A DNA stretch of 55,607 nucleotides from an uncultured Candidatus Melainabacteria bacterium (GTDB lineage: Bacteria > Cyanobacteriota > Vampirovibrionia > Gastranaerophilales > Gastranaerophilaceae). The notes under the pieces were generated by a model that saw only the letters and a list, made by a program, of their open reading frames with translations, was not told the origin of the DNA and did not search any database. The stretch is from assembly GCA_949915775.1 (NCBI GenBank), contig CATLEG010000003.1, positions 1 through 55,607 on the forward strand. The letters are read 5' to 3'. The translations under genes and the position numbers were made by a program. Below, piece after piece: positions 1 through 55,607 of this stretch. Positions within the stretch are counted from its first letter, which is position 1; each line of letters opens with the position of its first letter.

Positions 1-336
1 CAATTCTTCCTCACTTGGAGCCTCCCCAAATAATAAAAGATAGGCAATCTTCTCAAAGCCATACCCATAATCTCCTATCCACTTTACCAAATTTTGCACA
101 TTATAACCACGATACCAAAGCTGCCCGTCACATGGTGTCTGCACACCATTTACATTTTGAAATGATATAATTTTGGAAATAGTGGTAAGTCCAGTAAGCA
201 CACCTTTTCCGTTCATATCACGCAGCCCTCGATTTACCCCATACTCCTCAAATAATGCATCTGATATACTATCATTTTTTCTGCAAATCGCTTCCTGTTT
301 CATGGCATAATTCATCAATTCATCTTCATTCCGCAT
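1..336 (-). CDS. Citrate synthase, N-terminal 112 residues (cut by window edge)
   Basis: This reading frame runs off the left edge of the window. It starts at an ATG at 336 preceded by a textbook AGGAGG ribosome site (343-348). Visible family motifs are YGVNRGLRDMNGKGVLTGL, then DGQLWYRGYNV and FEKIAYLLLFGEAPSEEEL. These match the N-terminal domain of citrate synthases, closest in flavour to the clostridial type with a long N-terminal arm. The enzyme would condense acetyl-CoA and oxaloacetate to citrate. The active-site His and Asp lie beyond the edge and cannot be checked. GC is about 39% by hand count over the first 300 bases, clearly above the neighbouring genes, and codons such as GAG, CAG and GGG are more frequent. 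That suggests horizontal transfer or a chimeric contig end. Confidence 0.85.
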   Translation of the reverse strand, partial: MRNEDELMNYAMKQEAICRKNDSISDALFEEYGVNRGLRDMNGKGVLTGLTTISKIISFQNVNGVQTPCDGQLWYRGYNVQNLVKWIGDYGYGFEKIAYLLLFGEAPSEEEL

Positions 337-486
337 ATATTACCTCCTGTCTGATTTTTTATTTCTTTTTCAAGTGCGCAAATATGAGTATTTTCTACTT
401 TTTCAAGAATTTGACAAAGTGTATTAACTTCATTATATACAGGAATTAATATGGTTATCTTTTTCATGAATACTGCCTTAATATAT

Positions 487-515
487 TTGTATTATTCTAA
501 AAAATATTGTACAAT
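487..515 (+). promoter_or_regulatory. Sigma-70-like promoter of the HD-GYP gene
   Basis: TTGTAT, a 17-nt spacer and TACAAT. Transcription would begin near 522, 34 nt before the chosen ATG at 556. This supports the shorter start over the upstream in-frame ATG at 451, which would lie before the promoter. The stretch 337-486 shows nothing else recognisable. Confidence 0.5.
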
Positions 516-555
516 AAAAACAGATAGTTGTAAATTTATATGGATTAAGAAAAAG

Positions 556-2247
556 ATGATTAAGTGTGATAAAGATATTATTAGAGAAGGCCTGACTCTT
601 TTAGAAGATAAAAAATATTCAGAGGCATTAAGTATTTTTGAGAAAGCTCAAAAATTTTATGCAAAAGAAAAATCTGACGAAAATGTATCAATAGTATTGA
701 GCTTGTCTGGTATGATTAAATATCTTCAGGATAAAAATAAATGTAATGAAGCTTTAAAAATTATTAATGATGCAAGATATTTAGCACAATATTCCAAAAA
801 TAATACTGCTAAAATTGTTAATGAATATGCATTGGGAACAATCAATTTTGGTGAAGGTGCAAAAGATGTGGCACTTATGCATTTTGACAATGCAAAAAAT
901 ATTGCAATGATACATGGGGATGAACTTTCTATTATGGGTTATGTTTTGACACGTACCAAACAAATAAAAAACGGTATGGAATTTACATTACCTGTTAAAA
1001 GCGACCCATTAGTTTCACTTGTAAAAATTGGCCGCTCCATTACGGCAGTGACTGATATTAACGTACTTTTAAAAGTTATTGCAGAAGAAACAAAGATTGC
1101 GATACAAGCTGACAGATGTACAGTTTTTCTTTTAGATAAAGAAAAAAATGAACTCTGGAGTAAAGTAGCACTTGGTATGGATAGCCAGGAAATAAGATTT
1201 CCTGCGAATAAGGGTTTAGCGGGATATGTCGTACAAACAGGTGAACCTCTAAATATTACCGATGCATATAGTGATTCCAGATTTAATCCTGATATTGATA
1301 AAAAAACAGGTTATACAACAAAAACAATCCTTTGTATGCCTATCAAAAATAATAATAAAGAAATTATAGGTGCTTTTCAGGTATTGAATAAACTTGGAGG
1401 AGTATTTACAAAAGGTGATGAAGATTTACTTGTTGCAATCGGAGGAAATGCATCTATTGCACTTGAAAATGCCCAGTTATTTGAACAGCAGAAAGAACTT
1501 TATAAAGAACAAAAAGAAATTTTTGAAAGTTTTATTGATACACTTGCAACCTCAATCGATGCACGTGATAAAATTACTGCTGGTCATTCAAGTCGTGTAA
1601 AACTTTACTCAATGCTTTTGGTAGAGCATCTTGGATGTGATGAAAAGTTTAAAGAACTTGTAGAAAAAGCTGCAATTTTGCACGACATTGGAAAAATCGG
1701 TATCAGAGATTCTGTTCTTCAAAAAGAAGGAAAACTTACAGATGATGAGTATAAACATATTCAAGAACATGTAAAAATTACTCATGATATTCTTGATAAA
1801 ATTTATATGTCAGATGATTTTAAAACAATAACTGAAATTGCATGCTCACATCACGAAAAATATGACGGTTCAGGATACTACAGACATTTAATCGGTGAAG
1901 ATATTCCATATGGCGGCAGAATTCTTGCTGTTGCAGATGTTTTTGATGCAATTACATCAAAACGTCATTACCGCGATAAAATGCCTATTCAAAATGTTAT
2001 TGATATTTTAATTTCTGGTAAAAACAAACATTTTGACGGTAAACTTGTTGACGAATTTTTGAATATATCTGTAGACAAAATCATAAGAGTATTTTTAACA
2101 GAAAACCATCATTGTTTTAAAGAAGAAGATTGTGAAATTTTAAAACACTTTAATTTAAAAAATATTTATGATTTTATTACAAATGAGAATGATGAAAATA
2201 AGCATGTTGCTGAATTGTTTAATTTTTATTATTCAGGGAATATATAG
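556..2247 (+). CDS. TPR-GAF-HD-GYP signalling protein (cyclic-di-GMP phosphodiesterase family)
   Basis: A 563-residue cytoplasmic protein. Residues 1-130 look like TPR-type helical repeats, about 150-310 form a GAF sensor domain, and about 330-530 an HD-GYP domain. The HD motif HDIGKIG is at about residue 376 and HHEKYDGSGY at about 432. The family hydrolyses cyclic-di-GMP. The signature GYP triplet reads GYY here, so activity or specificity may be altered, although the HD and HH metal ligands are present. The ATG at 556 follows a plausible promoter; an upstream ATG at 451 would add 35 residues of low-complexity sequence. The next gene begins 3 nt downstream and the following response regulator overlaps that gene, so the three are probably one signalling operon. 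Confidence 0.85.
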   Translation: MIKCDKDIIREGLTLLEDKKYSEALSIFEKAQKFYAKEKSDENVSIVLSLSGMIKYLQDKNKCNEALKIINDARYLAQYSKNNTAKIVNEYALGTINFGEGAKDVALMHFDNAKNIAMIHGDELSIMGYVLTRTKQIKNGMEFTLPVKSDPLVSLVKIGRSITAVTDINVLLKVIAEETKIAIQADRCTVFLLDKEKNELWSKVALGMDSQEIRFPANKGLAGYVVQTGEPLNITDAYSDSRFNPDIDKKTGYTTKTILCMPIKNNNKEIIGAFQVLNKLGGVFTKGDEDLLVAIGGNASIALENAQLFEQQKELYKEQKEIFESFIDTLATSIDARDKITAGHSSRVKLYSMLLVEHLGCDEKFKELVEKAAILHDIGKIGIRDSVLQKEGKLTDDEYKHIQEHVKITHDILDKIYMSDDFKTITEIACSHHEKYDGSGYYRHLIGEDIPYGGRILAVADVFDAITSKRHYRDKMPIQNVIDILISGKNKHFDGKLVDEFLNISVDKIIRVFLTENHHCFKEEDCEILKHFNLKNIYDFITNENDENKHVAELFNFYYSGNI

Positions 2248-2250
2248 TAA

Positions 2251-3792
2251 ATGAGAAAACTTATTAATACAATTTTCATAATGACTTTAATGGCTGCTCC
2301 GGTCCTAGCCGCCGAACAGTTTAATTCTACTTCGGGATTTGATGCGATTTCACCTGCCAGTCCTTTTAATCCTTCACCCGTAAATACTATCGCTCTGCCT
2401 GTTAAGAAAGCTACTCTTACTCATAACAGTATTCACAATCAATATGTATATGCTTTTGACAGATTCATGCAAAGTAATGTAAAAGCCGCATACCGCGATT
2501 TTAAAGTCCTAATTGAAACTATGAATAATAATGATTACGCATATATGCAAATGGCCGAGAAAATGGCTGATATCGGTTTGTTTAATCTTTCAGACTTAGC
2601 TTCATCTAAAATTGATGATAAAAGTATATCTGACTATTTAATAGAAGATATTAAAATGTATTATTACCCTTCAAAAAAATTAAAAACTGATGATGAAATT
2701 TATTTAGGCGAAGTTTTTTCAAATATAATTTATAATGACCAAAGCAGAGAAGCGACTTTAGAACTTGTAAAAAATACAACTCTTATGTCAGAATCCGATT
2801 ATGCAAATTATATCGCTGCTCTTGGTTATTTAAAATCCAATGATTTTGCAGATGCATCTATTTATATCGATAAAGCAATTAAAATGAATCCGCAAAATTT
2901 GAATTATAAAAAATTAAAAGCAGAAATTTTATCTCAAGGTAAAAAACCTCAAAATGCTCTTAAAATGGTTGATTATATTAAAGCTCAAAAGCTTTATTCA
3001 ACTGATTTTACAAGAAAAGTAAGTTCATTAGAACAATATGTTCTGTATAAATCTAAGAAAAATTATTCTGAAAAAATGTACCATTTAGGCTGTTATTATT
3101 ATTATGAAAATGAACCGGCAAAAGCTATACGATCATTACAAAGTGCGCTAAGTACAAAAAAGAAACTTAATAAAGATGTTTATGCAATATTATCAAGAGT
3201 ATATTTTGATTCTAAAGACTACGAAAAAGCTCAAGATTCTGCTTTAAAAGCACATAAATTAGATTCTAATAATGTAACAGCTTTACTTGTATTAGGAGAT
3301 TTGAGTTTTAGAACCTCTGATTATAAAAATGCTTTAAAATATTATAAAAACGCTGAAAATAACGATAAATCAACTTCAATTATCCCAATTAAAATTGCAT
3401 TAACATATGAACAGTTAAATAAAGAAAAAAAAGCTTTTGAAATTTATGAAAAAGTATTAAAAACTTATAATGATTGTTATATAGCATATTACAAAACTGC
3501 ATTAAAAGATAAATCTAAAGAAATTGCATATTTAAAAAAAGCAGTAGCAATTAATATGAATTTTAAAGATGCTTGGATTGATTTAGGCAGAACTGCATTA
3601 GAACAAGAAAATTTTATTGATGCAAAAAAATATTTATCTATAGCTAAATATATTGACGAAAATGATTTTAGATATTATTATTATCAAGGATTGCTTGCAA
3701 AAAAACAAGGATTAGACGGAATTCCTTATTTTAAAAAATCTGTAAGTTTAAATCCGAATTTTCAACCTGCAAAAGAGGAATTAAATATATGA
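2251..3792 (+). CDS. Secreted or periplasmic TPR-repeat protein
   Basis: A 513-residue protein with a clear N-terminal signal peptide (basic MRK, hydrophobic core, Ala-rich end near residue 21, then AEQ). After a Pro/Ser-rich linker it is almost entirely tetratricopeptide-like helix pairs, most regular in the C-terminal half (e.g. AYAILSRVYFDSKDYEKAQ-type spacing near residues 310-410). TPRs mediate protein-protein contacts; no catalytic domain is visible. It starts 3 nt after the HD-GYP stop, and its last codon overlaps the response-regulator start as ATGA, so translation is probably coupled. A sensor or scaffold role next to the two response regulators is inference. Confidence 0.8.
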   Translation: MRKLINTIFIMTLMAAPVLAAEQFNSTSGFDAISPASPFNPSPVNTIALPVKKATLTHNSIHNQYVYAFDRFMQSNVKAAYRDFKVLIETMNNNDYAYMQMAEKMADIGLFNLSDLASSKIDDKSISDYLIEDIKMYYYPSKKLKTDDEIYLGEVFSNIIYNDQSREATLELVKNTTLMSESDYANYIAALGYLKSNDFADASIYIDKAIKMNPQNLNYKKLKAEILSQGKKPQNALKMVDYIKAQKLYSTDFTRKVSSLEQYVLYKSKKNYSEKMYHLGCYYYYENEPAKAIRSLQSALSTKKKLNKDVYAILSRVYFDSKDYEKAQDSALKAHKLDSNNVTALLVLGDLSFRTSDYKNALKYYKNAENNDKSTSIIPIKIALTYEQLNKEKKAFEIYEKVLKTYNDCYIAYYKTALKDKSKEIAYLKKAVAINMNFKDAWIDLGRTALEQENFIDAKKYLSIAKYIDENDFRYYYYQGLLAKKQGLDGIPYFKKSVSLNPNFQPAKEELNI

Positions 3793-4436
3793 AAAAAAAT
3801 ATTTTAATAGTAGAAGATCATGAATTAACAAGATTTGGACTTAAAACAACTTTTGAAGGTGTTGATTATGTCGAAAATATCTATGAAGCAGATTCAGCAG
3901 AAAAAGCCATTGATATTTTCAATAAAAATAATATTGAAATAATAATAATGGATTTAGGATTGCCTAATATGAACGGTATTGAAGCAACCAGCCAAATTCG
4001 CTCTTCAAATAAAGACGTGAAAATAATTATTTTAACATCTCATAATGATGAAAAAGAAGTTTTACACAGCCTTAAAGCCGGCGCAAATGCATATTGTTCA
4101 AAAGAAATAAATCCACAAAGACTTATTGAAGTTGTGCGCTCTGTAGCAGACGGCGCTGCATGGTTTGATCCCAGTATTGCACACATTGTTTTAAAAGCCA
4201 GTGCAAATTCTCCAATATTTGAATCAGAGAACAATGCAAAAAATTATGACTTAACTGCACGCGAAGCACAAATTTTAAAACTTATGACAGAAGGTTATAG
4301 CAACATGGAAATCGCTCAAATGCTTGTCATAAGTATCAATACTACAAAAGCACACGTTGCAAATATTTTGCAAAAATTGGAAGTCGATGACAGACTTCAA
4401 GCAGCCCTAAAAGCACTGAAATACAAAATAGTATAA
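3789..4436 (+). CDS. NarL/FixJ-type response regulator
   Basis: A 215-residue two-domain regulator. The receiver domain (about 1-120) has the acidic pair VEDHE, the phosphoacceptor Asp in IIIMDLGLPNMNG, the Thr/Ser switch ILTSH and the conserved Lys in CSKEINP. The LuxR-type helix-turn-helix (about 148-212) carries LTAREAQILKLMTEGYSN and the DNA-reading helix ISINTTKAHVANILQKL. It should bind DNA after phosphorylation by a histidine kinase, but no kinase is seen in this window. The start overlaps the upstream TPR gene by 4 nt (ATGA). Confidence 0.9.
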   Translation: MKKNILIVEDHELTRFGLKTTFEGVDYVENIYEADSAEKAIDIFNKNNIEIIIMDLGLPNMNGIEATSQIRSSNKDVKIIILTSHNDEKEVLHSLKAGANAYCSKEINPQRLIEVVRSVADGAAWFDPSIAHIVLKASANSPIFESENNAKNYDLTAREAQILKLMTEGYSNMEIAQMLVISINTTKAHVANILQKLEVDDRLQAALKALKYKIV

Positions 4437-4479
4437 AAAAGATACTATTCCCTCCCATACCTAACTAAAGGAGAAACAA

Positions 4480-5064
4480 TTGACAAACGTTCTGTTAGTT
4501 GATGACAATTCTAAATACTTGAAAGATGCACTTCCATTTTACGGGTATGAAGTGCAGACAGCGTTTGATGGAATTCAAGCATTAAAAACACTTGATAAAA
4601 ACAATGGTATTGACATTGTGCTTCTTGATGTTATGATGCCTAATATGGATGGATGGCAAACTTTAAAAGCTATTCGTTCAAACGAAAAAACAAAACATTT
4701 ACCTGTAATTATGCTTACAGCAGTAAATGAGGACCAAAAAATGGTCGCCGGACTAAAAAACGGTGCCGACGATTATATTGTAAAACCATTTATTTTACCC
4801 AATTTACTTGCAAGAATGGAAGCAGTTCTCAGAAGATGCTGCATTTCTAAAAATCTAAAACCTGAAAAAGAGAACATTTTAAAACCATTAACCTCAAAAG
4901 AAAAAGAAGTTTTAGACTACGTGGCACAAGGTTTTTCAAACAAAGATATTGCAGAAAAAATGTTTGTAAGAGAAGTTACTGTAAAAACTCACCTAAACAG
5001 TATATTTAAAAAATTAAAAGTTACCAATAGAACGCAGGCTGTATTGCTTGCAAAGCAAATTTAA
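4480..5064 (+). CDS. Response regulator with LuxR-type HTH (second, TTG start)
   Basis: A 194-residue receiver plus LuxR-HTH protein. It starts at TTG (4480) after AAAGGAG at 4469-4475. The receiver has LLVDDN, the phosphoacceptor Asp in IVLLDVMMPNMDG, IMLTA and the Lys in IVKPF. The C-terminal helix-turn-helix reads LTSKEKEVLDYVAQGFSN, then VREVTVKTHLNSIFKKL. The VDDN/VKPF receiver is of OmpR/PleD flavour joined to a NarL-type output, a combination common in cyanobacterial regulators. It is only about 25% similar by eye to the preceding regulator, so this is not a recent duplication. It probably shares the signalling operon, with a 43-nt gap. Confidence 0.88.
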   Translation: MTNVLLVDDNSKYLKDALPFYGYEVQTAFDGIQALKTLDKNNGIDIVLLDVMMPNMDGWQTLKAIRSNEKTKHLPVIMLTAVNEDQKMVAGLKNGADDYIVKPFILPNLLARMEAVLRRCCISKNLKPEKENILKPLTSKEKEVLDYVAQGFSNKDIAEKMFVREVTVKTHLNSIFKKLKVTNRTQAVLLAKQI

Positions 5065-5076
5065 TAGGAGAATTAA

Positions 5077-5610
5077 ATGATAGATTATACAAAAGAAGAA
5101 TTAGTGGAATTATTAAGAAAAAACCCTGAAAGATTTAACGAATGGAAAATTGAACAGGAAGAAATTGATTTATCTGAAGTTGATTTTTCCGGTATTAATT
5201 TGAGTGAAATCGATTTTTCTGACATTGATTTGAATTCAAGCTCTTTTGCTGACTGTGTTTTGAGCTTTGTGAATTTTACAAATACAGATTTAACATCAGT
5301 TGATTTTACAAGAGCACGTGTATTGGAATGTGATTTTACAGATGCACTTTTAACAGGTGCTGATTGTAGTTATGCCGAAATGACTTATTGTAATTTTTCA
5401 GATGCTGATATGGCTGGATGTATTTTATCAGAAACTGATTTATCAAATTCAGATTTAACAGCATCTGTAAACCTGAATGCCTCTCGCTATGATGATGATA
5501 CAGTATGGCCGGATGATGATATGCTGCCTGAAGATTTTGACGGAACAGGACATAAAGATTTATCATCACTACAAGATGACGATGAAGATACTGTTTCTTC
5601 AGATTGGTAA
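5077..5610 (+). CDS. Pentapeptide-repeat protein
   Basis: A 177-residue acidic protein. After a helical start (YTKEELVELLRKNPERFNEWK), residues 30-140 are A(D/N)LxX-type pentapeptide repeats, e.g. SEVDFSGINLSEIDFSDID and FTNTDLTSVDFTRARV. These fold as a right-handed quadrilateral beta-helix. The tail (ASRYDDDTVWPDDD, then an Asp/Ser-rich end) resembles the C-terminus of many cyanobacterial pentapeptide proteins. The biochemical role is unknown. TAGGAG lies before the ATG, and the gene is 12 nt after the response regulator. Confidence 0.85.
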   Translation: MIDYTKEELVELLRKNPERFNEWKIEQEEIDLSEVDFSGINLSEIDFSDIDLNSSSFADCVLSFVNFTNTDLTSVDFTRARVLECDFTDALLTGADCSYAEMTYCNFSDADMAGCILSETDLSNSDLTASVNLNASRYDDDTVWPDDDMLPEDFDGTGHKDLSSLQDDDEDTVSSDW

Positions 5611-5661
5611 AAAAAATTGACTTCTTGAAATAAATGACTAAAATATTATCAGAGGGATATA

Positions 5662-5913
5662 ATGCGTTTAGTAGAAAAATTAAAAGAGTTTGAAAATCAA
5701 TACATGTTTATAAAATGGGCAACCGGTGGAGAATATGGAAAACTTATTTATGCCGGAGATGATTTTATAGAATTTAATGTTATAGATGTTGATTCAATGG
5801 AATATTCTGAGACAGTTTTAATACACAGTCCTTTAATTTTGGAAGTTGCAATCGGCGGGGCAGATGTTCAGCGTATTGTTGCCGAAGTCTCTTCAAAGTT
5901 GACTCTTGAATAG
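5662..5913 (+). CDS. Conserved small protein of unknown function (83 aa)
   Basis: An 83-residue protein with the ribosome site AGAGGGA before its ATG. It has no signal peptide or membrane segment. The pattern is a short helix (LVEKLKEFENQY), then mostly beta-strand sequence (FIKWATGGEYGKLIYAGDDFIEF...) and a Gly-rich loop GGADVQR. This suggests a small beta-barrel (LSm/SH3-like), but I do not recognise the family. It lies between the pentapeptide gene and another unknown on the same strand, and a weak AT hairpin follows the stop (5918-5947). Confidence 0.6.
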   Translation: MRLVEKLKEFENQYMFIKWATGGEYGKLIYAGDDFIEFNVIDVDSMEYSETVLIHSPLILEVAIGGADVQRIVAEVSSKLTLE

Positions 5914-6036
5914 TATTATATATGTTTTTTGAAAAAAATACATATATTTGTGTATTCATATTTGTAAAGAAAAAAAATATAATGTTTACAATACAATATG
6001 TTTATTATTACATGTGGATATAAGGACGGATAAAAA

Positions 6037-6681
6037 TTGTTAAATAACTTTGAAAGCTTTGATAACTCTGAAACATCAGCAAGAAAATCGGCACTTATAC
6101 AGGAAAGAGTCGGACTTGTTTCGACACATATGTATAAGCAATTTTTAGATTACCAGCATGCAAATGTAAACACAAGCGAAATTTTTTCAAGAATGCTTGA
6201 TAATCTTCAAATTGTTGTGGATACATTAAAGGAAGCGTTTTCATCAAGAAACATTACAACTCAAAATATTTATGTAGATACTGATCCTCAGCGTTCAGTT
6301 GTTATTGTAAATATCTTGTGGCATAAAATGAGTTTTACAACTCGTTGTAACTATCAACCTCAGGCATTATACAGAGAAGACGGTCAGCATCTATTTTCAA
6401 GCAGAATAATGGCAATTAAAGGTAATTATTATGAACTTATGAAAGGTGTAACAGACCATGATGAAGAAATGGGTAAACTTCTTGATAATGAAGTTGCATC
6501 TTTATTTATTCCGCCTGAATCTACTCAAAATTCCATTATGAAAATTCGTCATTTACCAAATCGTGAATTTTATCTTAATCAGGTTGATGCTCCGCGTGAA
6601 TTTGTTTTGAAAGTTGTAGAAACAATATGTGGCGGCGGTTTCTACCATGAAGAAGGTGCCAGAAAAAGTTTTAATATATAG
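6037..6681 (+). CDS. Uncharacterised 214-residue cytoplasmic protein (TTG start)
   Basis: Starts at TTG 6037 behind AAGGACGG; the next in-frame ATG would lose the conserved-looking N-terminus. No signal peptide or transmembrane segment. It is a mixed alpha/beta protein with a helical first 75 residues, a strand-rich centre (NIYVDTDPQRSVVIVNILWH) and the distinctive end ICGGGFYHEEGARKSF. I do not recognise the family. Length, normal codon use and a ribosome site support a real gene. Its stop codon (6679-6681) directly abuts the antisense-RNA promoter of the peptide unit on the other strand. Confidence 0.6.
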   Translation: MLNNFESFDNSETSARKSALIQERVGLVSTHMYKQFLDYQHANVNTSEIFSRMLDNLQIVVDTLKEAFSSRNITTQNIYVDTDPQRSVVIVNILWHKMSFTTRCNYQPQALYREDGQHLFSSRIMAIKGNYYELMKGVTDHDEEMGKLLDNEVASLFIPPESTQNSIMKIRHLPNREFYLNQVDAPREFVLKVVETICGGGFYHEEGARKSFNI

Positions 6682-6683
6682 GG

Positions 6684-6711
6684 TTGAAATTTCTTAAAAG
6701 AGAGTTATAAT
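6684..6711 (+). promoter_or_regulatory. Antisense-RNA promoter, peptide unit copy A
   Basis: TTGAAA, 16-nt spacer, TATAAT. It faces into the 3' end of the small peptide gene on the minus strand. The same TTGAAA-16-TATAAT arrangement is found at the equivalent place in copies B and C. Confidence 0.65.
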
Positions 6712-6717
6712 ATAAAT

Positions 6718-6812
6718 ATAAGGGCGAGAGGATTGCCGTCCTCTCTTTAAAAGCCCCGTTAATTGGATTTAAGCACTAATATTATCAGTAAGATAAGCGT
6801 TAGTGCTTTTTC
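6718..6812 (+). ncRNA. Predicted antisense RNA, type I TA unit copy A
   Basis: About 95 nt. It has a 5' hairpin GAGAGGA/TCCTCTC (6726-6745) enclosed by GGGC/GCCC, then a second stem AAGCACTAA/TTAGTGCTT (6771-6808) followed by TTTTT, which is a Rho-independent terminator lying inside the peptide gene. It overlaps the 3' half of the peptide mRNA, as antitoxin RNAs of Fst/TxpA-type systems do. The ends are predicted from the promoter and terminator only. Confidence 0.6.
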
Positions 6813-6830
6813 AGTTATACTGAATTCCAT
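6759..6830 (-). CDS. Small hydrophobic peptide, putative type I toxin copy A (23 aa)
   Basis: A 23-residue peptide, MEFSITEKALTLILLIILVL then KSN: a short polar start, a single hydrophobic Leu/Ile helix and a basic end. This is the layout of membrane-acting type I toxins. The ATG (6828-6830) follows a perfect anti-SD match, AAAGGAGGTGAT (6835-6846). The mRNA leader can fold CTTTCG against CGAAAG, which includes part of the Shine-Dalgarno. An antisense RNA promoter sits just beyond the stop. Two related copies are at 10293 and 11043. Peptide expression and toxicity are inference. Confidence 0.6.
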   Translation of the reverse strand: MEFSITEKALTLILLIILVLKSN

Positions 6831-6908
6831 CTTCATCACCTCCTTTCGTCGTTTTACTGATTTATAGTCCGTTCGCCGAAAGCAAGGTAATTAGGCTTAC
6901 CCGCTTTT

Positions 6909-6937
6909 ATAATACATCTTGAACAAGAAAATGTCAA
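6909..6937 (-). promoter_or_regulatory. Sense promoter, peptide unit copy A
   Basis: TTGACA, 17-nt spacer, TATTAT, read on the minus strand; near-consensus. Predicted start near 6902 gives a ~70-nt structured leader that begins with the GGGTAAGCC shared by all three copies. Confidence 0.65.
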
Positions 6938-7008
6938 TATTATTAAAATTAGATATTAAAAAACTTATAAAGTAATGGACTTTTTCGCATTCTGTATAAA
7001 AAGACAAC

Positions 7009-7038
7009 AAAAAAGCTCCCCAATAGGAGAGCTTTTTA
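7009..7038 (-). terminator. Rho-independent terminator of the GGGtGRT operon
   Basis: On the minus strand, AAAAAGCTCTCC / GGGGAGCTTTTTT around the loop TATT. It lies 125 nt downstream of the GGGtGRT stop. Between them (7041-7161) is a fragment of the dispersed repeat that begins GAGATTGCCAC, also seen near 52704. Confidence 0.7.
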
Positions 7039-7161
7039 AATATTATGAGATTGCCACATCATGCTCCGCAACTTGGTTGCTCGCGTTAAACGGGTCTACG
7101 GTTTGTGCCTGCAATGGCTGTGCCATTTTGTCACAAAGCCTCGCCCTCTGCTCGCAATCCG

Positions 7162-8166
7162 CTATTTGCTTAACGCACCGGCAACAGCTACTGCAACTGC
7201 AACAGTTGCACCAACCATCGGATTGTTACCCATACCGATTACGCCCATCATTTCTACGTGTGCCGGAACTGATGATGAACCTGCAAATTGAGCATCACCA
7301 TGCATTCTGCCCATAGTATCTGTCATACCGTATGAAGCAGGACCTGCTGCAACGTTATCAGGGTGTAAAGTTCTTCCAGTACCGCCGCCTGATGCTACTG
7401 AGAAGTATTTTCTATCATTTTCCCAGCACCATTTTTTGTAAGTACCGGCAACAGGGTGTTGGAAACGAGTCGGGTTAGTTGAATTACCTGTAATAGAAAC
7501 ATCAACACCTTCTTTTATCATAATTGCAACACCTTCGTTTACATCATCAGCACCGTAGCAGCGAACAGCAGCTCTTTCACCTTCTGAGAATGGTGTTTCT
7601 TTAACAACTTTTAATTCGCCTGTTTTGTAATCATATTTAGTTTCAACAGCTGTAAAACCGTTAATTCTTGCGATTACATAAGCTGCATCTTTTCCAAGAC
7701 CGTTCAAGATTACTCTTAAAGGTTCTTTTCTAACTTTGTTAGCATTTCTTGCAATACCAATAGCACCTTCAGCAGCGGCAAAAGATTCGTGACCTGCTAA
7801 GAAACAGAAACATTTAGTTTCTTCTCTCAAAAGCATAGCCGCTAAGTTACCATGACCAATACCAACTTGTCTTCTGTCACCTACAGAACCCGGGATTGCA
7901 AATGCTTGCAAGCCTAAGCCGATAGCCTCAGCTGCTTCAGCAGCAGATTTAACTTCTTTTTTCAATGCAATAGCACAACCTAAAGTATATGCCCAAACTG
8001 CGTTTTCAAATGCGATAGGCTGAATACCTTTAACAATCGCATCAACATCAATTCCTTTTGATACGCATAAATCGCGAGCTTCTTCCAAGTTTTTGAAACC
8101 ATATTCCGGTAAAACTTTTTTCAAAGAAGCTTCACGTCTATCTTGTCCTTCAAATTTTACTGTCAT
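7162..8166 (-). CDS. GGGtGRT protein
   Basis: A 334-residue cytoplasmic protein recognised by its eponymous motif ASGGGTGRTLHPDN and a C-terminal Ala/Val-rich helix (GATVAVAVAVAGALSK). The family is widespread in anaerobes and normally sits beside a NifU-like scaffold protein, as here (the upstream gene at 8296). The biochemical function is not established. The start is the ATG at 8166 with AGAGGA upstream; the in-frame extension to 8253 would translate a palindromic repeat lying in the intergenic region. The operon partner is separated by 129 nt containing that repeat. Confidence 0.9.
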   Translation of the reverse strand: MTVKFEGQDRREASLKKVLPEYGFKNLEEARDLCVSKGIDVDAIVKGIQPIAFENAVWAYTLGCAIALKKEVKSAAEAAEAIGLGLQAFAIPGSVGDRRQVGIGHGNLAAMLLREETKCFCFLAGHESFAAAEGAIGIARNANKVRKEPLRVILNGLGKDAAYVIARINGFTAVETKYDYKTGELKVVKETPFSEGERAAVRCYGADDVNEGVAIMIKEGVDVSITGNSTNPTRFQHPVAGTYKKWCWENDRKYFSVASGGGTGRTLHPDNVAAGPASYGMTDTMGRMHGDAQFAGSSSVPAHVEMMGVIGMGNNPMVGATVAVAVAVAGALSK

Positions 8167-8217
8167 TTTTATTTTCCTCTTAATTTTTTGTAACGTTATC
8201 CTTTTCCTAGGACCTAA

Positions 8218-8285
8218 CCCCTCACCCGAAATGCTAAACTCATTCTTCGTCAAGCATTTCTACCCTCTCCCGCAAGGGGCGAGGG
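8218..8285. repeat. Palindromic element, family P1 (intergenic copy)
   Basis: About 68 bp. Outer arms CCCCTCACCC / CCCTCTCCCGCAAGGGGCGAGGG surround an inner stem GAAATGCT/AGCATTTC. The same outer arms with different inner stems occur at 26530, 35687 (inside queA) and 39091 (inside a pseudopilin leader). Confidence 0.75.
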
Positions 8286-8295
8286 AATGAGAAGA

Positions 8296-9000
8296 TTATT
8301 CTTCACGCGGGTCAATATATTTAACCGCATCAGCAAATCTGCCGTAAGTACCGGTGAATTTTTTCATAGCTTCAGTAGCATCCATACCTTTTTTAACAGC
8401 TTCCATAAATTTGCCAAGGTTAAGGAATTGGTAACCGATAACTTCGTCATTTTTATCCAAACCAAGTTTAAGAATGTATCCTTCTGTCAAAGAAAGATAT
8501 CTTACGCCTTTTTGCTTAGTTGAGTGAATAGTACCTGTCATAGAGCACAAGCCTTTACCTAAATCTTCAAGACCAGCCCCAACAGGAAGACCGTTTTCAG
8601 AGAACGCAGATTGAGTTCTGCCGTAAACGATTTGTAAGAATAACTCTCTCATTGCAACGTTAATAGCGTCACAAACAAGGTCAGTATTCAAAGCTTCAAG
8701 GATTGTTTTACCAGGAAGGATTTCACCTGCCATAGCTGCAGAGTGTGTCATGCCTGAACATCCGATAGTTTCAACAAGAGCTTCTTGAATAATACCGTTT
8801 TTAACATTAAGAGTTAATTTGCAAGTCCCTTGCTGAGGTGCACAACATCCACAGCCATGAGTAAGACCTGAAATTTCTTCGATTTTTTTAACCTTTGTCC
8901 ATTCACCTTCTTGAGGAATAGGAGCAGGTTCACCTTTTACGCCGCGTTTAACACAGCACATTTGTTCTACTTCGTGTGTAACTTGTATACGATCCAACAT
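8296..9000 (-). CDS. NifU-like iron-sulfur cluster scaffold protein (GGGtGRT partner)
   Basis: A 234-residue protein with a NifU_N/IscU-like core. The cysteines are in HGCGCCAPQQGTC (about 50-60) and IGCSGMTHSAAM (about 83), with C-terminal conserved helices. These ligands are compatible with Fe-S cluster binding. The preceding CCVKRG adds an extra Cys pair. In many anaerobes this scaffold-type protein is encoded next to the GGGtGRT protein, and the pairing is kept here, implying a joint function, perhaps in metal-cluster or redox metabolism. Starts at ATG 9000; the 5' region is AT-rich without a strong ribosome site. Confidence 0.85.
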   Translation of the reverse strand: MLDRIQVTHEVEQMCCVKRGVKGEPAPIPQEGEWTKVKKIEEISGLTHGCGCCAPQQGTCKLTLNVKNGIIQEALVETIGCSGMTHSAAMAGEILPGKTILEALNTDLVCDAINVAMRELFLQIVYGRTQSAFSENGLPVGAGLEDLGKGLCSMTGTIHSTKQKGVRYLSLTEGYILKLGLDKNDEVIGYQFLNLGKFMEAVKKGMDATEAMKKFTGTYGRFADAVKYIDPREE

Positions 9001-9064
9001 TTTCTATACTCCCTTCGGTTATATACAAGTTTTATTTTACGTGCTAAAAGCCTCTAGTCAAGCA

Positions 9065-9538
9065 TTAAATATCGTTAAACCATCTAAAATAATATGCAGA
9101 ATTACCTAATCTTTTGTATAAGCCAATTTCTTCTGCATCATATGCAAATTCAATTTTTTCATTTGTAAGTTGAGCAGTATTGCTGACGGCCGTAGAAAAA
9201 TCACAAACAACAATTTTCCATTGAGTTTTTGCATCAAATCTTATATAAAAATCATAACATCCATCAAATTTATTTGAATAAATTACTTCTGATACATCTA
9301 AATTCAAATGATGACATATAAGTTGTTTTAAGTCACTAACAACAAATTCATTTTCTATTTCGCGTTTTTTAAATTGAATATCAAATTTTGTAATATTATA
9401 AATTTCGCCATTTTTATTCAGCACCAAATTATAGTCGACTAATTGCAAAACGCAATCATCATCCAAAAAAATTGAATTTTGTTCAATTAGTTTGCTAAAC
9501 TGATTTTTGTCTAACGTTATTTCTTTAAATGAATACAT
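9065..9538 (-). CDS. Hypothetical protein (157 aa)
   Basis: A 157-residue acidic soluble protein with no signal peptide or membrane segment. It alternates hydrophobic strands and short helices. Aromatic residues cluster at the C-terminus (SAYYFRWFNDI). No family is recognised. GGAG lies about 10 nt before the ATG. It sits just upstream of the small HTH pair on the opposite strand, so the 114-bp gap 9539-9652 holds divergent control sequences. An accessory or immunity-type role is possible but unsupported. Confidence 0.6.
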   Translation of the reverse strand: MYSFKEITLDKNQFSKLIEQNSIFLDDDCVLQLVDYNLVLNKNGEIYNITKFDIQFKKREIENEFVVSDLKQLICHHLNLDVSEVIYSNKFDGCYDFYIRFDAKTQWKIVVCDFSTAVSNTAQLTNEKIEFAYDAEEIGLYKRLGNSAYYFRWFNDI

Positions 9539-9652
9539 AAATGAAAGCTCCGTTTGTAAAGTTATATTACTATATTTTTTATCTATACATATATATTATT
9601 CAGTATACTGAAAAATGTCAACATTTAGACTAATAATTTATACAATATACTT

Positions 9653-9856
9653 ATGATTAAAAATAATGTTTCATTATTAATAGGAATGAGAAAATTGACA
9701 ATAGCAGAAACTGCTAAGTTAGCAGGCTTGTCCTATAATACGGTATATAGCCTTTATCATGATGAGACGCTAGGTATAGAATTTTTAACTCTAAATAAAT
9801 TATGTAATGTTTTAGAGTGCTCAACAAGTGATTTGTTTAAACATATTCCAGACTAA
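9653..9856 (+). CDS. Small XRE-family HTH regulator, paralogue 1
   Basis: A 67-residue protein that is almost entirely a Cro/CI-type helix-turn-helix. IGMRKLTIAETAKLAGLSYN holds helices 1-2 and NTVYSLYHDET the recognition helix, then LNKLCNVLECSTSDLF. It resembles the YozG-like minimal regulators. A second copy with about 60% identity follows at 9960 on the same strand. There is no clear Shine-Dalgarno; TACAAT lies 6-11 nt upstream of the ATG, so the mRNA may be leaderless. It probably represses itself or neighbouring accessory genes. Confidence 0.8.
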   Translation: MIKNNVSLLIGMRKLTIAETAKLAGLSYNTVYSLYHDETLGIEFLTLNKLCNVLECSTSDLFKHIPD

Positions 9857-9959
9857 AAACTGTTAAGTTTTATGTACAAAAATTTATATCATACAGAATT
9901 ATACTTATTTATAATGAGTAAAATCGCAATATACTATAAAATCTAATAATATTATTATT

Positions 9960-10163
9960 ATGTTAAAGAATAATATCTCTACTATTATTGGAAAACGAAA
10001 AATGAATATTGCAGAGACCGCTAAAATTGCAGGTTTAGGGTATAATACTGTTTATAATTTGTATTATGATAAAACGTCAGGTATCGATTTTGCAACAATA
10101 GATAAGCTTTGTCTTGCTTTAGATTGTACACCAAATGATTTATTATTATATATAGAAAATTAA
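9960..10163 (+). CDS. Small XRE-family HTH regulator, paralogue 2
   Basis: A 67-residue single-domain Cro/CI HTH, with IGKRKMNIAETAKIAGLGYN, NTVYNLYYDKT and IDKLCLALDCTPNDLL. It matches paralogue 1 along its entire length without gaps, so it is a tandem duplication with 103 bp between the genes. The recognition helix differs at few positions (NTVYSLYHDE against NTVYNLYYDK), so the operators may overlap. The first peptide unit promoter begins 14 bp after its stop, so a regulatory link to that unit is possible. Confidence 0.8.
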   Translation: MLKNNISTIIGKRKMNIAETAKIAGLGYNTVYNLYYDKTSGIDFATIDKLCLALDCTPNDLLLYIEN

Positions 10164-10177
10164 TATTTATCTAAATC

Positions 10178-10206
10178 TTGACTTATTATTAATTTGTAGA
10201 TATGAT
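10178..10206 (+). promoter_or_regulatory. Sense promoter, peptide unit copy B
   Basis: TTGACT, 17-nt spacer, TATGAT. The ~112 bp from here through the Shine-Dalgarno are identical to copy C, including the leader stem CTTTAC/GTAAAG (10240-10245 with 10272-10277) directly before the ribosome site. Confidence 0.7.
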
Positions 10207-10292
10207 TAAAATGGGTAAGCCCATTATCACAGTCCATAACTTTACGGAACAAACTATAAATTTGAATAACTGTAAAGAAAGGAGGTGATGAG

Positions 10293-10367
10293 TTGATAAT
10301 TGCAATTACAGCAAAAGAGTTAATACTAATCTTAACGATAATATTAACTCTTAAATCAACAAAATAG
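10293..10367 (+). CDS. Small hydrophobic peptide, putative type I toxin copy B (24 aa, TTG start)
   Basis: A 24-residue peptide, MIIAITAKELILILTIILTL then KSTK, starting at TTG 7 nt after the GGAGG of AAAGGAGGTGAT (10278-10289). The nearby ATG at 10288 stops after two codons. It is a single hydrophobic helix with a basic end, like copies A and C. The coding sequence contains an 11-bp perfect inverted repeat (10315-10325 with 10342-10352) that doubles as the antisense terminator. A second hairpin, GTGCGGA/TCCGCAC (10379-10398), follows the stop. Function as a toxin is inference from architecture. Confidence 0.58.
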   Translation: MIIAITAKELILILTIILTLKSTK

Positions 10368-10406
10368 GGGCTTTTAAAGTGCGGACTGCAATCCGCACGC
10401 CCTTAT
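10312..10406 (-). ncRNA. Predicted antisense RNA, type I TA unit copy B
   Basis: About 95 nt from the opposing promoter at 10413-10440. The 5' hairpin is the GTGCGGA/TCCGCAC stem. The 3' end is the 11-bp stem in the peptide gene followed by TTTT. It overlaps the 3' half of the peptide gene and its 3' UTR. The ends are predicted. Confidence 0.6.
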
Positions 10407-10412
10407 ATTTAT

Positions 10413-10440
10413 ATTATAACTCTTTTTTTATAAATTTCAA
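10413..10440 (-). promoter_or_regulatory. Antisense-RNA promoter, peptide unit copy B
   Basis: On the minus strand: TTGAAA, 16-nt spacer, TATAAT. Conserved in place and spacing with copies A and C. Confidence 0.65.
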
Positions 10441-10464
10441 CCCCTTTGATGTGGCACTTTTTTC

Positions 10465-10506
10465 AGATTAGTAGGTTGGGGCTTTTAGCCCAACAATTAT
10501 AATTAA
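10465..10506. repeat. 41-bp direct repeat with internal palindrome (left copy)
   Basis: Contains GTTGGGGC TTTTA GCCCAAC and recurs at 10876-10916 with one base fewer. The two copies flank a repeat-rich insertion and precede or follow the two tandem peptide units. Confidence 0.7.
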
Positions 10507-10875
10507 AGGAGCTATGCACCCCTTTCAACCCGTACAAAATATGTTCCCCTCCCTTGGGGGAGGGTGTCCGTAGGACAGGAGAGGGTTAATCATGTGGGGA
10601 TTATGCATCCCCACACCCAATAATTTCCCAGCAAACAACATGGTACTTTCTTGTACCGACAAGAAAGTACCGCAAAGAAGCTCTCGACCTACACTACACT
10701 CACTAATCAATTGTAATTGCTCAATCTAAAGCTCGCAAACTCACGTCATGCTGAACTAGTTTCAGCATCTCATAATAACTTATCGTTCAGACAATGCTCG
10801 CTTCGTTGTTATTTCGCAAACATTGATTGTTCGTTCCGCTAATGGTCGAACCATCAATACAAATTGCCACAAAGT
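10507..10875. repeat. Repeat-rich non-coding stretch between peptide units B and C
   Basis: No gene is supported here. It holds several perfect palindromes: TGTGGGGAT/ATCCCCACA (10593-10615) and GGTACTTTCTTGT/ACAAGAAAGTACC (10642-10671). It also has a CCCTCCCTT...GGGAGGG element near 10550-10585 and a copy of the GTCATGCTGAA...TTCAGCATCTC repeat (10746-10770). It appears to be a landing zone for short palindromic repeats. Confidence 0.6.
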
Positions 10876-10916
10876 AGATTAGTAGGTTGGGCTTTTAGCC
10901 CAACAATTATAATTAA
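10876..10916. repeat. 41-bp direct repeat with internal palindrome (right copy)
   Basis: Matches 10465-10506 apart from one G. It is followed 10 bp later by the copy C promoter, suggesting that the unit repeat plus TA was duplicated and then interrupted. Confidence 0.7.
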
Positions 10917-10926
10917 TATATTAATC

Positions 10927-10955
10927 TTGACTTATTATTAATTTGTAGATATGAT
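10927..10955 (+). promoter_or_regulatory. Sense promoter, peptide unit copy C
   Basis: TTGACT, 17-nt spacer, TATGAT, identical to the copy B promoter and leader. Confidence 0.7.
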
Positions 10956-11042
10956 TAAAATGGGTAAGCCCATTATCACAGTCCATAACTTTACGGAACA
11001 AACTATAAATTTGAATAACTGTAAAGAAAGGAGGTGATTTAG

Positions 11043-11114
11043 ATGATATTCGCAGCTAGCGAAAAAGCACTAATTATAATTTTAATAATCATAATAGTGC
11101 TTTCATTAATCTAA
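11043..11114 (+). CDS. Small hydrophobic peptide, putative type I toxin copy C (23 aa)
   Basis: A 23-residue peptide, MIFAASEKALIIILIIIIVL then SLI. Its ATG lies 8 nt after the GGAGG of AAAGGAGGTGAT (11027-11038). It shares EKAL plus a hydrophobic helix with copy A. The internal inverted repeat AAAGCACTA/TAGTGCTTT (11064-11103) matches the stem of copy A but not of copy B, although the leader is identical to B. The 3' hairpin GGGGCAAG/CTTGCTCC (11130-11151) differs from both. It runs convergently towards ilvC, so it is not an ilv leader peptide. Confidence 0.58.
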   Translation: MIFAASEKALIIILIIIIVLSLI

Positions 11115-11159
11115 AACGGGGCTTTTGAAGGGGCAAGCGTCAACTTGCTCCGCCCTTAT
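11061..11159 (-). ncRNA. Predicted antisense RNA, type I TA unit copy C
   Basis: About 99 nt from the promoter at 11166-11193. The 5' hairpin has a CTTGCTCC/GGGGCAAG stem. The terminator is the TAGTGCTTT/AAAGCACTA stem followed by TTTTT inside the peptide gene. The ends are predicted. Confidence 0.6.
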
Positions 11160-11165
11160 ATTTAT

Positions 11166-11193
11166 ATTATAACTCTTTTTTTATAAATTTCAA
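11166..11193 (-). promoter_or_regulatory. Antisense-RNA promoter, peptide unit copy C
   Basis: On the minus strand: TTGAAA, 16-nt spacer, TATAAT. Same as copies A and B. Confidence 0.65.
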
Positions 11194-11224
11194 CCCCTTT
11201 GATGTGGGACTTATAGCAAGTCAA

Positions 11225-12271
<1,047 letters not shown>

Positions 12272-12288
12272 TTATCACAAAAACTTAT

Positions 12289-13233
12289 TTAATTTGATGA
12301 AAGTTCTGTAAATTGAAATATTTGCAGTACGTTTTCAGTCTGCTTAATTTGTTTATAAAAATCTTTAATCAAAACGCATTGAGTTTGAATGCAATTCAAA
12401 TTTCTTTCATGAAGATATTTTTCTAATTCATCAGCATTTTTTGTGTACTGACGATGTTTTAAAAACGCATTATATTTTGTTTTTCGGGCAGAAATTTGAG
12501 ATAATGCAAAATTCAAAATTTCGTCATATGAAATATCATAACCTAATGACATATCTATTATAAAATTGTTATTATCGTTTGTTGTTATTGATAAATAAGC
12601 TTCTATACCATGTTCTCCATCAAGAACGTAACGGTTTTTATAATAATTATTTAGGCCGGCAAATATTGGCTCTTTGTATTCATTTTTTGTTCTTTCTAAC
12701 GATGGTTTAAAAAGATTTTTTAATTCATAATTATAAAGCGCGGCAATATCTTTTGCGTCAGAATTCTGACAATTTCTAAAATCTGCTTTTTTATTAGTTT
12801 GAGGTTTAAAATTATCAAGCTTCCACAAGTTTTCATAACTGCATTGGCGGAATCCGCAGCCATTCATAAACAAATCAAGAAGTTCATCATGAGTTTGATC
12901 TACAAGTACGGCAAATGTTAACGCTCCTTTGGCACCAAATCTTGCAATAATAAATTCTACAAGTTGTTTTCCATATATACTTTGTTTAAATATTAAACGT
13001 GTAATATTAATCTTATACGGATTACCGCTGGTTGGTACAATCGTAATCATCCCTAAAATTTCATCGGCTTCGAGTAAAATATATGTTTCAGGCAATGTTT
13101 TATATTTTAAAGGTAAGACAGCATGAAAAGTATTACGGACTTCTTTTAATATCTCAAATGAGTATTTATCGTATGAAGCCAGTTGTTTTATTTTAGGTGC
13201 ATCAAAACAGTTCAATCTTCTAATAATTGTCAT
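12289..13233 (-). CDS. GNAT-like acetyltransferase (314 aa)
   Basis: A 314-residue protein. Residues 1-145 have the order of a GNAT fold: an N-terminal helix region, then YILLEADEILGMITIVPTS for strands 3-4, and FGAKGALTFAVLVDQTHDELLDLF followed by GCGFRQCSYENLW, which is typical of the C-terminal strands. Residues 150-300 look like a second, degenerate GNAT-type half. The acetyl-CoA loop (Q/RxxGxG/A) is weak, so the substrate and even the activity are uncertain. It is encoded just downstream of the divergent promoter shared with the dehydrogenase at 13298 and reads toward ilvC (38-nt gap). Confidence 0.6.
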   Translation of the reverse strand: MTIIRRLNCFDAPKIKQLASYDKYSFEILKEVRNTFHAVLPLKYKTLPETYILLEADEILGMITIVPTSGNPYKINITRLIFKQSIYGKQLVEFIIARFGAKGALTFAVLVDQTHDELLDLFMNGCGFRQCSYENLWKLDNFKPQTNKKADFRNCQNSDAKDIAALYNYELKNLFKPSLERTKNEYKEPIFAGLNNYYKNRYVLDGEHGIEAYLSITTNDNNNFIIDMSLGYDISYDEILNFALSQISARKTKYNAFLKHRQYTKNADELEKYLHERNLNCIQTQCVLIKDFYKQIKQTENVLQIFQFTELSSN

Positions 13234-13297
13234 ATAATTATTATATACATTATTTAAAATCTTTTCAAGTTTGTGATAAAATTTTTTTGAGGATTAT

Positions 13298-14284
13298 ATG
13301 AAAACAGCTGTTATACAAGATGAAAAAATAGTTATAAAAGAAACCGAAACAATAAAGCTTAGTGGTAAAAGCGGTGCTATTGTAAAAGTTTTGGGATGCG
13401 GATTATGCGGCTCGGATATTGTTAAATTTGTTCATAAGATTTCTAAAAACGGAACGGTTTTGGGTCATGAAATTGTTGCTCAAATTGTTGAAATTAATTC
13501 TGAAACTGATTTTAAAGTTGGTGATGTTATTGTAACTTCACATCATATTCCATGTGGAAAATGTGTTTATTGCAAACATGGAAATGTTTCTATGTGCGAA
13601 CATTTTAAATCTACTAATATCAGACCCGGCGGGTTTTCGGAATATGTTTATCTAAGTGAAGAACATCTTCAAAATGTTGCACATTTAAAACCTGAAAATC
13701 TTACTGAAATTGAAGCTTCATTTTATGAACCTTTAGGATGTATTATAAGGGCAGTTAAACGTGCAAGCCTTTTAGAAGATGATATTGCACTGGTTGTCGG
13801 ATTAGGCTCAATCGGAATTTTAACTGCTCAAGCTTTAAAAGCATATGGCATAAATGTTGTTGGATGTGATTTATTGCCGGAAAGAATTGATTTTTTGAAA
13901 AATCTTGGCATAAATGCTGTTAATGTAAAAGATTTAGGACAAGATTTTGTTGCAGACGGTATTTTTATGACATCCGGCGCTGATAAAGCTGTTGATACAG
14001 CATTAAAATACATTAGAAATGGGGGGAAAATACTTGTTTTTTCAAGTACACCTCATGATGAAACGTCATATCCAAATAATGAAATTTATTATAGAGAATT
14101 AACCGTAATGGGCAGTTATTCACCATCACCGGATGATTTAAAAGATTCGTTAGAACTTTTACGCACCGGCAAAATAAATGTCAAAGAAATTTCAACAGAA
14201 TACAAACTTGAAGATATTCAAAAAGCTTTTGATGATACAATGAATAATAGGATTATGAAAGCATATATAAAAATAAAGGAATAA
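13298..14284 (+). CDS. Zinc-dependent medium-chain dehydrogenase, first of a tandem pair
   Basis: A 328-residue member of the alcohol/polyol dehydrogenase (MDR) superfamily. The catalytic zinc ligands are in GCGLCGSD (Cys), GHEI (His-Glu) and FYEPLGC. Four structural-zinc cysteines are in CGKCVYCKHGNVSMC, and the Rossmann motif is VVGLGSIGIL. It should oxidise a secondary alcohol of a sugar, polyol or amino alcohol with NAD(P). The substrate is not readable from sequence. GAGGA precedes the ATG. The next gene, 3 nt downstream, is a diverged member of the same superfamily, so the two probably act in one pathway. Confidence 0.85.
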   Translation: MKTAVIQDEKIVIKETETIKLSGKSGAIVKVLGCGLCGSDIVKFVHKISKNGTVLGHEIVAQIVEINSETDFKVGDVIVTSHHIPCGKCVYCKHGNVSMCEHFKSTNIRPGGFSEYVYLSEEHLQNVAHLKPENLTEIEASFYEPLGCIIRAVKRASLLEDDIALVVGLGSIGILTAQALKAYGINVVGCDLLPERIDFLKNLGINAVNVKDLGQDFVADGIFMTSGADKAVDTALKYIRNGGKILVFSSTPHDETSYPNNEIYYRELTVMGSYSPSPDDLKDSLELLRTGKINVKEISTEYKLEDIQKAFDDTMNNRIMKAYIKIKE

Positions 14285-14287
14285 AGA

Positions 14288-15319
14288 ATGCGCGCAATTC
14301 AATATTATGGGCCACAAAACATAAAGTATGAAGAAGTTATGGTAAAACCGCCTGAAGAAGGTGAAGTTGTTGTAAAAGTTATGTCTGCCCTAACCTGCGG
14401 AACAGATGTAAAAACTTTTCGCCGGGGTCATCCCGTACTTATCAAATCAGTTCCATCCGGCTTCGGACATGAATTTTCAGGAATTGTCGAAAAAGTAGGC
14501 AAAGGTGTTGAAAATGTAAAAGTCGGTGACAGAGTAGTTGCGGCAAATTCAGCGCCATGCGGACACTGTTTTTATTGCAGACATGAAGAATATAATTTAT
14601 GCGAAAATCTGGATTTATTAAATGGCGCATATGCAGAATATATAACCGTTCCGGCAAGAATTGTTGAAAAAAACATGTTAATTTTACCGGACAATTTAAG
14701 TTTTGATAAAGCCGCATTTTGTGAACCTTTAGCCAATGTAGTTCATGGTGTTGAAAGAACAGATATAAAAGCTGGACAAACTGTGGGAATTATTGGAATA
14801 GGACCTATTGGGTTGATGTTTGCTCGTCTTGCAAAACTTAAAGGGGCGCGTGTTATTGTCGCAGGCAGAAACCCCCTAAAATTAAAAGCAGCAGATGAAT
14901 TTGCGCATGCAGATGAAATCATTGACTTAACAAAATATCCCAATCCCGAAAAAATATTTAAAGAATATACCGAAGAGCACCGCGGACTTGATGTAGCGGT
15001 GGAATGTGTCGGATTACCTGAGATATGGGAAAGAATTTTTTCTTGTGTAAGACCCGGCGGTACTGTTCATTTCTTTGGCGGCTGCAAATCAGGTTCAACA
15101 GTGACTTTTGATACTACAAAAATGCATTATGGCGATATAAAATTAATGAGTGTATTTCACCATACTCCAAAGTATTTTAGAATGGCACTTGATTATATTG
15201 CATCCGGTGATGTCGAAGTAGAAAAACTTATTACAGACACATTACCGCTTGAAAAAGTTGAATACGCTATGCAGCAACACATAGAAGGCAAAGCAATAAA
15301 ATTTTTAATAAAGCCATAA
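14288..15319 (+). CDS. Zinc-dependent medium-chain dehydrogenase, second of a tandem pair
   Basis: A 343-residue MDR protein of the sorbitol/threonine dehydrogenase type. The catalytic zinc site is ALTCGTD, GHEF and FCEPLAN; structural zinc is CGHCFYCRHEEYNLC; the cofactor motif is GIIGIGPIGL followed by AGRNPLK, in which a basic residue after the second strand favours NADP. The Cys-Gly-Thr-Asp variant and the C-terminal FFGG...FDTTKMHYGDI recall sugar and inositol-type dehydrogenases. It lies 3 nt after the first dehydrogenase, and a bidirectional terminator follows at 15417. The substrate is unknown. Confidence 0.85.
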   Translation: MRAIQYYGPQNIKYEEVMVKPPEEGEVVVKVMSALTCGTDVKTFRRGHPVLIKSVPSGFGHEFSGIVEKVGKGVENVKVGDRVVAANSAPCGHCFYCRHEEYNLCENLDLLNGAYAEYITVPARIVEKNMLILPDNLSFDKAAFCEPLANVVHGVERTDIKAGQTVGIIGIGPIGLMFARLAKLKGARVIVAGRNPLKLKAADEFAHADEIIDLTKYPNPEKIFKEYTEEHRGLDVAVECVGLPEIWERIFSCVRPGGTVHFFGGCKSGSTVTFDTTKMHYGDIKLMSVFHHTPKYFRMALDYIASGDVEVEKLITDTLPLEKVEYAMQQHIEGKAIKFLIKP

Positions 15320-15416
15320 TTTAGGTGGGATAAGTGGTAACGTTCCCACCGGTTGGTACACAATCTAAATTAATTTTGTAATTTTTACATAAAATCTAGA
15401 CCTACCCGACTCTAGC

Positions 15417-15446
15417 AAAAAAAAAGACTCAATAAGAGTCTTTTTT
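15417..15446. terminator. Bidirectional terminator between dehydrogenase pair and pseudopilin
   Basis: AAAAAAGACTC aataa GAGTCTTTTTT. It has A and T tracts on both sides and sits between convergent genes. Confidence 0.85.
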
Positions 15447-15467
15447 CTGTTATATATAAACCTACAT

Positions 15468-16517
15468 TCACATCATATCTTCAGCTTCATCAGGATCTCG
15501 AAGATTAGTAGAAATTACTGATTGATAAAATAATATATCTTTATCGATAGTATTTGGTTTTTTAAATCCGTTCGCATCTATTATTGCTCCAACACAAGCT
15601 CTTTCATCATTATATGAAACATTACCGCCTCTTATTTCAGATGTCATACCTTCGCTTAATGAAGAGTCCGATTCAAAATTAGCATTTGACATACAATTAG
15701 ATTCATATCCTATTATGATATTAACTCCATCAGCTGTTGTCACTCCTGCAAGTTCAATTCCTTGATGAGTTTTGACTAAAGCAAGATTTAATGAATTTGT
15801 AGTATATATTGTTGATTCAGCAAATGTCAAACCGGAAGAATCATCTCCAGCTCTTTTAAGTCTATGAGGCCTCAACAAGTCTATGGCAGAATCTGTTTTA
15901 TTGCCAGAAGAAGTCTGTTTTGCACCTTCCTGTTTAAATTCTTCAACAAAACAAGAAGATAATTCATTTTCACTACATACTTTCAAAATTTTAAGTTCAT
16001 TTTTAAGATTAAGAACAAAATCCCCTGTATTAGAACATTCTGACAAAACTCCTTTTGCATGAAGCATATTAATAGCTTGAGAAAGCTTACTTTGTGCAGC
16101 TTTTCTTTGATTTTCGTAAACTGTGTCATTGATCTTATTAATTAATACAGGCATAGTAATAGCTGCCACAACACCGATAATGCCGAGGGTAATTAAAACC
16201 TCTGCCAAAGTAAATCCAGAGCAAATTTTAACCTTTCGGCGGGGTGAAAAAACCTCCGCCAAAGTAAATCCGGAGCAAAATTTAACCTTCCGGCGGGGTG
16301 AAAAAACCTCCGCCAAAGTAAATCCGGAGCAAAATTTAACCTTCAGGCAGGGTAAAAAAACCTCCGCTAGAGTGAAATCTGCGCCTCGCAAAAAACAATA
16401 CTTATGAGATTTAGCCTGCACAACATCCTCAAAACCCTTTCCTAGTAAACATTTCCGCCTAAGGTGGGGGGGGGGGGGGGTGTAATCCCAAATAAAAAAC
16501 CAAACATAATACAACAC
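15468..16517 (-). CDS. Type IV pilin-like (pseudopilin) protein with repeated prepilin leader and C15 tract
   Basis: The mature part begins at SG|FTLAEVLITLGIIGVVAAI, a class III-like prepilin peptidase site with Glu at +5 and a hydrophobic helix. It is followed by about 230 residues of globular pilin. Upstream in the leader, the FTLAEV-coding segment is repeated in 54-bp units (16199-16360). The only start that fits the ribosome site AAAGG and the promoter is ATG 16507 (MFGFLFG...). It is out of frame with the pilin at the present C15 tract (16466-16480), and C16 or C13 would join them. The listed start is the in-frame GTG, which sits too close to the ribosome site. This is probably a phase-variable surface gene shown in the OFF state. 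Confidence 0.75.
   Translation of the reverse strand: MLYYVWFFIWDYTPPPPHLRRKCLLGKGFEDVVQAKSHKYCFLRGADFTLAEVFLPCLKVKFCSGFTLAEVFSPRRKVKFCSGFTLAEVFSPRRKVKICSGFTLAEVLITLGIIGVVAAITMPVLINKINDTVYENQRKAAQSKLSQAINMLHAKGVLSECSNTGDFVLNLKNELKILKVCSENELSSCFVEEFKQEGAKQTSSGNKTDSAIDLLRPHRLKRAGDDSSGLTFAESTIYTTNSLNLALVKTHQGIELAGVTTADGVNIIIGYESNCMSNANFESDSSLSEGMTSEIRGGNVSYNDERACVGAIIDANGFKKPNTIDKDILFYQSVISTNLRDPDEAEDMM
16199..16390 (-). repeat. 54-bp tandem repeat in pseudopilin leader
   Basis: Three full units (16199-16252, 16253-16306, 16307-16360) and a partial fourth. Each encodes 18 residues of the form FTLAEV-x6-KVK-xCSG. Units 2 and 3 differ at only a few bases. Only the innermost FTLAEV is followed by the hydrophobic helix a prepilin peptidase needs. 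Confidence 0.9.
16466..16480 (-). repeat. Homopolymer C15 tract near start of pseudopilin gene
   Basis: Fifteen C on the coding strand between the ATG at 16507 and the pilin reading frame. Tracts like this slip during replication, and a change of +1 or -2 bases would bring ATG and pilin into one frame. Confidence 0.85.
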
Positions 16518-16529
16518 CTTTCTTTACTA

Positions 16530-16558
16530 ATTATAACAAATTTATTATAAAGTGTCAA
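16530..16558 (-). promoter_or_regulatory. Consensus promoter of the pseudopilin gene
   Basis: On the minus strand: TTGACA, 17-nt spacer, TATAAT, a perfect match to the sigma-70 consensus. The upstream edge is a partial copy of the GGGACTTATATACAA inverted-repeat end found in the MITE at 22294. Confidence 0.75.
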
Positions 16559-16602
16559 TTGTATATAAGTCCCATTATATTAAATAGTAAATTGCATAAA
16601 AA

Positions 16603-16682
16603 TATCGGGGAAGGGACTCGAACCCTCAAGGTTTCCCACATGAACCTGAATCATGCGCGTCTACCAATTTCGCCACCCCGAC
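16603..16682 (-). tRNA. tRNA-Leu (anticodon CAG)
   Basis: An 80-nt class II tRNA. Acceptor GTCGGGG/CCCCGAT, D-loop TTGGTAGACGC, anticodon stem CATGA/TCATG around loop TTCAGGT, short variable arm and T-loop TTCGAGT. CCA is not encoded. The 5' end motif GCCACCCCGACAT (as + strand) is repeated 112 bp away at 16784. Confidence 0.9.
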
Positions 16683-16854
16683 ATGGTTAACTATTCAATT
16701 TTCACTATCTTGTTACATCAATGTGGCTCAATGCGTTCCACGCCCTCTCCTCGGAAGATACTTAATCTTCCTCGTCGGCAGAGTGCCACCCCGACATAAC
16801 AGTTTTATTCAATTTTTAAGATTCTGAAACAAGTTCAGAATGACAAAAATTTAT
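16683..16854. other. Spacer with duplicated tRNA-Leu 5' end and repeat fragment
   Basis: No gene is supported. It contains a second GCCACCCCGACAT (16784-16796), an imperfect hairpin GGAAGAT/ATCTTCC near 16756-16774, and a fragment of the GATTCTGAAAC...TTCAGAATGAC repeat (16821-16845). Confidence 0.5.
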
Positions 16855-17454
16855 TCACTTTATTTTCCTAAAAAATTCATCAGAAATCAACTGTGAATAT
16901 TTATTTTTTTCATTTGCGGAAATTAATAGGCGCGACTTGCCATCCGAACTTTGTGCTACAGATACAATTCCGCCTACATCACCTATCGGAAGTTTTTTTA
17001 CACGAGCTTCAAATTTTACATATGGAACATCTTTTCCATAAGAATGCATTGTGCCATGCTTTGTTACTTTTAAATCATCAACCGATATTGCCTGATATTT
17101 GACTTTGCTTAAAGCTTTTTGTAACTTTTCTTCAACATTATCAGATTTTATATCATCTGTAGTCAAAATTACTTTATCACCGGAATCTACTACAAACATT
17201 TTTTGTCCTGATGCCTTATGCTCCGCGACCACTGCATTATAACCCATGATTCCTGCGGCTTTTTCTATTTCAAATTCATCATTAATTTTCGAAAAATCAC
17301 CAACTTTTTGTGCTCGTTCAAGCATGACATCATGTGATGGATTAAAATAATTTTTTATTAAACCACCGACAAATTCCCCGCCGCCAAGAGACATAAAGCC
17401 TATTACGGCCAATGTTAATAATAAAGCTCTTAATATATTTTTTAAACATCCCAT
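16855..17454 (-). CDS. Membrane-anchored hypothetical protein (199 aa)
   Basis: A 199-residue protein with one N-terminal hydrophobic segment (ILRALLLTLAVIGFMSLGGG, about residues 7-26) that acts as an uncleaved anchor or signal. The soluble part is alpha/beta with a repeated KVILTTDDIKSD/YQAISVDDLKVT pattern, ending in KYSQLISDEFFRKIK. No family is recognised. It starts 37 bp from the mutS ATG in divergent orientation, so the two promoters overlap each other's 5' ends. Confidence 0.6.
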   Translation of the reverse strand: MGCLKNILRALLLTLAVIGFMSLGGGEFVGGLIKNYFNPSHDVMLERAQKVGDFSKINDEFEIEKAAGIMGYNAVVAEHKASGQKMFVVDSGDKVILTTDDIKSDNVEEKLQKALSKVKYQAISVDDLKVTKHGTMHSYGKDVPYVKFEARVKKLPIGDVGGIVSVAQSSDGKSRLLISANEKNKYSQLISDEFFRKIK

Positions 17455-17491
17455 GTTGAAATCTCACTTATGTTATATTATTATTATAACT

Positions 17492-20065
17492 ATGACAAAA
17501 TCAGAAATCAATCCAATAAATTCAGCAGACGTATCATTAGATGATTTAACATCATCAATGAAAGAATATTTAAAAGTAAAACATCAACATCCTGATAAAA
17601 TTGTACTGTATCAGCTTGGTGATTTTTACGAAACCTTTTTTGAGGATGCATATACTATGTCAAAAGAGTTGGAATTAACTCTTACCGGACGTGAACAAGG
17701 CGGACTTGGCAGAATTCCTCTTGCTGGTATTCCTATTAAAGCTGTTAATAATTATCTTGAAAAACTTGTTCAAAAAAACTATAAAGTCGTAATTTGCGAT
17801 CAATATGATGATATTAATGAAAAAGGTAAACCTACAATTAAAAGAAATATTGTTCGTGTTGTAACATCCGGAACTTTAACCGAAAGCGATTTATTAAAAC
17901 AAAATTCCAATAATTACATATGTGCTTTATTTAATTATAACGATACATGGGGATTTTCATACGCAGATATTTCTACAGGCGAATTTAAAGTTACTCAAGC
18001 ACCATTTAAGTCAATCCTATCTGAATTGACAAGAATATCACCGTCAGAAATAATTGGCCCTTCTGCAAAACAAGAAATTAAACCTTTCCAAATCGTTCCC
18101 GAAGAAAAAATCGATTTGCCAGATGAAATTACAAAATTTTATAATTGTACCAAAATTCCTCCTGAAGTTTTTGAAGAAAATTTTTCTTTAAATAATTTAA
18201 AAAGTGTATTTCAGACAAATTCACTTGAATCTTTTGGATACGATAGATATAAAATCGGATTTAGAGCTGCCGGAGCTTTATTGGCTTATGTTTGGGAAAA
18301 CATGAAAAATAACGTTCCTAAATTTGAAAGAATTGAACCTTATGAACTTTCTGAATATTTGATTCTTGATGGAAATACACATAAAAATTTAGAATTAACA
18401 GAAACTTTAAGAGAAAAAAATAAATATGGCTCGCTTTTATGGGCAGTTGACAAAACCAGAACCAATATGGGTGCAAGATTATTGAAAAACTGGATTTGCC
18501 AGCCTTTGAAAAATGTTGAAGATATTATTAATAGACAAAATGCGATAAGTGAACTGGTTGATAAAAGTAATGAACGTTTAAATATTGGTAATTTACTTGA
18601 AAAAATATATGATATTCAAAGACTTGCAACCAGATTATCAAATAATTCGGCTAATCCAAAGGATTTTTTAAGTTTAAGAGATTCATTGTCAGTTTTACCT
18701 GAATTACTTGATGCTGTACAAAATTTGGAATATAATCCTCTAGCATCTATCGCAAAATATAGAGATGAAATTTCAGATTTTACACATCTTATCGACAGAA
18801 CAATTTTAGAAAAGGCACCGGCATTAATTAAAGACGGAAACATTATCAAAGAAGGGGTTTCCGGAGATTTAGATTATCTTCGTGATTTATTGACCGGCGG
18901 TGAAAAATGGTTAAAAGAATTTGAAGAAAAAGAAAAAGAAAAAACCGGAATTAAATCTTTGAAAATTGGATTTAATAAAGTTTTTGGATATTTTATTGAA
19001 ATTACGAATTCATATTTAAATCAAATTCCTCAAGACTACGTAAGAAAACAAACTTTAACAACAGCGGAAAGATTTATTACTGAAGAATTAAAACGTCATG
19101 AAGATGATGTGTTATCTGCTAAATTCAAATCCACAGAACTTGAATATAAACTATTTTGTGAATTTAGAGAATATTCAAAAGAATTTGTGTCCAAAATAAG
19201 AGAAATTGCAGAATGTATTGCCAATTGTGATGTTTATACATCACTTGCTGATATTGCTTGTGAAAATAATTACTGCAAACCAATAATTGATGATTCTGAT
19301 GATTTTATTATTAAAAACGGACGTCATCCTGTATTAGAAAAGATTTTACCTCTCGGAGAATATGTTGCAAATGATTTACAGCTTAAATGTAATTCTTTAG
19401 AAGATACCCAATTTATGATATTAACCGGACCTAATATGGCCGGCAAATCTACTTATATGCGGCAAAATGCTTTAATTGCAATACTTGCGCAAATAGGTTC
19501 ATGGGTTCCTGCTGACTATGCAAAAATTGGGATTGTAGATAAAATCTTTACACGTGTTGGCGCATCTGACGATTTAACACTTGGTCAATCAACATTTATG
19601 GTTGAAATGATTGAAACTGCTTGTATCTTAAACTCTGCAACAGAAAGAAGTTTTATATTACTGGATGAAATAGGACGCGGTACAAGTACATATGACGGAG
19701 TCGCAATCGCATGGTCTGTTGCTGAATTTATCGCAACAAAAATTAAAGCCAGATGTATTTTTGCAACTCATTACCACGAACTCAATGTAATGACAAACAC
19801 TTATCCGCAAATCAAAAATTTCCGTATAACTATAAGTGAAGAAAATGGAGAAATTGAGTTTTTAAGAAAAATAGTTCAAGGCGGTGCAAGTAAAAGTTAT
19901 GGTATTCAAGTTGCCAAAATGGCTGGACTGCCAGCAACAGTTGTTAAAAGATCTCAAGAATTAATGACAAGAATGCAAAAAGATAACGCTCAAAACCTTG
20001 CAACACGCAAACGCCCTGTTGATACACCAACTGTTGATATTCCGCAGCTAAACTTGTTTAATTAA
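17492..20065 (+). CDS. mutS: DNA mismatch repair protein MutS
   Basis: An 857-residue MutS with all domains. The N-terminal mismatch-binding domain has QLGDFYETFFEDA; here the Phe-x-Glu wedge is FYE. The connector, lever and clamp follow. The C-terminal ATPase has Walker A GPNMAGKSTYMRQNA, LLDEIGRGTSTYDG and ATHYHEL. It ends in PQLNLFN, a good beta-clamp-binding pentapeptide (QLNLF). The ATG at 17492 is preferred; the in-frame ATG at 17453 lies inside the divergent gene. mutL is not nearby. It meets rnhB tail to tail with a 3-nt gap. Confidence 0.97.
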   Translation: MTKSEINPINSADVSLDDLTSSMKEYLKVKHQHPDKIVLYQLGDFYETFFEDAYTMSKELELTLTGREQGGLGRIPLAGIPIKAVNNYLEKLVQKNYKVVICDQYDDINEKGKPTIKRNIVRVVTSGTLTESDLLKQNSNNYICALFNYNDTWGFSYADISTGEFKVTQAPFKSILSELTRISPSEIIGPSAKQEIKPFQIVPEEKIDLPDEITKFYNCTKIPPEVFEENFSLNNLKSVFQTNSLESFGYDRYKIGFRAAGALLAYVWENMKNNVPKFERIEPYELSEYLILDGNTHKNLELTETLREKNKYGSLLWAVDKTRTNMGARLLKNWICQPLKNVEDIINRQNAISELVDKSNERLNIGNLLEKIYDIQRLATRLSNNSANPKDFLSLRDSLSVLPELLDAVQNLEYNPLASIAKYRDEISDFTHLIDRTILEKAPALIKDGNIIKEGVSGDLDYLRDLLTGGEKWLKEFEEKEKEKTGIKSLKIGFNKVFGYFIEITNSYLNQIPQDYVRKQTLTTAERFITEELKRHEDDVLSAKFKSTELEYKLFCEFREYSKEFVSKIREIAECIANCDVYTSLADIACENNYCKPIIDDSDDFIIKNGRHPVLEKILPLGEYVANDLQLKCNSLEDTQFMILTGPNMAGKSTYMRQNALIAILAQIGSWVPADYAKIGIVDKIFTRVGASDDLTLGQSTFMVEMIETACILNSATERSFILLDEIGRGTSTYDGVAIAWSVAEFIATKIKARCIFATHYHELNVMTNTYPQIKNFRITISEENGEIEFLRKIVQGGASKSYGIQVAKMAGLPATVVKRSQELMTRMQKDNAQNLATRKRPVDTPTVDIPQLNLFN

Positions 20066-20068
20066 TAT

Positions 20069-20824
20069 TTAAAATAAACTTAATTGTTCTTGTTTCGCAA
20101 AATGTTTTTCTAAATATGATTTTCTATGATAAGGAGAAAGTCCATACTTATCAATTGCTGCCATATGATCTTTTGTTAAATATCCGTTATTTTTAGCCCA
20201 GCCATACTGAGGATACTCCTCATCCAATTTTAACATATATCTATCACGTTCAACTTTTGCTAATATACTGGCAGCAGCGATAGATGCCGAACGTCCATCA
20301 CCTTTTATAACATATTTTTGCGAAAATTTTAATCCCGGTATTTGAAAATTACCATCAACCAGAACCATCAATTTATCATAATCAGCTTCTTCTTCAACAT
20401 CTTCAACAGCCTGACGCATTGCACCTAATGATGCTTGAAGAATATTTTTGCGTTCTATAACATCAACTCCTGCGTAAACTGTCGAATTTATCGTTTCATT
20501 TTTTATAATTTCATATAATTCTTCACGATGTTTTTTTGAAACTTTTTTGCTGTCATTAAGGTTTACAAGCCTTTCAATCAAATCTTTATTACGATTTTGA
20601 AAACAAACAGCACTGGCAAAAACAGCCCCGACTCCAGAGCCTCTTCCCGCTTCATCTGTGCCGATAACAGTTCTTTTCTGATTATAATCAAATGTAAATA
20701 GTTGAATTACCGGTGAATCTACCGTAAGTTTTGTTTTAAGTTTGCGGCTCGTTTTTTTATTACGGCTTTTTATTAATTTTTCATCACACATCGGTTCATG
20801 ACCGAATTTATTACGAAATTCCAT
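20069..20824 (-). CDS. rnhB: Ribonuclease HII
   Basis: A 251-residue enzyme that cleaves RNA in RNA/DNA hybrids, including single misincorporated ribonucleotides. The catalytic Asp-Glu is in GTDEAGRG, followed by the Asp in MVLVDGNF, and YVIKGDGRSASIAAASILAKVERD is the family signature. The usual DEAGRGPxAGPV reads DEAGRGSGVGAV. It has a basic N-terminal extension of about 45 residues, and the C-terminus EQLSLF is a near-ideal beta-clamp-binding motif. Its ATG directly follows the rbgA stop, with the ribosome site GAGG inside that gene. The operon is rplS-rbgA-rnhB. Confidence 0.95.
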   Translation of the reverse strand: MEFRNKFGHEPMCDEKLIKSRNKKTSRKLKTKLTVDSPVIQLFTFDYNQKRTVIGTDEAGRGSGVGAVFASAVCFQNRNKDLIERLVNLNDSKKVSKKHREELYEIIKNETINSTVYAGVDVIERKNILQASLGAMRQAVEDVEEEADYDKLMVLVDGNFQIPGLKFSQKYVIKGDGRSASIAAASILAKVERDRYMLKLDEEYPQYGWAKNNGYLTKDHMAAIDKYGLSPYHRKSYLEKHFAKQEQLSLF

Positions 20825-21667
20825 TTAAACCTCATCCAAAATAAACTTACCGATTTTACCTTCTCTAAAATCTCTTAAAACATATACAGAAGTTCTTTCA
20901 ATATCCGGTTCACCACCTGCAATAATCCAATTACGGGCTTTTGCAATATCTTCAAGTGTTAAATTTTCCACTTTATAAAAATCTTTTGTAATTTGTGAAT
21001 ATTTTTCATCAAGCATACAAAGAAGTTCTTTTGCTACAACTTCATTAGAATAAGCGTTTTCAGAAACAGCATTCACAAAAGCGAGCTTTCTTGCGCGCAT
21101 TTGGTCTTCCTGTTTCATCGGGATTATCCCCGGCGTATCAAGTAATTCCAGCTGCGGATTAATTCTTACCCACTGTTGTTGACGGGTGACACCTGCTTTT
21201 GCCCCGATTTTGGTTTTAGAAGAGCGTGTTAATTTATTTATAATACTGGATTTTCCCACATTCGGCATTCCGACAACCATAACACGCGCCGGTCTGCGAA
21301 GCAGACCTTTTTTCATTAACGCTTGAATACGCGGCTCTGATAATTCAACTGCTTTTTTTACAATATAATTTAAATCCTTGGAATTTTTTGCATCAGATTT
21401 TATAACAGGAAACCCTGTTTCTTCTTCAATAGCTTTTATAAACTTATTTAATTCTGTAGTATCTGTTAAATCAGCTTTATTAAGCAAAATTAAACGGGGC
21501 TTTTGACCTAAAAGCCCCGCAATATTATCGTAACTGCTTGAAAAAGGCAGTCTCGCATCAATAACTTCAATAACCGCATCCACTAACGACAATTGTTCTT
21601 TAAGCTTTCTTTCCGCTTTAGCAATATGACCGGGATACCAGTGTATGTGAAGTTTATCTTTTTTCAA
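20825..21667 (-). CDS. rbgA: Ribosome biogenesis GTPase (YlqF/RbgA)
   Basis: A 280-residue circularly permuted GTPase that helps mature the 50S subunit. The motif order is G4 LLNKADLTD (about 60), then G1 [12 protein letters not shown] (about 133), then G3 LDTPGI (about 177). N-terminal [14 protein letters not shown] is the family hallmark. The position between rplS and rnhB is the arrangement seen in many Firmicutes and cyanobacteria. The start overlaps rplS by 14 nt, giving translational coupling. Confidence 0.95.
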
Positions 21668-22007
21668 TTTTTTCCTTGATACGAGTAGCTTTACCAGAAC
21701 GTTCTCTCAAATAGTAAAGTTTAGAACGTCTTACATCACCTTTTCTAAGAACAGTAATTTTTTCAATTCTTGGAGAGTTAAGCAAGAATACACGTTCAAC
21801 ACCAACACCTTGGAAAACTTTTCTAACAGTAATAGTTTTGTTAATACCAGCACCATGTTTTTTAATAACAGTGCCTTCGAAAGCCTGAATTCTTTCTTTG
21901 TTACCTTCAACGATTCTTACGAAAACCTTTACTGTATCACCAGGATTAGCATCAGGAAGGTTTTCTCTTAAAAATGGTTGTTCCAATTGATCAATAATAG
22001 GGTTCAT
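21654..22007 (-). CDS. rplS: 50S ribosomal protein L19
   Basis: A 117-residue ribosomal protein, the normal length. It carries [22 protein letters not shown], then [24 protein letters not shown] and [17 protein letters not shown], all typical of L19, which sits at the subunit interface. AAAGGAAATTT precedes the ATG. First gene of the rplS-rbgA-rnhB unit. trmD, which often precedes rplS, is not here. Confidence 0.97.
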
Positions 22008-22154
22008 TTTAAATTTCCTTTATAATTATATTTCGTACTTTTTTGAATTCCTTAAATCGATGTTCCACAAATACACCGACGCACGCATAATTATCGTAGA
22101 ACAAATGAAGAAAAATTTCAAGCAGTTTTTAAGATTTTGTAATATAATTGAATC

Positions 22155-22343
22155 ATGGCAGGCGATTACAAAAAATTATTGAATAAAAAAAAGAAAAAGG
22201 TATTTGCTGACCCTAAAAATATGGGTGTAAATATTGACAAAAATGAGTATTACGAGATAATTTTGTCAAATTCCGCACATCCAGAAAACATAAGGGACTT
22301 ATATACAAGTTTACACAGAAATAGTCCCAATCAGTCATGCTGA
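22155..22343 (+). CDS. Small basic protein, C-terminus replaced by a MITE insertion
   Basis: A 62-residue frame with a Lys-rich start (KKLLNKKKKKVFADPKNMGVN). A miniature transposable element inserted at 22294, after codon 46 (PENI). Removing the element and one target copy would give Lys-Ser-stop, i.e. a 48-residue ancestral protein. The last 16 residues (RDLYTSLHRNSPNQSC) are therefore read from the element. No family is recognised. The ATG lacks a clear Shine-Dalgarno, and TATAAT lies just upstream, so the gene call is moderate. Confidence 0.45.
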   Translation: MAGDYKKLLNKKKKKVFADPKNMGVNIDKNEYYEIILSNSAHPENIRDLYTSLHRNSPNQSC

Positions 22344-22497
22344 ACTTGCCTCCTTTTCCCAAAATCTATTGATTTTGTGGAAAATGGGTCCTCTTGGAGT
22401 GGTTTCAGCATCTCTCATCTATGAGACCCTGAAACAATTTCAGCATGACGTATAGAGGTGGTTTTGGTGTAAACTTGTATATAAGTCCCAAACATAA
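22286..22497. mobile_element. MITE: 23-bp perfect terminal inverted repeats, 8-bp target duplication
   Basis: The element is 22294-22489 (196 bp). The left end GGGACTTATATACAAGTTTA-CAC is the exact complement of the right end. It is flanked by AAACATAA on both sides (22286-22293 and 22490-22497). It has no ORF of its own; the interior holds a nested GTCATGCTGAA/TTTCAGCATGAC inverted repeat. Solo or degenerate ends lie near 16544, 34140 and 38445. An 8-bp duplication fits several IS families (e.g. ISL3-, IS66- or IS6-like), so the parent is undecided. Confidence 0.85.
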
Positions 22498-22501
22498 AGT
22501 C

Positions 22502-22530
22502 TTGACATTTAAGCTTGTTCGGGATAAATT
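22502..22530 (+). promoter_or_regulatory. Promoter of tRNA-Leu(UAG)
   Basis: TTGACA, 17-nt spacer, TAAATT, ending 16 bp before the tRNA. The MITE right target copy ends 4 bp upstream of the -35 box. Confidence 0.6.
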
Positions 22531-22546
22531 AGTTTTACGAATGCGT

Positions 22547-22625
22547 GGGCATGTGGTGGAATGGTAGACACGCTAGTCTTAGGAACTAGTGCTAACGCGT
22601 GGGAGTTCGAGTCTCTTCATGCCCA
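22547..22625 (+). tRNA. tRNA-Leu (anticodon UAG)
   Basis: A 79-nt class II tRNA. Acceptor GGGCATG/CATGCCC, D-loop AATGGTAGACACGC, anticodon stem CTAGT/ACTAG with loop CTTAGGA, T-loop TTCGAGT, discriminator A, no encoded CCA. Its last 17 bases plus AAT are repeated downstream at 24381 and 24587. Confidence 0.93.
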
Positions 22626-22630
22626 AATAT

Positions 22631-22666
22631 AAAACAGACAATGACTTTTGTTATTGTCTGTTTTAT
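22631..22666 (+). terminator. Terminator after tRNA-Leu(UAG)
   Basis: AAAACAGACAATGAC tttt GTTATTGTCTGTTTT, then ATTTTG. The same hairpin is copied at 24204-24239 and, slightly shortened, at 24607-24638. Confidence 0.85.
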
Positions 22667-22735
22667 TTTGTACGTAAATATTATCCTGTCTTTTATTATG
22701 TTTATTGATTTTTAGCAGGTTCAAAAATGTAAAAT

Positions 22736-23038
22736 CTATGCAACTTTTAAAGTATAGCCAAGTTCTTTTAGCACTTTTAATATAGTATCAAATTGAGGAG
22801 TTACTTCTCCTTTAAATATTGCATACAAATTGCTTCTTGAAATACCAGTTTTTCTGGAAAGATTTGAAATGTTGCCTTTCGCTCTTACTACATATTCTAA
22901 TGAACGCACAAAGGCATTAAGATTTCCGTCTTGCAAATATTCTTCCAAATTTAAAGACAACCATTCTTTAATATCTTCTTCTGTTTTTAATTCATTTGCT
23001 ATCATACCAGATAAGTCAAAATCTTTTATATTCTTCAT
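22736..23038 (-). CDS. HigA-like antitoxin (addiction module antidote), module 1
   Basis: A 100-residue HI1420-type antidote. The N-terminal toxin-binding part has DLSGMIANELKTEEDIKEWL, and the C-terminal XRE helix-turn-helix reads ISNLSRKTGISRSNLYAIFKGEVTPQFDTILKVLKELGYTL. It is the second gene of a toxin-first operon, one nt after the toxin stop. Together with the toxin it should bind the palindrome at 23367. About 45% identical by eye to the antitoxin of module 2 (24707). Confidence 0.88.
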   Translation of the reverse strand: MKNIKDFDLSGMIANELKTEEDIKEWLSLNLEEYLQDGNLNAFVRSLEYVVRAKGNISNLSRKTGISRSNLYAIFKGEVTPQFDTILKVLKELGYTLKVA

Positions 23039-23039
23039 T

Positions 23040-23360
23040 TTATATTCCTTTCAATTTAGTTATAATTTCTTTTGCTGTTTTAATATCTTTTACTTGCGAT
23101 TTTTTATCACCGCCATTTATGAGTAAAACAATAATGTTATTTTTTATGGTGTAGTAAACCCTGTAACCCGAACCAAAAGTAAACCTAAGTTCGTATAAAT
23201 ATTCGTCAAGTTGTTTATAATCACCAAAGTTGCCATCTTTTAATCGGTCAAATCTCAACAAAATCCGCTTTCTCGTTGTTCCATCCAGTGATTTCAACCA
23301 ATCTTTTATTGGCTCTTTGCCATTATCGTCTACATAATTTGAAATTGTATATCCTATCAT
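23040..23360 (-). CDS. RelE/HigB-type toxin (Gp49-like), module 1
   Basis: A 106-residue toxin of the phage Gp49/HigB family, a ribosome-dependent mRNA interferase fold. Family marks are IKDWLKSLDGTTRKRILLRFDRL, then ELRFTFGSGYRVYYTI, IVLLINGGDKKSQ and DIKTAKEI. The toxin precedes its antitoxin, as in HI1419-HI1420. The predicted transcription start falls at about the ATG, so the mRNA may be leaderless. Confidence 0.9.
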   Translation of the reverse strand: MIGYTISNYVDDNGKEPIKDWLKSLDGTTRKRILLRFDRLKDGNFGDYKQLDEYLYELRFTFGSGYRVYYTIKNNIIVLLINGGDKKSQVKDIKTAKEIITKLKGI

Positions 23361-23366
23361 ATCAAT

Positions 23367-23395
23367 ATTGTACTATATCTAGTACAATGCGTCAA
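23367..23395 (-). promoter_or_regulatory. Promoter and operator of toxin-antitoxin module 1
   Basis: On the minus strand: TTGACG, 17-nt spacer, TACAAT. The spacer and -10 box lie inside a 22-bp palindrome, ATTGTACTA-TATC-TAGTACAAT (23367-23388), the expected autoregulatory site of the toxin-antitoxin complex. Confidence 0.75.
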
Positions 23396-23471
23396 TAGTT
23401 ATAATATACTAGCAAATTTATTTTTTACGGGTTTTATGATAATGTAATACTAAGATTAAGGAGTATATTTG

Positions 23472-24116
23472 ATGCAAGTAAATAGAATACAATCAATCAA
23501 TCAATCGCAACAATCAACCAACTTTAAGGCGTTAAAAATAACAGAAAAAGGTGCAAAGGCTTTGAAAAAAGCTTTCGATCCCAAACAATTAGAGGAAGTT
23601 GCTAAATTAGGGGATGAATTAAAAAACACGAAGCATTTTGATTTAAATATTAGTGCAATTGGTGATGACTTATTTTATAAATTTAAACATAAGACAAATC
23701 CTAGACTTGACAGTGAAGCTCCACTTCACCCAAGATCTCTAAAAGGGGATAAATTAGACGCATACGGTATTGACCTTTTGGATTGTGGAGATATATATAT
23801 TTATGGAAATTTAAGATTTCCGACCGCAAAAGAAGCAGGAGAAGCATATTCTAAATTATCAGAACACGCAGAAAAATGCTATCCTTTTCCTTACGCAACA
23901 AATTCATTTGATAAACTTAAGTGGGCAGTAGACTCAACAAAAATACTAGATAGAGCAACAGAATATACAGGAAGTGATGCTATAGTATATGGCGCAGGAC
24001 CTTCTTCAGTTGTTAAGCAATCTAAACAAATTCAACCGACTAAAACTGTTAAGGTATCAAAACCATCAATAACACAGCGAATTAAAAATGCATGGCAAGC
24101 ATTAAAAGGTAACTAA
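23472..24116 (+). CDS. NFK-motif protein of unknown function (cassette 1)
   Basis: A 214-residue protein opening MQVNRIQSINQSQQSTNFKA, a short Asn/Gln-rich N-terminus ending in NFK, as seen on several proteins here. The rest is alpha/beta with a basic C-terminus (SITQRIKNAWQALKGN). It has no signal peptide or membrane segment by classical rules. The ATG at 23472 follows AAGGAG. The 5' flank and the first six residues match the start of the protein at 25443, while the bodies differ. Function unknown; I suspect the N-terminus is a family-wide tag, but that is inference. Confidence 0.65.
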   Translation: MQVNRIQSINQSQQSTNFKALKITEKGAKALKKAFDPKQLEEVAKLGDELKNTKHFDLNISAIGDDLFYKFKHKTNPRLDSEAPLHPRSLKGDKLDAYGIDLLDCGDIYIYGNLRFPTAKEAGEAYSKLSEHAEKCYPFPYATNSFDKLKWAVDSTKILDRATEYTGSDAIVYGAGPSSVVKQSKQIQPTKTVKVSKPSITQRIKNAWQALKGN

Positions 24117-24159
24117 TCTTTTAAAATATCTTTGATTTCATGGAGAAGTGCTCTAATCT

Positions 24160-24239
24160 CGGAGTAGTCAAAAGTTCGAGTTGCGACAACTCTCTCCCAA
24201 ATATAAAACAGACAATGACTTTTGTTATTGTCTGTTTTA
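24160..24239 (+). repeat. Degenerate tRNA-Leu 3' end plus terminator (copy 1)
   Basis: AGTTCGAGT, then a small palindrome GAGTTG-CGA-CAACTC, then CTCTCCCAAATATAAAACAGAC and the tRNA terminator hairpin. It resembles the T-arm and terminator of the tRNA at 22547 with the acceptor damaged. It is not a working tRNA. Confidence 0.6.
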
Positions 24240-24254
24240 TTTTGTATGAATATG

Positions 24255-24400
24255 GACGAGAACTCCGTTTTGGAGTTCGGCGACCTGCGAGCTGAGTGCG
24301 CAGTGTCCGAAACGATGATAGTCGGTCCGAAGGACTTAGTTTCGGACACGTAGGCACGTTATATGCGAGCAGGTCAAGAAGAGTCTCTTCATGCCCAAAT
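24255..24400 (+). repeat. Structured GC-rich element A ending in tRNA-Leu 3' end
   Basis: Starts GACGAGAACTC. It holds AACTCC/GGAGTT, GACCTGC/GCAGGTC and a 10-bp perfect stem TGTCCGAAAC/GTTTCGGACA. It ends with GAGTCTCTTCATGCCCAAAT, identical to 22609-22628 in the tRNA. A terminator AGGATAGAC/GTCTGTCCT-TTTTTT follows (24404-24434). Element B has the same framework with different stem sequences. Confidence 0.65.
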
Positions 24401-24454
24401 TGAAAAGGATAGACCTTGTGTCTGTCCTTTTTTATTTTGAGTTAATATTGAAGA

Positions 24455-24605
24455 GACGAGAACTCACTGGACAGAGTCCAGTCTAGTTCGAGCGCGAGTG
24501 AGCTGAGGGCGGAGGAGTTTTCTTTGTAGCAAGCAAAGCTTGTGAAAAGAAAATCCGTAGGCCCGTTAAACGCGAACGAGCAAGCCAGTCTCTTCATGCC
24601 CAAAT
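24455..24605 (+). repeat. Structured GC-rich element B ending in tRNA-Leu 3' end
   Basis: Same GACGAGAACTC start. Stems are ACTGGAC/GTCCAGT and GGA-TTTTCTTT/AAAGAAAA-TCC. It shares CGTAGGC and CGTTA with element A, and ends AGTCTCTTCATGCCCAAAT (24587-24605). Thirty bases near 24486-24516 recur with one mismatch at 55495-55536 on the other strand. Confidence 0.65.
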
Positions 24606-24706
24606 ATAGACAATGACTTTTGTTATTGTCTGTTTTATTTTGTACGTAAATATTATCCTGTCTTTTATTATGTTTATTGATTTTTACCTGTTCGAAAAAA
24701 TAAAAA

Positions 24707-25012
24707 TTATGCAATTTCTAATTCATAACCGAGTTCCTGAAAAATTCTGGCAATTGTAGAAAATTTCGGTTCTTTTTCTGATTTAAAAATACTATATAAA
24801 TGAGTTCGAGAAATTCCAACTTTTTTAGCAAATCCTGCAATACTATCTTTTGTTTTGATTACAATTTCTAACGCACGATAAAATGAATTGAAGTCACCGT
24901 CCTCAAGGTAGTCTTTAAGACTTGCATTGAGGTATAATTTTATATCTTCATCTGATTTCAAATCATTAACTATATAATTTTCTAAATCTATTGTATGCTT
25001 AAGTTCTTTCAT
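24707..25012 (-). CDS. HigA-like antitoxin, module 2
   Basis: A 101-residue HI1420-type antidote: KHTIDLENYIVNDLKSDEDI, then the HTH IAGFAKKVGISRTHLYSIFK and FSTIARIFQELGYELEIA. The chosen ATG at 25012 has GGAGAA upstream, overlaps the toxin stop as ATGA and aligns exactly with the module 1 antitoxin. The annotation-style upstream ATG (25027) would add five residues. About 100 bp of the downstream non-coding DNA is nearly identical to that behind module 1, although the proteins have diverged. Confidence 0.88.
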   Translation of the reverse strand: MKELKHTIDLENYIVNDLKSDEDIKLYLNASLKDYLEDGDFNSFYRALEIVIKTKDSIAGFAKKVGISRTHLYSIFKSEKEPKFSTIARIFQELGYELEIA

Positions 25013-25332
25013 TGTATGTTTCTCCATTCTTGAAGTATTTGTTTTGCCTTTTGGATATCTTTGCTTTGTGATGATTTATCACCCCCGTTTATGAGTAGGA
25101 CAATAATATTATCAATTTCTGTATAATAAATTCTATAACCTGAACCGAATTTCAATCTCAATTCGGATATCTCATTATCAATTTTCTTATGATCTCCAAA
25201 ATTATTTTCCAATAATCTTGTCAATCTTGATTGAATACGAGCTCTGTTAGCCTTATCCAATGACTCAAGCCAGTCAATAAACGGTACTTTATCATTAGAT
25301 AGTTGAGCAATTTTGACAATTCTTTGTTCCAT
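25009..25332 (-). CDS. RelE/HigB-type toxin (Gp49-like), module 2
   Basis: A 107-residue toxin aligned end to end with module 1: FIDWLESLDKANRARIQSRL, ISELRLKFGSGYRIYYTE, IVLLINGGDKSSQ and DIQKAKQI. It is about half identical to the first toxin. The GTG at 25359 would lie upstream of the -10 box, so ATG 25332 is the start. The -10 box ends 6 nt before it, again giving a nearly leaderless mRNA. Toxin-first operon with ATGA coupling to the antitoxin. Confidence 0.9.
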   Translation of the reverse strand: MEQRIVKIAQLSNDKVPFIDWLESLDKANRARIQSRLTRLLENNFGDHKKIDNEISELRLKFGSGYRIYYTEIDNIIVLLINGGDKSSQSKDIQKAKQILQEWRNIQ

Positions 25333-25338
25333 ATCTAT

Positions 25339-25367
25339 AGTGTACTCTATAGCAGACACAATGTCAA
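25339..25367 (-). promoter_or_regulatory. Promoter of toxin-antitoxin module 2
   Basis: On the minus strand: TTGACA, 17-nt spacer, TACACT. An imperfect inverted repeat (GTGTCT...AGTACAC) overlaps it. Its sequence differs from the module 1 operator, so the two modules may not cross-regulate. Confidence 0.65.
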
Positions 25368-25442
25368 TAGTTAGAATTTATTAGCAAAAAATTTTTTTTA
25401 CAGTTTTTATGATAATATTAAGACAAGAAAGGAGTAATATAT

Positions 25443-25724
25443 ATGCAAGTAAATAGAATTCATTATCAACCGGCTATGAGACCAAATTTTAAAGGTTTTG
25501 CACATTTTCATGCTTTAAAAGATGGCGATTATGTACTTAATACAGACAAAATCATTAAGATACAGCCAACAAAATACAGTGAAGGCGAAGCTTTAGGGGC
25601 ACAAATATTATTAGATAATAATACAAAAGTGGAATTGCCTAGTTATGTTTCATTTGATGATATTATTGAAACTATCTGTAACGCAGACCAAGATGATTAT
25701 GATGACTTAGATTGTGAAGCATAA
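25443..25724 (+). CDS. NFKG-motif small acidic protein (cassette 2)
   Basis: A 93-residue protein starting MQVNRIHYQPAMRPNFKGF. The body is strand-rich and the tail acidic (ICNADQDDYDDLDCEA). The ribosome site AAAGGAG and the upstream stretch TTAGCAAA...TTTTACAGTTTTTATGATAATA are shared with the gene at 23472, whose body is unrelated. So the two genes have conserved 5' ends and different cargo. Function unknown. Confidence 0.65.
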   Translation: MQVNRIHYQPAMRPNFKGFAHFHALKDGDYVLNTDKIIKIQPTKYSEGEALGAQILLDNNTKVELPSYVSFDDIIETICNADQDDYDDLDCEA

Positions 25725-25772
25725 AATAATAAAACTAATAAGATTGTAGTATAATCTTATTAGGAGGTTTAT

Positions 25773-26468
25773 ATGAATAAAATCCAACCAATAAATTCAA
25801 TTGACGCATTGGAAGTTTATAAAATTCTGTCATCTGAAAAACTTACAGACGCACAAAAAGCTCAATTTATAAAAAAGAATTCTACAACAATTAAAAATCT
25901 GGCTAAAACAAATATTTCAAAACAAGAATTTCAAGAAATGATGTCACACAGGCCTCTTATACGTTTTCGTCCGTTAAAAAACTCTTTCACAAAACAGGGC
26001 GATGATATTATGTTTGCAAAATCTGTCGGAATTACCAAAAAAGAAATTCGCCAATACATAAATTCAATTATAGACAATAATTTTGAAAATCAGCATCCAG
26101 AAAACATTGAAAAAGCAAAAGCATACGTCTATCGTCATGGCACAAAGGCTCAAGTGGTTTCTTTTTTAGAGTACGAACTTTCTGATGTAAGAACTACTCT
26201 TCAAAAGTTATACAAAACATTAGAGGATAATTCAGGCGGTCTTGCCGACTATTTTTCAAGACCAATTCATCGTATGGATAATATTACACTAGGAAAACTT
26301 TACAATACTATTGATAAAAGTTTAAAGAATTCTGCTGATGCAGGTTATATAAGCAAAGCCGACTTAAATTCGCATGCTGAATGGGCACTGGTAAGAATTT
26401 ACCAGATACAAAATAATTCTAAACTTATAAAAGCTCTTGAAGTTTATAAAGATTTAGCCAACTGTTAA
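25773..26468 (+). CDS. Hypothetical helical protein (231 aa)
   Basis: A 231-residue mostly alpha-helical soluble protein, starting MNKIQPINSIDALEVYKILS after TAGGAGG. The Asn/Gln-containing start recalls the MQVNRI proteins upstream but lacks NFKG. It has no recognised domain, signal or membrane segment. It lies 48 nt after the previous gene and probably shares its transcript. The gene is followed by a block of dispersed repeats (26485-26600). Confidence 0.55.
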   Translation: MNKIQPINSIDALEVYKILSSEKLTDAQKAQFIKKNSTTIKNLAKTNISKQEFQEMMSHRPLIRFRPLKNSFTKQGDDIMFAKSVGITKKEIRQYINSIIDNNFENQHPENIEKAKAYVYRHGTKAQVVSFLEYELSDVRTTLQKLYKTLEDNSGGLADYFSRPIHRMDNITLGKLYNTIDKSLKNSADAGYISKADLNSHAEWALVRIYQIQNNSKLIKALEVYKDLANC

Positions 26469-26529
26469 CCACTCACCAAAATTTGTAAAATCTGTACCAA
26501 TATCGTTCGGCTGGGCTACGTGCATAGCA

Positions 26530-26598
26530 CCCCTCACCCAAATTTGTAAATTCGCAAGCTCATTAACAAATTTTACCCTCTCCCGCAAGGGGCGAGGG
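26530..26598. repeat. Palindromic element, family P1 (intergenic copy)
   Basis: Outer arms CCCCTCACCC / CCCTCTCCCGCAAGGGGCGAGGG, inner stem AAATTTGT/ACAAATTT. It is preceded at 26498-26529 by a copy of the P2 repeat (ACCAATATC...GGCTACGTGCATAGCAC). Confidence 0.75.
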
Positions 26599-26603
26599 AA
26601 TAT

Positions 26604-27911
26604 TTATGAAAATCTTTTACCTACACAGTGATATTCAAAGCCGCGCTGTTTCAAGCGTTCACCGTCATACTGGTTTCTACCATCAAAGATTACGGGTTCT
26701 TTCAATAATTCTTTTACTCTGTCAAAATCAGGACGTCTGAACTCGTTCCATTCTGTTAAAAGTAGCATAAAGTCTGCGTTTTCAAGTGCTTCATATGAAT
26801 TTTTAGCATAAGTGATTTTATCACCCCAGATTTGTTTTGCCTGTTCAAAACCTTTAGGGTCATATGCTTGAACTTTAGCGCCGAATTCTAACAAGAAATT
26901 AATGATTGTAATTGCCGGTGACATTCTCATATCGTTTGTTTTAGGTTTAAAAGTCAAGCCCCAAACTGCAACAGTTTTTCCTGATAAATTCATGCCGTAA
27001 CGTGCAAGGATTTTATTTATAAAGATTACTCTTTGTTCTTTATTAACTTCATCAGCAGCTTCAATAAGCCTATGACCGCAATTATTGTCTTTTGCGGTTT
27101 TTAGTAAAGCTTTAACATCTTTCGGGAAACAGCTTCCGCCATACCCAAGCCCCGGGAATAAGAATTGCGAACCGATACGCTTGTCGGAACACATTCCGAT
27201 ACGGACCATTTCTGCATCTGCCCCAACTGCTTCACAGATATTAGCAATTTCGTTTGCATAAGAAATTTTGACGGCAAGAAATGAATTTGCAGCATATTTA
27301 GTCATTTCGGCAGATTTAACATCCATTATGACAAATCTGCTTGCTGTTCTGAAAAACGGAGCATAAACTTCCTGCATAATTGAAGTTGCTTTTGTAGAAT
27401 TTGACCCGATAACAACTCTGTCAGGTTTCAAGAAGTCATCAACTGCAGCACCTTGTTTTAAAAATTCGGGATTTGATACTACATCAAATTCACCGTCATA
27501 ATATTTTGCGATAGTTTGTGTAACTTTTTCGGCAGTGCCAACGGGAACGGTTGATTTATCAACAATAACTTTATAGCCGTTCATAGCTTTACCGATACTT
27601 TCTGCAACTGCCATAACGTATTGCATATCAGCAGAACCATCTTCGCTTTGCGGTGTTCCGACCGCAATAAAACATACTAAAGATTTTTTAACCGCATCAT
27701 CTAAATCTGAAGAAAATTTGAGTCGGCCTTCCATAACATTAGCTTTAATAAGTTCTTCCAATCCGGGTTCATAAATTGGAACAATACCATCTTCAAGTTT
27801 TTTAAGTTTTTCAAGGTCATTATCAACGCAAATAACGTCATTTCCCATATCTGCAAGACATGTACCTGCAACTAATCCAACGTATCCTGTTCCAATCACA
27901 CAAATCTTCAT
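26604..27911 (-). CDS. ugd: UDP-glucose 6-dehydrogenase
   Basis: A 435-residue enzyme that oxidises UDP-glucose to UDP-glucuronate with two NAD, for exopolysaccharide or capsule precursors. N-terminal Rossmann GTGYVGLVAGTCLADMGNDV, substrate-binding TVPVGTAE, the catalytic Cys in GYGGSCFPKDVKALL and the C-terminal domain WGLTFKPKTNDMRMSPAI are all present. The start is ATG 27911 behind GGAGAGAAAGGG; the ATG at 27953 only adds unconserved sequence. It diverges from the ABC exporter gene; no other sugar-nucleotide genes are nearby. Confidence 0.95.
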   Translation of the reverse strand: MKICVIGTGYVGLVAGTCLADMGNDVICVDNDLEKLKKLEDGIVPIYEPGLEELIKANVMEGRLKFSSDLDDAVKKSLVCFIAVGTPQSEDGSADMQYVMAVAESIGKAMNGYKVIVDKSTVPVGTAEKVTQTIAKYYDGEFDVVSNPEFLKQGAAVDDFLKPDRVVIGSNSTKATSIMQEVYAPFFRTASRFVIMDVKSAEMTKYAANSFLAVKISYANEIANICEAVGADAEMVRIGMCSDKRIGSQFLFPGLGYGGSCFPKDVKALLKTAKDNNCGHRLIEAADEVNKEQRVIFINKILARYGMNLSGKTVAVWGLTFKPKTNDMRMSPAITIINFLLEFGAKVQAYDPKGFEQAKQIWGDKITYAKNSYEALENADFMLLLTEWNEFRRPDFDRVKELLKEPVIFDGRNQYDGERLKQRGFEYHCVGKRFS

Positions 27912-27997
27912 TTTTTTACCCTTTCTCTCCACTTCCTCTTTATAGTACCACAAATAAAATTTTTATGAGATAATATTCAATAGGAATAGAGGGATAC

Positions 27998-29824
27998 ATG
28001 GATTACAAATTACAAAAAACTTCATCAAAAGATGCTTTTAATTACAAATATTTATTGGGAAAACTTTTCCCGTACATAAAACCGGTTTTACCAAGAGCAA
28101 TAACAAATTTAATTATTGCAGTACCTTTAGGTTTGCTGGATGGTGTTGTGGCTTTTTCATTGAAACCATACCTGGATTATGTTGTTAACGGAAATCCAGA
28201 ACATACATGGACTGTTCTTGGTTATACAATTCCTTCACAAGCTTTCTTGGCTGCCGTAATTCCTTTTGGAATAGTTGCTTTTGCTTTATTTCAAGGGATT
28301 TTGAAATATGCAAGCAATTATTTAACTGATTGGACTGGACAAAAGATTTCTTTATCTTTGAAAAAAGATTTGTTTAAAAAACTTACAACAATGGATCCGC
28401 AGTTTTTTGATATAAATTCTTCAGGGATTGTTTTAACAAGATATTTAACAGACCCTGACACTGCATCAAAAAACATTATTGATATGTTAAAGAATTTTAT
28501 TGCAACATTTTTTGGACTAATCGGACTTGTTGCAGTTCTTTTATACAATTCCTGGAAACTTGCAATTATCGGCGTAACTATTATGGCTATTGCAATTACA
28601 CCAGTCACATTAATAAGAAAAAGAATTAAAAAAGTGTCAAATGCAACAATGGTTGTTGGCGGAAATATGACAACTAATTTTAATGAAACTTTTTCCGGCA
28701 ATAAAATTATGACTGCGTATAACTTACAAAAAGACCAGAATGAAAAATTTGATAAACAAATTGATGAACAATTTCATCTTGCAATGTCATTGACAAAACG
28801 TGTAGGCTGGATGTCTCCGATAATGTATTTTGTATGTTCAATCGGGATTGCACTCGTTATGGCATACGGTAACCATTTGATTTTATCAGGTCAAATGACA
28901 GCAGGAAGTTTTGCATCTTTTGTAACTTCGCTTCTTTTATTATATAAACCGACCAAAACACTTGGAAACACTTTAACAAATCTACAAAGCGTTTTTGTTG
29001 CAATGAGCCGCGTATTTGAATTATTTGATATTAACCCTCAAATTCAATCACCTGAAAATGCAAAAACTCTAAACGGCTTAAATTCATCTATTGATTTTGA
29101 AAACGTTAATTTTGAATACGAAGCTGACACTCCTGTTATTAAAAATTTAAATTTACATATAAATAAAGGTGAAACTATTGCATTAGTCGGAAACTCAGGC
29201 GGCGGCAAAAGCACAGTTGTAAGCCTACTTCCAAGATTTTATGATATTAAATCCGGTTCTATCAAGTTCGACGGAACAGATATTCGGGAATTCTCTCTTG
29301 GAAGCCTTAGAGATAATATTTCATTTGTTTTTCAGGATAATTTCCTTTTCTCGGGAACAATAAAAGATAATATTTTAATGGGCAATGAAAACGCCACTGA
29401 TGAACAAGTTCAAAAAGTTATAGAAATGGCGCACTTAGATGAACTTGCCAAATCTCTTGAAGACGGTTTAGATACTTATGTCGGCGAACGCGGTACAACT
29501 TTGTCAGGCGGTCAAAGACAACGTGTTGCAATCGCGCGCGCAATGTTAAAAGATACACCGATTGTAGTTTTAGACGAAGCTACTTCTGCTCTTGATAACA
29601 ATTCAGAAGCTGTTGTTCAAAAAGCTCTTGATAATTTAATTCAAAATAAAACAGTATTTATTATTGCTCACAGATTATCAACCATTCAAAACGCAGACAG
29701 AATCGCGGTTATTAATGATGGTGAACTTGTTGAACTTGGTACACGCGATGAACTTTTACAAATCGAAAACGGTAAATTTAAATATTTATACAAAATGCAG
29801 TTCAAATCAAAGGTAAATGTATAG
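27998..29824 (+). CDS. MsbA-like ABC exporter (fused membrane and ATPase domains)
   Basis: A 608-residue half-transporter. Residues 30-330 hold six predicted membrane helices, and 360-600 the ATPase with Walker A GNSGGGKST, signature LSGGQRQRVAIARAML, Walker B VVLDEATSALD and the His switch IIAHRLST. The closest general type is the lipid A/lipid flippase MsbA, a homodimer in the inner membrane that exports lipids or drugs. RBS AGAGGGA. It diverges from ugd across 86 bp and is followed by the first CHAP gene. Confidence 0.88.
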   Translation: MDYKLQKTSSKDAFNYKYLLGKLFPYIKPVLPRAITNLIIAVPLGLLDGVVAFSLKPYLDYVVNGNPEHTWTVLGYTIPSQAFLAAVIPFGIVAFALFQGILKYASNYLTDWTGQKISLSLKKDLFKKLTTMDPQFFDINSSGIVLTRYLTDPDTASKNIIDMLKNFIATFFGLIGLVAVLLYNSWKLAIIGVTIMAIAITPVTLIRKRIKKVSNATMVVGGNMTTNFNETFSGNKIMTAYNLQKDQNEKFDKQIDEQFHLAMSLTKRVGWMSPIMYFVCSIGIALVMAYGNHLILSGQMTAGSFASFVTSLLLLYKPTKTLGNTLTNLQSVFVAMSRVFELFDINPQIQSPENAKTLNGLNSSIDFENVNFEYEADTPVIKNLNLHINKGETIALVGNSGGGKSTVVSLLPRFYDIKSGSIKFDGTDIREFSLGSLRDNISFVFQDNFLFSGTIKDNILMGNENATDEQVQKVIEMAHLDELAKSLEDGLDTYVGERGTTLSGGQRQRVAIARAMLKDTPIVVLDEATSALDNNSEAVVQKALDNLIQNKTVFIIAHRLSTIQNADRIAVINDGELVELGTRDELLQIENGKFKYLYKMQFKSKVNV

Positions 29825-29829
29825 ATTTT

Positions 29830-29875
29830 GTAACAATTAAGCAATTTTATCTAACAAAAATACTTTATATAAATA
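29830..29875 (+). promoter_or_regulatory. Duplicated upstream element before CHAP-like gene 1
   Basis: A 46-bp stretch containing AAGCAATTTTAT and ATACTTTATATA. It aligns without gaps to 30459-30504, upstream of CHAP gene 2. It does not look like a plain sigma-70 promoter. Confidence 0.5.
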
Positions 29876-29894
29876 AGGTAAAGGTTAGGTAGAA

Positions 29895-30452
29895 TTGTTT
29901 AATTTTTTTGCATTAAATCCATTCATATTTAATATGTTTAATCCATTCATGCCGTTTGGTAATTACTGGCAGAATTACGGTAACTTGCGATATACAAATC
30001 AAAACAGTATTTTTACACATGCAAATTATAATAATAATACAAATCATTCAACATATAATGAAGCAAAAGGTGAATTACTTGCAAATACTATCTTAAACGG
30101 TTTGCCAACAAACAGAGACCCGCAAAATCCACTATGTGCTCGTTATGTAAAAAACGGAATTGTTAAAAGCGGTTTAGGCAGATATGAACTTGGTAACGGT
30201 GAAGATAGCCAATATATGCTTAGACGTAATCTAAATTTCAAAGAAATAAAAGTAAAAGGTTCTGAACTCGAAAACCTTAAAAAAGGTTGTGCTGTTGTTT
30301 ATGATGCATTTGATTCAGACGGTGTAAATACAATTGGAAAAGACGGACATGTTATGGTTTCACTTGGTGACGGCAGATTTGTAAGTGACAAAATCGAAGA
30401 TGCAAGTGAAATTGTTAAATCTGATAATGCACATGTATTTATGGTAGTTTAA
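29895..30452 (+). CDS. CHAP/NlpC-P60-like cysteine peptidase 1 (TTG start)
   Basis: A 185-residue protein. The N-terminal 50 residues are Asn/Phe-rich (FNFFALNPFIFNMFNPF...). The rest resembles a papain-like amidase, with the likely Cys in NPLCARYVKNG and the His in GKDGHVMVSLGDGRFVSD. Such enzymes cut peptidoglycan cross-links. There is no classical signal peptide, so the Asn/Phe-rich start may serve in export. TTG at 29895 follows GTTAGG. A second peptidase gene with the same upstream element lies 75 nt downstream. Confidence 0.65.
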   Translation: MFNFFALNPFIFNMFNPFMPFGNYWQNYGNLRYTNQNSIFTHANYNNNTNHSTYNEAKGELLANTILNGLPTNRDPQNPLCARYVKNGIVKSGLGRYELGNGEDSQYMLRRNLNFKEIKVKGSELENLKKGCAVVYDAFDSDGVNTIGKDGHVMVSLGDGRFVSDKIEDASEIVKSDNAHVFMVV

Positions 30453-30458
30453 CATTTC

Positions 30459-30504
30459 GTTACAAAAAAGCAATTTTATAACATTTAAATACTTTATATA
30501 TATA
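30459..30504 (+). promoter_or_regulatory. Duplicated upstream element before CHAP-like gene 2
   Basis: Gapless match to 29830-29875, most conserved over AAGCAATTTTAT and ATACTTTATATA. This suggests that both peptidase genes answer to the same control. Confidence 0.5.
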
Positions 30505-30526
30505 CGGGTAATATAACGGGGAAATT

Positions 30527-31195
30527 ATGGGACTTGTTAATCTAAAAAAAGCTGACTTGATAAGTTATAATAGTAATCCTATTAATCCATTTTATAATGG
30601 ATACTTCTTCAATTTTGCAAATTCGCAAACACCTATATTCAATTTCAATTCATCATTAGGTACAGATTATTCAAAACTTTTTTATACAAACTTTGATGAT
30701 AACATGTTTAATACAAATAATTTTTCTAACAGAACAACCGGAAAACTTGGAATTGATCTTGTAAATAATGCAAAACAATATTTAGGTTACAAAGAAAGTG
30801 ATAATTCATACAAATTATTTACAAACGGAAGAACTGAACACTGGTGCGCTGATTTTGTAACTTATAACATTAAAGAAACATATAAAAAATATGGCAAAAA
30901 AGCTCCTATAGGCAATTTTAGTTCTGTAGAGCAATACAGACAATACGGAATTAAAAATAACTGTTATTTAAAAACAGAAGGTAAATCTAATAAAAAAGAA
31001 CTCATTGCTTCAAATGTAAAACCCGGAGATGTAGTAATCTTTAAAATTGGTAGATCACATACAGGTATTGTTACGAAGGTAAACGATGACGGTTCTTTTG
31101 AAACTATAGAAGGAAATACAAAATACGGAAAAGTTGCAAATAGAGAATATTCAGCTAATGAAATTACATTAAGCGGATTTGTTCAAGTATGCTAG
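30527..31195 (+). CDS. CHAP-domain cysteine peptidase 2
   Basis: A 222-residue protein. After an Asn/Phe-rich N-terminus (NPINPFYNGYFFNFANSQTP), residues 85-220 form a CHAP domain. It contains AKQYLGYKE, the catalytic Cys in HWCADFVTY, VKPGDVVIFKIG, the catalytic His in SHTGIVTKVNDDGSFETIEGN, then KVANREY. It is a predicted peptidoglycan amidase or endopeptidase. CGGGGAAATT precedes the ATG. Its last 32 bases overlap the convergent coaE gene. Confidence 0.82.
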   Translation: MGLVNLKKADLISYNSNPINPFYNGYFFNFANSQTPIFNFNSSLGTDYSKLFYTNFDDNMFNTNNFSNRTTGKLGIDLVNNAKQYLGYKESDNSYKLFTNGRTEHWCADFVTYNIKETYKKYGKKAPIGNFSSVEQYRQYGIKNNCYLKTEGKSNKKELIASNVKPGDVVIFKIGRSHTGIVTKVNDDGSFETIEGNTKYGKVANREYSANEITLSGFVQVC

Positions 31196-31745
31196 AAATA
31201 TTGTTATTTAAATTATCAATTGAACCGTTATTATTTATTACAAAATCAGATTTTTTAAGCTTTTCTTCCTGCGGCATTTGAGATGCAATTCTTGCTTTTG
31301 CATGTTCTACTGTATAGTTATTCCGCCTCAAAAGCCGTTCTAAACGAATTTTATCATCTGTGTATACAAAAATAATTTTGTCAAAAAGATTTTGCATATT
31401 TGATTCAAACAACAAAGGTATTCCTACAAAAAGAAATTCTTCATTACTATTTGCAGCAAAAAACTTTTCAATCTCCTGCGCTACTTGAGGATGCATAATT
31501 GAGGCAATTTTTTTTCTTGCTGTTTCATCAGAAAAAATAAGCTGACCAACTTTAAACCTTGAAAAATCTCCATTTTCAAACACATCATAATTTCTAAAGG
31601 CCTCAAACAATTCAGAATTTTTAACAGTCAAAAGTTCATGCGAAACTTCATCTGTATCAAGAACTTTATAACCTTTATTTTCCAACAACTTTTGAACAGT
31701 AGATTTGCCGCTTGCAATATTTCCGGTTATGGCTATTCTGGTCAT
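31164..31745 (-). CDS. coaE: Dephospho-CoA kinase
   Basis: A 193-residue P-loop kinase for the last step of coenzyme A synthesis. It has Walker A GNIASGKSTVQ, DTDEVSHELL, HPQVAQEIE, VGIPLLFES and LERLLRRN for the lid region. The ATG at 31745 with GGAGGG upstream is preferred to the ATG 15 nt earlier. It overlaps the CHAP gene tail to tail and lies 21 nt after the pseudouridine synthase. Confidence 0.95.
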   Translation of the reverse strand: MTRIAITGNIASGKSTVQKLLENKGYKVLDTDEVSHELLTVKNSELFEAFRNYDVFENGDFSRFKVGQLIFSDETARKKIASIMHPQVAQEIEKFFAANSNEEFLFVGIPLLFESNMQNLFDKIIFVYTDDKIRLERLLRRNNYTVEHAKARIASQMPQEEKLKKSDFVINNNGSIDNLNNNISSILEQIRLM

Positions 31746-31766
31746 TTTTAAACCCTCCAAATTCCT

Positions 31767-32498
31767 TTAAAGGTTTTGTATCTTATTTAAGAAATTTTTT
31801 AATTCCCTAATTTGAACAGGTTTAATTGGCTTGAATTCTCCGCGTTTTAAACCATCAAGTCTTAATGTCGCATGTTGAATTCGTTTTAATGTTTTTACCT
31901 CATGTCCGATATGTTCAAACATTTTTCTAATCTGTCTATTCATTCCCTGATACAAAGTAATTTGCATCTCTGTATGCTTGTTATCCTTCTCTAAGACTTG
32001 AATATCAGCATATGCAATTTTACCGGGTTCAATTTCCACCCCATTTGCAAGAGTTGAAAGTTCCGCACGTGTCAATACAGAATCAACTGTTACAAGATAT
32101 ATTTTAGGAACTTTTATAGATGGATGAGTTAGTGCATTAATCAAATCTCCGTCATTTGTTAAAATCAAAAGTCCCGTAGAATCTTTATCAAGACGGCCAA
32201 CAGGCTTCAAGCCGAACAAATTTTCGGGCAGCAAATCATAAATAGTTTTACGGCCTTTTTCATCATCAGAAGTTGTTATATAACCGGCCGGTTTATAAAA
32301 TCTGTAATATTGATGTTTTGCAGGATGAACAAGTTTTTTGTCAACAAAAACTTTATCTTTTGGCATTACAAGAAAACCAAGCTCTTTAATGATTTTTCCA
32401 TTAACCATTACAGAACCCTGTTGAATTAATTCATCAGCCTTCCTTCTTGAACATAATCCTGAAGATGCAATATATTTATTTAAACGGATACCGGACAT
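31767..32498 (-). CDS. RsuA/RluB-family pseudouridine synthase
   Basis: A 243-residue enzyme that isomerises uridine in rRNA. The N-terminal S4 RNA-binding domain (RLNKYIASSGLCSRRKADELI) is followed by the catalytic motif GRLDKDSTGLLILTNDG with its Asp, and NRQIRKMFEHIGHEVKTLKR. Length and motifs fit RluB (23S U2605) better than RsuA, but the target is not certain. It overlaps the thioesterase gene by 19 nt at its 5' end. Confidence 0.92.
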   Translation of the reverse strand: MSGIRLNKYIASSGLCSRRKADELIQQGSVMVNGKIIKELGFLVMPKDKVFVDKKLVHPAKHQYYRFYKPAGYITTSDDEKGRKTIYDLLPENLFGLKPVGRLDKDSTGLLILTNDGDLINALTHPSIKVPKIYLVTVDSVLTRAELSTLANGVEIEPGKIAYADIQVLEKDNKHTEMQITLYQGMNRQIRKMFEHIGHEVKTLKRIQHATLRLDGLKRGEFKPIKPVQIRELKNFLNKIQNL

Positions 32499-32935
32499 TG
32501 TTCTATACCTTTATTCAGTTTTTCAGCCAACTCTTTTGGCATTCTTCTATAAAGCTTTCCAGCTTCATTAATAGCCACAACATCAAAAGTCGCTTCGATA
32601 AACAACTTTGATTTCCCCTCCATTGAGGGGAGGGGATTAAGGGGTGGGTGTAATCTAATAGTCTGTTTGAATGTAACCGACAGACCATTACATTTTTCAA
32701 TCCATGTTTCAATAATAATATTGTCATTCAACTTTGCAGATGCCTTGTACCTAACATTCATATTAGTTACAGGAAGAAGAACATCCATATTCTTCATCTC
32801 AATTAAATCAAGTCCCAGCATATTACAAAGCTCAACACGACCTTTTTCAAGCCATCTCAAATATGCGCCATGCCAGACAACACCATATGCATCAGTATCT
32901 GCATAATAAACTCTAGTTTCAAATATATGTTTCAT
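32480..32935 (-). CDS. Acyl-CoA thioesterase (YbgC/FadM, hotdog fold) with in-frame repeat insertion
   Basis: A 151-residue 4-hydroxybenzoyl-CoA thioesterase-like protein. The catalytic YYADTDAYGVVWHGAYLRWLE has the Asp and the His-containing helix, followed by VRYKASAKLNDNI. Between strands SVTFKQTIRL and LFIEATFDVVAIN, where relatives have a short turn, there are 15 extra residues, HPPLNPLPSMEGKSK. They are encoded by a palindromic repeat (about 32610-32653). The reading frame is intact, so the protein is probably still folded. It overlaps the pseudouridine synthase gene. Confidence 0.85.
   Translation of the reverse strand: MKHIFETRVYYADTDAYGVVWHGAYLRWLEKGRVELCNMLGLDLIEMKNMDVLLPVTNMNVRYKASAKLNDNIIIETWIEKCNGLSVTFKQTIRLHPPLNPLPSMEGKSKLFIEATFDVVAINEAGKLYRRMPKELAEKLNKGIEQCPVSV
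32608..32653. repeat. Palindromic repeat read in frame in the thioesterase gene
   Basis: CCCCTCCATTGAGGGGAGGGG followed by ATTAAGGGGTGGGTG. It is related to the CCCACCCCTAC-CCCTCCCTT repeats near 38744 and 49849. Confidence 0.75.
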
Positions 32936-32965
32936 AAAATAATTATAATATAAAAGGAGAAAAAA

Positions 32966-33103
32966 ATGAAGTACAAATGTGAAATTTGCCAGTGGATATA
33001 CGACGAAGATGTTGAAAAAACATCATTTGATGAACTTCCGGATGATTATTTATGTCCGGTATGCAACGCACCAAAAGATTTATTTAGCCCTATTGAAAAT
33101 TAA
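32966..33103 (+). CDS. Short rubredoxin-like protein (45 aa)
   Basis: A 45-residue protein with four iron ligands, CEIC at residues 5-8 and CPVC at 30-33. The rubredoxin signature FDELPDDYLCPVCNAPKDLF is present, binding a single Fe by four Cys for electron transfer. The central loop (normally YDP..GDP..GI.PGT) is about nine residues shorter than in classical rubredoxins. AAAAGGAGA lies upstream of the ATG. It diverges from the thioesterase and precedes the nitrilase-family gene by 40 bp. Confidence 0.9.
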   Translation: MKYKCEICQWIYDEDVEKTSFDELPDDYLCPVCNAPKDLFSPIEN

Positions 33104-33143
33104 TGGGCTTGATATTATATCAAATTTATGCCATTATACAAAA

Positions 33144-33944
33144 ATGGCAAATATATTAAACATACAATTTTCACCAATAATTGGCAACAAAACAGAAAAT
33201 TTAAAACGTATAGAAAAATTTATTTTTGAAAATGCTAATAAAAATTTAGATCTTATCGTAATGCCCGAATTCTTTTCTACGGCAGTAGAAAACAAAATTA
33301 ACATTACAGAACCTTCCTGTGGAGGAGAAGTAGTCAATTTTTTATCAGAAATAGCAAAAAAATATAACACAAATATTATATGCGGAACTGTTTTGGAAAA
33401 AGAAGGAGAAAAAATTTATAACACATCTTTTGCACTTGACAGAAAAGGAGAAATATTGGGCAAATATAGAAAAATCCACCTTTTCAGATTCTTTGGAGGA
33501 CAAGAGCATAAATCAACAACTTCGGGAGACAAAGAAATTGTAATAGATTTTGATTTTGCAAAAGTTGGTTTAAGTATTTGTTTTGACATAAAATATCCGC
33601 TTCATTTCAAAAAACTAATAAAAATGGGAGCAGAAATAATAGTTTCACCATCAGCATGGCTCTTACCAGAATCTATGAATCAAAAAGAAAAAGAAATTTT
33701 TATTAACACCTGGAAAGCAACAAACATATGCAGAGCATCTGAAAGTCTGGTATACTTTGTAAGTTCAAATTTGGCCGGTAAACCAATCTCAGGTTTTGAT
33801 GCAATAGGTAATTCTATGATAACAGCACCTTCCGGAGAAGTAATTTCGCAAGCTGATGAAAAAGAAACTGTATTATTTGCAAATCTTGATATGAATATTG
33901 TAAGAGAGTTAAAAAAAGCAGTTCCGATATATAAAATAGATTAA
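33144..33944 (+). CDS. Nitrilase-superfamily carbon-nitrogen hydrolase
   Basis: A 266-residue amidase-type enzyme. The catalytic Glu is in LIVMPEFFST, Lys in GKYRKIHLF and Cys in GLSICFDIKYPLHF; C-terminal SNLAGKPISGFDAIGNSMI also fits. It probably releases ammonia from a small amide such as an omega-amide; the substrate is undetermined. The start MANILNIQFSPI at 33144 is the natural N-terminal strand. A longer in-frame reading from 32979 would overlap rubredoxin. Followed by a strong terminator. Confidence 0.9.
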   Translation: MANILNIQFSPIIGNKTENLKRIEKFIFENANKNLDLIVMPEFFSTAVENKINITEPSCGGEVVNFLSEIAKKYNTNIICGTVLEKEGEKIYNTSFALDRKGEILGKYRKIHLFRFFGGQEHKSTTSGDKEIVIDFDFAKVGLSICFDIKYPLHFKKLIKMGAEIIVSPSAWLLPESMNQKEKEIFINTWKATNICRASESLVYFVSSNLAGKPISGFDAIGNSMITAPSGEVISQADEKETVLFANLDMNIVRELKKAVPIYKID

Positions 33945-33951
33945 ATATAAC

Positions 33952-33987
33952 AAAAAAAAAGAACTCTATATAAGAGTTCTTTTTTAA
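33952..33987. terminator. Bidirectional terminator, nitrilase gene / tRNA-Pro
   Basis: AAAAAAAAAGAACTC tatata GAGTTCTTTTTT between convergent genes. Confidence 0.88.
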
Positions 33988-33988
33988 A

Positions 33989-34065
33989 TGGTCGGGATGA
34001 CACGATTTGAACGTGCGACCCCCTCGTCCCAAGCGAGGTGCGCTACCAAGCTGCGCCACATCCCG
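33989..34065 (-). tRNA. tRNA-Pro (anticodon UGG)
   Basis: 77 nt including an encoded CCA (33989-33991). Acceptor CGGGATG/CATCCCG, anticodon stem CCTCG/CGAGG with loop CTTGGGA, T-loop TTCAAAT. Unlike the two tRNA-Leu genes here, CCA is encoded. Confidence 0.95.
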
Positions 34066-34099
34066 TTCTTTAGGGTAAACACCATCTGGTGCAAAAAAA

Positions 34100-34128
34100 A
34101 TGGTAACATAAACAAATTTTTATGTCAA
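34100..34128 (-). promoter_or_regulatory. Promoter of tRNA-Pro
   Basis: On the minus strand: TTGACA, 17-nt spacer, TACCAT. A solo GGGACTTATATACAAGTTTA-CAC element end lies at 34140-34162 just upstream. Confidence 0.6.
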
Positions 34129-34139
34129 CAGATAAAAAT

Positions 34140-34162
34140 TGGGACTTATATACAAGTTTACA
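34140..34162 (+). repeat. Solo MITE end
   Basis: The 23 bases are identical to the left terminal repeat of the element at 22294. No partner end is seen nearby, so this is a relic or a promoter-bearing end. Confidence 0.75.
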
Positions 34163-34243
34163 CTAAAATCCTAAAAGTTGACTTGCCTATTATTTTATAA
34201 TAAAATTAATAATGTTTTTAGACTATTATGAGGACTAGGGAAA

Positions 34244-35332
34244 TTGGATTTTACGACATTAACTATTGAAATATTAAAAAGTATGGCATCATTAGTAGGC
34301 AACTACGGACTTGCTATTATTTTATTAACTGTTGTTATAAGACTTGCAATGTGGCCTTTGAACGTATCACAACAACGTTCAATGAAAATGATGCAATCTT
34401 TACAACCTAAAATTAAAGCTATTCAAGATAGATATAAAAGCAATCCGCAAATGATGCAGCAAAAACTTATGGAATTTTATAAAGAACATAAGTTTAATCC
34501 GATGGGCGGATGTTTACCGCTTTTAATTCAATTACCAATATTTATTTTGTTATATTCTGCTTTAATGAGCCCGCAGTTTATTCAAATTGCCGGTGATACA
34601 TCTTTTGGATTTTTAAGCAGACTTGATACAACGTTACGTGCTACAGCCGGACGTTCTTATGACGGAACATTCGGAGTTTCGCAGGGTGATACATTTACTC
34701 TTGGTAAGACTGCTAAAGTATATCTTCCTACAGAAACACTTGAAAATGTAAAAATTAAGAACCCTACAAAAGCGGTTGAAATTCAAGGTGAATTTAAACC
34801 GGGTGAAAATGTTGATTTAAAAATAGATTTAGATCATTTAGATTTGAAATTTGCACAGCTAAATGAAATTGAAAAAGCTGAAATCACTGTTACAGATATG
34901 ACAAATAAAGAAATTGAAAATATTACATTCGAAAAACAGGGTAATATTTTAATGGCATCAGTTCCAACTACTGCTGCATCAAGATCTTTCCACTGGGATG
35001 TATTTATTTTAATTGCATTATTTGCACTAACTATGTTTGCATCTCAAAAGATAATGATGGCAACAAACAAACCTAAAGACGGCGCAATAGACCCAACTCA
35101 GGAAGCTATTCAAAAATCAATGGGAACTTTTATGCCTATTATGATTATCGGTACATTTGTAATAATTCCGATTCCTGCCGGCGTTTTATTGTATCTGGTA
35201 ACAAGTAACATCATTCAAATTTTACAAACAGTTATCGTAAATAAACAAATTGATATGGAACAGGCAAAAACCGGAATGATGGCAAGTGATTCTGATGTTG
35301 CAGGTGCAAAAAAAATTGAACCTAAAGAATAG
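34244..35332 (+). CDS. yidC: Membrane protein insertase YidC/Oxa1
   Basis: A 362-residue insertase that places proteins in the inner membrane with or without Sec. There is an N-terminal helix, then SQQRSMKMMQSLQPKIKAIQDRYK and MEFYKEHKFNPMGGCLPLLI, the cytoplasmic hairpin and the groove helix. A soluble domain of about 110 residues sits between the first and second conserved helices (about 135-245), and MGTFMPIMIIGTF is at the C-terminus. It starts at TTG 34244 behind AGGACTAGGG. The position of the insert resembles cyanobacterial YidC. queA follows after 85 bp. Confidence 0.93.
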   Translation: MDFTTLTIEILKSMASLVGNYGLAIILLTVVIRLAMWPLNVSQQRSMKMMQSLQPKIKAIQDRYKSNPQMMQQKLMEFYKEHKFNPMGGCLPLLIQLPIFILLYSALMSPQFIQIAGDTSFGFLSRLDTTLRATAGRSYDGTFGVSQGDTFTLGKTAKVYLPTETLENVKIKNPTKAVEIQGEFKPGENVDLKIDLDHLDLKFAQLNEIEKAEITVTDMTNKEIENITFEKQGNILMASVPTTAASRSFHWDVFILIALFALTMFASQKIMMATNKPKDGAIDPTQEAIQKSMGTFMPIMIIGTFVIIPIPAGVLLYLVTSNIIQILQTVIVNKQIDMEQAKTGMMASDSDVAGAKKIEPKE

Positions 35333-35337
35333 AAAAA

Positions 35338-35415
35338 AGTCATTCTGAGCCGTATTTTATGAGATCCTTCGCTACACTCAGGATGACAGTACAGGCGAAG
35401 AATCTCATAAGGATA
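35338..35415. repeat. Dispersed repeat, GTCATTCTGAGC family
   Basis: GTCATTCTGAGC...GAGATCCTTCGC...CTCAGGATGAC...GAAGAATCTCAT: facing partial copies forming a hairpin-like unit in the yidC-queA gap. Relatives are at 38713, 38822 and 49712. Confidence 0.65.
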
Positions 35416-35417
35416 TT

Positions 35418-36542
35418 ATGCTTTTATCAGAATATGATTACAATTTACCTGAAGAATTAATCGCGCAGATGCCTGCCGATAAAAGAGAAAATTCGAAAAT
35501 GATGGTTCTGAACCGTAAGGACAGAACCATCTGTCATAAACATTTTTACGATATTGTTGATTTGATTGAGCCTAACTCTTTACTTGTCATGAATAATACA
35601 AAAGTTTTGCCGGCACGACTTATCGGTCACAAAGACACAGGCGCGAAGATTGAAGTATTTTTGTTAAAACAATATGACAATATTGACCCTCGCCCCTTGA
35701 GGGAGAGGGAAAATTTTGTTAGCGAACGAAGTGAGCTTACAAAATTTGGAGAGGGGTACTTGTGGCAAGTTCTAATTAAACCTTCCAAGAGAGTTAAACC
35801 CGATACAATAATTAAAATTAGCGATGAATTAAGTGTTCGTGCCATCAAACGTTTAGAAGAAAACGGAGAATGGCTTGTTGAATTATTATTTAAAGGTGAT
35901 AATGTTCTGGATATTCTTCACAGAAACGGAAATATACCGCTCCCGCCTTATATCGAACGAAAAATACCAAATGATGATTTAAAAAAATTAGATTTTGAAC
36001 GTTATCAGACAGTTTATGCAAAAGATGAAGGTTCAGTTGCAGCTCCTACTGCCGGTTTGCATTTCACTAAAGAAATTTTAAAAAAGCTTCAAGACAAAGG
36101 CGTTGAATTATGCGAAGTAACATTAAACGTAGGTTTGGGCACATTTAGACCAGTTCAATGTGAAAATATTTTAGAACATAAAATGCATTCTGAAACTTTT
36201 GAAATTTCTGCTAAAGCTGCTGACCAAATTAATAAAGCAAAACAAGAAGGCAGAACAATTATTGCTGTCGGAACAACAACTGTTAGAACTTTAGAAACTG
36301 CATTCCAACAATTCGGCAAAATATGTGAATGTCATAGTGCCTCAGAATTATTTATTTATCCGCCTTATGAATTCAAAGTAATTGACAAACTCATTACCAA
36401 CTTTCATCTTCCAAAATCAACATTGTTAATGCTTGTGAGTGCTCTTGCCGGAAAAGATTTTATTTTTGAAGCTTACAAAGAAGCTATTGAAAATAAATAC
36501 CGATTTTTCTCGTATGGCGATTGCATGTTTATTAGTTATTAA
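35418..36542 (+). CDS. queA: S-adenosylmethionine:tRNA ribosyltransferase-isomerase with in-frame repeat insertion
   Basis: A 374-residue enzyme of queuosine synthesis, adding the epoxycyclopentane ring to preQ1-tRNA. Family motifs are DYNLPEELIAQMPADKR, MNNTKVLPARL, VAAPTAGLHFTKEIL, LNVGLGTFRPV and FHLPKSTLLMLVSA. After KIEVFLLKQYDN it has about 25 extra residues (DPRPLRERENFVSERSELTK...) before WQVLIKPSKRVK. These are encoded by a 70-bp palindromic element (35687-35756) found elsewhere in non-coding DNA. The frame is kept, so the enzyme may tolerate the surface loop. Confidence 0.95.
   Translation: MLLSEYDYNLPEELIAQMPADKRENSKMMVLNRKDRTICHKHFYDIVDLIEPNSLLVMNNTKVLPARLIGHKDTGAKIEVFLLKQYDNIDPRPLRERENFVSERSELTKFGEGYLWQVLIKPSKRVKPDTIIKISDELSVRAIKRLEENGEWLVELLFKGDNVLDILHRNGNIPLPPYIERKIPNDDLKKLDFERYQTVYAKDEGSVAAPTAGLHFTKEILKKLQDKGVELCEVTLNVGLGTFRPVQCENILEHKMHSETFEISAKAADQINKAKQEGRTIIAVGTTTVRTLETAFQQFGKICECHSASELFIYPPYEFKVIDKLITNFHLPKSTLLMLVSALAGKDFIFEAYKEAIENKYRFFSYGDCMFISY
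35687..35756. repeat. Palindromic element, family P1, inserted in frame in queA
   Basis: CCCTCGCCCCTTGAGGGAGAGGG, then inner stem AAATTTTGT/ACAAAATTT, then GGAGAGGGG. It is the reverse complement of the type seen at 8218 and 26530 with a changed inner stem. Confidence 0.85.
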
Positions 36543-36567
36543 GTTTTTTAAAATTAGAATTAAAATA

Positions 36568-36596
36568 TTTACAAAAAAGTAAATCTATAGTACAAT
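36568..36596 (+). promoter_or_regulatory. Promoter of the SLH-domain gene
   Basis: TTTACA, 17-nt spacer, TACAAT; start near 36603 gives a ~37-nt leader with GAGGAATT before the ATG. Confidence 0.6.
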
Positions 36597-36639
36597 CGAA
36601 GATGAAAAAGGTTTACTAGTAAATATGAGGAATTAGAAA

Positions 36640-37899
36640 ATGAAAAAATTTATTTCCGGCATGATGGCAGTTTGTCTTTTGGCATTAAACGCTATTCCTG
36701 CAATGGCAGCATCTATTGCTGATGTCAGCCAAAATTACTGGGCAGCTAAAGAAATCATTAGTGTAGTTAACGATGATATTATGACTTTATCTGCTAATCG
36801 TTTCAATCCTGAAGGAAATATGACAAGGGTTGAATTCGTTAATGCTTTACTAAAAGTTTTATCAAATGACAATTTAAATGTAAGCATTTCTAACAAGTTT
36901 TCAGACGTAACTAAAGCTAATCCGAACTATGACAATATCTTACGTTCACAACAATTAGGTTTAGTTTACGGCTATCCGGATGGAACTTTCCAACCAAACA
37001 GAACTGTTTTGAGATCAGAAGCACAATCTGTTATCAGCCACATTACAAAAGATATGGTTGCTGACAAAGCTATCTTAAATCAATTTAAAGATGCTTCAGC
37101 TATCCCTGCTTGGGCAACTAATGTTTATGCAAAAACTATTAACTATGGTATCTATGTAAACTATCCTGATTCAAGAGAATTGAGACCTAATGACAATTTG
37201 TCAAGAGCAGAAGCTGCTGTTCTTTTAGCTAAATTAAGAGCTAAATTAGATTTAGTTAAATCTCAATACATCGGGGCAACTACAGTTGAACATTTAGATG
37301 TAACTAAAAAAGCTCCTACAAATGAAGTTAGAGTTAATAATGTTCAAAGCGTTATCGCTGAAGGAAACGTTTTAGTTGTTTCTTTTGAAGACAAATTTAA
37401 ATCAGAAGAACACCAGCCGGGTGACATCGTTACTTTTGTAGCTGAAGAAGATATTTGCACTGTTGAAGGAACTCTTGTAATTCCTGCAGGTACAAAATTC
37501 GTTGCTCAAATTAACGAAATCCAAAAAGAAAAATGGTTTAACAAAAATGCAAGAGTATATCCTCAATTATGCAAAATTGTTTTACCAGACGGAAGACAAA
37601 TGGCATTCAACGCAAAACCATTCACTAAAGATTATTCTTTAAAAGAAGGTCCATGGATGACAGCTGGTAAATTATTAGCTTATACAGCTGGCGGTGCTGC
37701 TGTTGGTACAGGTGCAGGTGTTGGATTTGCATTCATTCCTGATCCGCAAAAAATCGGTACAGGTATTGCTATCGGTGCTCCTGTAGGTGCTGCTGTTGGT
37801 TTGATTACTGGACTTGTTACTCCAGGTTTGAAATATCATGCAAAAGCCGGCGAAGATATCTATGTTATTTTATTAGATGATGCAGCAGTTGCAAAATAA
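36640..37899 (+). CDS. S-layer homology (SLH) domain surface protein
   Basis: A 419-residue exported protein. The signal peptide (MKKFISGMMAVCLLALNAIP then AMAA) is followed by SLH-type repeats (about 28-205). These include WAAKEIISVVNDDIMTLSANRFNPEGNMTRVEFV, YGYPDGTFQPNRTVLRSEA and LRPNDNLSRAEAAVLLAKL. The C-terminal part has a beta-rich region and a Gly-zipper stretch (about 345-395). SLH domains anchor to cell-wall polymers; cyanobacterial outer-membrane porins also begin with one. It has its own promoter and terminator. Confidence 0.88.
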   Translation: MKKFISGMMAVCLLALNAIPAMAASIADVSQNYWAAKEIISVVNDDIMTLSANRFNPEGNMTRVEFVNALLKVLSNDNLNVSISNKFSDVTKANPNYDNILRSQQLGLVYGYPDGTFQPNRTVLRSEAQSVISHITKDMVADKAILNQFKDASAIPAWATNVYAKTINYGIYVNYPDSRELRPNDNLSRAEAAVLLAKLRAKLDLVKSQYIGATTVEHLDVTKKAPTNEVRVNNVQSVIAEGNVLVVSFEDKFKSEEHQPGDIVTFVAEEDICTVEGTLVIPAGTKFVAQINEIQKEKWFNKNARVYPQLCKIVLPDGRQMAFNAKPFTKDYSLKEGPWMTAGKLLAYTAGGAAVGTGAGVGFAFIPDPQKIGTGIAIGAPVGAAVGLITGLVTPGLKYHAKAGEDIYVILLDDAAVAK

Positions 37900-37921
37900 T
37901 TAAACCTTTTTTAAAAATTGA

Positions 37922-37951
37922 CAGACCGGCAAATAGCCGGTCTGTTTTTTT
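37922..37951 (+). terminator. Terminator of the SLH gene
   Basis: CAGACCGGC aaata GCCGGTCTG followed by TTTTTTT. Confidence 0.92.
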
Positions 37952-38074
37952 ATACATTCAGGTTAGATAAATTGTATAAAGTAAATTAACCATGCAGCTA
38001 TCGTAAAAGTTTCGATAAAGTTTAAAATGAAAATGTAAATGAAATTTACGTAAAATTTTATGGGAGTATTTTTT

Positions 38075-38410
38075 ATGAAAAAACTATTTATTTCAATGGC
38101 ACTTATAGGTGCTGTAGCCTTTTCGGGACAAAATGCTTTTGCGGCATGCGGATGTGCAGATATGGCACAAAACACAAGAACACCATTTTATTATTACCTT
38201 AATCCTTTACAATATATTGGTATTGGTAACAATTATTCAAGTTTCAGTTTAAATCCGTTTACTGGTTTTAAAAACTGTAACCGAGCAAAAGTAAAAAAAT
38301 GTGATGAATGTACAAGAGTAAAAATAAATCCTTGTCCAACTTGTAAAAAAGCATTTAACGAACCTGAATGGATTTATGTTCAACCAAAATGCACCTCCTG
38401 TGGTCATTAA
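38075..38410 (+). CDS. Small secreted cysteine-rich protein
   Basis: A 111-residue precursor with the signal peptide MKKLFISMALIGAVAFSGQN then AFA, followed by ACGCADM. The mature part has four Cys pairs: CGC near the start, CNRAKVKKCDEC, CPTC and CTSC-GH at the end. The CPTC/CTSC pattern suggests metal binding or disulfides. No family is recognised. ATG 38075 is chosen because GGGAG lies 9-13 nt upstream; an in-frame ATG at 38060 adds MGVFF. A terminator follows immediately. Confidence 0.7.
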   Translation: MKKLFISMALIGAVAFSGQNAFAACGCADMAQNTRTPFYYYLNPLQYIGIGNNYSSFSLNPFTGFKNCNRAKVKKCDECTRVKINPCPTCKKAFNEPEWIYVQPKCTSCGH

Positions 38411-38437
38411 AAAAAGCCCTTTATGGGCTTTTTTTAT
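38409..38437 (+). terminator. Terminator of the Cys-rich protein gene
   Basis: AAAAAAAGCCC tttat GGGCTTTTTTT. Confidence 0.9.
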
Positions 38438-38900
38438 GTTTTTGGGAGTTATATACAAGTTTATAAGTCACTAATTAATACCCTTGACAAACAGCGAAAA
38501 ATCGGAAATAATAAGATAGAAGAAGAATTAAAGCTTGGAAGAGCGGAAGTTCAGAAGAGGTCAGGCTATTAAAAAAATAATTTTCTGGCTTGTCATCTTC
38601 TTGCCATCTGAGCAACTATGGAGGTAAATATATGTTTAATAAAACTTCATACATCGCCCCCCCCCCAACAGCCGTTTAGCAAGGATTTTGAACTAGTTTA
38701 GGTGTAAAATTTTCGTCATCCTGAGCAAAGCGAAGGATCTCAAACCCACCCCTACCCCTCCCTTACAAAAGGAGGGAACAAAAGAATTACGTCATGCTGA
38801 ACTAGTTTCAGCATCTCAATTCGTCATTCTGAGCGGAGCGAAGAATCTTAATTTACCCCTCACCCTAGCCCTCTCCCTCAAGGGGCGAGGGGAAAGTGTT
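38438..38900. repeat. Repeat-packed leader region of pseudopilin 2, with C10 tract
   Basis: A degenerate MITE end (38445-38462) and an ATG at 38632 behind GGAGGTAAAT, which opens MFNKTSYIAPPPTAV then stops. The C10 tract (38657-38666) lies inside that frame. Consecutive repeats follow: GTCATCCTGAGC (38714), CCCACCCCTAC (38744), GTCATGCTGAACTAGTTTCA (38791), GTCATTCTGAGCGGAGCGAA (38823) and CCCCTCACCCTAGCC (38856). The pilin frame is open through all of them from 38697. Confidence 0.7.
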
Positions 38901-39884
38901 TTGTGTGCGATACCTACATCAAAATCTATAAAAGTTGTACCAATGTCTACCGGCAGGACTACGTGCGTAAAACATATACCAGCATCTTTTAAGTCTTTAC
39001 CAATATTTATCAACAGGGCTACGTGCGTAGCACACGATAAGAACTTATCGACTTGTCGTCTTAACGTCTTAGAGACTGATAAAAACCCTACCCTCTCCCG
39101 AATTTGTAAGTTCGTGTATCGCTCACTAACAAATTCAACCCTCTCACAAAGAGAGAGGGTAAAATGCCCAGCATTTACACTCGCAGAAACTCTAATCACC
39201 CTCGGCATTATCGGGATTGTAGCGGCGTTGACTATTGCGCCGTTAGTTCAAAAATACAGAATTAAACAGCTTGAAGTAGCTTTCAAAAGATCCTCATCTT
39301 TAATCCAACAAGCTTTGAATGATACTGCGCAAGAATTCGGATATAGCAATATGAAAGAATTTGGTGACAGCTGCGGATTTCCGAGTAACGATTCTCAAGA
39401 AAGGACAAAATATCGTAATTGTAGATTAAAGACAATAAATAACATATTGCCTCAGATAAACGAATATTATATATCAAAGTTTCAAATTATTAAAAGCATT
39501 AATTGGAATAAATGGATGGCTATACCACAATTTAGTAATCTTAAATATAGGAATTTTAAAGGTATAGAACAACAAGGAGGCTATAGTAGTATATATGGTT
39601 TTGATCGCAATAGCGTTTATATATTAAATGATGGCAGTTTGATAACTCCAATGATATTTTTGAGACATGAAGAATTTGACGGAATAACCCTTTCATTTGA
39701 TACAAATGGCCCGTTTAAAGGTCCTAACAGATATGGATATGGTATTTTTATTTATAACAGTGGAACCCATGGTTTAAATAGAGCCTGCAATGACACCTGG
39801 TCTTATGGATGTTATCAATACGCGTTAAAAAATGAAAATCCGGATGATAAGACCAAAGGCTATTGGGATAGTTTGAAATTTTAG
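38901..39884 (+). CDS. Type IV pilin-like (pseudopilin) protein 2 with repeat-derived leader
   Basis: The functional prepilin part begins at CPA|FTLAETLITLGIIGIVAALTI (near 39164) and continues with about 225 residues of globular pilin ending YWDSLKF. The roughly 88 residues before it are read entirely from dispersed repeats, e.g. TTCVKHIPASFK and ATCVAHDKNLSTCRLNVLETDKN. The TTG at 38901 has no proper ribosome site. The best-looking start, ATG 38632, is separated from this frame by the C10 tract and one TAG at 38694. The gene is therefore either phase-variable, started internally, or decaying. Confidence 0.7.
   Translation: MCAIPTSKSIKVVPMSTGRTTCVKHIPASFKSLPIFINRATCVAHDKNLSTCRLNVLETDKNPTLSRICKFVYRSLTNSTLSQRERVKCPAFTLAETLITLGIIGIVAALTIAPLVQKYRIKQLEVAFKRSSSLIQQALNDTAQEFGYSNMKEFGDSCGFPSNDSQERTKYRNCRLKTINNILPQINEYYISKFQIIKSINWNKWMAIPQFSNLKYRNFKGIEQQGGYSSIYGFDRNSVYILNDGSLITPMIFLRHEEFDGITLSFDTNGPFKGPNRYGYGIFIYNSGTHGLNRACNDTWSYGCYQYALKNENPDDKTKGYWDSLKF
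39018..39080 (+). repeat. P2 repeat (TACGTGCGTAGCAC...) in pseudopilin 2 leader
   Basis: Contains GATAAG/CTTATC and GTCTT...AGAGAC stems. It is nearly identical to 49776-49839 in the leader of pseudopilin 3. Shorter relatives are at 26498-26529, 38939-38966 and 42784-42818. Confidence 0.8.
39091..39159. repeat. Palindromic element, family P1, in pseudopilin 2 leader
   Basis: CCCTCTCCC, inner stem GAATTTGT/ACAAATTC, then CCCTCTCACAAAGAGAGAGGG. It is read in frame just before FTLAET. Confidence 0.75.
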
Positions 39885-39885
39885 T

Positions 39886-40116
39886 TTATTTTTTGAAATA
39901 GTCACAAATAAGCACTTTTTTGCGTGGAATAAGATTTTTTATTCCATCTAAAAAGCTATTTTTATCCAAATTTTCCAACTCTTTTTTTAGGATTGCTTTT
40001 TCTAAAACGACTTTATTATACAAATCTGAACACACAGAACTTTTGTCTATATGTTCTTTTAATTTTGCAAGTTGAATTTCTTTTTCTTTAATGGATTTGA
40101 TAAGTTCTCTTTTCAC
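39886..40116 (-). CDS. Small coiled-coil protein (76 aa)
   Basis: A 76-residue Lys/Glu-rich protein, strongly helical over residues 1-50 with heptad-like hydrophobics (IKSIKEKEIQLAKLKEHI; VVLEKAILKKELENL). The basic tail contains PRKKVLICDYF. No family is recognised and the ribosome site is weak. It ends 1 bp from the pseudopilin 2 stop (convergent), without a clear terminator between. Confidence 0.5.
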   Translation of the reverse strand: MKRELIKSIKEKEIQLAKLKEHIDKSSVCSDLYNKVVLEKAILKKELENLDKNSFLDGIKNLIPRKKVLICDYFKK

Positions 40117-40191
40117 TATAGACCTCTTTGTACCATATTAGAATAAGACTAATTTCAAAATTATAAATCGACTTTTTAGTTGATTTCGGCA

Positions 40192-40737
40192 TTAAACATG
40201 TAATAAATCATACTCATAGCCTATTTTTAGTGCTTTAATATTTAGCGGCAAGAGATTTTTTCTATGCGCCGGAATCACGTTATCAAGCGCTTTTTCAAGG
40301 ATTTCAAGATTTAATAATCCGCTTGTTTTTGATAAAATTCCTAATGCAAGTATATTAGCCATTTTTACATTACCGAGTTCATCTGCAAGTTTTGTAATAG
40401 GTGCAAATACATATTTTATATCATTTCTTGTTTTAATCTCATCTACAAGTGTGGAATTTGCAATCATGCAGCCGCCGGTTTTAATTTTTGGCAAAAATCT
40501 GTCAAAAGATGCCTGATTTAAGGCTACAACGAAATCCGTATCAGCTTTATTTACTTCACTAACTTCTTCATCGCTCATGACAATTTCGCAATTAACTGTT
40601 CCACCTCGCATCTCAGCCCCGTATGAAGGATACCAGGTTACATTTTTTTCATTTAACATAAATGCATTTGCAAGCACTTCACCTGCTAATAATACACCTT
40701 GTCCGCCAAATCCTGCTATTATAAAGTTTCGTTCCAT
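40192..40737 (-). CDS. 2-oxoacid:ferredoxin oxidoreductase, gamma subunit
   Basis: A 181-residue subunit starting ERNFIIAGFGGQGVLLAGEVLA, with WYPSYGAEMRGGTVNCEIVMSD, the typical gamma-domain motif of KGOR/VOR enzymes. It closes the complex that oxidises a branched-chain or 2-oxoglutarate-type 2-oxoacid with CoA and ferredoxin. Start ATG 40737; an in-frame GTG is 12 nt earlier. It is separated from the beta gene by 165 nt without a gene, unusual since the other subunits are tightly packed. Confidence 0.9.
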   Translation of the reverse strand: MERNFIIAGFGGQGVLLAGEVLANAFMLNEKNVTWYPSYGAEMRGGTVNCEIVMSDEEVSEVNKADTDFVVALNQASFDRFLPKIKTGGCMIANSTLVDEIKTRNDIKYVFAPITKLADELGNVKMANILALGILSKTSGLLNLEILEKALDNVIPAHRKNLLPLNIKALKIGYEYDLLHV

Positions 40738-40902
40738 TTTTTTCACCACAGCTTACGATTGCCGTAATACCGCCTTTCATATATGTCCTTGTTACTTTAG
40801 ATATTACCTTGTGACCGGCTTTGTTTGGTCAACACACTCGGGTCATTTGGTTAAATTTGTTTAATCTGCCTGATATTTATCCCTCGCATCTGTTTTGCTT
40901 TA

Positions 40903-41652
40903 TTAGTTTTGAGTTTGGTCTTTATATATGCCCGGTTTAAATACCTGCATCATTTCGTTTCTTACTCTTTCATGCGCTTTATCAGGTGTCATTTTCCAGT
41001 TTGTCGGGCAGGTTGAAAGAATTTCTACAAACCCGAAACCTAATCCTTTTATTTGAACTTCAAAAGCCTTTTTAATTGCCTGTTTTGCTTTTTTGATATT
41101 TGCAACAGTATCCAAAGAAACTCTTGCTGAAAATGCCGTACCGTCACAAAGTGCAATATGTTCCGCAATTTTTATCGGATAACCGTAATATTCAATATTT
41201 CTTCCGGTTGGAGAAGTAGTTGTTTTTTGTCCGAGAAGAGTTGTCGGCCCCAATTGTCCGCCGGTCATTCCATAAGTTGTATTATTTATACAAATAGCAC
41301 TTAAATTTTCACCTCTAAGTGCCGCATGCAAACTTTCACCTATCCCAATAGATGCAAAATCGCCATCGCCTTGGTATGTAAATACGAATTTGTCAGGACG
41401 TGCTCTTTTAACACCTGTTGCAACAGCCAGCGCTCTACCATGCGGTGCTTCAACAGAATCAACATTTAAAAAATCATATGCAGTAACCGAACATCCGATT
41501 GATGCGGCTAAAATTGCTTTTTCTTTTAAATCCAATTCATCTAAAACTTCTGCCACTAACCTCACTGCAACTCCATGATCGCAGCCCGGGCAGAATGAAA
41601 ATTTTGTATTATCTCTTAAAGATTCCGGTAACTTAAAAACCTGTACTGCCAT
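40903..41652 (-). CDS. 2-oxoacid:ferredoxin oxidoreductase, beta (TPP-binding) subunit
   Basis: A 249-residue thiamine-diphosphate subunit. FSFCPGCDHGVAVRL starts it, and the TPP/Mg motif GDGDFASIG ... NNTTYGMTGGQ is clear, as is GVKRARPDK. Together with the alpha subunit it forms the catalytic site. The start ATG overlaps the alpha stop as TAATG. No CxxC cluster of its own is seen besides CPGC, as expected when a separate ferredoxin-like subunit is present. Confidence 0.92.
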   Translation of the reverse strand: MAVQVFKLPESLRDNTKFSFCPGCDHGVAVRLVAEVLDELDLKEKAILAASIGCSVTAYDFLNVDSVEAPHGRALAVATGVKRARPDKFVFTYQGDGDFASIGIGESLHAALRGENLSAICINNTTYGMTGGQLGPTTLLGQKTTTSPTGRNIEYYGYPIKIAEHIALCDGTAFSARVSLDTVANIKKAKQAIKKAFEVQIKGLGFGFVEILSTCPTNWKMTPDKAHERVRNEMMQVFKPGIYKDQTQN

Positions 41653-42719
41653 TATAACACCTCAATTCTTGAAACAATTTCATCGGCAGACGGCGGTACG
41701 CCAACTCCTTTATTTATTAACTCAACGGGACATACTCCGTTAACGGCAAGTTTAACGTCGTTAATCATTTGACCCATATTAACTTCTACTGTAACAAACT
41801 TTTTAACTTTTTTAGAAAGTTCAGCCAATCTTTTTGATGGGAACGGAAACAGAGTAATTGGTCTGAAAAATCCTGCTTTAATTCCTTTTTCTCTAAGTTT
41901 TTTCATTGCTGTTTTAACATTTCTTGAAGTGCTGCCAAAACTTACTAAAACAATATCAGCATCATCTGTATTAATTTCTTCCCACTCTGTTTCATTGTCT
42001 TCAATAGCTTTATATTTAGCATAAAGTTTATCTAAGAATTCACACTGTTTGTCAGCCAAAGGCGCATAAGAGCGGATAACTCTGCCATCTCTATCTTTTG
42101 CACCTGTTAATGCCCAATCTGAATTATCGATTTTCGGGTAAGGATATTCACCGAATTCAACGGGTTCCATCATTTGTCCCAAAAGCCCGTCGGCTAACAA
42201 AACTGTCGGATTTTTATATTTGTGAGCAAGATAGAATGCTTTGTAAGTTAAATCAACACATTCCTGAACTGTAGAGGGGGCAAGAACGATAAGCTTGTAA
42301 TCTCCGTTTCCGCCGCCTTTAGTTGATTGGAAATAATCACCTTGAGAAGGGTAAATATTGCCCAATCCGGGGCCGCCTCTCATAACGCTTACCAATACAA
42401 TTGGCAATTCATCAGCAGTAGCGTATGATAAAGCTTCCTGCATCAAAGCAACAGCACAAGAAGATGATGAAGTCATTGCTTTTGCACCGGTAGAACATGC
42501 TCCAAGTGTCATATTAATTGCTGCAAGTTCGCTTTCTGCTGAAACATATGCTCGTTTCAATTCCTGCATTTTGCCGCTCATAAATTCACCGATTTCACTC
42601 TGCGGAGTAATCGGATATCCGAAATAGCATTCGCATCCTGCAATCACTGCTGCATTTGCAATTGCATAATTTCCTTTTGTTAAAACTTTTTTATTTGTAC
42701 CGCAACATACGGTTCCCAT
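41652..42719 (-). CDS. vorB: 2-oxoacid:ferredoxin oxidoreductase, alpha subunit (VorB/KorA-like)
   Basis: A 355-residue subunit with KVLTKGNYAIANAAVIAGCECYFGYPITPQSEIGEFM and TSSSSCAVALMQEALSYA, the pyrimidine-binding part of the TPP site, and RGGPGLGNIYPSQGDY. The order delta-alpha-beta-gamma and the sequence resemble 3-methyl-2-oxobutanoate (2-oxoisovalerate) or 2-oxoglutarate ferredoxin oxidoreductases; the exact substrate cannot be fixed by eye. The extra N-terminal CCGTNKK is unusual. Confidence 0.9.
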   Translation of the reverse strand: MGTVCCGTNKKVLTKGNYAIANAAVIAGCECYFGYPITPQSEIGEFMSGKMQELKRAYVSAESELAAINMTLGACSTGAKAMTSSSSCAVALMQEALSYATADELPIVLVSVMRGGPGLGNIYPSQGDYFQSTKGGGNGDYKLIVLAPSTVQECVDLTYKAFYLAHKYKNPTVLLADGLLGQMMEPVEFGEYPYPKIDNSDWALTGAKDRDGRVIRSYAPLADKQCEFLDKLYAKYKAIEDNETEWEEINTDDADIVLVSFGSTSRNVKTAMKKLREKGIKAGFFRPITLFPFPSKRLAELSKKVKKFVTVEVNMGQMINDVKLAVNGVCPVELINKGVGVPPSADEIVSRIEVL

Positions 42720-42805
42720 AATATTTACCTTTCTTTATTTCTAAAGCCTAATGTGGCTACTTGCTTAAAGCTCTTTTAAATCTTCACCAATATCTACCGG
42801 CAGGG

Positions 42806-43018
42806 CTACGTGCGTAGCACCTCTGTGATTGCTAAATCTGGACATCTTGTTGCACACATTGCACATCCAAGACATTCATTATTAGGATCGCAAAATTCCA
42901 CAACATGATTTCCCAAATTGTTAGTTTCTTTGCTAATTTTAATTAACTTTTTAGGACATTCATTTACGCATAAATAACATGCTTTGCATTTATTTTTATC
43001 TATTTTTATATTGCTCAT
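42806..43018 (-). CDS. 2-oxoacid:ferredoxin oxidoreductase, delta subunit (2x[4Fe-4S] ferredoxin)
   Basis: A 70-residue ferredoxin-like subunit with two cluster motifs, CKACYLCVNECP and CLGCAMCATRCP. It accepts electrons from the TPP subunits. ATG 43018 follows AGGGGAT. The last five codons and the stop (EVLRT-stop) are read from a P2 repeat (TACGTGCGTAGCAC), so the original C-terminus was rewritten by the repeat. First gene of the four-subunit operon; an 86-nt gap with the repeat separates it from alpha. Confidence 0.9.
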   Translation of the reverse strand: MSNIKIDKNKCKACYLCVNECPKKLIKISKETNNLGNHVVEFCDPNNECLGCAMCATRCPDLAITEVLRT

Positions 43019-43040
43019 TCTTAAATCCCCTATCACAAAT

Positions 43041-43049
43041 ATTATACCA
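43041..43049 (-). promoter_or_regulatory. Extended -10 promoter of the 2-oxoacid oxidoreductase operon
   Basis: On the minus strand TGGTATAAT, an extended -10 box, with the start near 43034 and the ATG at 43018. The -35 region is weak. Confidence 0.45.
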
Positions 43050-43160
43050 CTTAAATTCATAGCTGCTACATAATCTTTACAATTGTAATATAATACCTTA
43101 ATAGTTTGCAAAGTTATTTATTATTCTGGTAAAATAAAATGGGATATAGGAAAGAGAAAA

Positions 43161-46100
43161 ATGGCACAAACAGAAATCACCGAAATACTTAATAACTTAC
43201 GTGACGATCTAAAGCTTCAGAGTGAAAGCTTAGAAAAAATATTAACTTTAACTAATTCAAAACTTGAGCTTATATCTGAAGATAAAGAAGTTGAAGATTT
43301 AATGAGAATTTATATCTCAGAACTCAAAAAAGTTGTTGAAGATAAATTTAACAGTGAAATAATTAAAATTGAAGAGTTGGCGGTATTAACCGATTCAATT
43401 CCGGCAAAAATATCTTTTGAGCCATTAGAAAAGAAAATTGCAAATTTCAGACCGGTTTTGGATGATTTAAAAGATGTTATTTCTGACTCTTTAACTCAAA
43501 ATAAAGATATTGTAATTGAACATTTTTCTAATCTTGAAAGCCGTTTTTCATCAATTATAACAAATTCCGATTTCACAGAATTTAGAAAAGATTTAGGTGA
43601 ATTTATCCAAAAAGTAGTTGATAATTCAACGATTTTGAATACTGAATTTACATACACAGGTGAAAAATTAGAAAATATAATTTCATCAATAAAATCTATA
43701 AACTTTAAAGAAGATTTTGAGAATATAGTCTCAAAACTTTATGAAATAAAAGATTCAATAGAAAATAACGACAGTTATATAACTTTGTCCTCTGAAATTG
43801 CTGAACTTTCAGATAATATAAATACAAGTTTTTCAAATTTTGGAGAAACAAATGAGCAAAATTATTCTGAATTAAAAAATGATTTATCAGATATTAAAAA
43901 TAATTTAACAACACTGTCTGAGATTTCATATACCGATGAATTAAACAGATTATCTAATCTGGCAGAACTTACAGCAGATGATATTTCTATCTTGAAAGAA
44001 GAATTTAGACAATCTGCTGAATCCGATTTAGAAAATTCTTCAAGATTATCTGACAAAACCTATGAAATATCTGATAAATTAAATCAGGTTGAAGAAACTT
44101 TAGCCTCAGTTAAAGAAATTATTGAAAAATCAGATAACAAAGAGCAATTAATAAATGAATTTCAAAAATTTAAAGAAGAACTTCCTTCCGTTGTAACAAG
44201 TGAAGATTTTGCAAATTTCCGAACTGATTTTACAGATTTTATAAGGAAAATTATTGATAACGCAAATGTTCTACATTTAAATTCCGATGCCGTAAAAGAA
44301 CAAATTTCTATTATATTAGACAAGTTTGCAGCTTTGAATTATAAACAAGATTTTGAAAATATAGCCGGCAGTGTAAGTGAAATAAAATCATCTTTTGAAA
44401 ATAATTCAAAAATGAATTATGAAAATATTACAAATAGTATTAATGATTTAAAAGCAGTTTTATCTCAAAACGTTAATAACCAAATTATCGAAACACGTGA
44501 AAATTCGGAAAAAATAGTCAATGTGTTATCCGAAGCAGTATCTGATATTAAAAATATCAGAGATTTATCCGCAAACAAACACTTAGAAATATTAGATAGT
44601 ATTTCGCAAGAACTTCATACTGTTTTAAATTCTTCAAATGAAAAAATTAATACAAATATTGATTTAAATTTTGGCGGATTAAAAACAACAATAGAAAAGA
44701 TTAATACTGAATTTGAAAATTTAAAAACAGATATTATAAAAACAAATGATTCAAGTATGTTTTTATTATCAAGCGGTTTTGAGAATGTAAAAGCATCAAT
44801 TGAAACATTGTCTAATATTTTTTCATCTGTCAGTGATTCTATTGAAAATATTTCAGAAAAACATTCAGAAAGAATCCTTTCAAATATTTTAGAACTTATT
44901 TCTAATATAGATGAATTAAAAGCAGAAATTCATCAATTTTCATCTAATTATTTAGATAAAATTTCCGGTTCAATAGGTGAACTTTCAACAAAAATCGACA
45001 GCATTTCCGATTTTTCAGATTTTTATGAAAAACTTGAAGATTTAAAAAATATTATTTCAAATTTGAATTTTGATGAAAATATTCTTGAACAAATAAATAA
45101 TTTGAAAATACTTATAACAGAAAATTCAACAGATGAAAGATTAATTTCAAAACTTTGCGATTTAGAATCTGCAATTATACACAATTCTGATAATGCAGAA
45201 CATAACTTAGAAATTTTACAGACTAAGATTGCAGAATTTGCACATATCGTAGAAAACAGTAATTCTGATACAGAAGGTAAAATTGCGGCTTCTTTAGAAG
45301 AAATTACATCAATAAAAGATGAGCTATCAGGTTTGAGCGAAGTATTAAAATCTTCAAAACTTTCTACTGATGAAAAACTTTCAGAAACTTTATCTATAAT
45401 TGATTCAGGTATTGAAAATATAATTTTTAATCTTAATACGATAAATGAAAATGTAAATAGAAATGAAGGTATTAAAGAAACTGTAGAATCAATAGATGAA
45501 AAATTCGATAGTTTATCAGGCTTGATTAATGAACTTAAAAATGAACATTCACTAAATAATGTAGATTTAATTACAGATATAGAAGAAAAAGTTACGGCAT
45601 TAAAAGATGAATTAACACTAATAAATACTGATATAGCTGCCGCAATACAATGCAAAAGTGAAGAAATTATTCGGGCTTTTGAACCTGTCAAAACCGGTAT
45701 TGATGAGTTTATCGGGTTTGACTTTGAAAAAATAATTTCTGATTTAAAATCACAAATTGAACTTTCATTTATGAATTTTAGTGTTGATGTGAATAGTGAA
45801 TTTGCATCAGCTTCTGAAAATATTTCACATCTGGAGCAGGCTTTTAAAGAAATTTATAGCAAATTATCTGTTGTAGAAGATTGCGTTTCTGAAAAAATTC
45901 AAAATAATATTGAACTTTTAAACGCTGCTTTTGAAAGCAATATACGAGGTTTGAAAAGTGATATAAAAGAACAAATTGAAGTTAATAACGATGAATTAAA
46001 ACAATATTTAACTATTGCAATAAATAATTCTCAGCTTGAAAACGCCGTAAAAACTCTTAAGGACAGCTTGCTTAATAAATTAACTGAAGTTTGTGATATT

Positions 46101-47528
46101 CAACAGGAATCAGCTTCAAACTATGAAATCATATCTTCTAAAGTTTCAACACTTTCTAATAACTTGAAAGATTATATTTCAACGGCTGTCCGGGAAATAA
46201 CTGAAAATTGTTCTACAAATAGAATTCTACCGGTAATTGACTTATTGCATCAAAATAACGATGAAATAAAAACTACACTTGAAAATATAAATTCTAAAAT
46301 TGATATTATTGCACTTGATAATACAACCGAAGAACTTCAGATTCGCTTTGATGAACTTGATGAAAATCATAACAAAGTTGAGGAAATGCTTTCAACATTA
46401 AATATTAAAGTTGATACGCTTGCTGCTGATGATTCTCAATTGAATATTTTAGAAGAAATAGACGATATTAAAAATATAATTTTTGAACAACGCAAATTTT
46501 TTGAAGAATCTTCTGATGAGAAAACTGCCGCAATAGATAAATATTTAAGAGATGTACTTCTAAAACTTGATAGTGTTGATCTTGAAAAAAACAGTGAAGA
46601 TATAAAAGAATCTATTTTAAATGCTCTTGTTTCGCTTGTTGATCAAATTTCTTTTGTTGAAGAAACTGAAGATATAAAAGATTTTGTTGAAGAAAAAACC
46701 GGCGAAATTAAAGAAAATATAATAGAAATTCAAAAACAGCTTAAACAACTTGCCAATCCAGATGACGATTTTGAATATGTTTATACATTACAAGATGTCG
46801 AAACTGATATTGCAAAACTTAGACTTGCAATAAACAATATGAATGGCAATGATTTAAGCGATGTTACTGATGAAATAAAAAATTTGACAGGTATTGTTGA
46901 AGGTCTTGAATCTTCTCTTACTCAAGAACAAATTATTGATTTGAAAAATGATTTTGAAAAATTAAATGAAGATATTGTAAGCATAAGTTCAAGAACAAAC
47001 AAGCTTTTGTTAAATTCTGATGAATCATATAAAGCTCTTAATGACGGATTAAGCAATTTTAATAACGTCATATTCAAACTTGAAGATAGACTGAATTATC
47101 TTGACACAACAGCTGCTACAGAAAGATTGGAACGTAAACTTGATGATATTCAAACTCTTTCTATTGCATCAGCAAATTCTGACAAAATTTTTAAAGAAGT
47201 AATGACTTGTCTTGGTGAATGGATTGATGCAACAGACGAAAATATTAATCGAATTTCAGAAAAAACTGCTGAAATTGATAATGTCAAAGAAAGTATTCAA
47301 GAACTCAAAAGTATAATTCCTGAAAAAACAGGATTATTAAACGAATTGGAACAAAAATTTGAAAAACAAGAAAAACATATCGAAAATTTAGAAATGAAAA
47401 TTGAAAAAATTCTTTCGAAATTAGATGAAAAAGATGATATGTTGTTGAATAGAAAAGTAGATAAGATTGAAAAAATGTTATCTCAATTCGGTGCAAATAT
47501 AGAAAAGCTGACCTCATATGTTGAATAA
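43161..47528 (+). CDS. Giant coiled-coil protein (1455 aa)
   Basis: A 1455-residue Glu/Lys/Ser/Asn-rich protein predicted to be almost wholly alpha-helical coiled coil, with no signal peptide, membrane segment or enzymatic motif. It contains repeated modules: TNSDFTEFRKDLGEFIQKVV near residue 133 recurs as TSEDFANFRTDFTDFIRKII near 344, each followed about 60 residues later by NFKEDFENI/NYKQDFENI. This gives a period of about 211 residues. AGGAAAGAG lies upstream of the ATG. Its end overlaps the next gene by 11 nt, so the two are translationally coupled. A cytoskeletal or scaffolding role is plausible but unproven. Confidence 0.75.
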   Translation: MAQTEITEILNNLRDDLKLQSESLEKILTLTNSKLELISEDKEVEDLMRIYISELKKVVEDKFNSEIIKIEELAVLTDSIPAKISFEPLEKKIANFRPVLDDLKDVISDSLTQNKDIVIEHFSNLESRFSSIITNSDFTEFRKDLGEFIQKVVDNSTILNTEFTYTGEKLENIISSIKSINFKEDFENIVSKLYEIKDSIENNDSYITLSSEIAELSDNINTSFSNFGETNEQNYSELKNDLSDIKNNLTTLSEISYTDELNRLSNLAELTADDISILKEEFRQSAESDLENSSRLSDKTYEISDKLNQVEETLASVKEIIEKSDNKEQLINEFQKFKEELPSVVTSEDFANFRTDFTDFIRKIIDNANVLHLNSDAVKEQISIILDKFAALNYKQDFENIAGSVSEIKSSFENNSKMNYENITNSINDLKAVLSQNVNNQIIETRENSEKIVNVLSEAVSDIKNIRDLSANKHLEILDSISQELHTVLNSSNEKINTNIDLNFGGLKTTIEKINTEFENLKTDIIKTNDSSMFLLSSGFENVKASIETLSNIFSSVSDSIENISEKHSERILSNILELISNIDELKAEIHQFSSNYLDKISGSIGELSTKIDSISDFSDFYEKLEDLKNIISNLNFDENILEQINNLKILITENSTDERLISKLCDLESAIIHNSDNAEHNLEILQTKIAEFAHIVENSNSDTEGKIAASLEEITSIKDELSGLSEVLKSSKLSTDEKLSETLSIIDSGIENIIFNLNTINENVNRNEGIKETVESIDEKFDSLSGLINELKNEHSLNNVDLITDIEEKVTALKDELTLINTDIAAAIQCKSEEIIRAFEPVKTGIDEFIGFDFEKIISDLKSQIELSFMNFSVDVNSEFASASENISHLEQAFKEIYSKLSVVEDCVSEKIQNNIELLNAAFESNIRGLKSDIKEQIEVNNDELKQYLTIAINNSQLENAVKTLKDSLLNKLTEVCDIQQESASNYEIISSKVSTLSNNLKDYISTAVREITENCSTNRILPVIDLLHQNNDEIKTTLENINSKIDIIALDNTTEELQIRFDELDENHNKVEEMLSTLNIKVDTLAADDSQLNILEEIDDIKNIIFEQRKFFEESSDEKTAAIDKYLRDVLLKLDSVDLEKNSEDIKESILNALVSLVDQISFVEETEDIKDFVEEKTGEIKENIIEIQKQLKQLANPDDDFEYVYTLQDVETDIAKLRLAINNMNGNDLSDVTDEIKNLTGIVEGLESSLTQEQIIDLKNDFEKLNEDIVSISSRTNKLLLNSDESYKALNDGLSNFNNVIFKLEDRLNYLDTTAATERLERKLDDIQTLSIASANSDKIFKEVMTCLGEWIDATDENINRISEKTAEIDNVKESIQELKSIIPEKTGLLNELEQKFEKQEKHIENLEMKIEKILSKLDEKDDMLLNRKVDKIEKMLSQFGANIEKLTSYVE

Positions 47529-48897
47529 TTTATATTCTGATTTAAAAAAAACTCTTTCAAATGAAAATGTTCTTACTACATTGGAAGAACGTTATGCATA
47601 CTCTCTGGATGCTTCAAATTTAAAAGATCTCAGAAGTTTACCTGATGTTGTCGTTTTTGCTGAAAATATTGAACAAGTTCAAAAAATTGTACAACTTGCA
47701 AACAAATATAATATACCAATAATTTGCCGCGGTGCCGGAACAAATGTTGTTGGCTCTTGCATTGCAGAACATGGCGGAATTGTTTTAAATTTTTCTAAAA
47801 TGAATAAAATAATAGAGATTAATAAAGAAAATATGACGGCCATAGTTGAACCAGGTGTTATTCTCGGACAATTTCAAAAAGACGTAGAAAAATTAGGACT
47901 TTTTTATCCTCCTGATCCTTCAAATCTCGCTGTTTCAACAATTGGCGGAAGCATTGCTCAAAATTCAGGCGGAGCAAAATCCTTTAAATATGGTACAACA
48001 AAAGATTATGTACTTGGTTTAAAAGTTGTAACAGCAGACGGTAAAATTTTAAAAACCGGCTCAAACACAATAAAAAATGCTACAGGATATAATCTTAATA
48101 CACTTTTTGTCGGTTCAGAAGGCACTCTAGGTATAGTTGTAGAGGCAACTTTAAAACTTATTCCAAAACCGGAAAGCAAAAAAGTTTTAATGGCATATTT
48201 TGATACTGTTGAAGAGGCGGTTTCTGCGGTTAATGCTGTTATAGAGCATAAAATCAGCCCATCAGCAATGGATTTTATGGATAAAAATGCTATTCAAACT
48301 GTTGAGAAATTTTATCCGGCAAATTTATTAACAAATAAAGAAGCAGCACTTGTTATAGAAATTGACGGTTTTGAATGCTCAATGAATTATCAAGAAAATA
48401 TTATTGTTTCAATTCTAAAATCTTGTAATGCATCTGCGATTAAGGCTTCACATAATAACGAAGAATATGAAAAAATTTGGACAGCACGCCGGTCTTCAAT
48501 GGGAGCATGTGCAAAATTAAAACCAAATGTTACAACTGATGATATTATTGTTCCTCGTCAAAATCTTGCAAAACTTGTATTTGGAATAAGAGAAATTTGT
48601 GAAAAATATAATCTTGAGGTTTGTATGATAGGACATATTGGTGATGGCAGTATTCACCCGCAAATCCCTATTGATTATACAAATAAAGACGAATACAATC
48701 GTTATAAACTTGCAAAAAGTGAAATATATGATTTAACTGCAAAACTCAATGGAATATTATCCGGAGAACATGGTATCGGAATTGAAAAACGTGATTATAT
48801 AAGTAAAGTAGTTAATTGTGATGCGTTGAATTATATGCGTCAAATTAAAAAAACATTTGATCCAAACAATATTCTAAACCCTTATAAAATCTTTTAA
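47518..48897 (+). CDS. FAD-linked oxidase, GlcD/D-lactate dehydrogenase type
   Basis: A 459-residue flavoprotein of the vanillyl-alcohol-oxidase fold. The FAD-binding half has PIICRGAGTNVVGSC and GGSIAQNSGGAKSFKYG; the substrate half has MIGHIGDGSIHPQ and GILSGEHGIGIEKRDY, whose His residues are typical of GlcD. It oxidises glycolate or D-lactate, passing electrons to an unknown partner; no glcE/F genes are near. It starts inside the coiled-coil gene (11-nt overlap), an unexpected pairing. Confidence 0.93.
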   Translation: MLNNLYSDLKKTLSNENVLTTLEERYAYSLDASNLKDLRSLPDVVVFAENIEQVQKIVQLANKYNIPIICRGAGTNVVGSCIAEHGGIVLNFSKMNKIIEINKENMTAIVEPGVILGQFQKDVEKLGLFYPPDPSNLAVSTIGGSIAQNSGGAKSFKYGTTKDYVLGLKVVTADGKILKTGSNTIKNATGYNLNTLFVGSEGTLGIVVEATLKLIPKPESKKVLMAYFDTVEEAVSAVNAVIEHKISPSAMDFMDKNAIQTVEKFYPANLLTNKEAALVIEIDGFECSMNYQENIIVSILKSCNASAIKASHNNEEYEKIWTARRSSMGACAKLKPNVTTDDIIVPRQNLAKLVFGIREICEKYNLEVCMIGHIGDGSIHPQIPIDYTNKDEYNRYKLAKSEIYDLTAKLNGILSGEHGIGIEKRDYISKVVNCDALNYMRQIKKTFDPNNILNPYKIF

Positions 48898-48917
48898 TAT
48901 TATCTTATTTACAAATA

Positions 48918-49286
48918 TTACTTTATAAGTCCCTGAGTTTCATTAAACATAACCATATAAAAATCAGGACTTGTCATGTTTGGATTTTTTTTCATAAATT
49001 TTTTGACATCAAAATTATCAAGATATTTATCCAGTTTTTTTATAACCTTTTCATTGTCTTGATTTTCATCTTTTAATTTATTTATATATTGTCTTGTCAT
49101 TGCAAGAATTTCGTCTTCTGTCAAAATAGGAAGTCCGCCAATTAATACTTCATCGGGTTCATCCTCACCAATATATTTTTTAAGTTCTTTTTTAGGATCT
49201 TCTTTTTGTCTTTTACCATTGCTGTCAGAAGATGTCGATGACGAGACTGCTCTGTTACCAAAAGGATTATTTACGTTATTAAACAT
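48918..49286 (-). CDS. Hypothetical charged protein (122 aa)
   Basis: A 122-residue hydrophilic protein. The disordered Asn/Ser/Lys-rich N-terminus (FNNVNNPFGNRAVSSSTSSD) is followed by helical EDEILAMTRQYINKLK and VKKFMKKNPNMTSPDFYMVMF. No family is recognised. The AGAGGGG ribosome site is a few bases before the ATG. It converges with the glcD-type gene and is followed upstream by a small HTH gene on the same strand. Confidence 0.6.
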   Translation of the reverse strand: MFNNVNNPFGNRAVSSSTSSDSNGKRQKEDPKKELKKYIGEDEPDEVLIGGLPILTEDEILAMTRQYINKLKDENQDNEKVIKKLDKYLDNFDVKKFMKKNPNMTSPDFYMVMFNETQGLIK

Positions 49287-49315
49287 TTACCCCTCTAATT
49301 TTTAACACAGAATAA

Positions 49316-49531
49316 TTATACTTTATAAACTGAATTTAAGTCAATATTTAAAGCAGAACAAATTTTAACTATAATAACAATCGTCGGATTTGCTTTTCTA
49401 TTTTCAATTATATTCAAATATTTAGTTGAAATATTAACCATTTCAGCAAGTTGTTCTTGAGAAAGTCGTTTTTTCAATCTTTCAATTCTTATATTATCAG
49501 CAATATTTTTCAAAATTTCTTTTTCGTCCAT
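49316..49531 (-). CDS. Small XRE-family HTH regulator (71 aa)
   Basis: A 71-residue single-domain Cro/CI repressor: NIRIERLKKRLSQEQLAEMV, then NISTKYLNIIENRKANPTIVIIVKI. The recognition helix is STKYLNIIE. It is a different sub-type from the pair at 9.65-10.16 kb. It lies 29 nt upstream of the unknown gene at 48918 on the same strand and diverges from pseudopilin 3, so it may control one or both. Confidence 0.85.
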   Translation of the reverse strand: MDEKEILKNIADNIRIERLKKRLSQEQLAEMVNISTKYLNIIENRKANPTIVIIVKICSALNIDLNSVYKV

Positions 49532-49641
49532 TATTTCATTTTAATTAATTTGACAGATTATTAATACCCATGATAAAATACTTTTATAGAAATATAATTC
49601 ATATAAAAGATATTATAGGTTATAAAAAAGGAAATTATGAA

Positions 49642-50586
49642 ATGAAAAATTTGTTTAAAAATTTACGTCATGCTGAATGTCAAATTGTCCCTTGTATTTC
49701 AGCATCTCATTCAGTCATTATTAACGGAGCGAAGAATCTCAAAAAGAATAAGGTGCAATTAATTGCACCCTACAAGACTACGTGCGTAGCACACGATAAG
49801 AACTTATCGACTTATTGTCTTAACGTCTTAAAGACTGATAGAAACCTACCCCAACCCTCCCTTACAAAAGGAGGGAGCAAAAAGGCTGCCTTTACTCTAG
49901 CGGAGGTTCTTATAACCCTCGGCATAATCGGAGTTGTAGCGGCGTTGACTATTCCTTCACTTATTCAAAAACACCAGAAAATTGTTTTAGTAAACCAATT
50001 GAAAAAAGTTTATACCGAAATGTCTCAAGCTGCAAAACAAATTATGGTTGATGAAGGTACTGACGATTTAACTCAAACCTCTTTAGCTATTGATGGCTTG
50101 ACTAATGAAAATATTAAAAATTCAGCCGGAAATTTTTTGAAAAAATATTTTAAAATTGCAAAAGACTGCGGACTTGAAAGAGGTGAATGTTTTGCTTCTG
50201 ATTATAAATTGTTAAATGGTTCTACATATGATATTAATAATGGTAATTATTATTATTTTGTCGTATTATCAAATGGTGCTTCTATTGCAATGTTACCTGC
50301 ACAACCTTATTATGAAGGTGCTTCAGCATCTCATGGTTTTATAGATGTTAATGGTCCTAAAAAAGGACCAAATACTTTTGGAAGAGATATATATCATTAT
50401 TCTTTATATTATGATGGTTCTATTGCAGAAATTTCACCAATGTGTAGAAAGAATAATGATTGTCCATCTGGTTCTATAAGAAAAACTGATGAATATTGGA
50501 AAAATGGTGAGAATGGCTGCAATAACGGTGGTTACGGCGGCTGTCTGGATAAAATTATTCGTGACGGTTGGGTGATGGATTATTAA
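49642..50586 (+). CDS. Type IV pilin-like (pseudopilin) protein 3 with repeat-derived leader
   Basis: A 314-residue precursor. Start ATG 49642 has AAAAAAGGAAATT upstream. The cleavage site AA|FTLAEVLITLGIIGVVAALTI comes after an 84-residue leader instead of the usual 6-25. The leader after MKNLFKNL is translated from dispersed repeats: GTCATGCTGAA (49666), GAAGAATCTC (49730), palindrome GGTGCAATTAATTGCACC (49752), the P2 repeat (49776-49839) and CCTCCCTTACAAAAGGAGGG. The mature pilin ends with a Cys/Gly-rich tail. The frame is intact from the start, unlike pseudopilins 1 and 2. Confidence 0.82.
   Translation: MKNLFKNLRHAECQIVPCISASHSVIINGAKNLKKNKVQLIAPYKTTCVAHDKNLSTYCLNVLKTDRNLPQPSLTKGGSKKAAFTLAEVLITLGIIGVVAALTIPSLIQKHQKIVLVNQLKKVYTEMSQAAKQIMVDEGTDDLTQTSLAIDGLTNENIKNSAGNFLKKYFKIAKDCGLERGECFASDYKLLNGSTYDINNGNYYYFVVLSNGASIAMLPAQPYYEGASASHGFIDVNGPKKGPNTFGRDIYHYSLYYDGSIAEISPMCRKNNDCPSGSIRKTDEYWKNGENGCNNGGYGGCLDKIIRDGWVMDY
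49776..49839 (+). repeat. P2 repeat in pseudopilin 3 leader
   Basis: Almost the same 63 bp as at 39018-39080, encoding TTCVAHDKNLSTYCLNVLKT. Confidence 0.8.
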
Positions 50587-50621
50587 AAAAATTCCCTCTT
50601 AAAAAAGAGGGAATTTTTTTA
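50584..50621. terminator. Bidirectional terminator
   Basis: AAAAAAATTCCCTCTT aaaa AAGAGGGAATTTTTTT between convergent genes. Confidence 0.92.
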
Positions 50622-51455
50622 TAAACTCATATAATAATCTTTAAATAATCTGCAATCTGCTTCAATATTCGGACTTTCACAAACCAGTGCACCTTTTACA
50701 TTAAATTCTTTCATTGCTTTTAATAAATCTTTATAATTCATATCTGATTCTTCAATATTCAAATGATTTTTTTCACCTTTTGCCGTATATTCAATACCTG
50801 CAAGATGGCAGTGAAAATTATCAAGTGCGTATTGACCAATTCCGTTTCCAAGTTTTTCTAATACTTTAGAAAATTCATCATAAGTATTATATGCACCGGC
50901 AGAACGTGCATGGAGATGTGAAAAGTCGATACATGGTAAAACTTTTTCAAATTCATTTGAAAGTCTTACAATCTCATCAACATCACCCCATTGAGTAGCT
51001 TTTCCGGTAGTTTCCGGACGAACCCAAACATTTATTTTTTCTTGTTCTAAAATATCCATTATGCGTTTAGTTTGCGTTTTTACCTGCTGGAAAACTGTTT
51101 CTTTATCGCCGCCCATATAGAATGCTGCATGAAAAGTTATACTAAATGCACCGGCTTGTGAGGCAACGGCTGCTGTATCAATTATTCTTTGAACACTTGC
51201 ATCAATTTTTTCAGGTTCTTTAGAATTTAAATTTATATAAAATGGCCCATGGGCTGTTATAATAAAATTGTTTTCAGACATTTGTTTAACAAACGCCCTG
51301 TGTTCATCTTTCATTCTAACACCATGAACAAATTCCAATTCCATTCCGTCAAGATTCATTTCTTTTAGAACCTTAAAAGCATCAGGATATCCTTCTCTTC
51401 CTGTGCGAAGCGGCATGCCGGCTGTGATAAAATTTAATCTGTCAAAGTTATTCAT
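50619..51455 (-). CDS. Endonuclease IV / xylose isomerase-like TIM-barrel protein
   Basis: A 278-residue AP-endonuclease-2-family barrel. Likely metal ligands lie in order in ITAHGPFYINL, ITFHAAFY, VRPETTGKATQWG, CIDFSHLHARSAG, NFHCHLAGI and LVCESPN. These correspond to the His, Glu and Asp pattern of Nfo. Whether it nicks abasic DNA or isomerises a sugar phosphate cannot be decided; the HLHARSAG and YTAKGEKNHLNI stretches are closer to Nfo-type proteins. It overlaps the next gene upstream by 4 nt. Operon prmC - C_GCAxxG - this gene. Confidence 0.8.
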   Translation of the reverse strand: MNNFDRLNFITAGMPLRTGREGYPDAFKVLKEMNLDGMELEFVHGVRMKDEHRAFVKQMSENNFIITAHGPFYINLNSKEPEKIDASVQRIIDTAAVASQAGAFSITFHAAFYMGGDKETVFQQVKTQTKRIMDILEQEKINVWVRPETTGKATQWGDVDEIVRLSNEFEKVLPCIDFSHLHARSAGAYNTYDEFSKVLEKLGNGIGQYALDNFHCHLAGIEYTAKGEKNHLNIEESDMNYKDLLKAMKEFNVKGALVCESPNIEADCRLFKDYYMSL

Positions 51456-51847
51456 GCTTTTACCTTTATCATTTCTTCTATAATTTCACATATATCTGCT
51501 ACATATTTTGAACAACGTTCTTTTTTTGCAATCCCTTCTAAGCCGCCGGATAACACCCGACAGCAGGTAAGTTTATTTCTGTCTTTAAATTCATCAACAA
51601 TCTTCTTTGCATTTTCGCGTGCTTGAATTTCATTGCCATTAACATTTTCTCTGCCAAAATGGTACCCATTAATAAGCTGTGCAGCAGCAACTGTTCCGCA
51701 AAGACATCCTGAAGACATACCGCCGGAAAAAGATGTTGCGATTGATAAAAATTCTTTTGGGCATAAACCTTCTTCTGAGGCTGCTTTTATAACACTTTCT
51801 GAGCATGAATAACCGTTTTTAAAATACTCTATTGCTTTTTCTTTCAT
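51452..51847 (-). CDS. C_GCAxxG_C_C family redox protein
   Basis: A 131-residue protein with GYSCSESV (Cys about 14), FSGGMSSGCLCGTVAAAQLI (Cys about 49-51), LTCCRVLSGGL and KERCSKYV. The family is defined by these spaced cysteines and is thought to be a small redox or metal protein in anaerobes; its reaction is unknown. It starts 2 nt after prmC and overlaps the TIM-barrel gene by 4 nt. Confidence 0.87.
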   Translation of the reverse strand: MKEKAIEYFKNGYSCSESVIKAASEEGLCPKEFLSIATSFSGGMSSGCLCGTVAAAQLINGYHFGRENVNGNEIQARENAKKIVDEFKDRNKLTCCRVLSGGLEGIAKKERCSKYVADICEIIEEMIKVKA

Positions 51848-51849
51848 AA

Positions 51850-52689
51850 TTAATTCTCCTTAACTCCAGAAATTACTCTGTCGATTCCAGCTAAATCTTT
51901 AACTATTTCGATGTTTTTAAAACCATTTTGTTCCATAAGTTTTTTAACATCTTCAGATTGTCCGATGCCAAGTTCAAAAATAATATATCCGTTTGGATTT
52001 AAAATTTTTGGTGCATCTTTTATAATTTTATCATAAAATTCTAAACCTTTTTCATCTTTTGTAAACAATGCTGTTTCAGGGTCAAATGTAACTTCTTTTT
52101 GAATAGTTTTCTTTTCTGACGGCGGAATGTAAGGCGGGTTAGAAATAATAATATCAAAAGTTTCATTTGGTTTTACGTTAGAAAAAATATCCGATTTTCT
52201 AAAAATAGCTTTGTTATATAAATTAAGTCTTGAAGCATTATCAAGAGCAGTATTTAAAGCATCAAGCGAAATATCAAGCCCGATAATTTGACAATCCGTA
52301 TGTTTTGCAATCATACATGCAATACAGCCCGAACCTGTTCCAACATCAAGCGCCATTTTAAAATTGTTTTCATTAATAATTTCAACAGCCTTTCTTACAA
52401 GAATTTCTGTTTCATCACGCGGAATAAGAACAGATGGATTTACTATAAATTTCTCCCCCATAAAGTCAGCAAATCCTATTATATGTTGAATCGGTTGTCT
52501 TGTTTTTGCGCGAAGAAGTGCTTTTTCTTTTACAATCTCAAGTTGTTTATTTGTTAATTTATTTCCTAAGATTATATCTTTAGCCCCATAATTTGCAAAA
52601 TGTTCTAAAAGCATTTTAACTTCAATATTTGCTTCATTTGGTTCTATTCCACTATCAGTCAATATTTTCAAAATCTCTTGAATACTCAT
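51850..52689 (-). CDS. prmC: Release factor glutamine N5-methyltransferase
   Basis: A 279-residue enzyme that methylates the GGQ glutamine of peptide-chain release factors with SAM. An N-terminal helical domain binds the release factor, RQPIQHIIG and VLIPRDETEILV form the linker, DVGTGSGCIACMIAKH is the SAM site and NPPYIPP the catalytic NPPY motif. prfA, its usual neighbour, is absent. It heads a tight three-gene operon. A GAGATTGCCACG repeat (52703-52741) lies just upstream. Confidence 0.95.
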   Translation of the reverse strand: MSIQEILKILTDSGIEPNEANIEVKMLLEHFANYGAKDIILGNKLTNKQLEIVKEKALLRAKTRQPIQHIIGFADFMGEKFIVNPSVLIPRDETEILVRKAVEIINENNFKMALDVGTGSGCIACMIAKHTDCQIIGLDISLDALNTALDNASRLNLYNKAIFRKSDIFSNVKPNETFDIIISNPPYIPPSEKKTIQKEVTFDPETALFTKDEKGLEFYDKIIKDAPKILNPNGYIIFELGIGQSEDVKKLMEQNGFKNIEIVKDLAGIDRVISGVKEN

Positions 52690-52720
52690 TATTCTCCTTT
52701 AATGAGATTGCCACGTCGTT

Positions 52721-53218
52721 TTACTCCTCGCAATGACGTAGATCATGCTCATTTAATATCCTATCTATTTCGTCACGTGCTTCTAATTTCGAAGAAAGCT
52801 CTTTTTTTTCTAAATTATATTTTTTGCACAAACGGTCATAATAATAAAGCTGTTTTTTTGTTGGTGCATCTTTTGACATTTTAACTTCACGTAAAAAAGC
52901 TCGTTTCTTCTTTTCAAATTCTTTTTGCGCCTGAATAATCGGCTCCTGTTTTTTCTTGTAATCGTAATATTTACGGCATTCTTTCAAAAAAAGAATAGTA
53001 TCACAGGCAAAACTTTCCTTATCAAGATAATTTTCTAAAAATTCAAAATGCGGATTATTTATATCAAAATAATACTGTTCATCTTCCAAAAATTTGTTAA
53101 AAACCTCATTAACAGAGAGTTGCGGAGATTTTTTAACCAGCGCTCGCAAAAAATTGCATAAAGCTGATTTTTGGTTTTTGGTCATATCCTGATAAATCTG
53201 ATTTTTAATCTGATACAT
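52721..53218 (-). CDS. Hypothetical protein with repeat-derived C-terminus (165 aa)
   Basis: A 165-residue Lys/Tyr/Phe-rich soluble protein. The helical N-terminus is SALCNFLRALVKKSPQLSVN, and the C-terminal motif SKDAPTKKQLYYYDRLCKKYNL resembles the short TxxQ-xxI-xxLC modules found in several unrelated proteins. The final residues LRHCEE and the stop are encoded by the dispersed repeat CGTCATTGCGAGGAG, so its native end was probably replaced. No ribosome site is obvious. Confidence 0.6.
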   Translation of the reverse strand: MYQIKNQIYQDMTKNQKSALCNFLRALVKKSPQLSVNEVFNKFLEDEQYYFDINNPHFEFLENYLDKESFACDTILFLKECRKYYDYKKKQEPIIQAQKEFEKKKRAFLREVKMSKDAPTKKQLYYYDRLCKKYNLEKKELSSKLEARDEIDRILNEHDLRHCEE

Positions 53219-53308
53219 ATATTTATGTTATCACAAAAAATCTCGTTCATTTAGAGGTTTGACTTTTGTAAATAGATTATTAATATAAAATAAAACGAGG
53301 ATTTTTAT

Positions 53309-53857
53309 ATGGCAAATAATAATAATGGAATACTTTCAGGAATATCAGCAGGTTTAACAAATACATACGCTTACCTAGCATCTCAATATCCAAACGGTTT
53401 AACTCTTGAAAATCTAACAGAGGCAAGAGGAAAAACTTCAAATTTAAATGTTTTAAATCAATCTTTTGCATCATACTTGCAAAATAATTTTACAAACATA
53501 GATAAAGACGGAGATGGAATTATCACATCCCAAGAAATGGATAATTTATCTAATTTAATTTCAACTCAAGGTTTGACAAAAGCTGAATTAACACAGCTTT
53601 ATGCATCCGGTGGAAGCGGTTTATCAGAAAGTACAATTACAAAAATTCTTGAACATTTTGATGAAATGGACACAAACCATGACGGCAGAATTACAAGTGC
53701 CGAAATTTCAGCATATGATGTAAATTGTGCAAGAATGGAAGTTGAAGATGAGTTTAACAATCGCCGGGCAGCTGATATGTCTGTTTTTTATGGTGACAGT
53801 TCAACTTCAACAGATACTTACAGCTTGTTGAGTTACAAATACAAAAATAATAAATAA
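53309..53857 (+). CDS. EF-hand calcium-binding protein
   Basis: A 182-residue protein with two canonical EF-hand loops, DKDGDGIITSQE (about 70-81) and DTNHDGRITSAE (about 113-124), each with Asp/Asn ligands and a final Glu for Ca2+. No signal peptide; it begins with a poly-Asn stretch (ANNNNGILSG). The RBS is weak (ACGAGGA upstream). It could sense or buffer calcium; a link to surface proteins is speculative. A terminator follows. Confidence 0.85.
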   Translation: MANNNNGILSGISAGLTNTYAYLASQYPNGLTLENLTEARGKTSNLNVLNQSFASYLQNNFTNIDKDGDGIITSQEMDNLSNLISTQGLTKAELTQLYASGGSGLSESTITKILEHFDEMDTNHDGRITSAEISAYDVNCARMEVEDEFNNRRAADMSVFYGDSSTSTDTYSLLSYKYKNNK

Positions 53858-53879
53858 ACTTAGTAACATTACGGAAAGG

Positions 53880-53908
53880 AAATGACCTCTAAAAGGGTCA
53901 TTTTTTAT
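53880..53908 (+). terminator. Terminator of the EF-hand gene
   Basis: AATGACC tctaaaa GGGTCATT followed by TTTTT. Confidence 0.85.
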
Positions 53909-53985
53909 ATCATCTGTTTAAAGGATTAAAAGCTCTTTAACATATTTTAAAATGTAATTGGAGTGTTTAAAAGAGGGTTTAATTT

Positions 53986-54177
53986 ATGATTAATGATGTG
54001 TTTTCTGAATCAATTACAAAAAGCTGGACAGAACAAGCTTTGGAGTGTTATTCTATAAAATGTGACTGTTCAAAATGTTCACTAAGGAACGGCGGCTACT
54101 CGTTTAAATGTCAGATGCCTAAAGTTATTGATATATTAGTTAATGTTGCGGGAGTTCCAAAAATATTTGTTGTATAA
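53986..54177 (+). CDS. Small cysteine-rich protein (63 aa)
   Basis: A 63-residue cytoplasmic protein with the cluster ECYSIKCDCSKCSLRNGG then FKCQM. The six Cys in about 25 residues suggest zinc or Fe-S binding. The flanking helix WTEQALECY and tail IDILVNVAGVPKIFVV show a compact fold. No family is recognised. AGAGGG precedes the ATG. It lies 9 bp upstream of the TolC gene and may be its operon partner. Confidence 0.7.
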   Translation: MINDVFSESITKSWTEQALECYSIKCDCSKCSLRNGGYSFKCQMPKVIDILVNVAGVPKIFVV

Positions 54178-54186
54178 TAAAGGTGT

Positions 54187-55452
54187 ATGAAAAAGATATT
54201 TTTATTTTTGATTACCTTTATATTTATTACATTACCTTCAAATGCAGAGGTTGTAAGAATTTCGGCTGATGATGCCGTTCACCTTGCGCTAAAACATAAT
54301 CTTGCATTACAAGCTAAACGCAAAGAAATAGATATTCTCACGCAAGAAGTAAAAATTGCAAATGCATTAAAAAATCCACAGGCTCAAACTAATATTCTTA
54401 TGGGCTCAATTGCTAAAACAAATTCAAGTCAAGCAGGGGTTGCACTTCCGATTGAAGTTGCGAAAAGAGGAGTACGTAAAAAAACAGCTATTGCAAAATT
54501 AAATCTCCTTGAAGACCAAATCAGACAAGAAGAATTAAATCTCAAAATTGATGTTATGGGTGCATATTTTGATGTAGTTTACATGAAAACTGTTGTTTCT
54601 ATTTTACAGCAGAGAGAAGAACTGTATAAAAAAATGATGCTTGCTGCAAGTTCAAGACCTAAAACTTCTGTAAATTATGAGATTGAAAAACTTCAATCAG
54701 ATATGAGATATAAAAAACAAACCATACTTTTAAATAAAGCAAAAGCCGATTTGTTATGTGCACAATTTCATCTTAACGATACACTTAATCTAAAAAATAC
54801 GAGCATAATGTATGATGCACGTGAAACTTCACTATTTCAAGATCATATTACATTATTAGAACTCCAATTACCAAAATATGAAACAATAGAAGAAATTGCA
54901 ATGAAATACAGTTATTCTATAAGAATTTCTGAAGACAATATTGCAAAATCAAAAGCAGAATTGGCACAGGCTCATCATATGGTAATTCCGGATATAACAG
55001 CAGCAGCCGGTTACGCATTCTCCGGTGATGGAAGAACAGAAGGTGCATTTGTCGGCGGAAGTCTTGATTTGCCTATTTTATACACTTATAAACCCGAAGT
55101 TAACCGCGCAAAGATAGTTCTTGAAAGAACAAAAATTGACAGAATTTCTTTTGAAAACAAATTGAAATATGCATTGAAAGAAGATTATAACAGATTTAAA
55201 TATGCAAAAGAAAATATGAATTATTACAAAGATATTCTCAAAGATTCTGAAACGATTTTGAAAATGTCACAAAATCGTTACGCAAAAGGTCAAACAAACT
55301 TATTAAATGTATTTTTAAATGAAAATGCGCATAGAGAAATTTTAAATGAATACATTTCGGCAATGCAAATTTATTATCGCGCATATCTTGAATTAATGCA
55401 CAATGTCGGACATGATATTTTACTTGATGAAAGTGTTTTTGAAGATATCTAA
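54187..55452 (+). CDS. TolC-family outer membrane efflux protein
   Basis: A 421-residue precursor with a signal peptide (KKIFLFLITFIFITLPSNA) followed by two TolC-type repeats of long helices. ISADDAVHLALKHNLALQAKRKEI opens the first and IAMKYSYSIRISEDNIAKSKAELAQA the second. The end KMSQNRYAKGQTNLLNVFLNENAHREILNEYI is typical of the trimeric efflux channel. It pairs with an inner-membrane pump, which is not in this window. AAAGGTG lies upstream of the ATG. The presence of TolC indicates a Gram-negative envelope. Confidence 0.92.
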   Translation: MKKIFLFLITFIFITLPSNAEVVRISADDAVHLALKHNLALQAKRKEIDILTQEVKIANALKNPQAQTNILMGSIAKTNSSQAGVALPIEVAKRGVRKKTAIAKLNLLEDQIRQEELNLKIDVMGAYFDVVYMKTVVSILQQREELYKKMMLAASSRPKTSVNYEIEKLQSDMRYKKQTILLNKAKADLLCAQFHLNDTLNLKNTSIMYDARETSLFQDHITLLELQLPKYETIEEIAMKYSYSIRISEDNIAKSKAELAQAHHMVIPDITAAAGYAFSGDGRTEGAFVGGSLDLPILYTYKPEVNRAKIVLERTKIDRISFENKLKYALKEDYNRFKYAKENMNYYKDILKDSETILKMSQNRYAKGQTNLLNVFLNENAHREILNEYISAMQIYYRAYLELMHNVGHDILLDESVFEDI

Positions 55453-55494
55453 AATACTTAGAAAAACAGACGAACTTTTCTTTTTGTCGTAAAG

Positions 55495-55536
55495 CCTCCG
55501 CCCTTAGCTCACTCGCGCTCGAACGCACTTTGCGTT
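55495..55536 (-). repeat. Fragment of the structured GC-rich element family
   Basis: On the minus strand: GAACGC-aaa-GTGCGTTC hairpin, then CGAGCGCGAGTGAGCT and AAGGGCGGAGG. It matches element B at 24486-24516 with one mismatch over 30 bases. The stretch 55537-55607 shows no supported gene. Confidence 0.65.
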
Positions 55537-55607
55537 CTTATCGTTACCAAAAGCCTCTTTAAAAACCAAAACCGTCAAACTCCAAAACTACCCAAGTGAT
55601 ACTTTCT

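Follow-up and report, generated by a model that had tools for sequence, protein, structure and literature searches.

The unit designated copy A and its relatives are best explained as a chromosomal type I toxin-antitoxin-like module, and the probability of this reading was put at roughly 80% on the basis of sequence comparison. A conserved open reading frame (ORF), opposing promoters, two strand-specific hairpins, a 5'–3' pairing and a multicopy family were seen in the sequence. In the proposed mechanism, one strand would encode a membrane peptide of about 19–27 aa (up to about 40 aa in the other families of the order) on a structured mRNA. A strong promoter immediately downstream of the ORF would drive transcription of the other strand into an antisense RNA of about 95 nt. 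Because this RNA would end at an intrinsic terminator within the ORF, having covered the 3' UTR and the distal half of the reading frame, it would not reach the Shine-Dalgarno (SD) sequence. The 5' end and the 3' UTR of the mRNA would pair with each other, and the 3' strand of that pairing would be covered by the antisense RNA. By analogy with the AapA/IsoA system, as described in the consulted part of PMC6733600, the full-length mRNA would stay inactive until it lost its 3' end. The duplex with the antisense RNA would then lead to destruction of the mRNA by RNase III, the gene of which is present. Once the antisense RNA was exhausted, the peptide would enter the membrane and growth would stop.

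We also favour, with somewhat less confidence, an overlapping code in which part of the toxin is dictated by the terminator of the antitoxin RNA. Through its bases, and even through the choice among synonymous codons, an early codon pair would set the residue allowed about ten positions later throughout the order, while a unit-specific 5'–3' pairing would separate up to 15 sibling units per genome. The peptide motif would then be largely a by-product of RNA termination.

Copy A and its family

The analysed stretch, called the window, is 55,607 nt long and comes from a genome of 2.04 Mb that is 98% complete. Inspection of the sequence located all of the parts that had been claimed for copy A, in the claimed order, and the matches of blastn to the family agreed. 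On the minus strand, the peptide-mRNA promoter TTGACA-17-TATTAT lies at 6909..6937 (TTGACA 6937-6932, TATTAT 6914-6909). It is followed by GGGTAAGCC at 6902-6894, assigned from the sequence and the pairing test as the mRNA 5' end and the 5' strand of the long-distance pairing. The SD sequence AAAGGAGGTGAT is at 6846-6835 and the ORF at 6830-6759, encoding the hydrophobic 23 aa peptide MEFSITEKALTLILLIILVLKSN, an assignment based on the sequence and on coding constraint across the family. Downstream on the same strand are GGGGCTT (6751..6757), the 3' strand of the long-distance pairing, whose partner is the leader AAGCC; the hairpin GAGAGGA-CGGCAA-TCCTCTC (6726..6745), kept as a sense-strand structure and probably the mRNA 3' end; and GCCC (6722..6725), the partner of the GGG of the 5' end. 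On the plus strand, the antisense promoter TTGAAA-16-TATAAT occupies 6684..6711 (TTGAAA 6684-6689, TATAAT 6706-6711), and the antisense intrinsic terminator lies within the ORF at 6771..6811, with arms at 6771-6779 and 6800-6808 and a T-run at 6807-6811. From the positions of this promoter and terminator, an antisense RNA of about 95 nt was predicted at 6719..6812. The whole unit sits downstream of a GGGtGRT gene.

Two further copies are found on the plus strand of the window, the first about 3.3 kb from copy A. Copy B spans 10178..10440, with the ORF at 10293-10367 (MIIAITAKELILILTIILTLKSTK, TTG start) and the antisense promoter at 10413-10440 on the minus strand; copy C spans 10927..11193, with the ORF at 11043-11114 (MIFAASEKALIIILIIIIVLSLI) and the antisense promoter at 11166-11193, again on the minus strand. 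The tetrapeptide EKAL is shared by the peptides of copies A and C, as had been noticed. Each copy contains AAAGGAGGTGA once, which accounts for all three occurrences in the window (0.02 in shuffles), and TTGAAA-16-TATAAT without mismatch is found in the window only at the three copies. When the three were aligned, the surroundings of the antisense promoter were among the best-conserved stretches. The blastn search with copy B matched copy A at 3.7e-31 and detected further units on contigs C33, C1 and C63. Between copies B and C (10450-10910), a GGTTGGG(G)CTTTTAGCCCAACAATTATAATTAA motif stands close to each end, perhaps a scar of the duplication that formed the two copies.

With copy A as the query, blastn gave matches in 23 of the 33 genomes of the genus. 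From 74 places examined, 49 full units were cut out and 43 were aligned; the six omitted were at contig ends, nearly identical to others or carried a long insertion. Eight loci (L009, L011, L090 and L093-L097) were excluded, the blast match being limited to a promoter-like stretch. A covariance model made from the 43 aligned units was positive in 28 of the 33 genomes at E up to 0.01, with a maximum of 15 matches per genome and 10 in the genome of the window. The order Gastranaerophilales had 145 positive genomes out of 286, distributed over 33 of 50 genera. A sample of the phylum served at the same time as a negative control: 94 of its 386 genomes were positive and all 94 belong to Gastranaerophilales. 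Genomes of other families, searched again, gave matches in nine of nine, and 31 of the weaker matches were read by eye. Tandem arrays with a spacing of about 300 bp were observed in several genomes (G078, G082 and others). The search of the genome and its relatives suggested by the sequence-only reading thus yielded further copies on other contigs and in many genomes of the genus and order; neither an absence of further copies nor a lack of conservation of copy A in close relatives was found. The idea of an amplified family is supported, as is the older split of copy A from copies B and C.

The Rfam search, at the gathering score and at E up to 1, yielded tRNAs and otherwise nothing above chance level; the highest-scoring of the chance matches, IMES-2 at 10374-10500, was rejected at 18.5 bits against a cut-off of 54.7.

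The two promoters differ in strength. At least 10 of the 12 consensus bases were present in the antisense promoter of 107 of 121 units (1.7% in shuffled sequence) and in the peptide-mRNA promoter upstream of the leader in 35 of 95 (3.8% shuffled). A second form of the antisense promoter, with TTGACA and AATAAT replacing TTGAAA and TATAAT, was seen in otherwise similar units (L034, L040, L059, L064, L065, L071, L072, L073, L079 and L083). A small HTH_26 (PF13443) gene lies less than 100 bp from 9 of 57 units in eight genomes, where 0.56 were expected, and in eight of the nine it abuts the antisense-promoter side in the antisense direction (sites include G014:C3:130708-130887, G024:C1:71673-71861, G027:C1:204805-204981, G028:C12:162638-162823 and G032:C1:93100-93267). 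Two HTH_26 genes are also located upstream of copy B in the window, at 9653-9856 and 9960-10163. The gene may constitute a second layer of control.

Hairpins, terminator and long-distance pairing

On the antisense strand, the copy A ORF gives a hairpin with a TTTTT run behind it. The analysis of this stem was based on the 43 units found with blastn, which had not been picked by structure. The arms of the stem covary: one pair is G-C in 23 units and A-U in 20, and the next is C-G in 25 and A-U in 10. Taking the three helices jointly, 87.8% of the cells were paired and the covariation score was 0.357 against 0.161 after shuffling; as a control, sliding the partners by one to three columns gave a covariation of at most 0.105. 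The consequence for the peptide appears about ten positions after an early codon pair, where GCG-CTA goes with Ala, GCA-CTA with Val and GCG-TTA with Thr. Among the stem partners, CAC stands with GTG (Val) in 11 units, CGC with GCG or GCA (Ala) in 16 and AAC with GTT or GTC (Val) in 9; in the remainder, CGT stands with ACG (Thr) in 5 and AGT with ACT (Thr) in 2. The mutual information between the codon pair and the later residue was 1.47 bits, and shuffling gave a mean of 0.16 and a maximum of 0.51. The same value of 1.47, against a shuffled mean of 0.21, was obtained with 75 distinct ORFs including those found with the model, and the terminator stem was present in the ORF of 118 of 120 units; these larger counts are not wholly independent of the stem because the units found with the model were chosen partly by it.

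Since the bases of the codon pair fix the later residue, EKAL is, as read from the nucleotides, the antisense U-run together with a stem arm, and its conservation would largely result from its encoding the antisense terminator. In the other families of the order, the stem lies at a different place in the ORF and in quite different sequences, for example in KKELVDILTLF. As a natural example of how a transcript from the opposite strand can constrain a coding sequence, the units would be unusually clear.

The strand on which each hairpin acts was assigned from its wobble cells. Where the sense strand has G opposite T, pairing is possible only in the sense RNA; where it has A opposite C, only the antisense RNA can pair, as G-U. 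Among the 43 units, A-C cells outnumbered G-T cells by 24 to 4 in the ORF stem, whereas the 3' hairpin had 19 G-T and 5 A-C. A stricter finder, applied to 120 units with each distinct stem counted once, detected the ORF stem in 118, of which 110 also had the 3' hairpin; its counts, which include related units and are therefore not independent events, were A-C 81 and G-T 23 for the ORF stem and A-C 9 and G-T 41 for the 3' hairpin (Fisher 1e-12). This finder was adopted after the result of a looser first one, which pointed in the same direction more weakly (ORF stem A-C 101 and G-T 67; 3' hairpin G-T 103 and A-C 75). The opposite bias of the two hairpins holds in all three counts, and it points to selection of each hairpin on its own strand, the ORF stem in the antisense RNA and the 3' hairpin in the sense RNA. 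The comparison of A-C with G-T cells is a simple strand test for hairpins and could reveal other small ORFs with antisense terminators.

The mRNA 5' end of copy A, GGGTAAGCCC, can pair with GGGGCTT and GCCC, which flank the 3' hairpin. This pairing was scored in 115 usable units of 121, collapsed to 75 distinct tails. The score was 17.2 with the unit's own leader, 14.7 with the leaders of other units (p 5e-11) and 12.8 with shuffled leaders (p 7e-29). Compensatory changes also support the pairing of the 5' end with the 3' UTR, and divergent units in the genome of the window have their own matching pairs, such as GATGCCT/AGGCATC and CCTGTAT/ATACAGG. A duplex-energy matrix of ten units showed no preference for their own 5'–3' pairs. 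Masking of the SD sequence by folding did not exceed that with shuffled flanks (0.220 against 0.249 unpaired; lower in 51 of 94).

The peptide and the history of the copies

Under a first-start rule, an ORF of 17-45 codons follows the SD sequence in 116 of 121 units, although in L078 the rule evidently chose a wrong frame, and 112 of the 116 peptides are strongly hydrophobic. The ratio of nonsynonymous to synonymous changes was 0.26, and the hydrophobic core is retained while the sequence varies. These results bear on the view that the unit is a pair of structured non-coding RNAs with an accidental ORF. The strong RNA structure on both strands would suit it; the strong SD sequence, the regular presence of the ORF, the retained core and a nonsynonymous rate that stays low outside the stem arms (0.32) leave it a negligible probability. 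One locus, L220 (562-732 on the minus strand; G000:C5:36561-36731), has all the RNA parts but lacks an ATG, GTG or TTG at the position of the ATG in its neighbour, which lies 270 bp away; it is perhaps a silenced copy or one with an unusual start.

Searches of the peptides against Pfam and NCBIfam gave nothing over the cut-off, the one weak match being to TatA at 14.2 bits against 90. The lack of a match to a known toxin family in these libraries agrees with an explanation that uses the same RNA logic, in which the peptides are non-toxic small membrane proteins, for instance regulators of membrane complexes, and the cis-antisense RNA sets their level. The HTH_26 gene abutting many units would also suit such a regulatory circuit. 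We nevertheless consider this explanation unlikely, given the many divergent copies per genome, their turnover, tandem arrays and decay, and peptide promoters that are weaker than the strong antisense ones. Many divergent copies with turnover and an antisense promoter stronger than that of the peptide are more usual in toxin-antitoxin modules.

The sequence-only reading had also considered the family mobile, and this part was not supported. At the GGGtGRT loci of the genus, a unit adjoins the gene in 3 of 30 (the window, G024 and G031) and is absent in 27, and the units of G024 and G031 at this site encode a peptide of the B type, not the A type. An array of four copies follows the GGGtGRT gene in G078, which belongs to a different genus. 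The unit-less site of G032 keeps short stretches matching the interior of the ORF and the unit end, like the remains of a deletion; therefore, loss by deletion fits better at this close relative. Other broken copies were found in G010, G014 and G032. Comparison of one site across three genomes showed neither a target duplication nor a recombinase going with the unit. Carriage of the unit by a mobile element or an insertion-like repeat, with the peptide incidental, would account for the multiple copies and the patchy occurrence at this locus; it is very improbable in view of the fragments at the unit-less site and of units that contain no transposase or recombinase and show no target duplication at that site. 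Two exact patterns, a weak test, gave 0 and 0 occurrences in viral contigs. The tandem arrays and decayed copies indicate that copies have been born and lost over time; they do not demonstrate transposition. Two units, L069 (G024:C9:18465) and L039 (G031:C1:333513), have nearly the same leader and 3' part with different peptide types, which suggests that the ORF segment was exchanged between units.

Comparison with known systems

At the level of architecture, the units resemble AapA/IsoA of Helicobacter pylori. In the consulted part of its description (PMC6733600), that system has several chromosomal copies, a small membrane peptide, a cis-antisense RNA that acts on the 3'-trimmed toxin mRNA, and a long-distance pairing between the 5' and 3' ends of this mRNA, to which the own (17.2) and cross (14.7) pairing scores here correspond. 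The same part describes masking of the SD sequence of AapA3 by anti-SD strands, whereas masking in the present units is unsupported by folding. The units also differ in that their peptides, compared through the Pfam and NCBIfam libraries, match no family, and in the residue-fixing antisense terminator inside the ORF, which is not a feature of AapA/IsoA as described there. Likewise, a limited and partial literature search found no ORF whose residues follow an antisense terminator.

As in txpA/RatA, bsrG/SR4 and Fst/par of Gram-positive bacteria, summarised in the consulted sections of PMC4147584, the two RNAs would converge and overlap at their 3' ends, leaving the SD sequence uncovered by the antisense RNA. 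However, in those sections the antisense RNA of txpA/RatA does not overlap the toxin coding region, while the one predicted here ends inside the ORF. Fst/par shares a bidirectional terminator outside the coding region; here the antisense terminator is in the ORF and the two strands use separate hairpins.

In the Cyanobacteria phylum, msoT1/MsoA1 of Microcystis aeruginosa was reported as the first candidate type I system, and six of the ten antitoxins predicted there overlap the CDS and the 3' UTR, similarly to the present units (PMC12390103, consulted sections). Two transmembrane helices are predicted for MsoT1, whereas the unit peptides look like a single one. Long-distance pairing, Melainabacteria and covariation between ORF and terminator go unmentioned in these sections, and a partial literature search found nothing linking type I toxin-antitoxin systems with Gastranaerophilales. 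If the reading as a toxin-antitoxin-like module is true, type I-like modules would also occur, in many copies per genome, in the gut-dwelling relatives of cyanobacteria that do not photosynthesise.

The Ibs/Sib pairs of Escherichia coli, in the consulted sections of PMC4147584, also have very short hydrophobic peptides and several chromosomal copies, and were first noticed as a repeat. Sib extends over the entire ORF together with the ribosome binding site, whereas the antisense RNA predicted here would stop within the EKAL codons, before reaching the SD sequence.

What the first reader, a model, noticed from the sequence alone, without database searches (positions are those of the whole stretch)
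10927..11193. Second tandem unit (copy C): same promoter and leader, different peptide and stems
About 112 bp from the promoter to the Shine-Dalgarno are identical to copy B, and the antisense promoter region is also identical. The central ~100 bp, comprising the peptide, coding stem and 3' hairpin, have diverged. Identical flanks with diverged antisense-contact regions are what one expects if paralogous type I systems avoid cross-neutralisation.
Basis: partly seen in the sequence, partly recalled or inferred. Interest (0 to 1): 0.75.

Follow-up and report, generated by a model that had tools for sequence, protein, structure and literature searches.

The report
Paired toxin-antisense cassettes on shared chassis
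This gut bacterium carries several copies of a tiny gene for a membrane peptide with a built-in antisense off-switch; two neighbouring copies share identical on/off machinery but have different peptide and antisense parts, a mix-and-match pattern seen across more than 100 relatives.

Summary
Copy C (10927-11193) and copy B (10178-10440) share 112/112 bases from the promoter through the Shine-Dalgarno and 61/62 across the antisense promoter, while the ORF segment (60/92) and the 3' hairpin (10/21) have diverged. The sequence just outside the units is unrelated. They belong to an undescribed, type I toxin-antitoxin-like family in Candidatus Gastranaerophilales: 113 copies in 38 genomes, with no Rfam or Pfam match to the unit or its peptides. 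The peptide (19-27 aa) has an intact frame in 106/106 copies, the antisense promoter is present in 104/106, and the coding stem and 3' hairpin covary strongly. The coding stem reads as the antisense RNA's own terminator, inside the toxin ORF. The pattern is general: within a genome, leaders and antisense promoters are more alike than between genomes, but the antisense-covered region is not, and 0 of 158 same-genome pairs reach 85% identity there. B's and C's centres are old types found in other species, and the shared flanks are the younger part, so this is flank homogenisation or cassette exchange rather than divergence after duplication. Predicted non-cognate pairing is weak. Toxicity, antisense expression and orthogonality remain unproven.

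The parts
10927..10955 (+). copy C sense promoter: TTGACT (10927-10932), 17-nt spacer, TATGAT (10950-10955); start predicted at about 10960-10962
   Evidence: sequence; 71% of 105 copies have at most 3 mismatches to -35/-10 against 7% of shuffles
10962..10971 (+). 5' end GGGTAAGCCC, complementary to GGGGCTTTT (11118-11126) and GCCC (11152-11155): predicted 5'-3' long-distance interaction
   Evidence: predicted in 92% of 71 copies
10975..11038 (+). leader: anti-SD ATCAC..TCC (10975-10984), leader stem arms 10989-10996 and 11019-11026, SD GGAGGTGAT 11030-11038
   Evidence: fold z -4.7; leader stem coevolves, own 13.0 against swapped 10.5 sd 0.2
11043..11114 (+). copy C peptide ORF, 23 aa MIFAASEKALIIILIIIIVLSLI
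   Evidence: frame intact in 106/106 homologues
11064..11103 (-). coding stem AAAGCACTA / TAGTGCTTT; on the minus strand it is a terminator-like hairpin followed by UUUUU (complement of 11062-11066): predicted 3' end of the antisense RNA inside the toxin ORF
   Evidence: (T-run of 4 or more after the stem in 71% of antisense against 2% of sense orientations)
11130..11151 (.). 3' hairpin GGGGCAAG-CGTCAA-CTTGCTCC: terminator stem of the mRNA and 5' stem-loop of the antisense RNA
   Evidence: all 7 pairs covary
11061..11159 (-). copy C predicted antisense RNA, about 99 nt, two stem-loops; does not reach the SD or start codon
11166..11193 (-). copy C antisense promoter: TTGAAA (11193-11188), 16-nt spacer, TATAAT (11171-11166)
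   Evidence: 104 of 106 copies have at most 3 mismatches, mean 1.23 against 4.25 shuffled
10178..10440 (+). copy B: promoter 10178-10206, SD 10281-10289, ORF 10293-10367 (TTG start, MIIAITAKELILILTIILTLKSTK), coding stem 10315-10352, 3' hairpin 10379-10398, antisense promoter 10413-10440 (minus strand)
6684..6937 (-). copy A: promoter 6937-6909, SD 6843-6835, ORF 6830-6759 (MEFSITEKALTLILLIILVLKSN), antisense promoter 6684-6711 (plus strand)

Best explanation
Copies A-E are chromosomal type I toxin-antitoxin-like loci of a family confined, as far as searched, to Gastranaerophilales and related Melainabacteria. A sigma-70 type promoter makes a ~200-nt mRNA for a 23-24 aa hydrophobic, probably membrane-inserting peptide. 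The full-length mRNA is predicted to be locked: its 5' end pairs with its 3' end and the SD is paired with the leader. A convergent promoter at the 3' end makes a ~100-nt antisense RNA of two stem-loops. The first mirrors the mRNA's 3' hairpin; the second is the antisense terminator, formed by the coding stem inside the ORF. The antisense covers the C-terminal two thirds of the ORF and the 3' UTR, not the SD, so it most likely acts by loop-loop contact, full duplex and RNase III-type decay (as RatA, SR4), perhaps also by holding the SD closed. Anatomy, coding constraint and covariation are shown by sequence; transcription, toxicity and neutralisation are inferred. B and C share a chassis (promoter, leader, antisense promoter) homogenised within this lineage, while their specificity cassettes (ORF plus coding stem, 3' hairpin) are older types shared across species, so their antisense RNAs should not cross-act.
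For: Family of 113 copies in 38 genomes. Covariation 0.527 against 0.209 shuffled. Frame intact 106/106, antisense promoter 104/106; changes by codon position 800/278/723, pN/pS 0.56. Antisense-direction U-run 71% against 2% sense. Members in other lineages (GWF2_37_15 type; L032) carry textbook antisense terminators at a different place in a longer ORF. Folds z -4.7 and -6.9 (mRNA), -4.4 and -4.9 (antisense). 5'-3' interaction predicted in 92% of 71 copies. Chassis and cassette histories differ. Cognate binding -99 to -111, non-cognate -1 to -34 kcal/mol.
Against: No RNA, toxicity or antitoxin data. SD sequestration is weakly supported: SD pairing 0.73 against 0.64 with shuffled leaders, and no better than swapped anti-SD. 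About 29% of copies, including the EEL type, lack a strong U-run. Non-cognate pairs keep 9-13 nt of perfect complementarity (GGGGCUUUU, GAAAAAGCACUAA), so some cross-talk is possible. The pN/pS contrast is not frame-specific (shifted frame +1 gives 0.45); codon position 2 conservation and the intact frames carry the coding argument.
Confidence: 0.8

Rival explanations
1. A small, non-toxic membrane peptide (regulator or stress peptide) under cis-antisense control, with the same anatomy but not a toxin-antitoxin system.
For: Toxicity is untested and some genomes in the genus lack the family (9 of 33), so it is dispensable. No toxin family matches the peptide.
Against: Multi-copy and patchy, nearly all copies retain both frame and antisense promoter, and the locked-mRNA plus 3'-antisense layout matches known type I systems (PMC6562991, PMC6733600).
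Confidence: 0.15
2. Neutral mosaic: gene conversion homogenises flanks wherever homology allows and stops at the already diverged centres; no selection for insulation. (This concerns why the pattern exists and is compatible with the best explanation of what the loci are.)
For: B and C centres are ancient types; conversion needs homology; 3' hairpin or loop sharing within genomes is not clearly depleted; MAG assemblies can collapse identical copies.
Against: No same-genome pair has antisense regions at or above 0.85, against 2.98 expected under label permutation (P 0.046), although leaders reach 0.9 or more in 14 pairs.
Confidence: 0.5
3. Recent duplication of one unit followed by rapid compensated divergence of the centre.
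For: Flanks 100% identical.
Against: Coding segment of B is 100% identical to G009 L046 and of C 96% to G028 L006; a B+C clade is rejected for the centre, p-AU 0.0028.
Confidence: 0.04
4. The identical flanks are an assembly artefact (reads of two copies merged).
For: The genome is a draft of 143 contigs.
Against: Unique sequence on both sides of each copy; 14 same-genome pairs in several genomes reach a leader identity of 0.9 or more, most short of full identity.
Confidence: 0.04

Closest known systems
bsrG/SR4, bsrE/SR5, txpA/RatA (Bacillus subtilis type I systems; PMC6562991)
   Same: Small hydrophobic toxin; antisense overlaps the 3' part of the mRNA; terminator stem-loop of the antisense can be the recognition loop; SD occlusion plus RNase III decay.
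   Different: Here the peptide is 19-27 aa in most copies, many paralogues share one chassis, and the antisense terminator stem covaries within the ORF. No sequence relation found.
aapA/IsoA (Helicobacter and Campylobacter; PMC6733600)
   Same: Multi-copy chromosomal family with a 5'-3' long-distance interaction that locks the primary transcript (predicted here), and SD sequestration in the leader.
   Different: The antisense here is predicted not to reach the SD or start codon, and no sequence relation was detected.
Ibs/Sib (E. coli; Rfam SIB_RNA RF00113)
   Same: Very short hydrophobic peptides, several near-identical repeats per genome, stem-looped antisense with specificity regions (from general knowledge).
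   Different: Rfam match far below threshold (17.3 bits against 56). From general knowledge Sib covers the whole ORF and SD.
Clostridioides difficile type I set and zorO/orzO-zorP/orzP (PMC6563280, PMC3919570)
   Same: Paralogous type I systems in which mostly only the cognate antitoxin works; a short variable region sets specificity.
   Different: Here flanks are homogenised within genomes and the variable part comprises ORF and hairpins; specificity is only predicted.
msoT1/msoA1 (Microcystis, 2025; PMC12390103)
   Same: Described as the first type I system in Cyanobacteria; antisense complementary to the 3' end of the CDS and the 3' UTR, two hairpins.
   Different: MsoT1 has 63 residues with two predicted membrane helices, against 19-27 aa with one hydrophobic stretch here.

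Membership tests
type I toxin-antitoxin system | short hydrophobic peptide ORF with ribosome-binding site | tested here: met
   frame intact in 106/106; consensus MxFSxTEKALxLILLIILxLK
type I toxin-antitoxin system | antisense RNA gene overlapping the toxin mRNA | tested here: met
   sequence level only: promoter 104/106, terminator-like stem with U-run in 71%; transcript not seen
type I toxin-antitoxin system | peptide is toxic on overexpression | not testable with these tools
   needs expression assay
type I toxin-antitoxin system | antisense neutralises by base pairing | not testable with these tools
   binding energies only
type I toxin-antitoxin system | non-translatable primary transcript (SD occluded) | tested here: inconclusive
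   5'-3' pairing predicted in 92%; SD pairing only slightly above shuffled leaders
Ibs/Sib (Rfam SIB_RNA) | match to the Rfam model at gathering score | tested here: not met
   17.3 bits against 56
aapA/IsoA | antisense covers SD and ORF | tested here: not met
   predicted antisense of C ends near 11061, SD at 11030; that IsoA covers SD and ORF is from general knowledge
known Pfam or NCBIfam toxin family (Fst/Ldr, Hok, TxpA/BsrG and others) | profile match of the peptide | tested here: not met
   no Pfam match up to E 0.1 and no NCBIfam match above cut-off; profiles have little power on 23-aa peptides
msoT1/msoA1 | 63-aa toxin with two membrane helices | tested here: not met
   peptides are 19-27 aa, 35-39 aa in other lineages

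The most novel reading that the evidence does not exclude
A constant-chassis, variable-cassette toxin-antitoxin family. Gene conversion keeps promoter, leader and antisense promoter uniform within each genome, while specificity cassettes (ORF with its embedded antisense terminator, and 3' hairpin) persist across species and reassort, with selection against two copies in one cell sharing a cassette because they would cross-neutralise.
Probability: 0.35. Interest if true: 0.78.

Novelty: new variant of a known kind. Interest (0 to 1): 0.6.

Why it matters
A 2025 paper states that type I systems were known only from Proteobacteria, Firmicutes and Tenericutes, plus one new case in Microcystis (PMC12390103); I found no report for Gastranaerophilales in the papers searched. 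The family adds over 100 natural variants in a common uncultured gut lineage. Because the chassis stays constant while the cassette varies, it is a natural series for asking how paralogous antisense-controlled toxins become and stay orthogonal, which coding and hairpin positions set specificity, and how a hydrophobic peptide and an RNA terminator can be written in the same bases.

Tried and rejected
Rfam at gathering and relaxed thresholds: only tRNAs at gathering, and chance-level matches such as SIB_RNA. Pfam and NCBIfam on the peptides: nothing. Phage, plasmid and viral-contig collections: nothing, so a phage or plasmid origin is not supported. pN/pS as coding evidence: 0.56, but a shifted frame gives 0.45, so I rely on codon-position bias and intact frames. 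SD to anti-SD coevolution: not above partner swapping. Depletion of shared 3' loops or identical 3' hairpins within genomes, expected if the 3' loop alone set specificity: not clearly found (loops 7/62 against 13%; identical hairpins 1.3% against 2.4%). Duplication then divergence: rejected by trees and nearest neighbours. First parsing by regular expression lost copies and was replaced by covariance-model alignment.

Full report
What was checked. The finding says that copy C (10927-11193) repeats copy B with identical promoter, leader and antisense promoter but a diverged centre. That is right: 112/112 bases from -35 through the Shine-Dalgarno and 61/62 over CGCCC plus the antisense promoter, against 60/92 in the ORF segment and 10/21 in the 3' hairpin. 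Upstream and downstream 100-bp flanks align no better than background (44%, 40%), so identity ends at the unit edges. The two units lie 749 bp apart, start to start.

What it is. A search of the own genome gives five matches and the covariance model adds another: A, B, C, D, a divergent E and a diverged remnant. A pattern scan of genome contigs finds the 3' element in 50 stretches; nearly all records named beyond 'bacterium' are Candidatus Gastranaerophilales or Melainabacteria, with 'Cyanobacteria bacterium' and a few records titled Fusobacterium or Brachyspira that I take to be misnamed MAGs. A covariance model finds matches in 24 of 33 genomes of the genus, 30 of 146 of a class sample and 57 of 244 of a phylum sample, all but one of the last in one family. 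Viral contigs, phages and plasmids give nothing. I collected 113 aligned copies from 38 genomes.

Anatomy. Each unit has a sense promoter, a leader beginning GGGTAAGCCC, a leader stem, SD GGAGGTGAT, a short hydrophobic ORF, a coding stem, GGGGCTTTTAA, a 3' hairpin, GCCC with a T-rich tract, and a convergent antisense promoter. The ORF frame is intact in 106/106 copies and the antisense promoter has at most 3 mismatches in 104/106. Some copies replace TTGAAA/TATAAT by TTGACA/AATAAT, so the stronger -35 accompanies the weaker -10. Codon position 2 is the most conserved (800/278/723 changes), as expected for a run of I/L/V/F.

Structure. On the alignment of 113 copies 95.7% of cells pair, 14 of 19 pairs have changes on both sides, and the covariation score is 0.527 against 0.209 (shuffled) and at most 0.151 (slid). 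This alignment was fitted to the model, but RNAalifold on the independent MAFFT alignment shows the same compensatory pairs. Folding z-scores are -4.7 and -6.9 for the mRNAs and -4.4 and -4.9 for the antisense RNAs. The leader stem coevolves. The 5' AAGCCC is predicted to pair with the 3' GGGCUUU in 92% of 71 copies, resembling the 5'-3' lock of aapA mRNAs (PMC6733600). SD sequestration itself is only weakly supported.

The coding stem is the antisense terminator. A T-run of 4 or more follows it in the antisense direction in 71% of copies and in the sense direction in 2%, so it could end the antisense RNA without ending the mRNA. Members in other lineages (GWF2_37_15 and relatives; L032) have longer peptides and a different coding stem, yet several again show a textbook terminator in the antisense direction, such as AAAAGACUUAGUA-UUU-CUACUAGGUCUUUUUU. 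The conserved E-K codons (GAAAAA) of the peptide are at the same time the U-run of the antisense RNA.

History of B and C. B's coding segment is 100% identical to a copy in G009 and 94% to one in G028; C's is 96% to another copy in G028 and 94% to one in G011. A tree of centres rejects B+C as a clade (p-AU 0.0028), while a tree of leaders rejects grouping C with its centre relatives (p-AU 0.0004). G000 and G028 make a two-by-two: leaders 1.00 and 0.90 within genomes but 0.76-0.80 between, coding segments 0.94 and 0.96 within type but 0.59-0.63 between types. The pair is absent beside ilvC in the other genomes of the genus in which that gene was found. So the flanks are the young part, by conversion, cassette exchange or both. 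C's 3' hairpin is identical to one in G009 that sits with a different peptide type, so the hairpin reassorts too.

General pattern. Over 158 same-genome and 5407 between-genome pairs, leaders (0.688 against 0.626) and antisense promoters (0.679 against 0.639) are more alike within genomes (0/1000 label permutations each); the antisense-covered region is not (0.683 against 0.688), and none of the 158 reaches 0.85, against 109 of 5407. This fits insulation but does not prove it: diverged centres also block conversion, permutation ignores phylogeny, and short-read MAGs may collapse identical copies. Sharing of the 3' loop within genomes is not depleted. Predicted binding is -99 to -111 kcal/mol for cognate and -1 to -34 for non-cognate pairs, with shuffled antisense at -2.5 and -4.4 for B and C; 9-13 nt of perfect complementarity remain in non-cognate pairs.

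Comparison with the known. It works most like the B. subtilis 3'-overlapping systems (bsrG/SR4, txpA/RatA; PMC6562991) with an aapA-like locked mRNA. Cognate-only action among paralogues is known in C. difficile and for OrzO/OrzP (PMC6563280, PMC3919570). It matches no Rfam, Pfam or NCBIfam model. A 2025 paper reports msoT1/msoA1 of Microcystis as the first type I system outside Proteobacteria, Firmicutes and Tenericutes (PMC12390103); its 63-aa toxin is different.

Verdict. Observation confirmed; interpretation partly supported; an undescribed family that works like type I toxin-antitoxin systems. Transcription, toxicity, neutralisation and orthogonality are unproven.

Noticed in passing
window 9653-9856 and 9960-10163 (+): Two tandem 67-aa Cro/C1-type HTH genes (Pfam HTH_26) similar to each other lie directly upstream of copy B.
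   Followed up: partly
window 10465-10506 and 10876-10916: Palindromic element TTGGGCTTTTAGCCCAACAATTATAATTAA flanks the B-C interval; 9 sites genome-wide with up to 2 mismatches, 0 for the reversed control. Could be a dispersed repeat that helped unit movement.
   Followed up: partly
L136:293-437 (-), also L145, L146, L150, L152, L154, L157: Divergent subfamily with peptide EKALWLILxIxIAL and a different 3' hairpin (copy E in this genome); some members have weaker antisense promoters.
   Followed up: partly
L022:1929-2262, L051:530-856, L052:519-845, L035:811-1154, L068:1498-1832: Quite different short peptides (MKLELIKKALEWLELIIKLILILL, MDNFNLALFLIFLIIFIIKNDTHIK and others) appear to sit on a similar leader/antisense-promoter chassis.
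   Followed up: no
L056, L076, L081, L088, L032: Members in other Melainabacteria lineages with 35-39 aa peptides carry the antisense terminator at the C-terminal codons.
   Followed up: partly
L135:1377-2628: Array of four units about 307 bp apart in which neighbours share the 3' hairpin stem or the coding stem but never both.
   Followed up: partly
window 10746-10773: Short repeat (TCATGCTGAACTAGTTTCAGCATCTC) between B and C, 96% identical to a stretch near ilvC in another genome (L202); looks like an unrelated dispersed palindrome.
   Followed up: no
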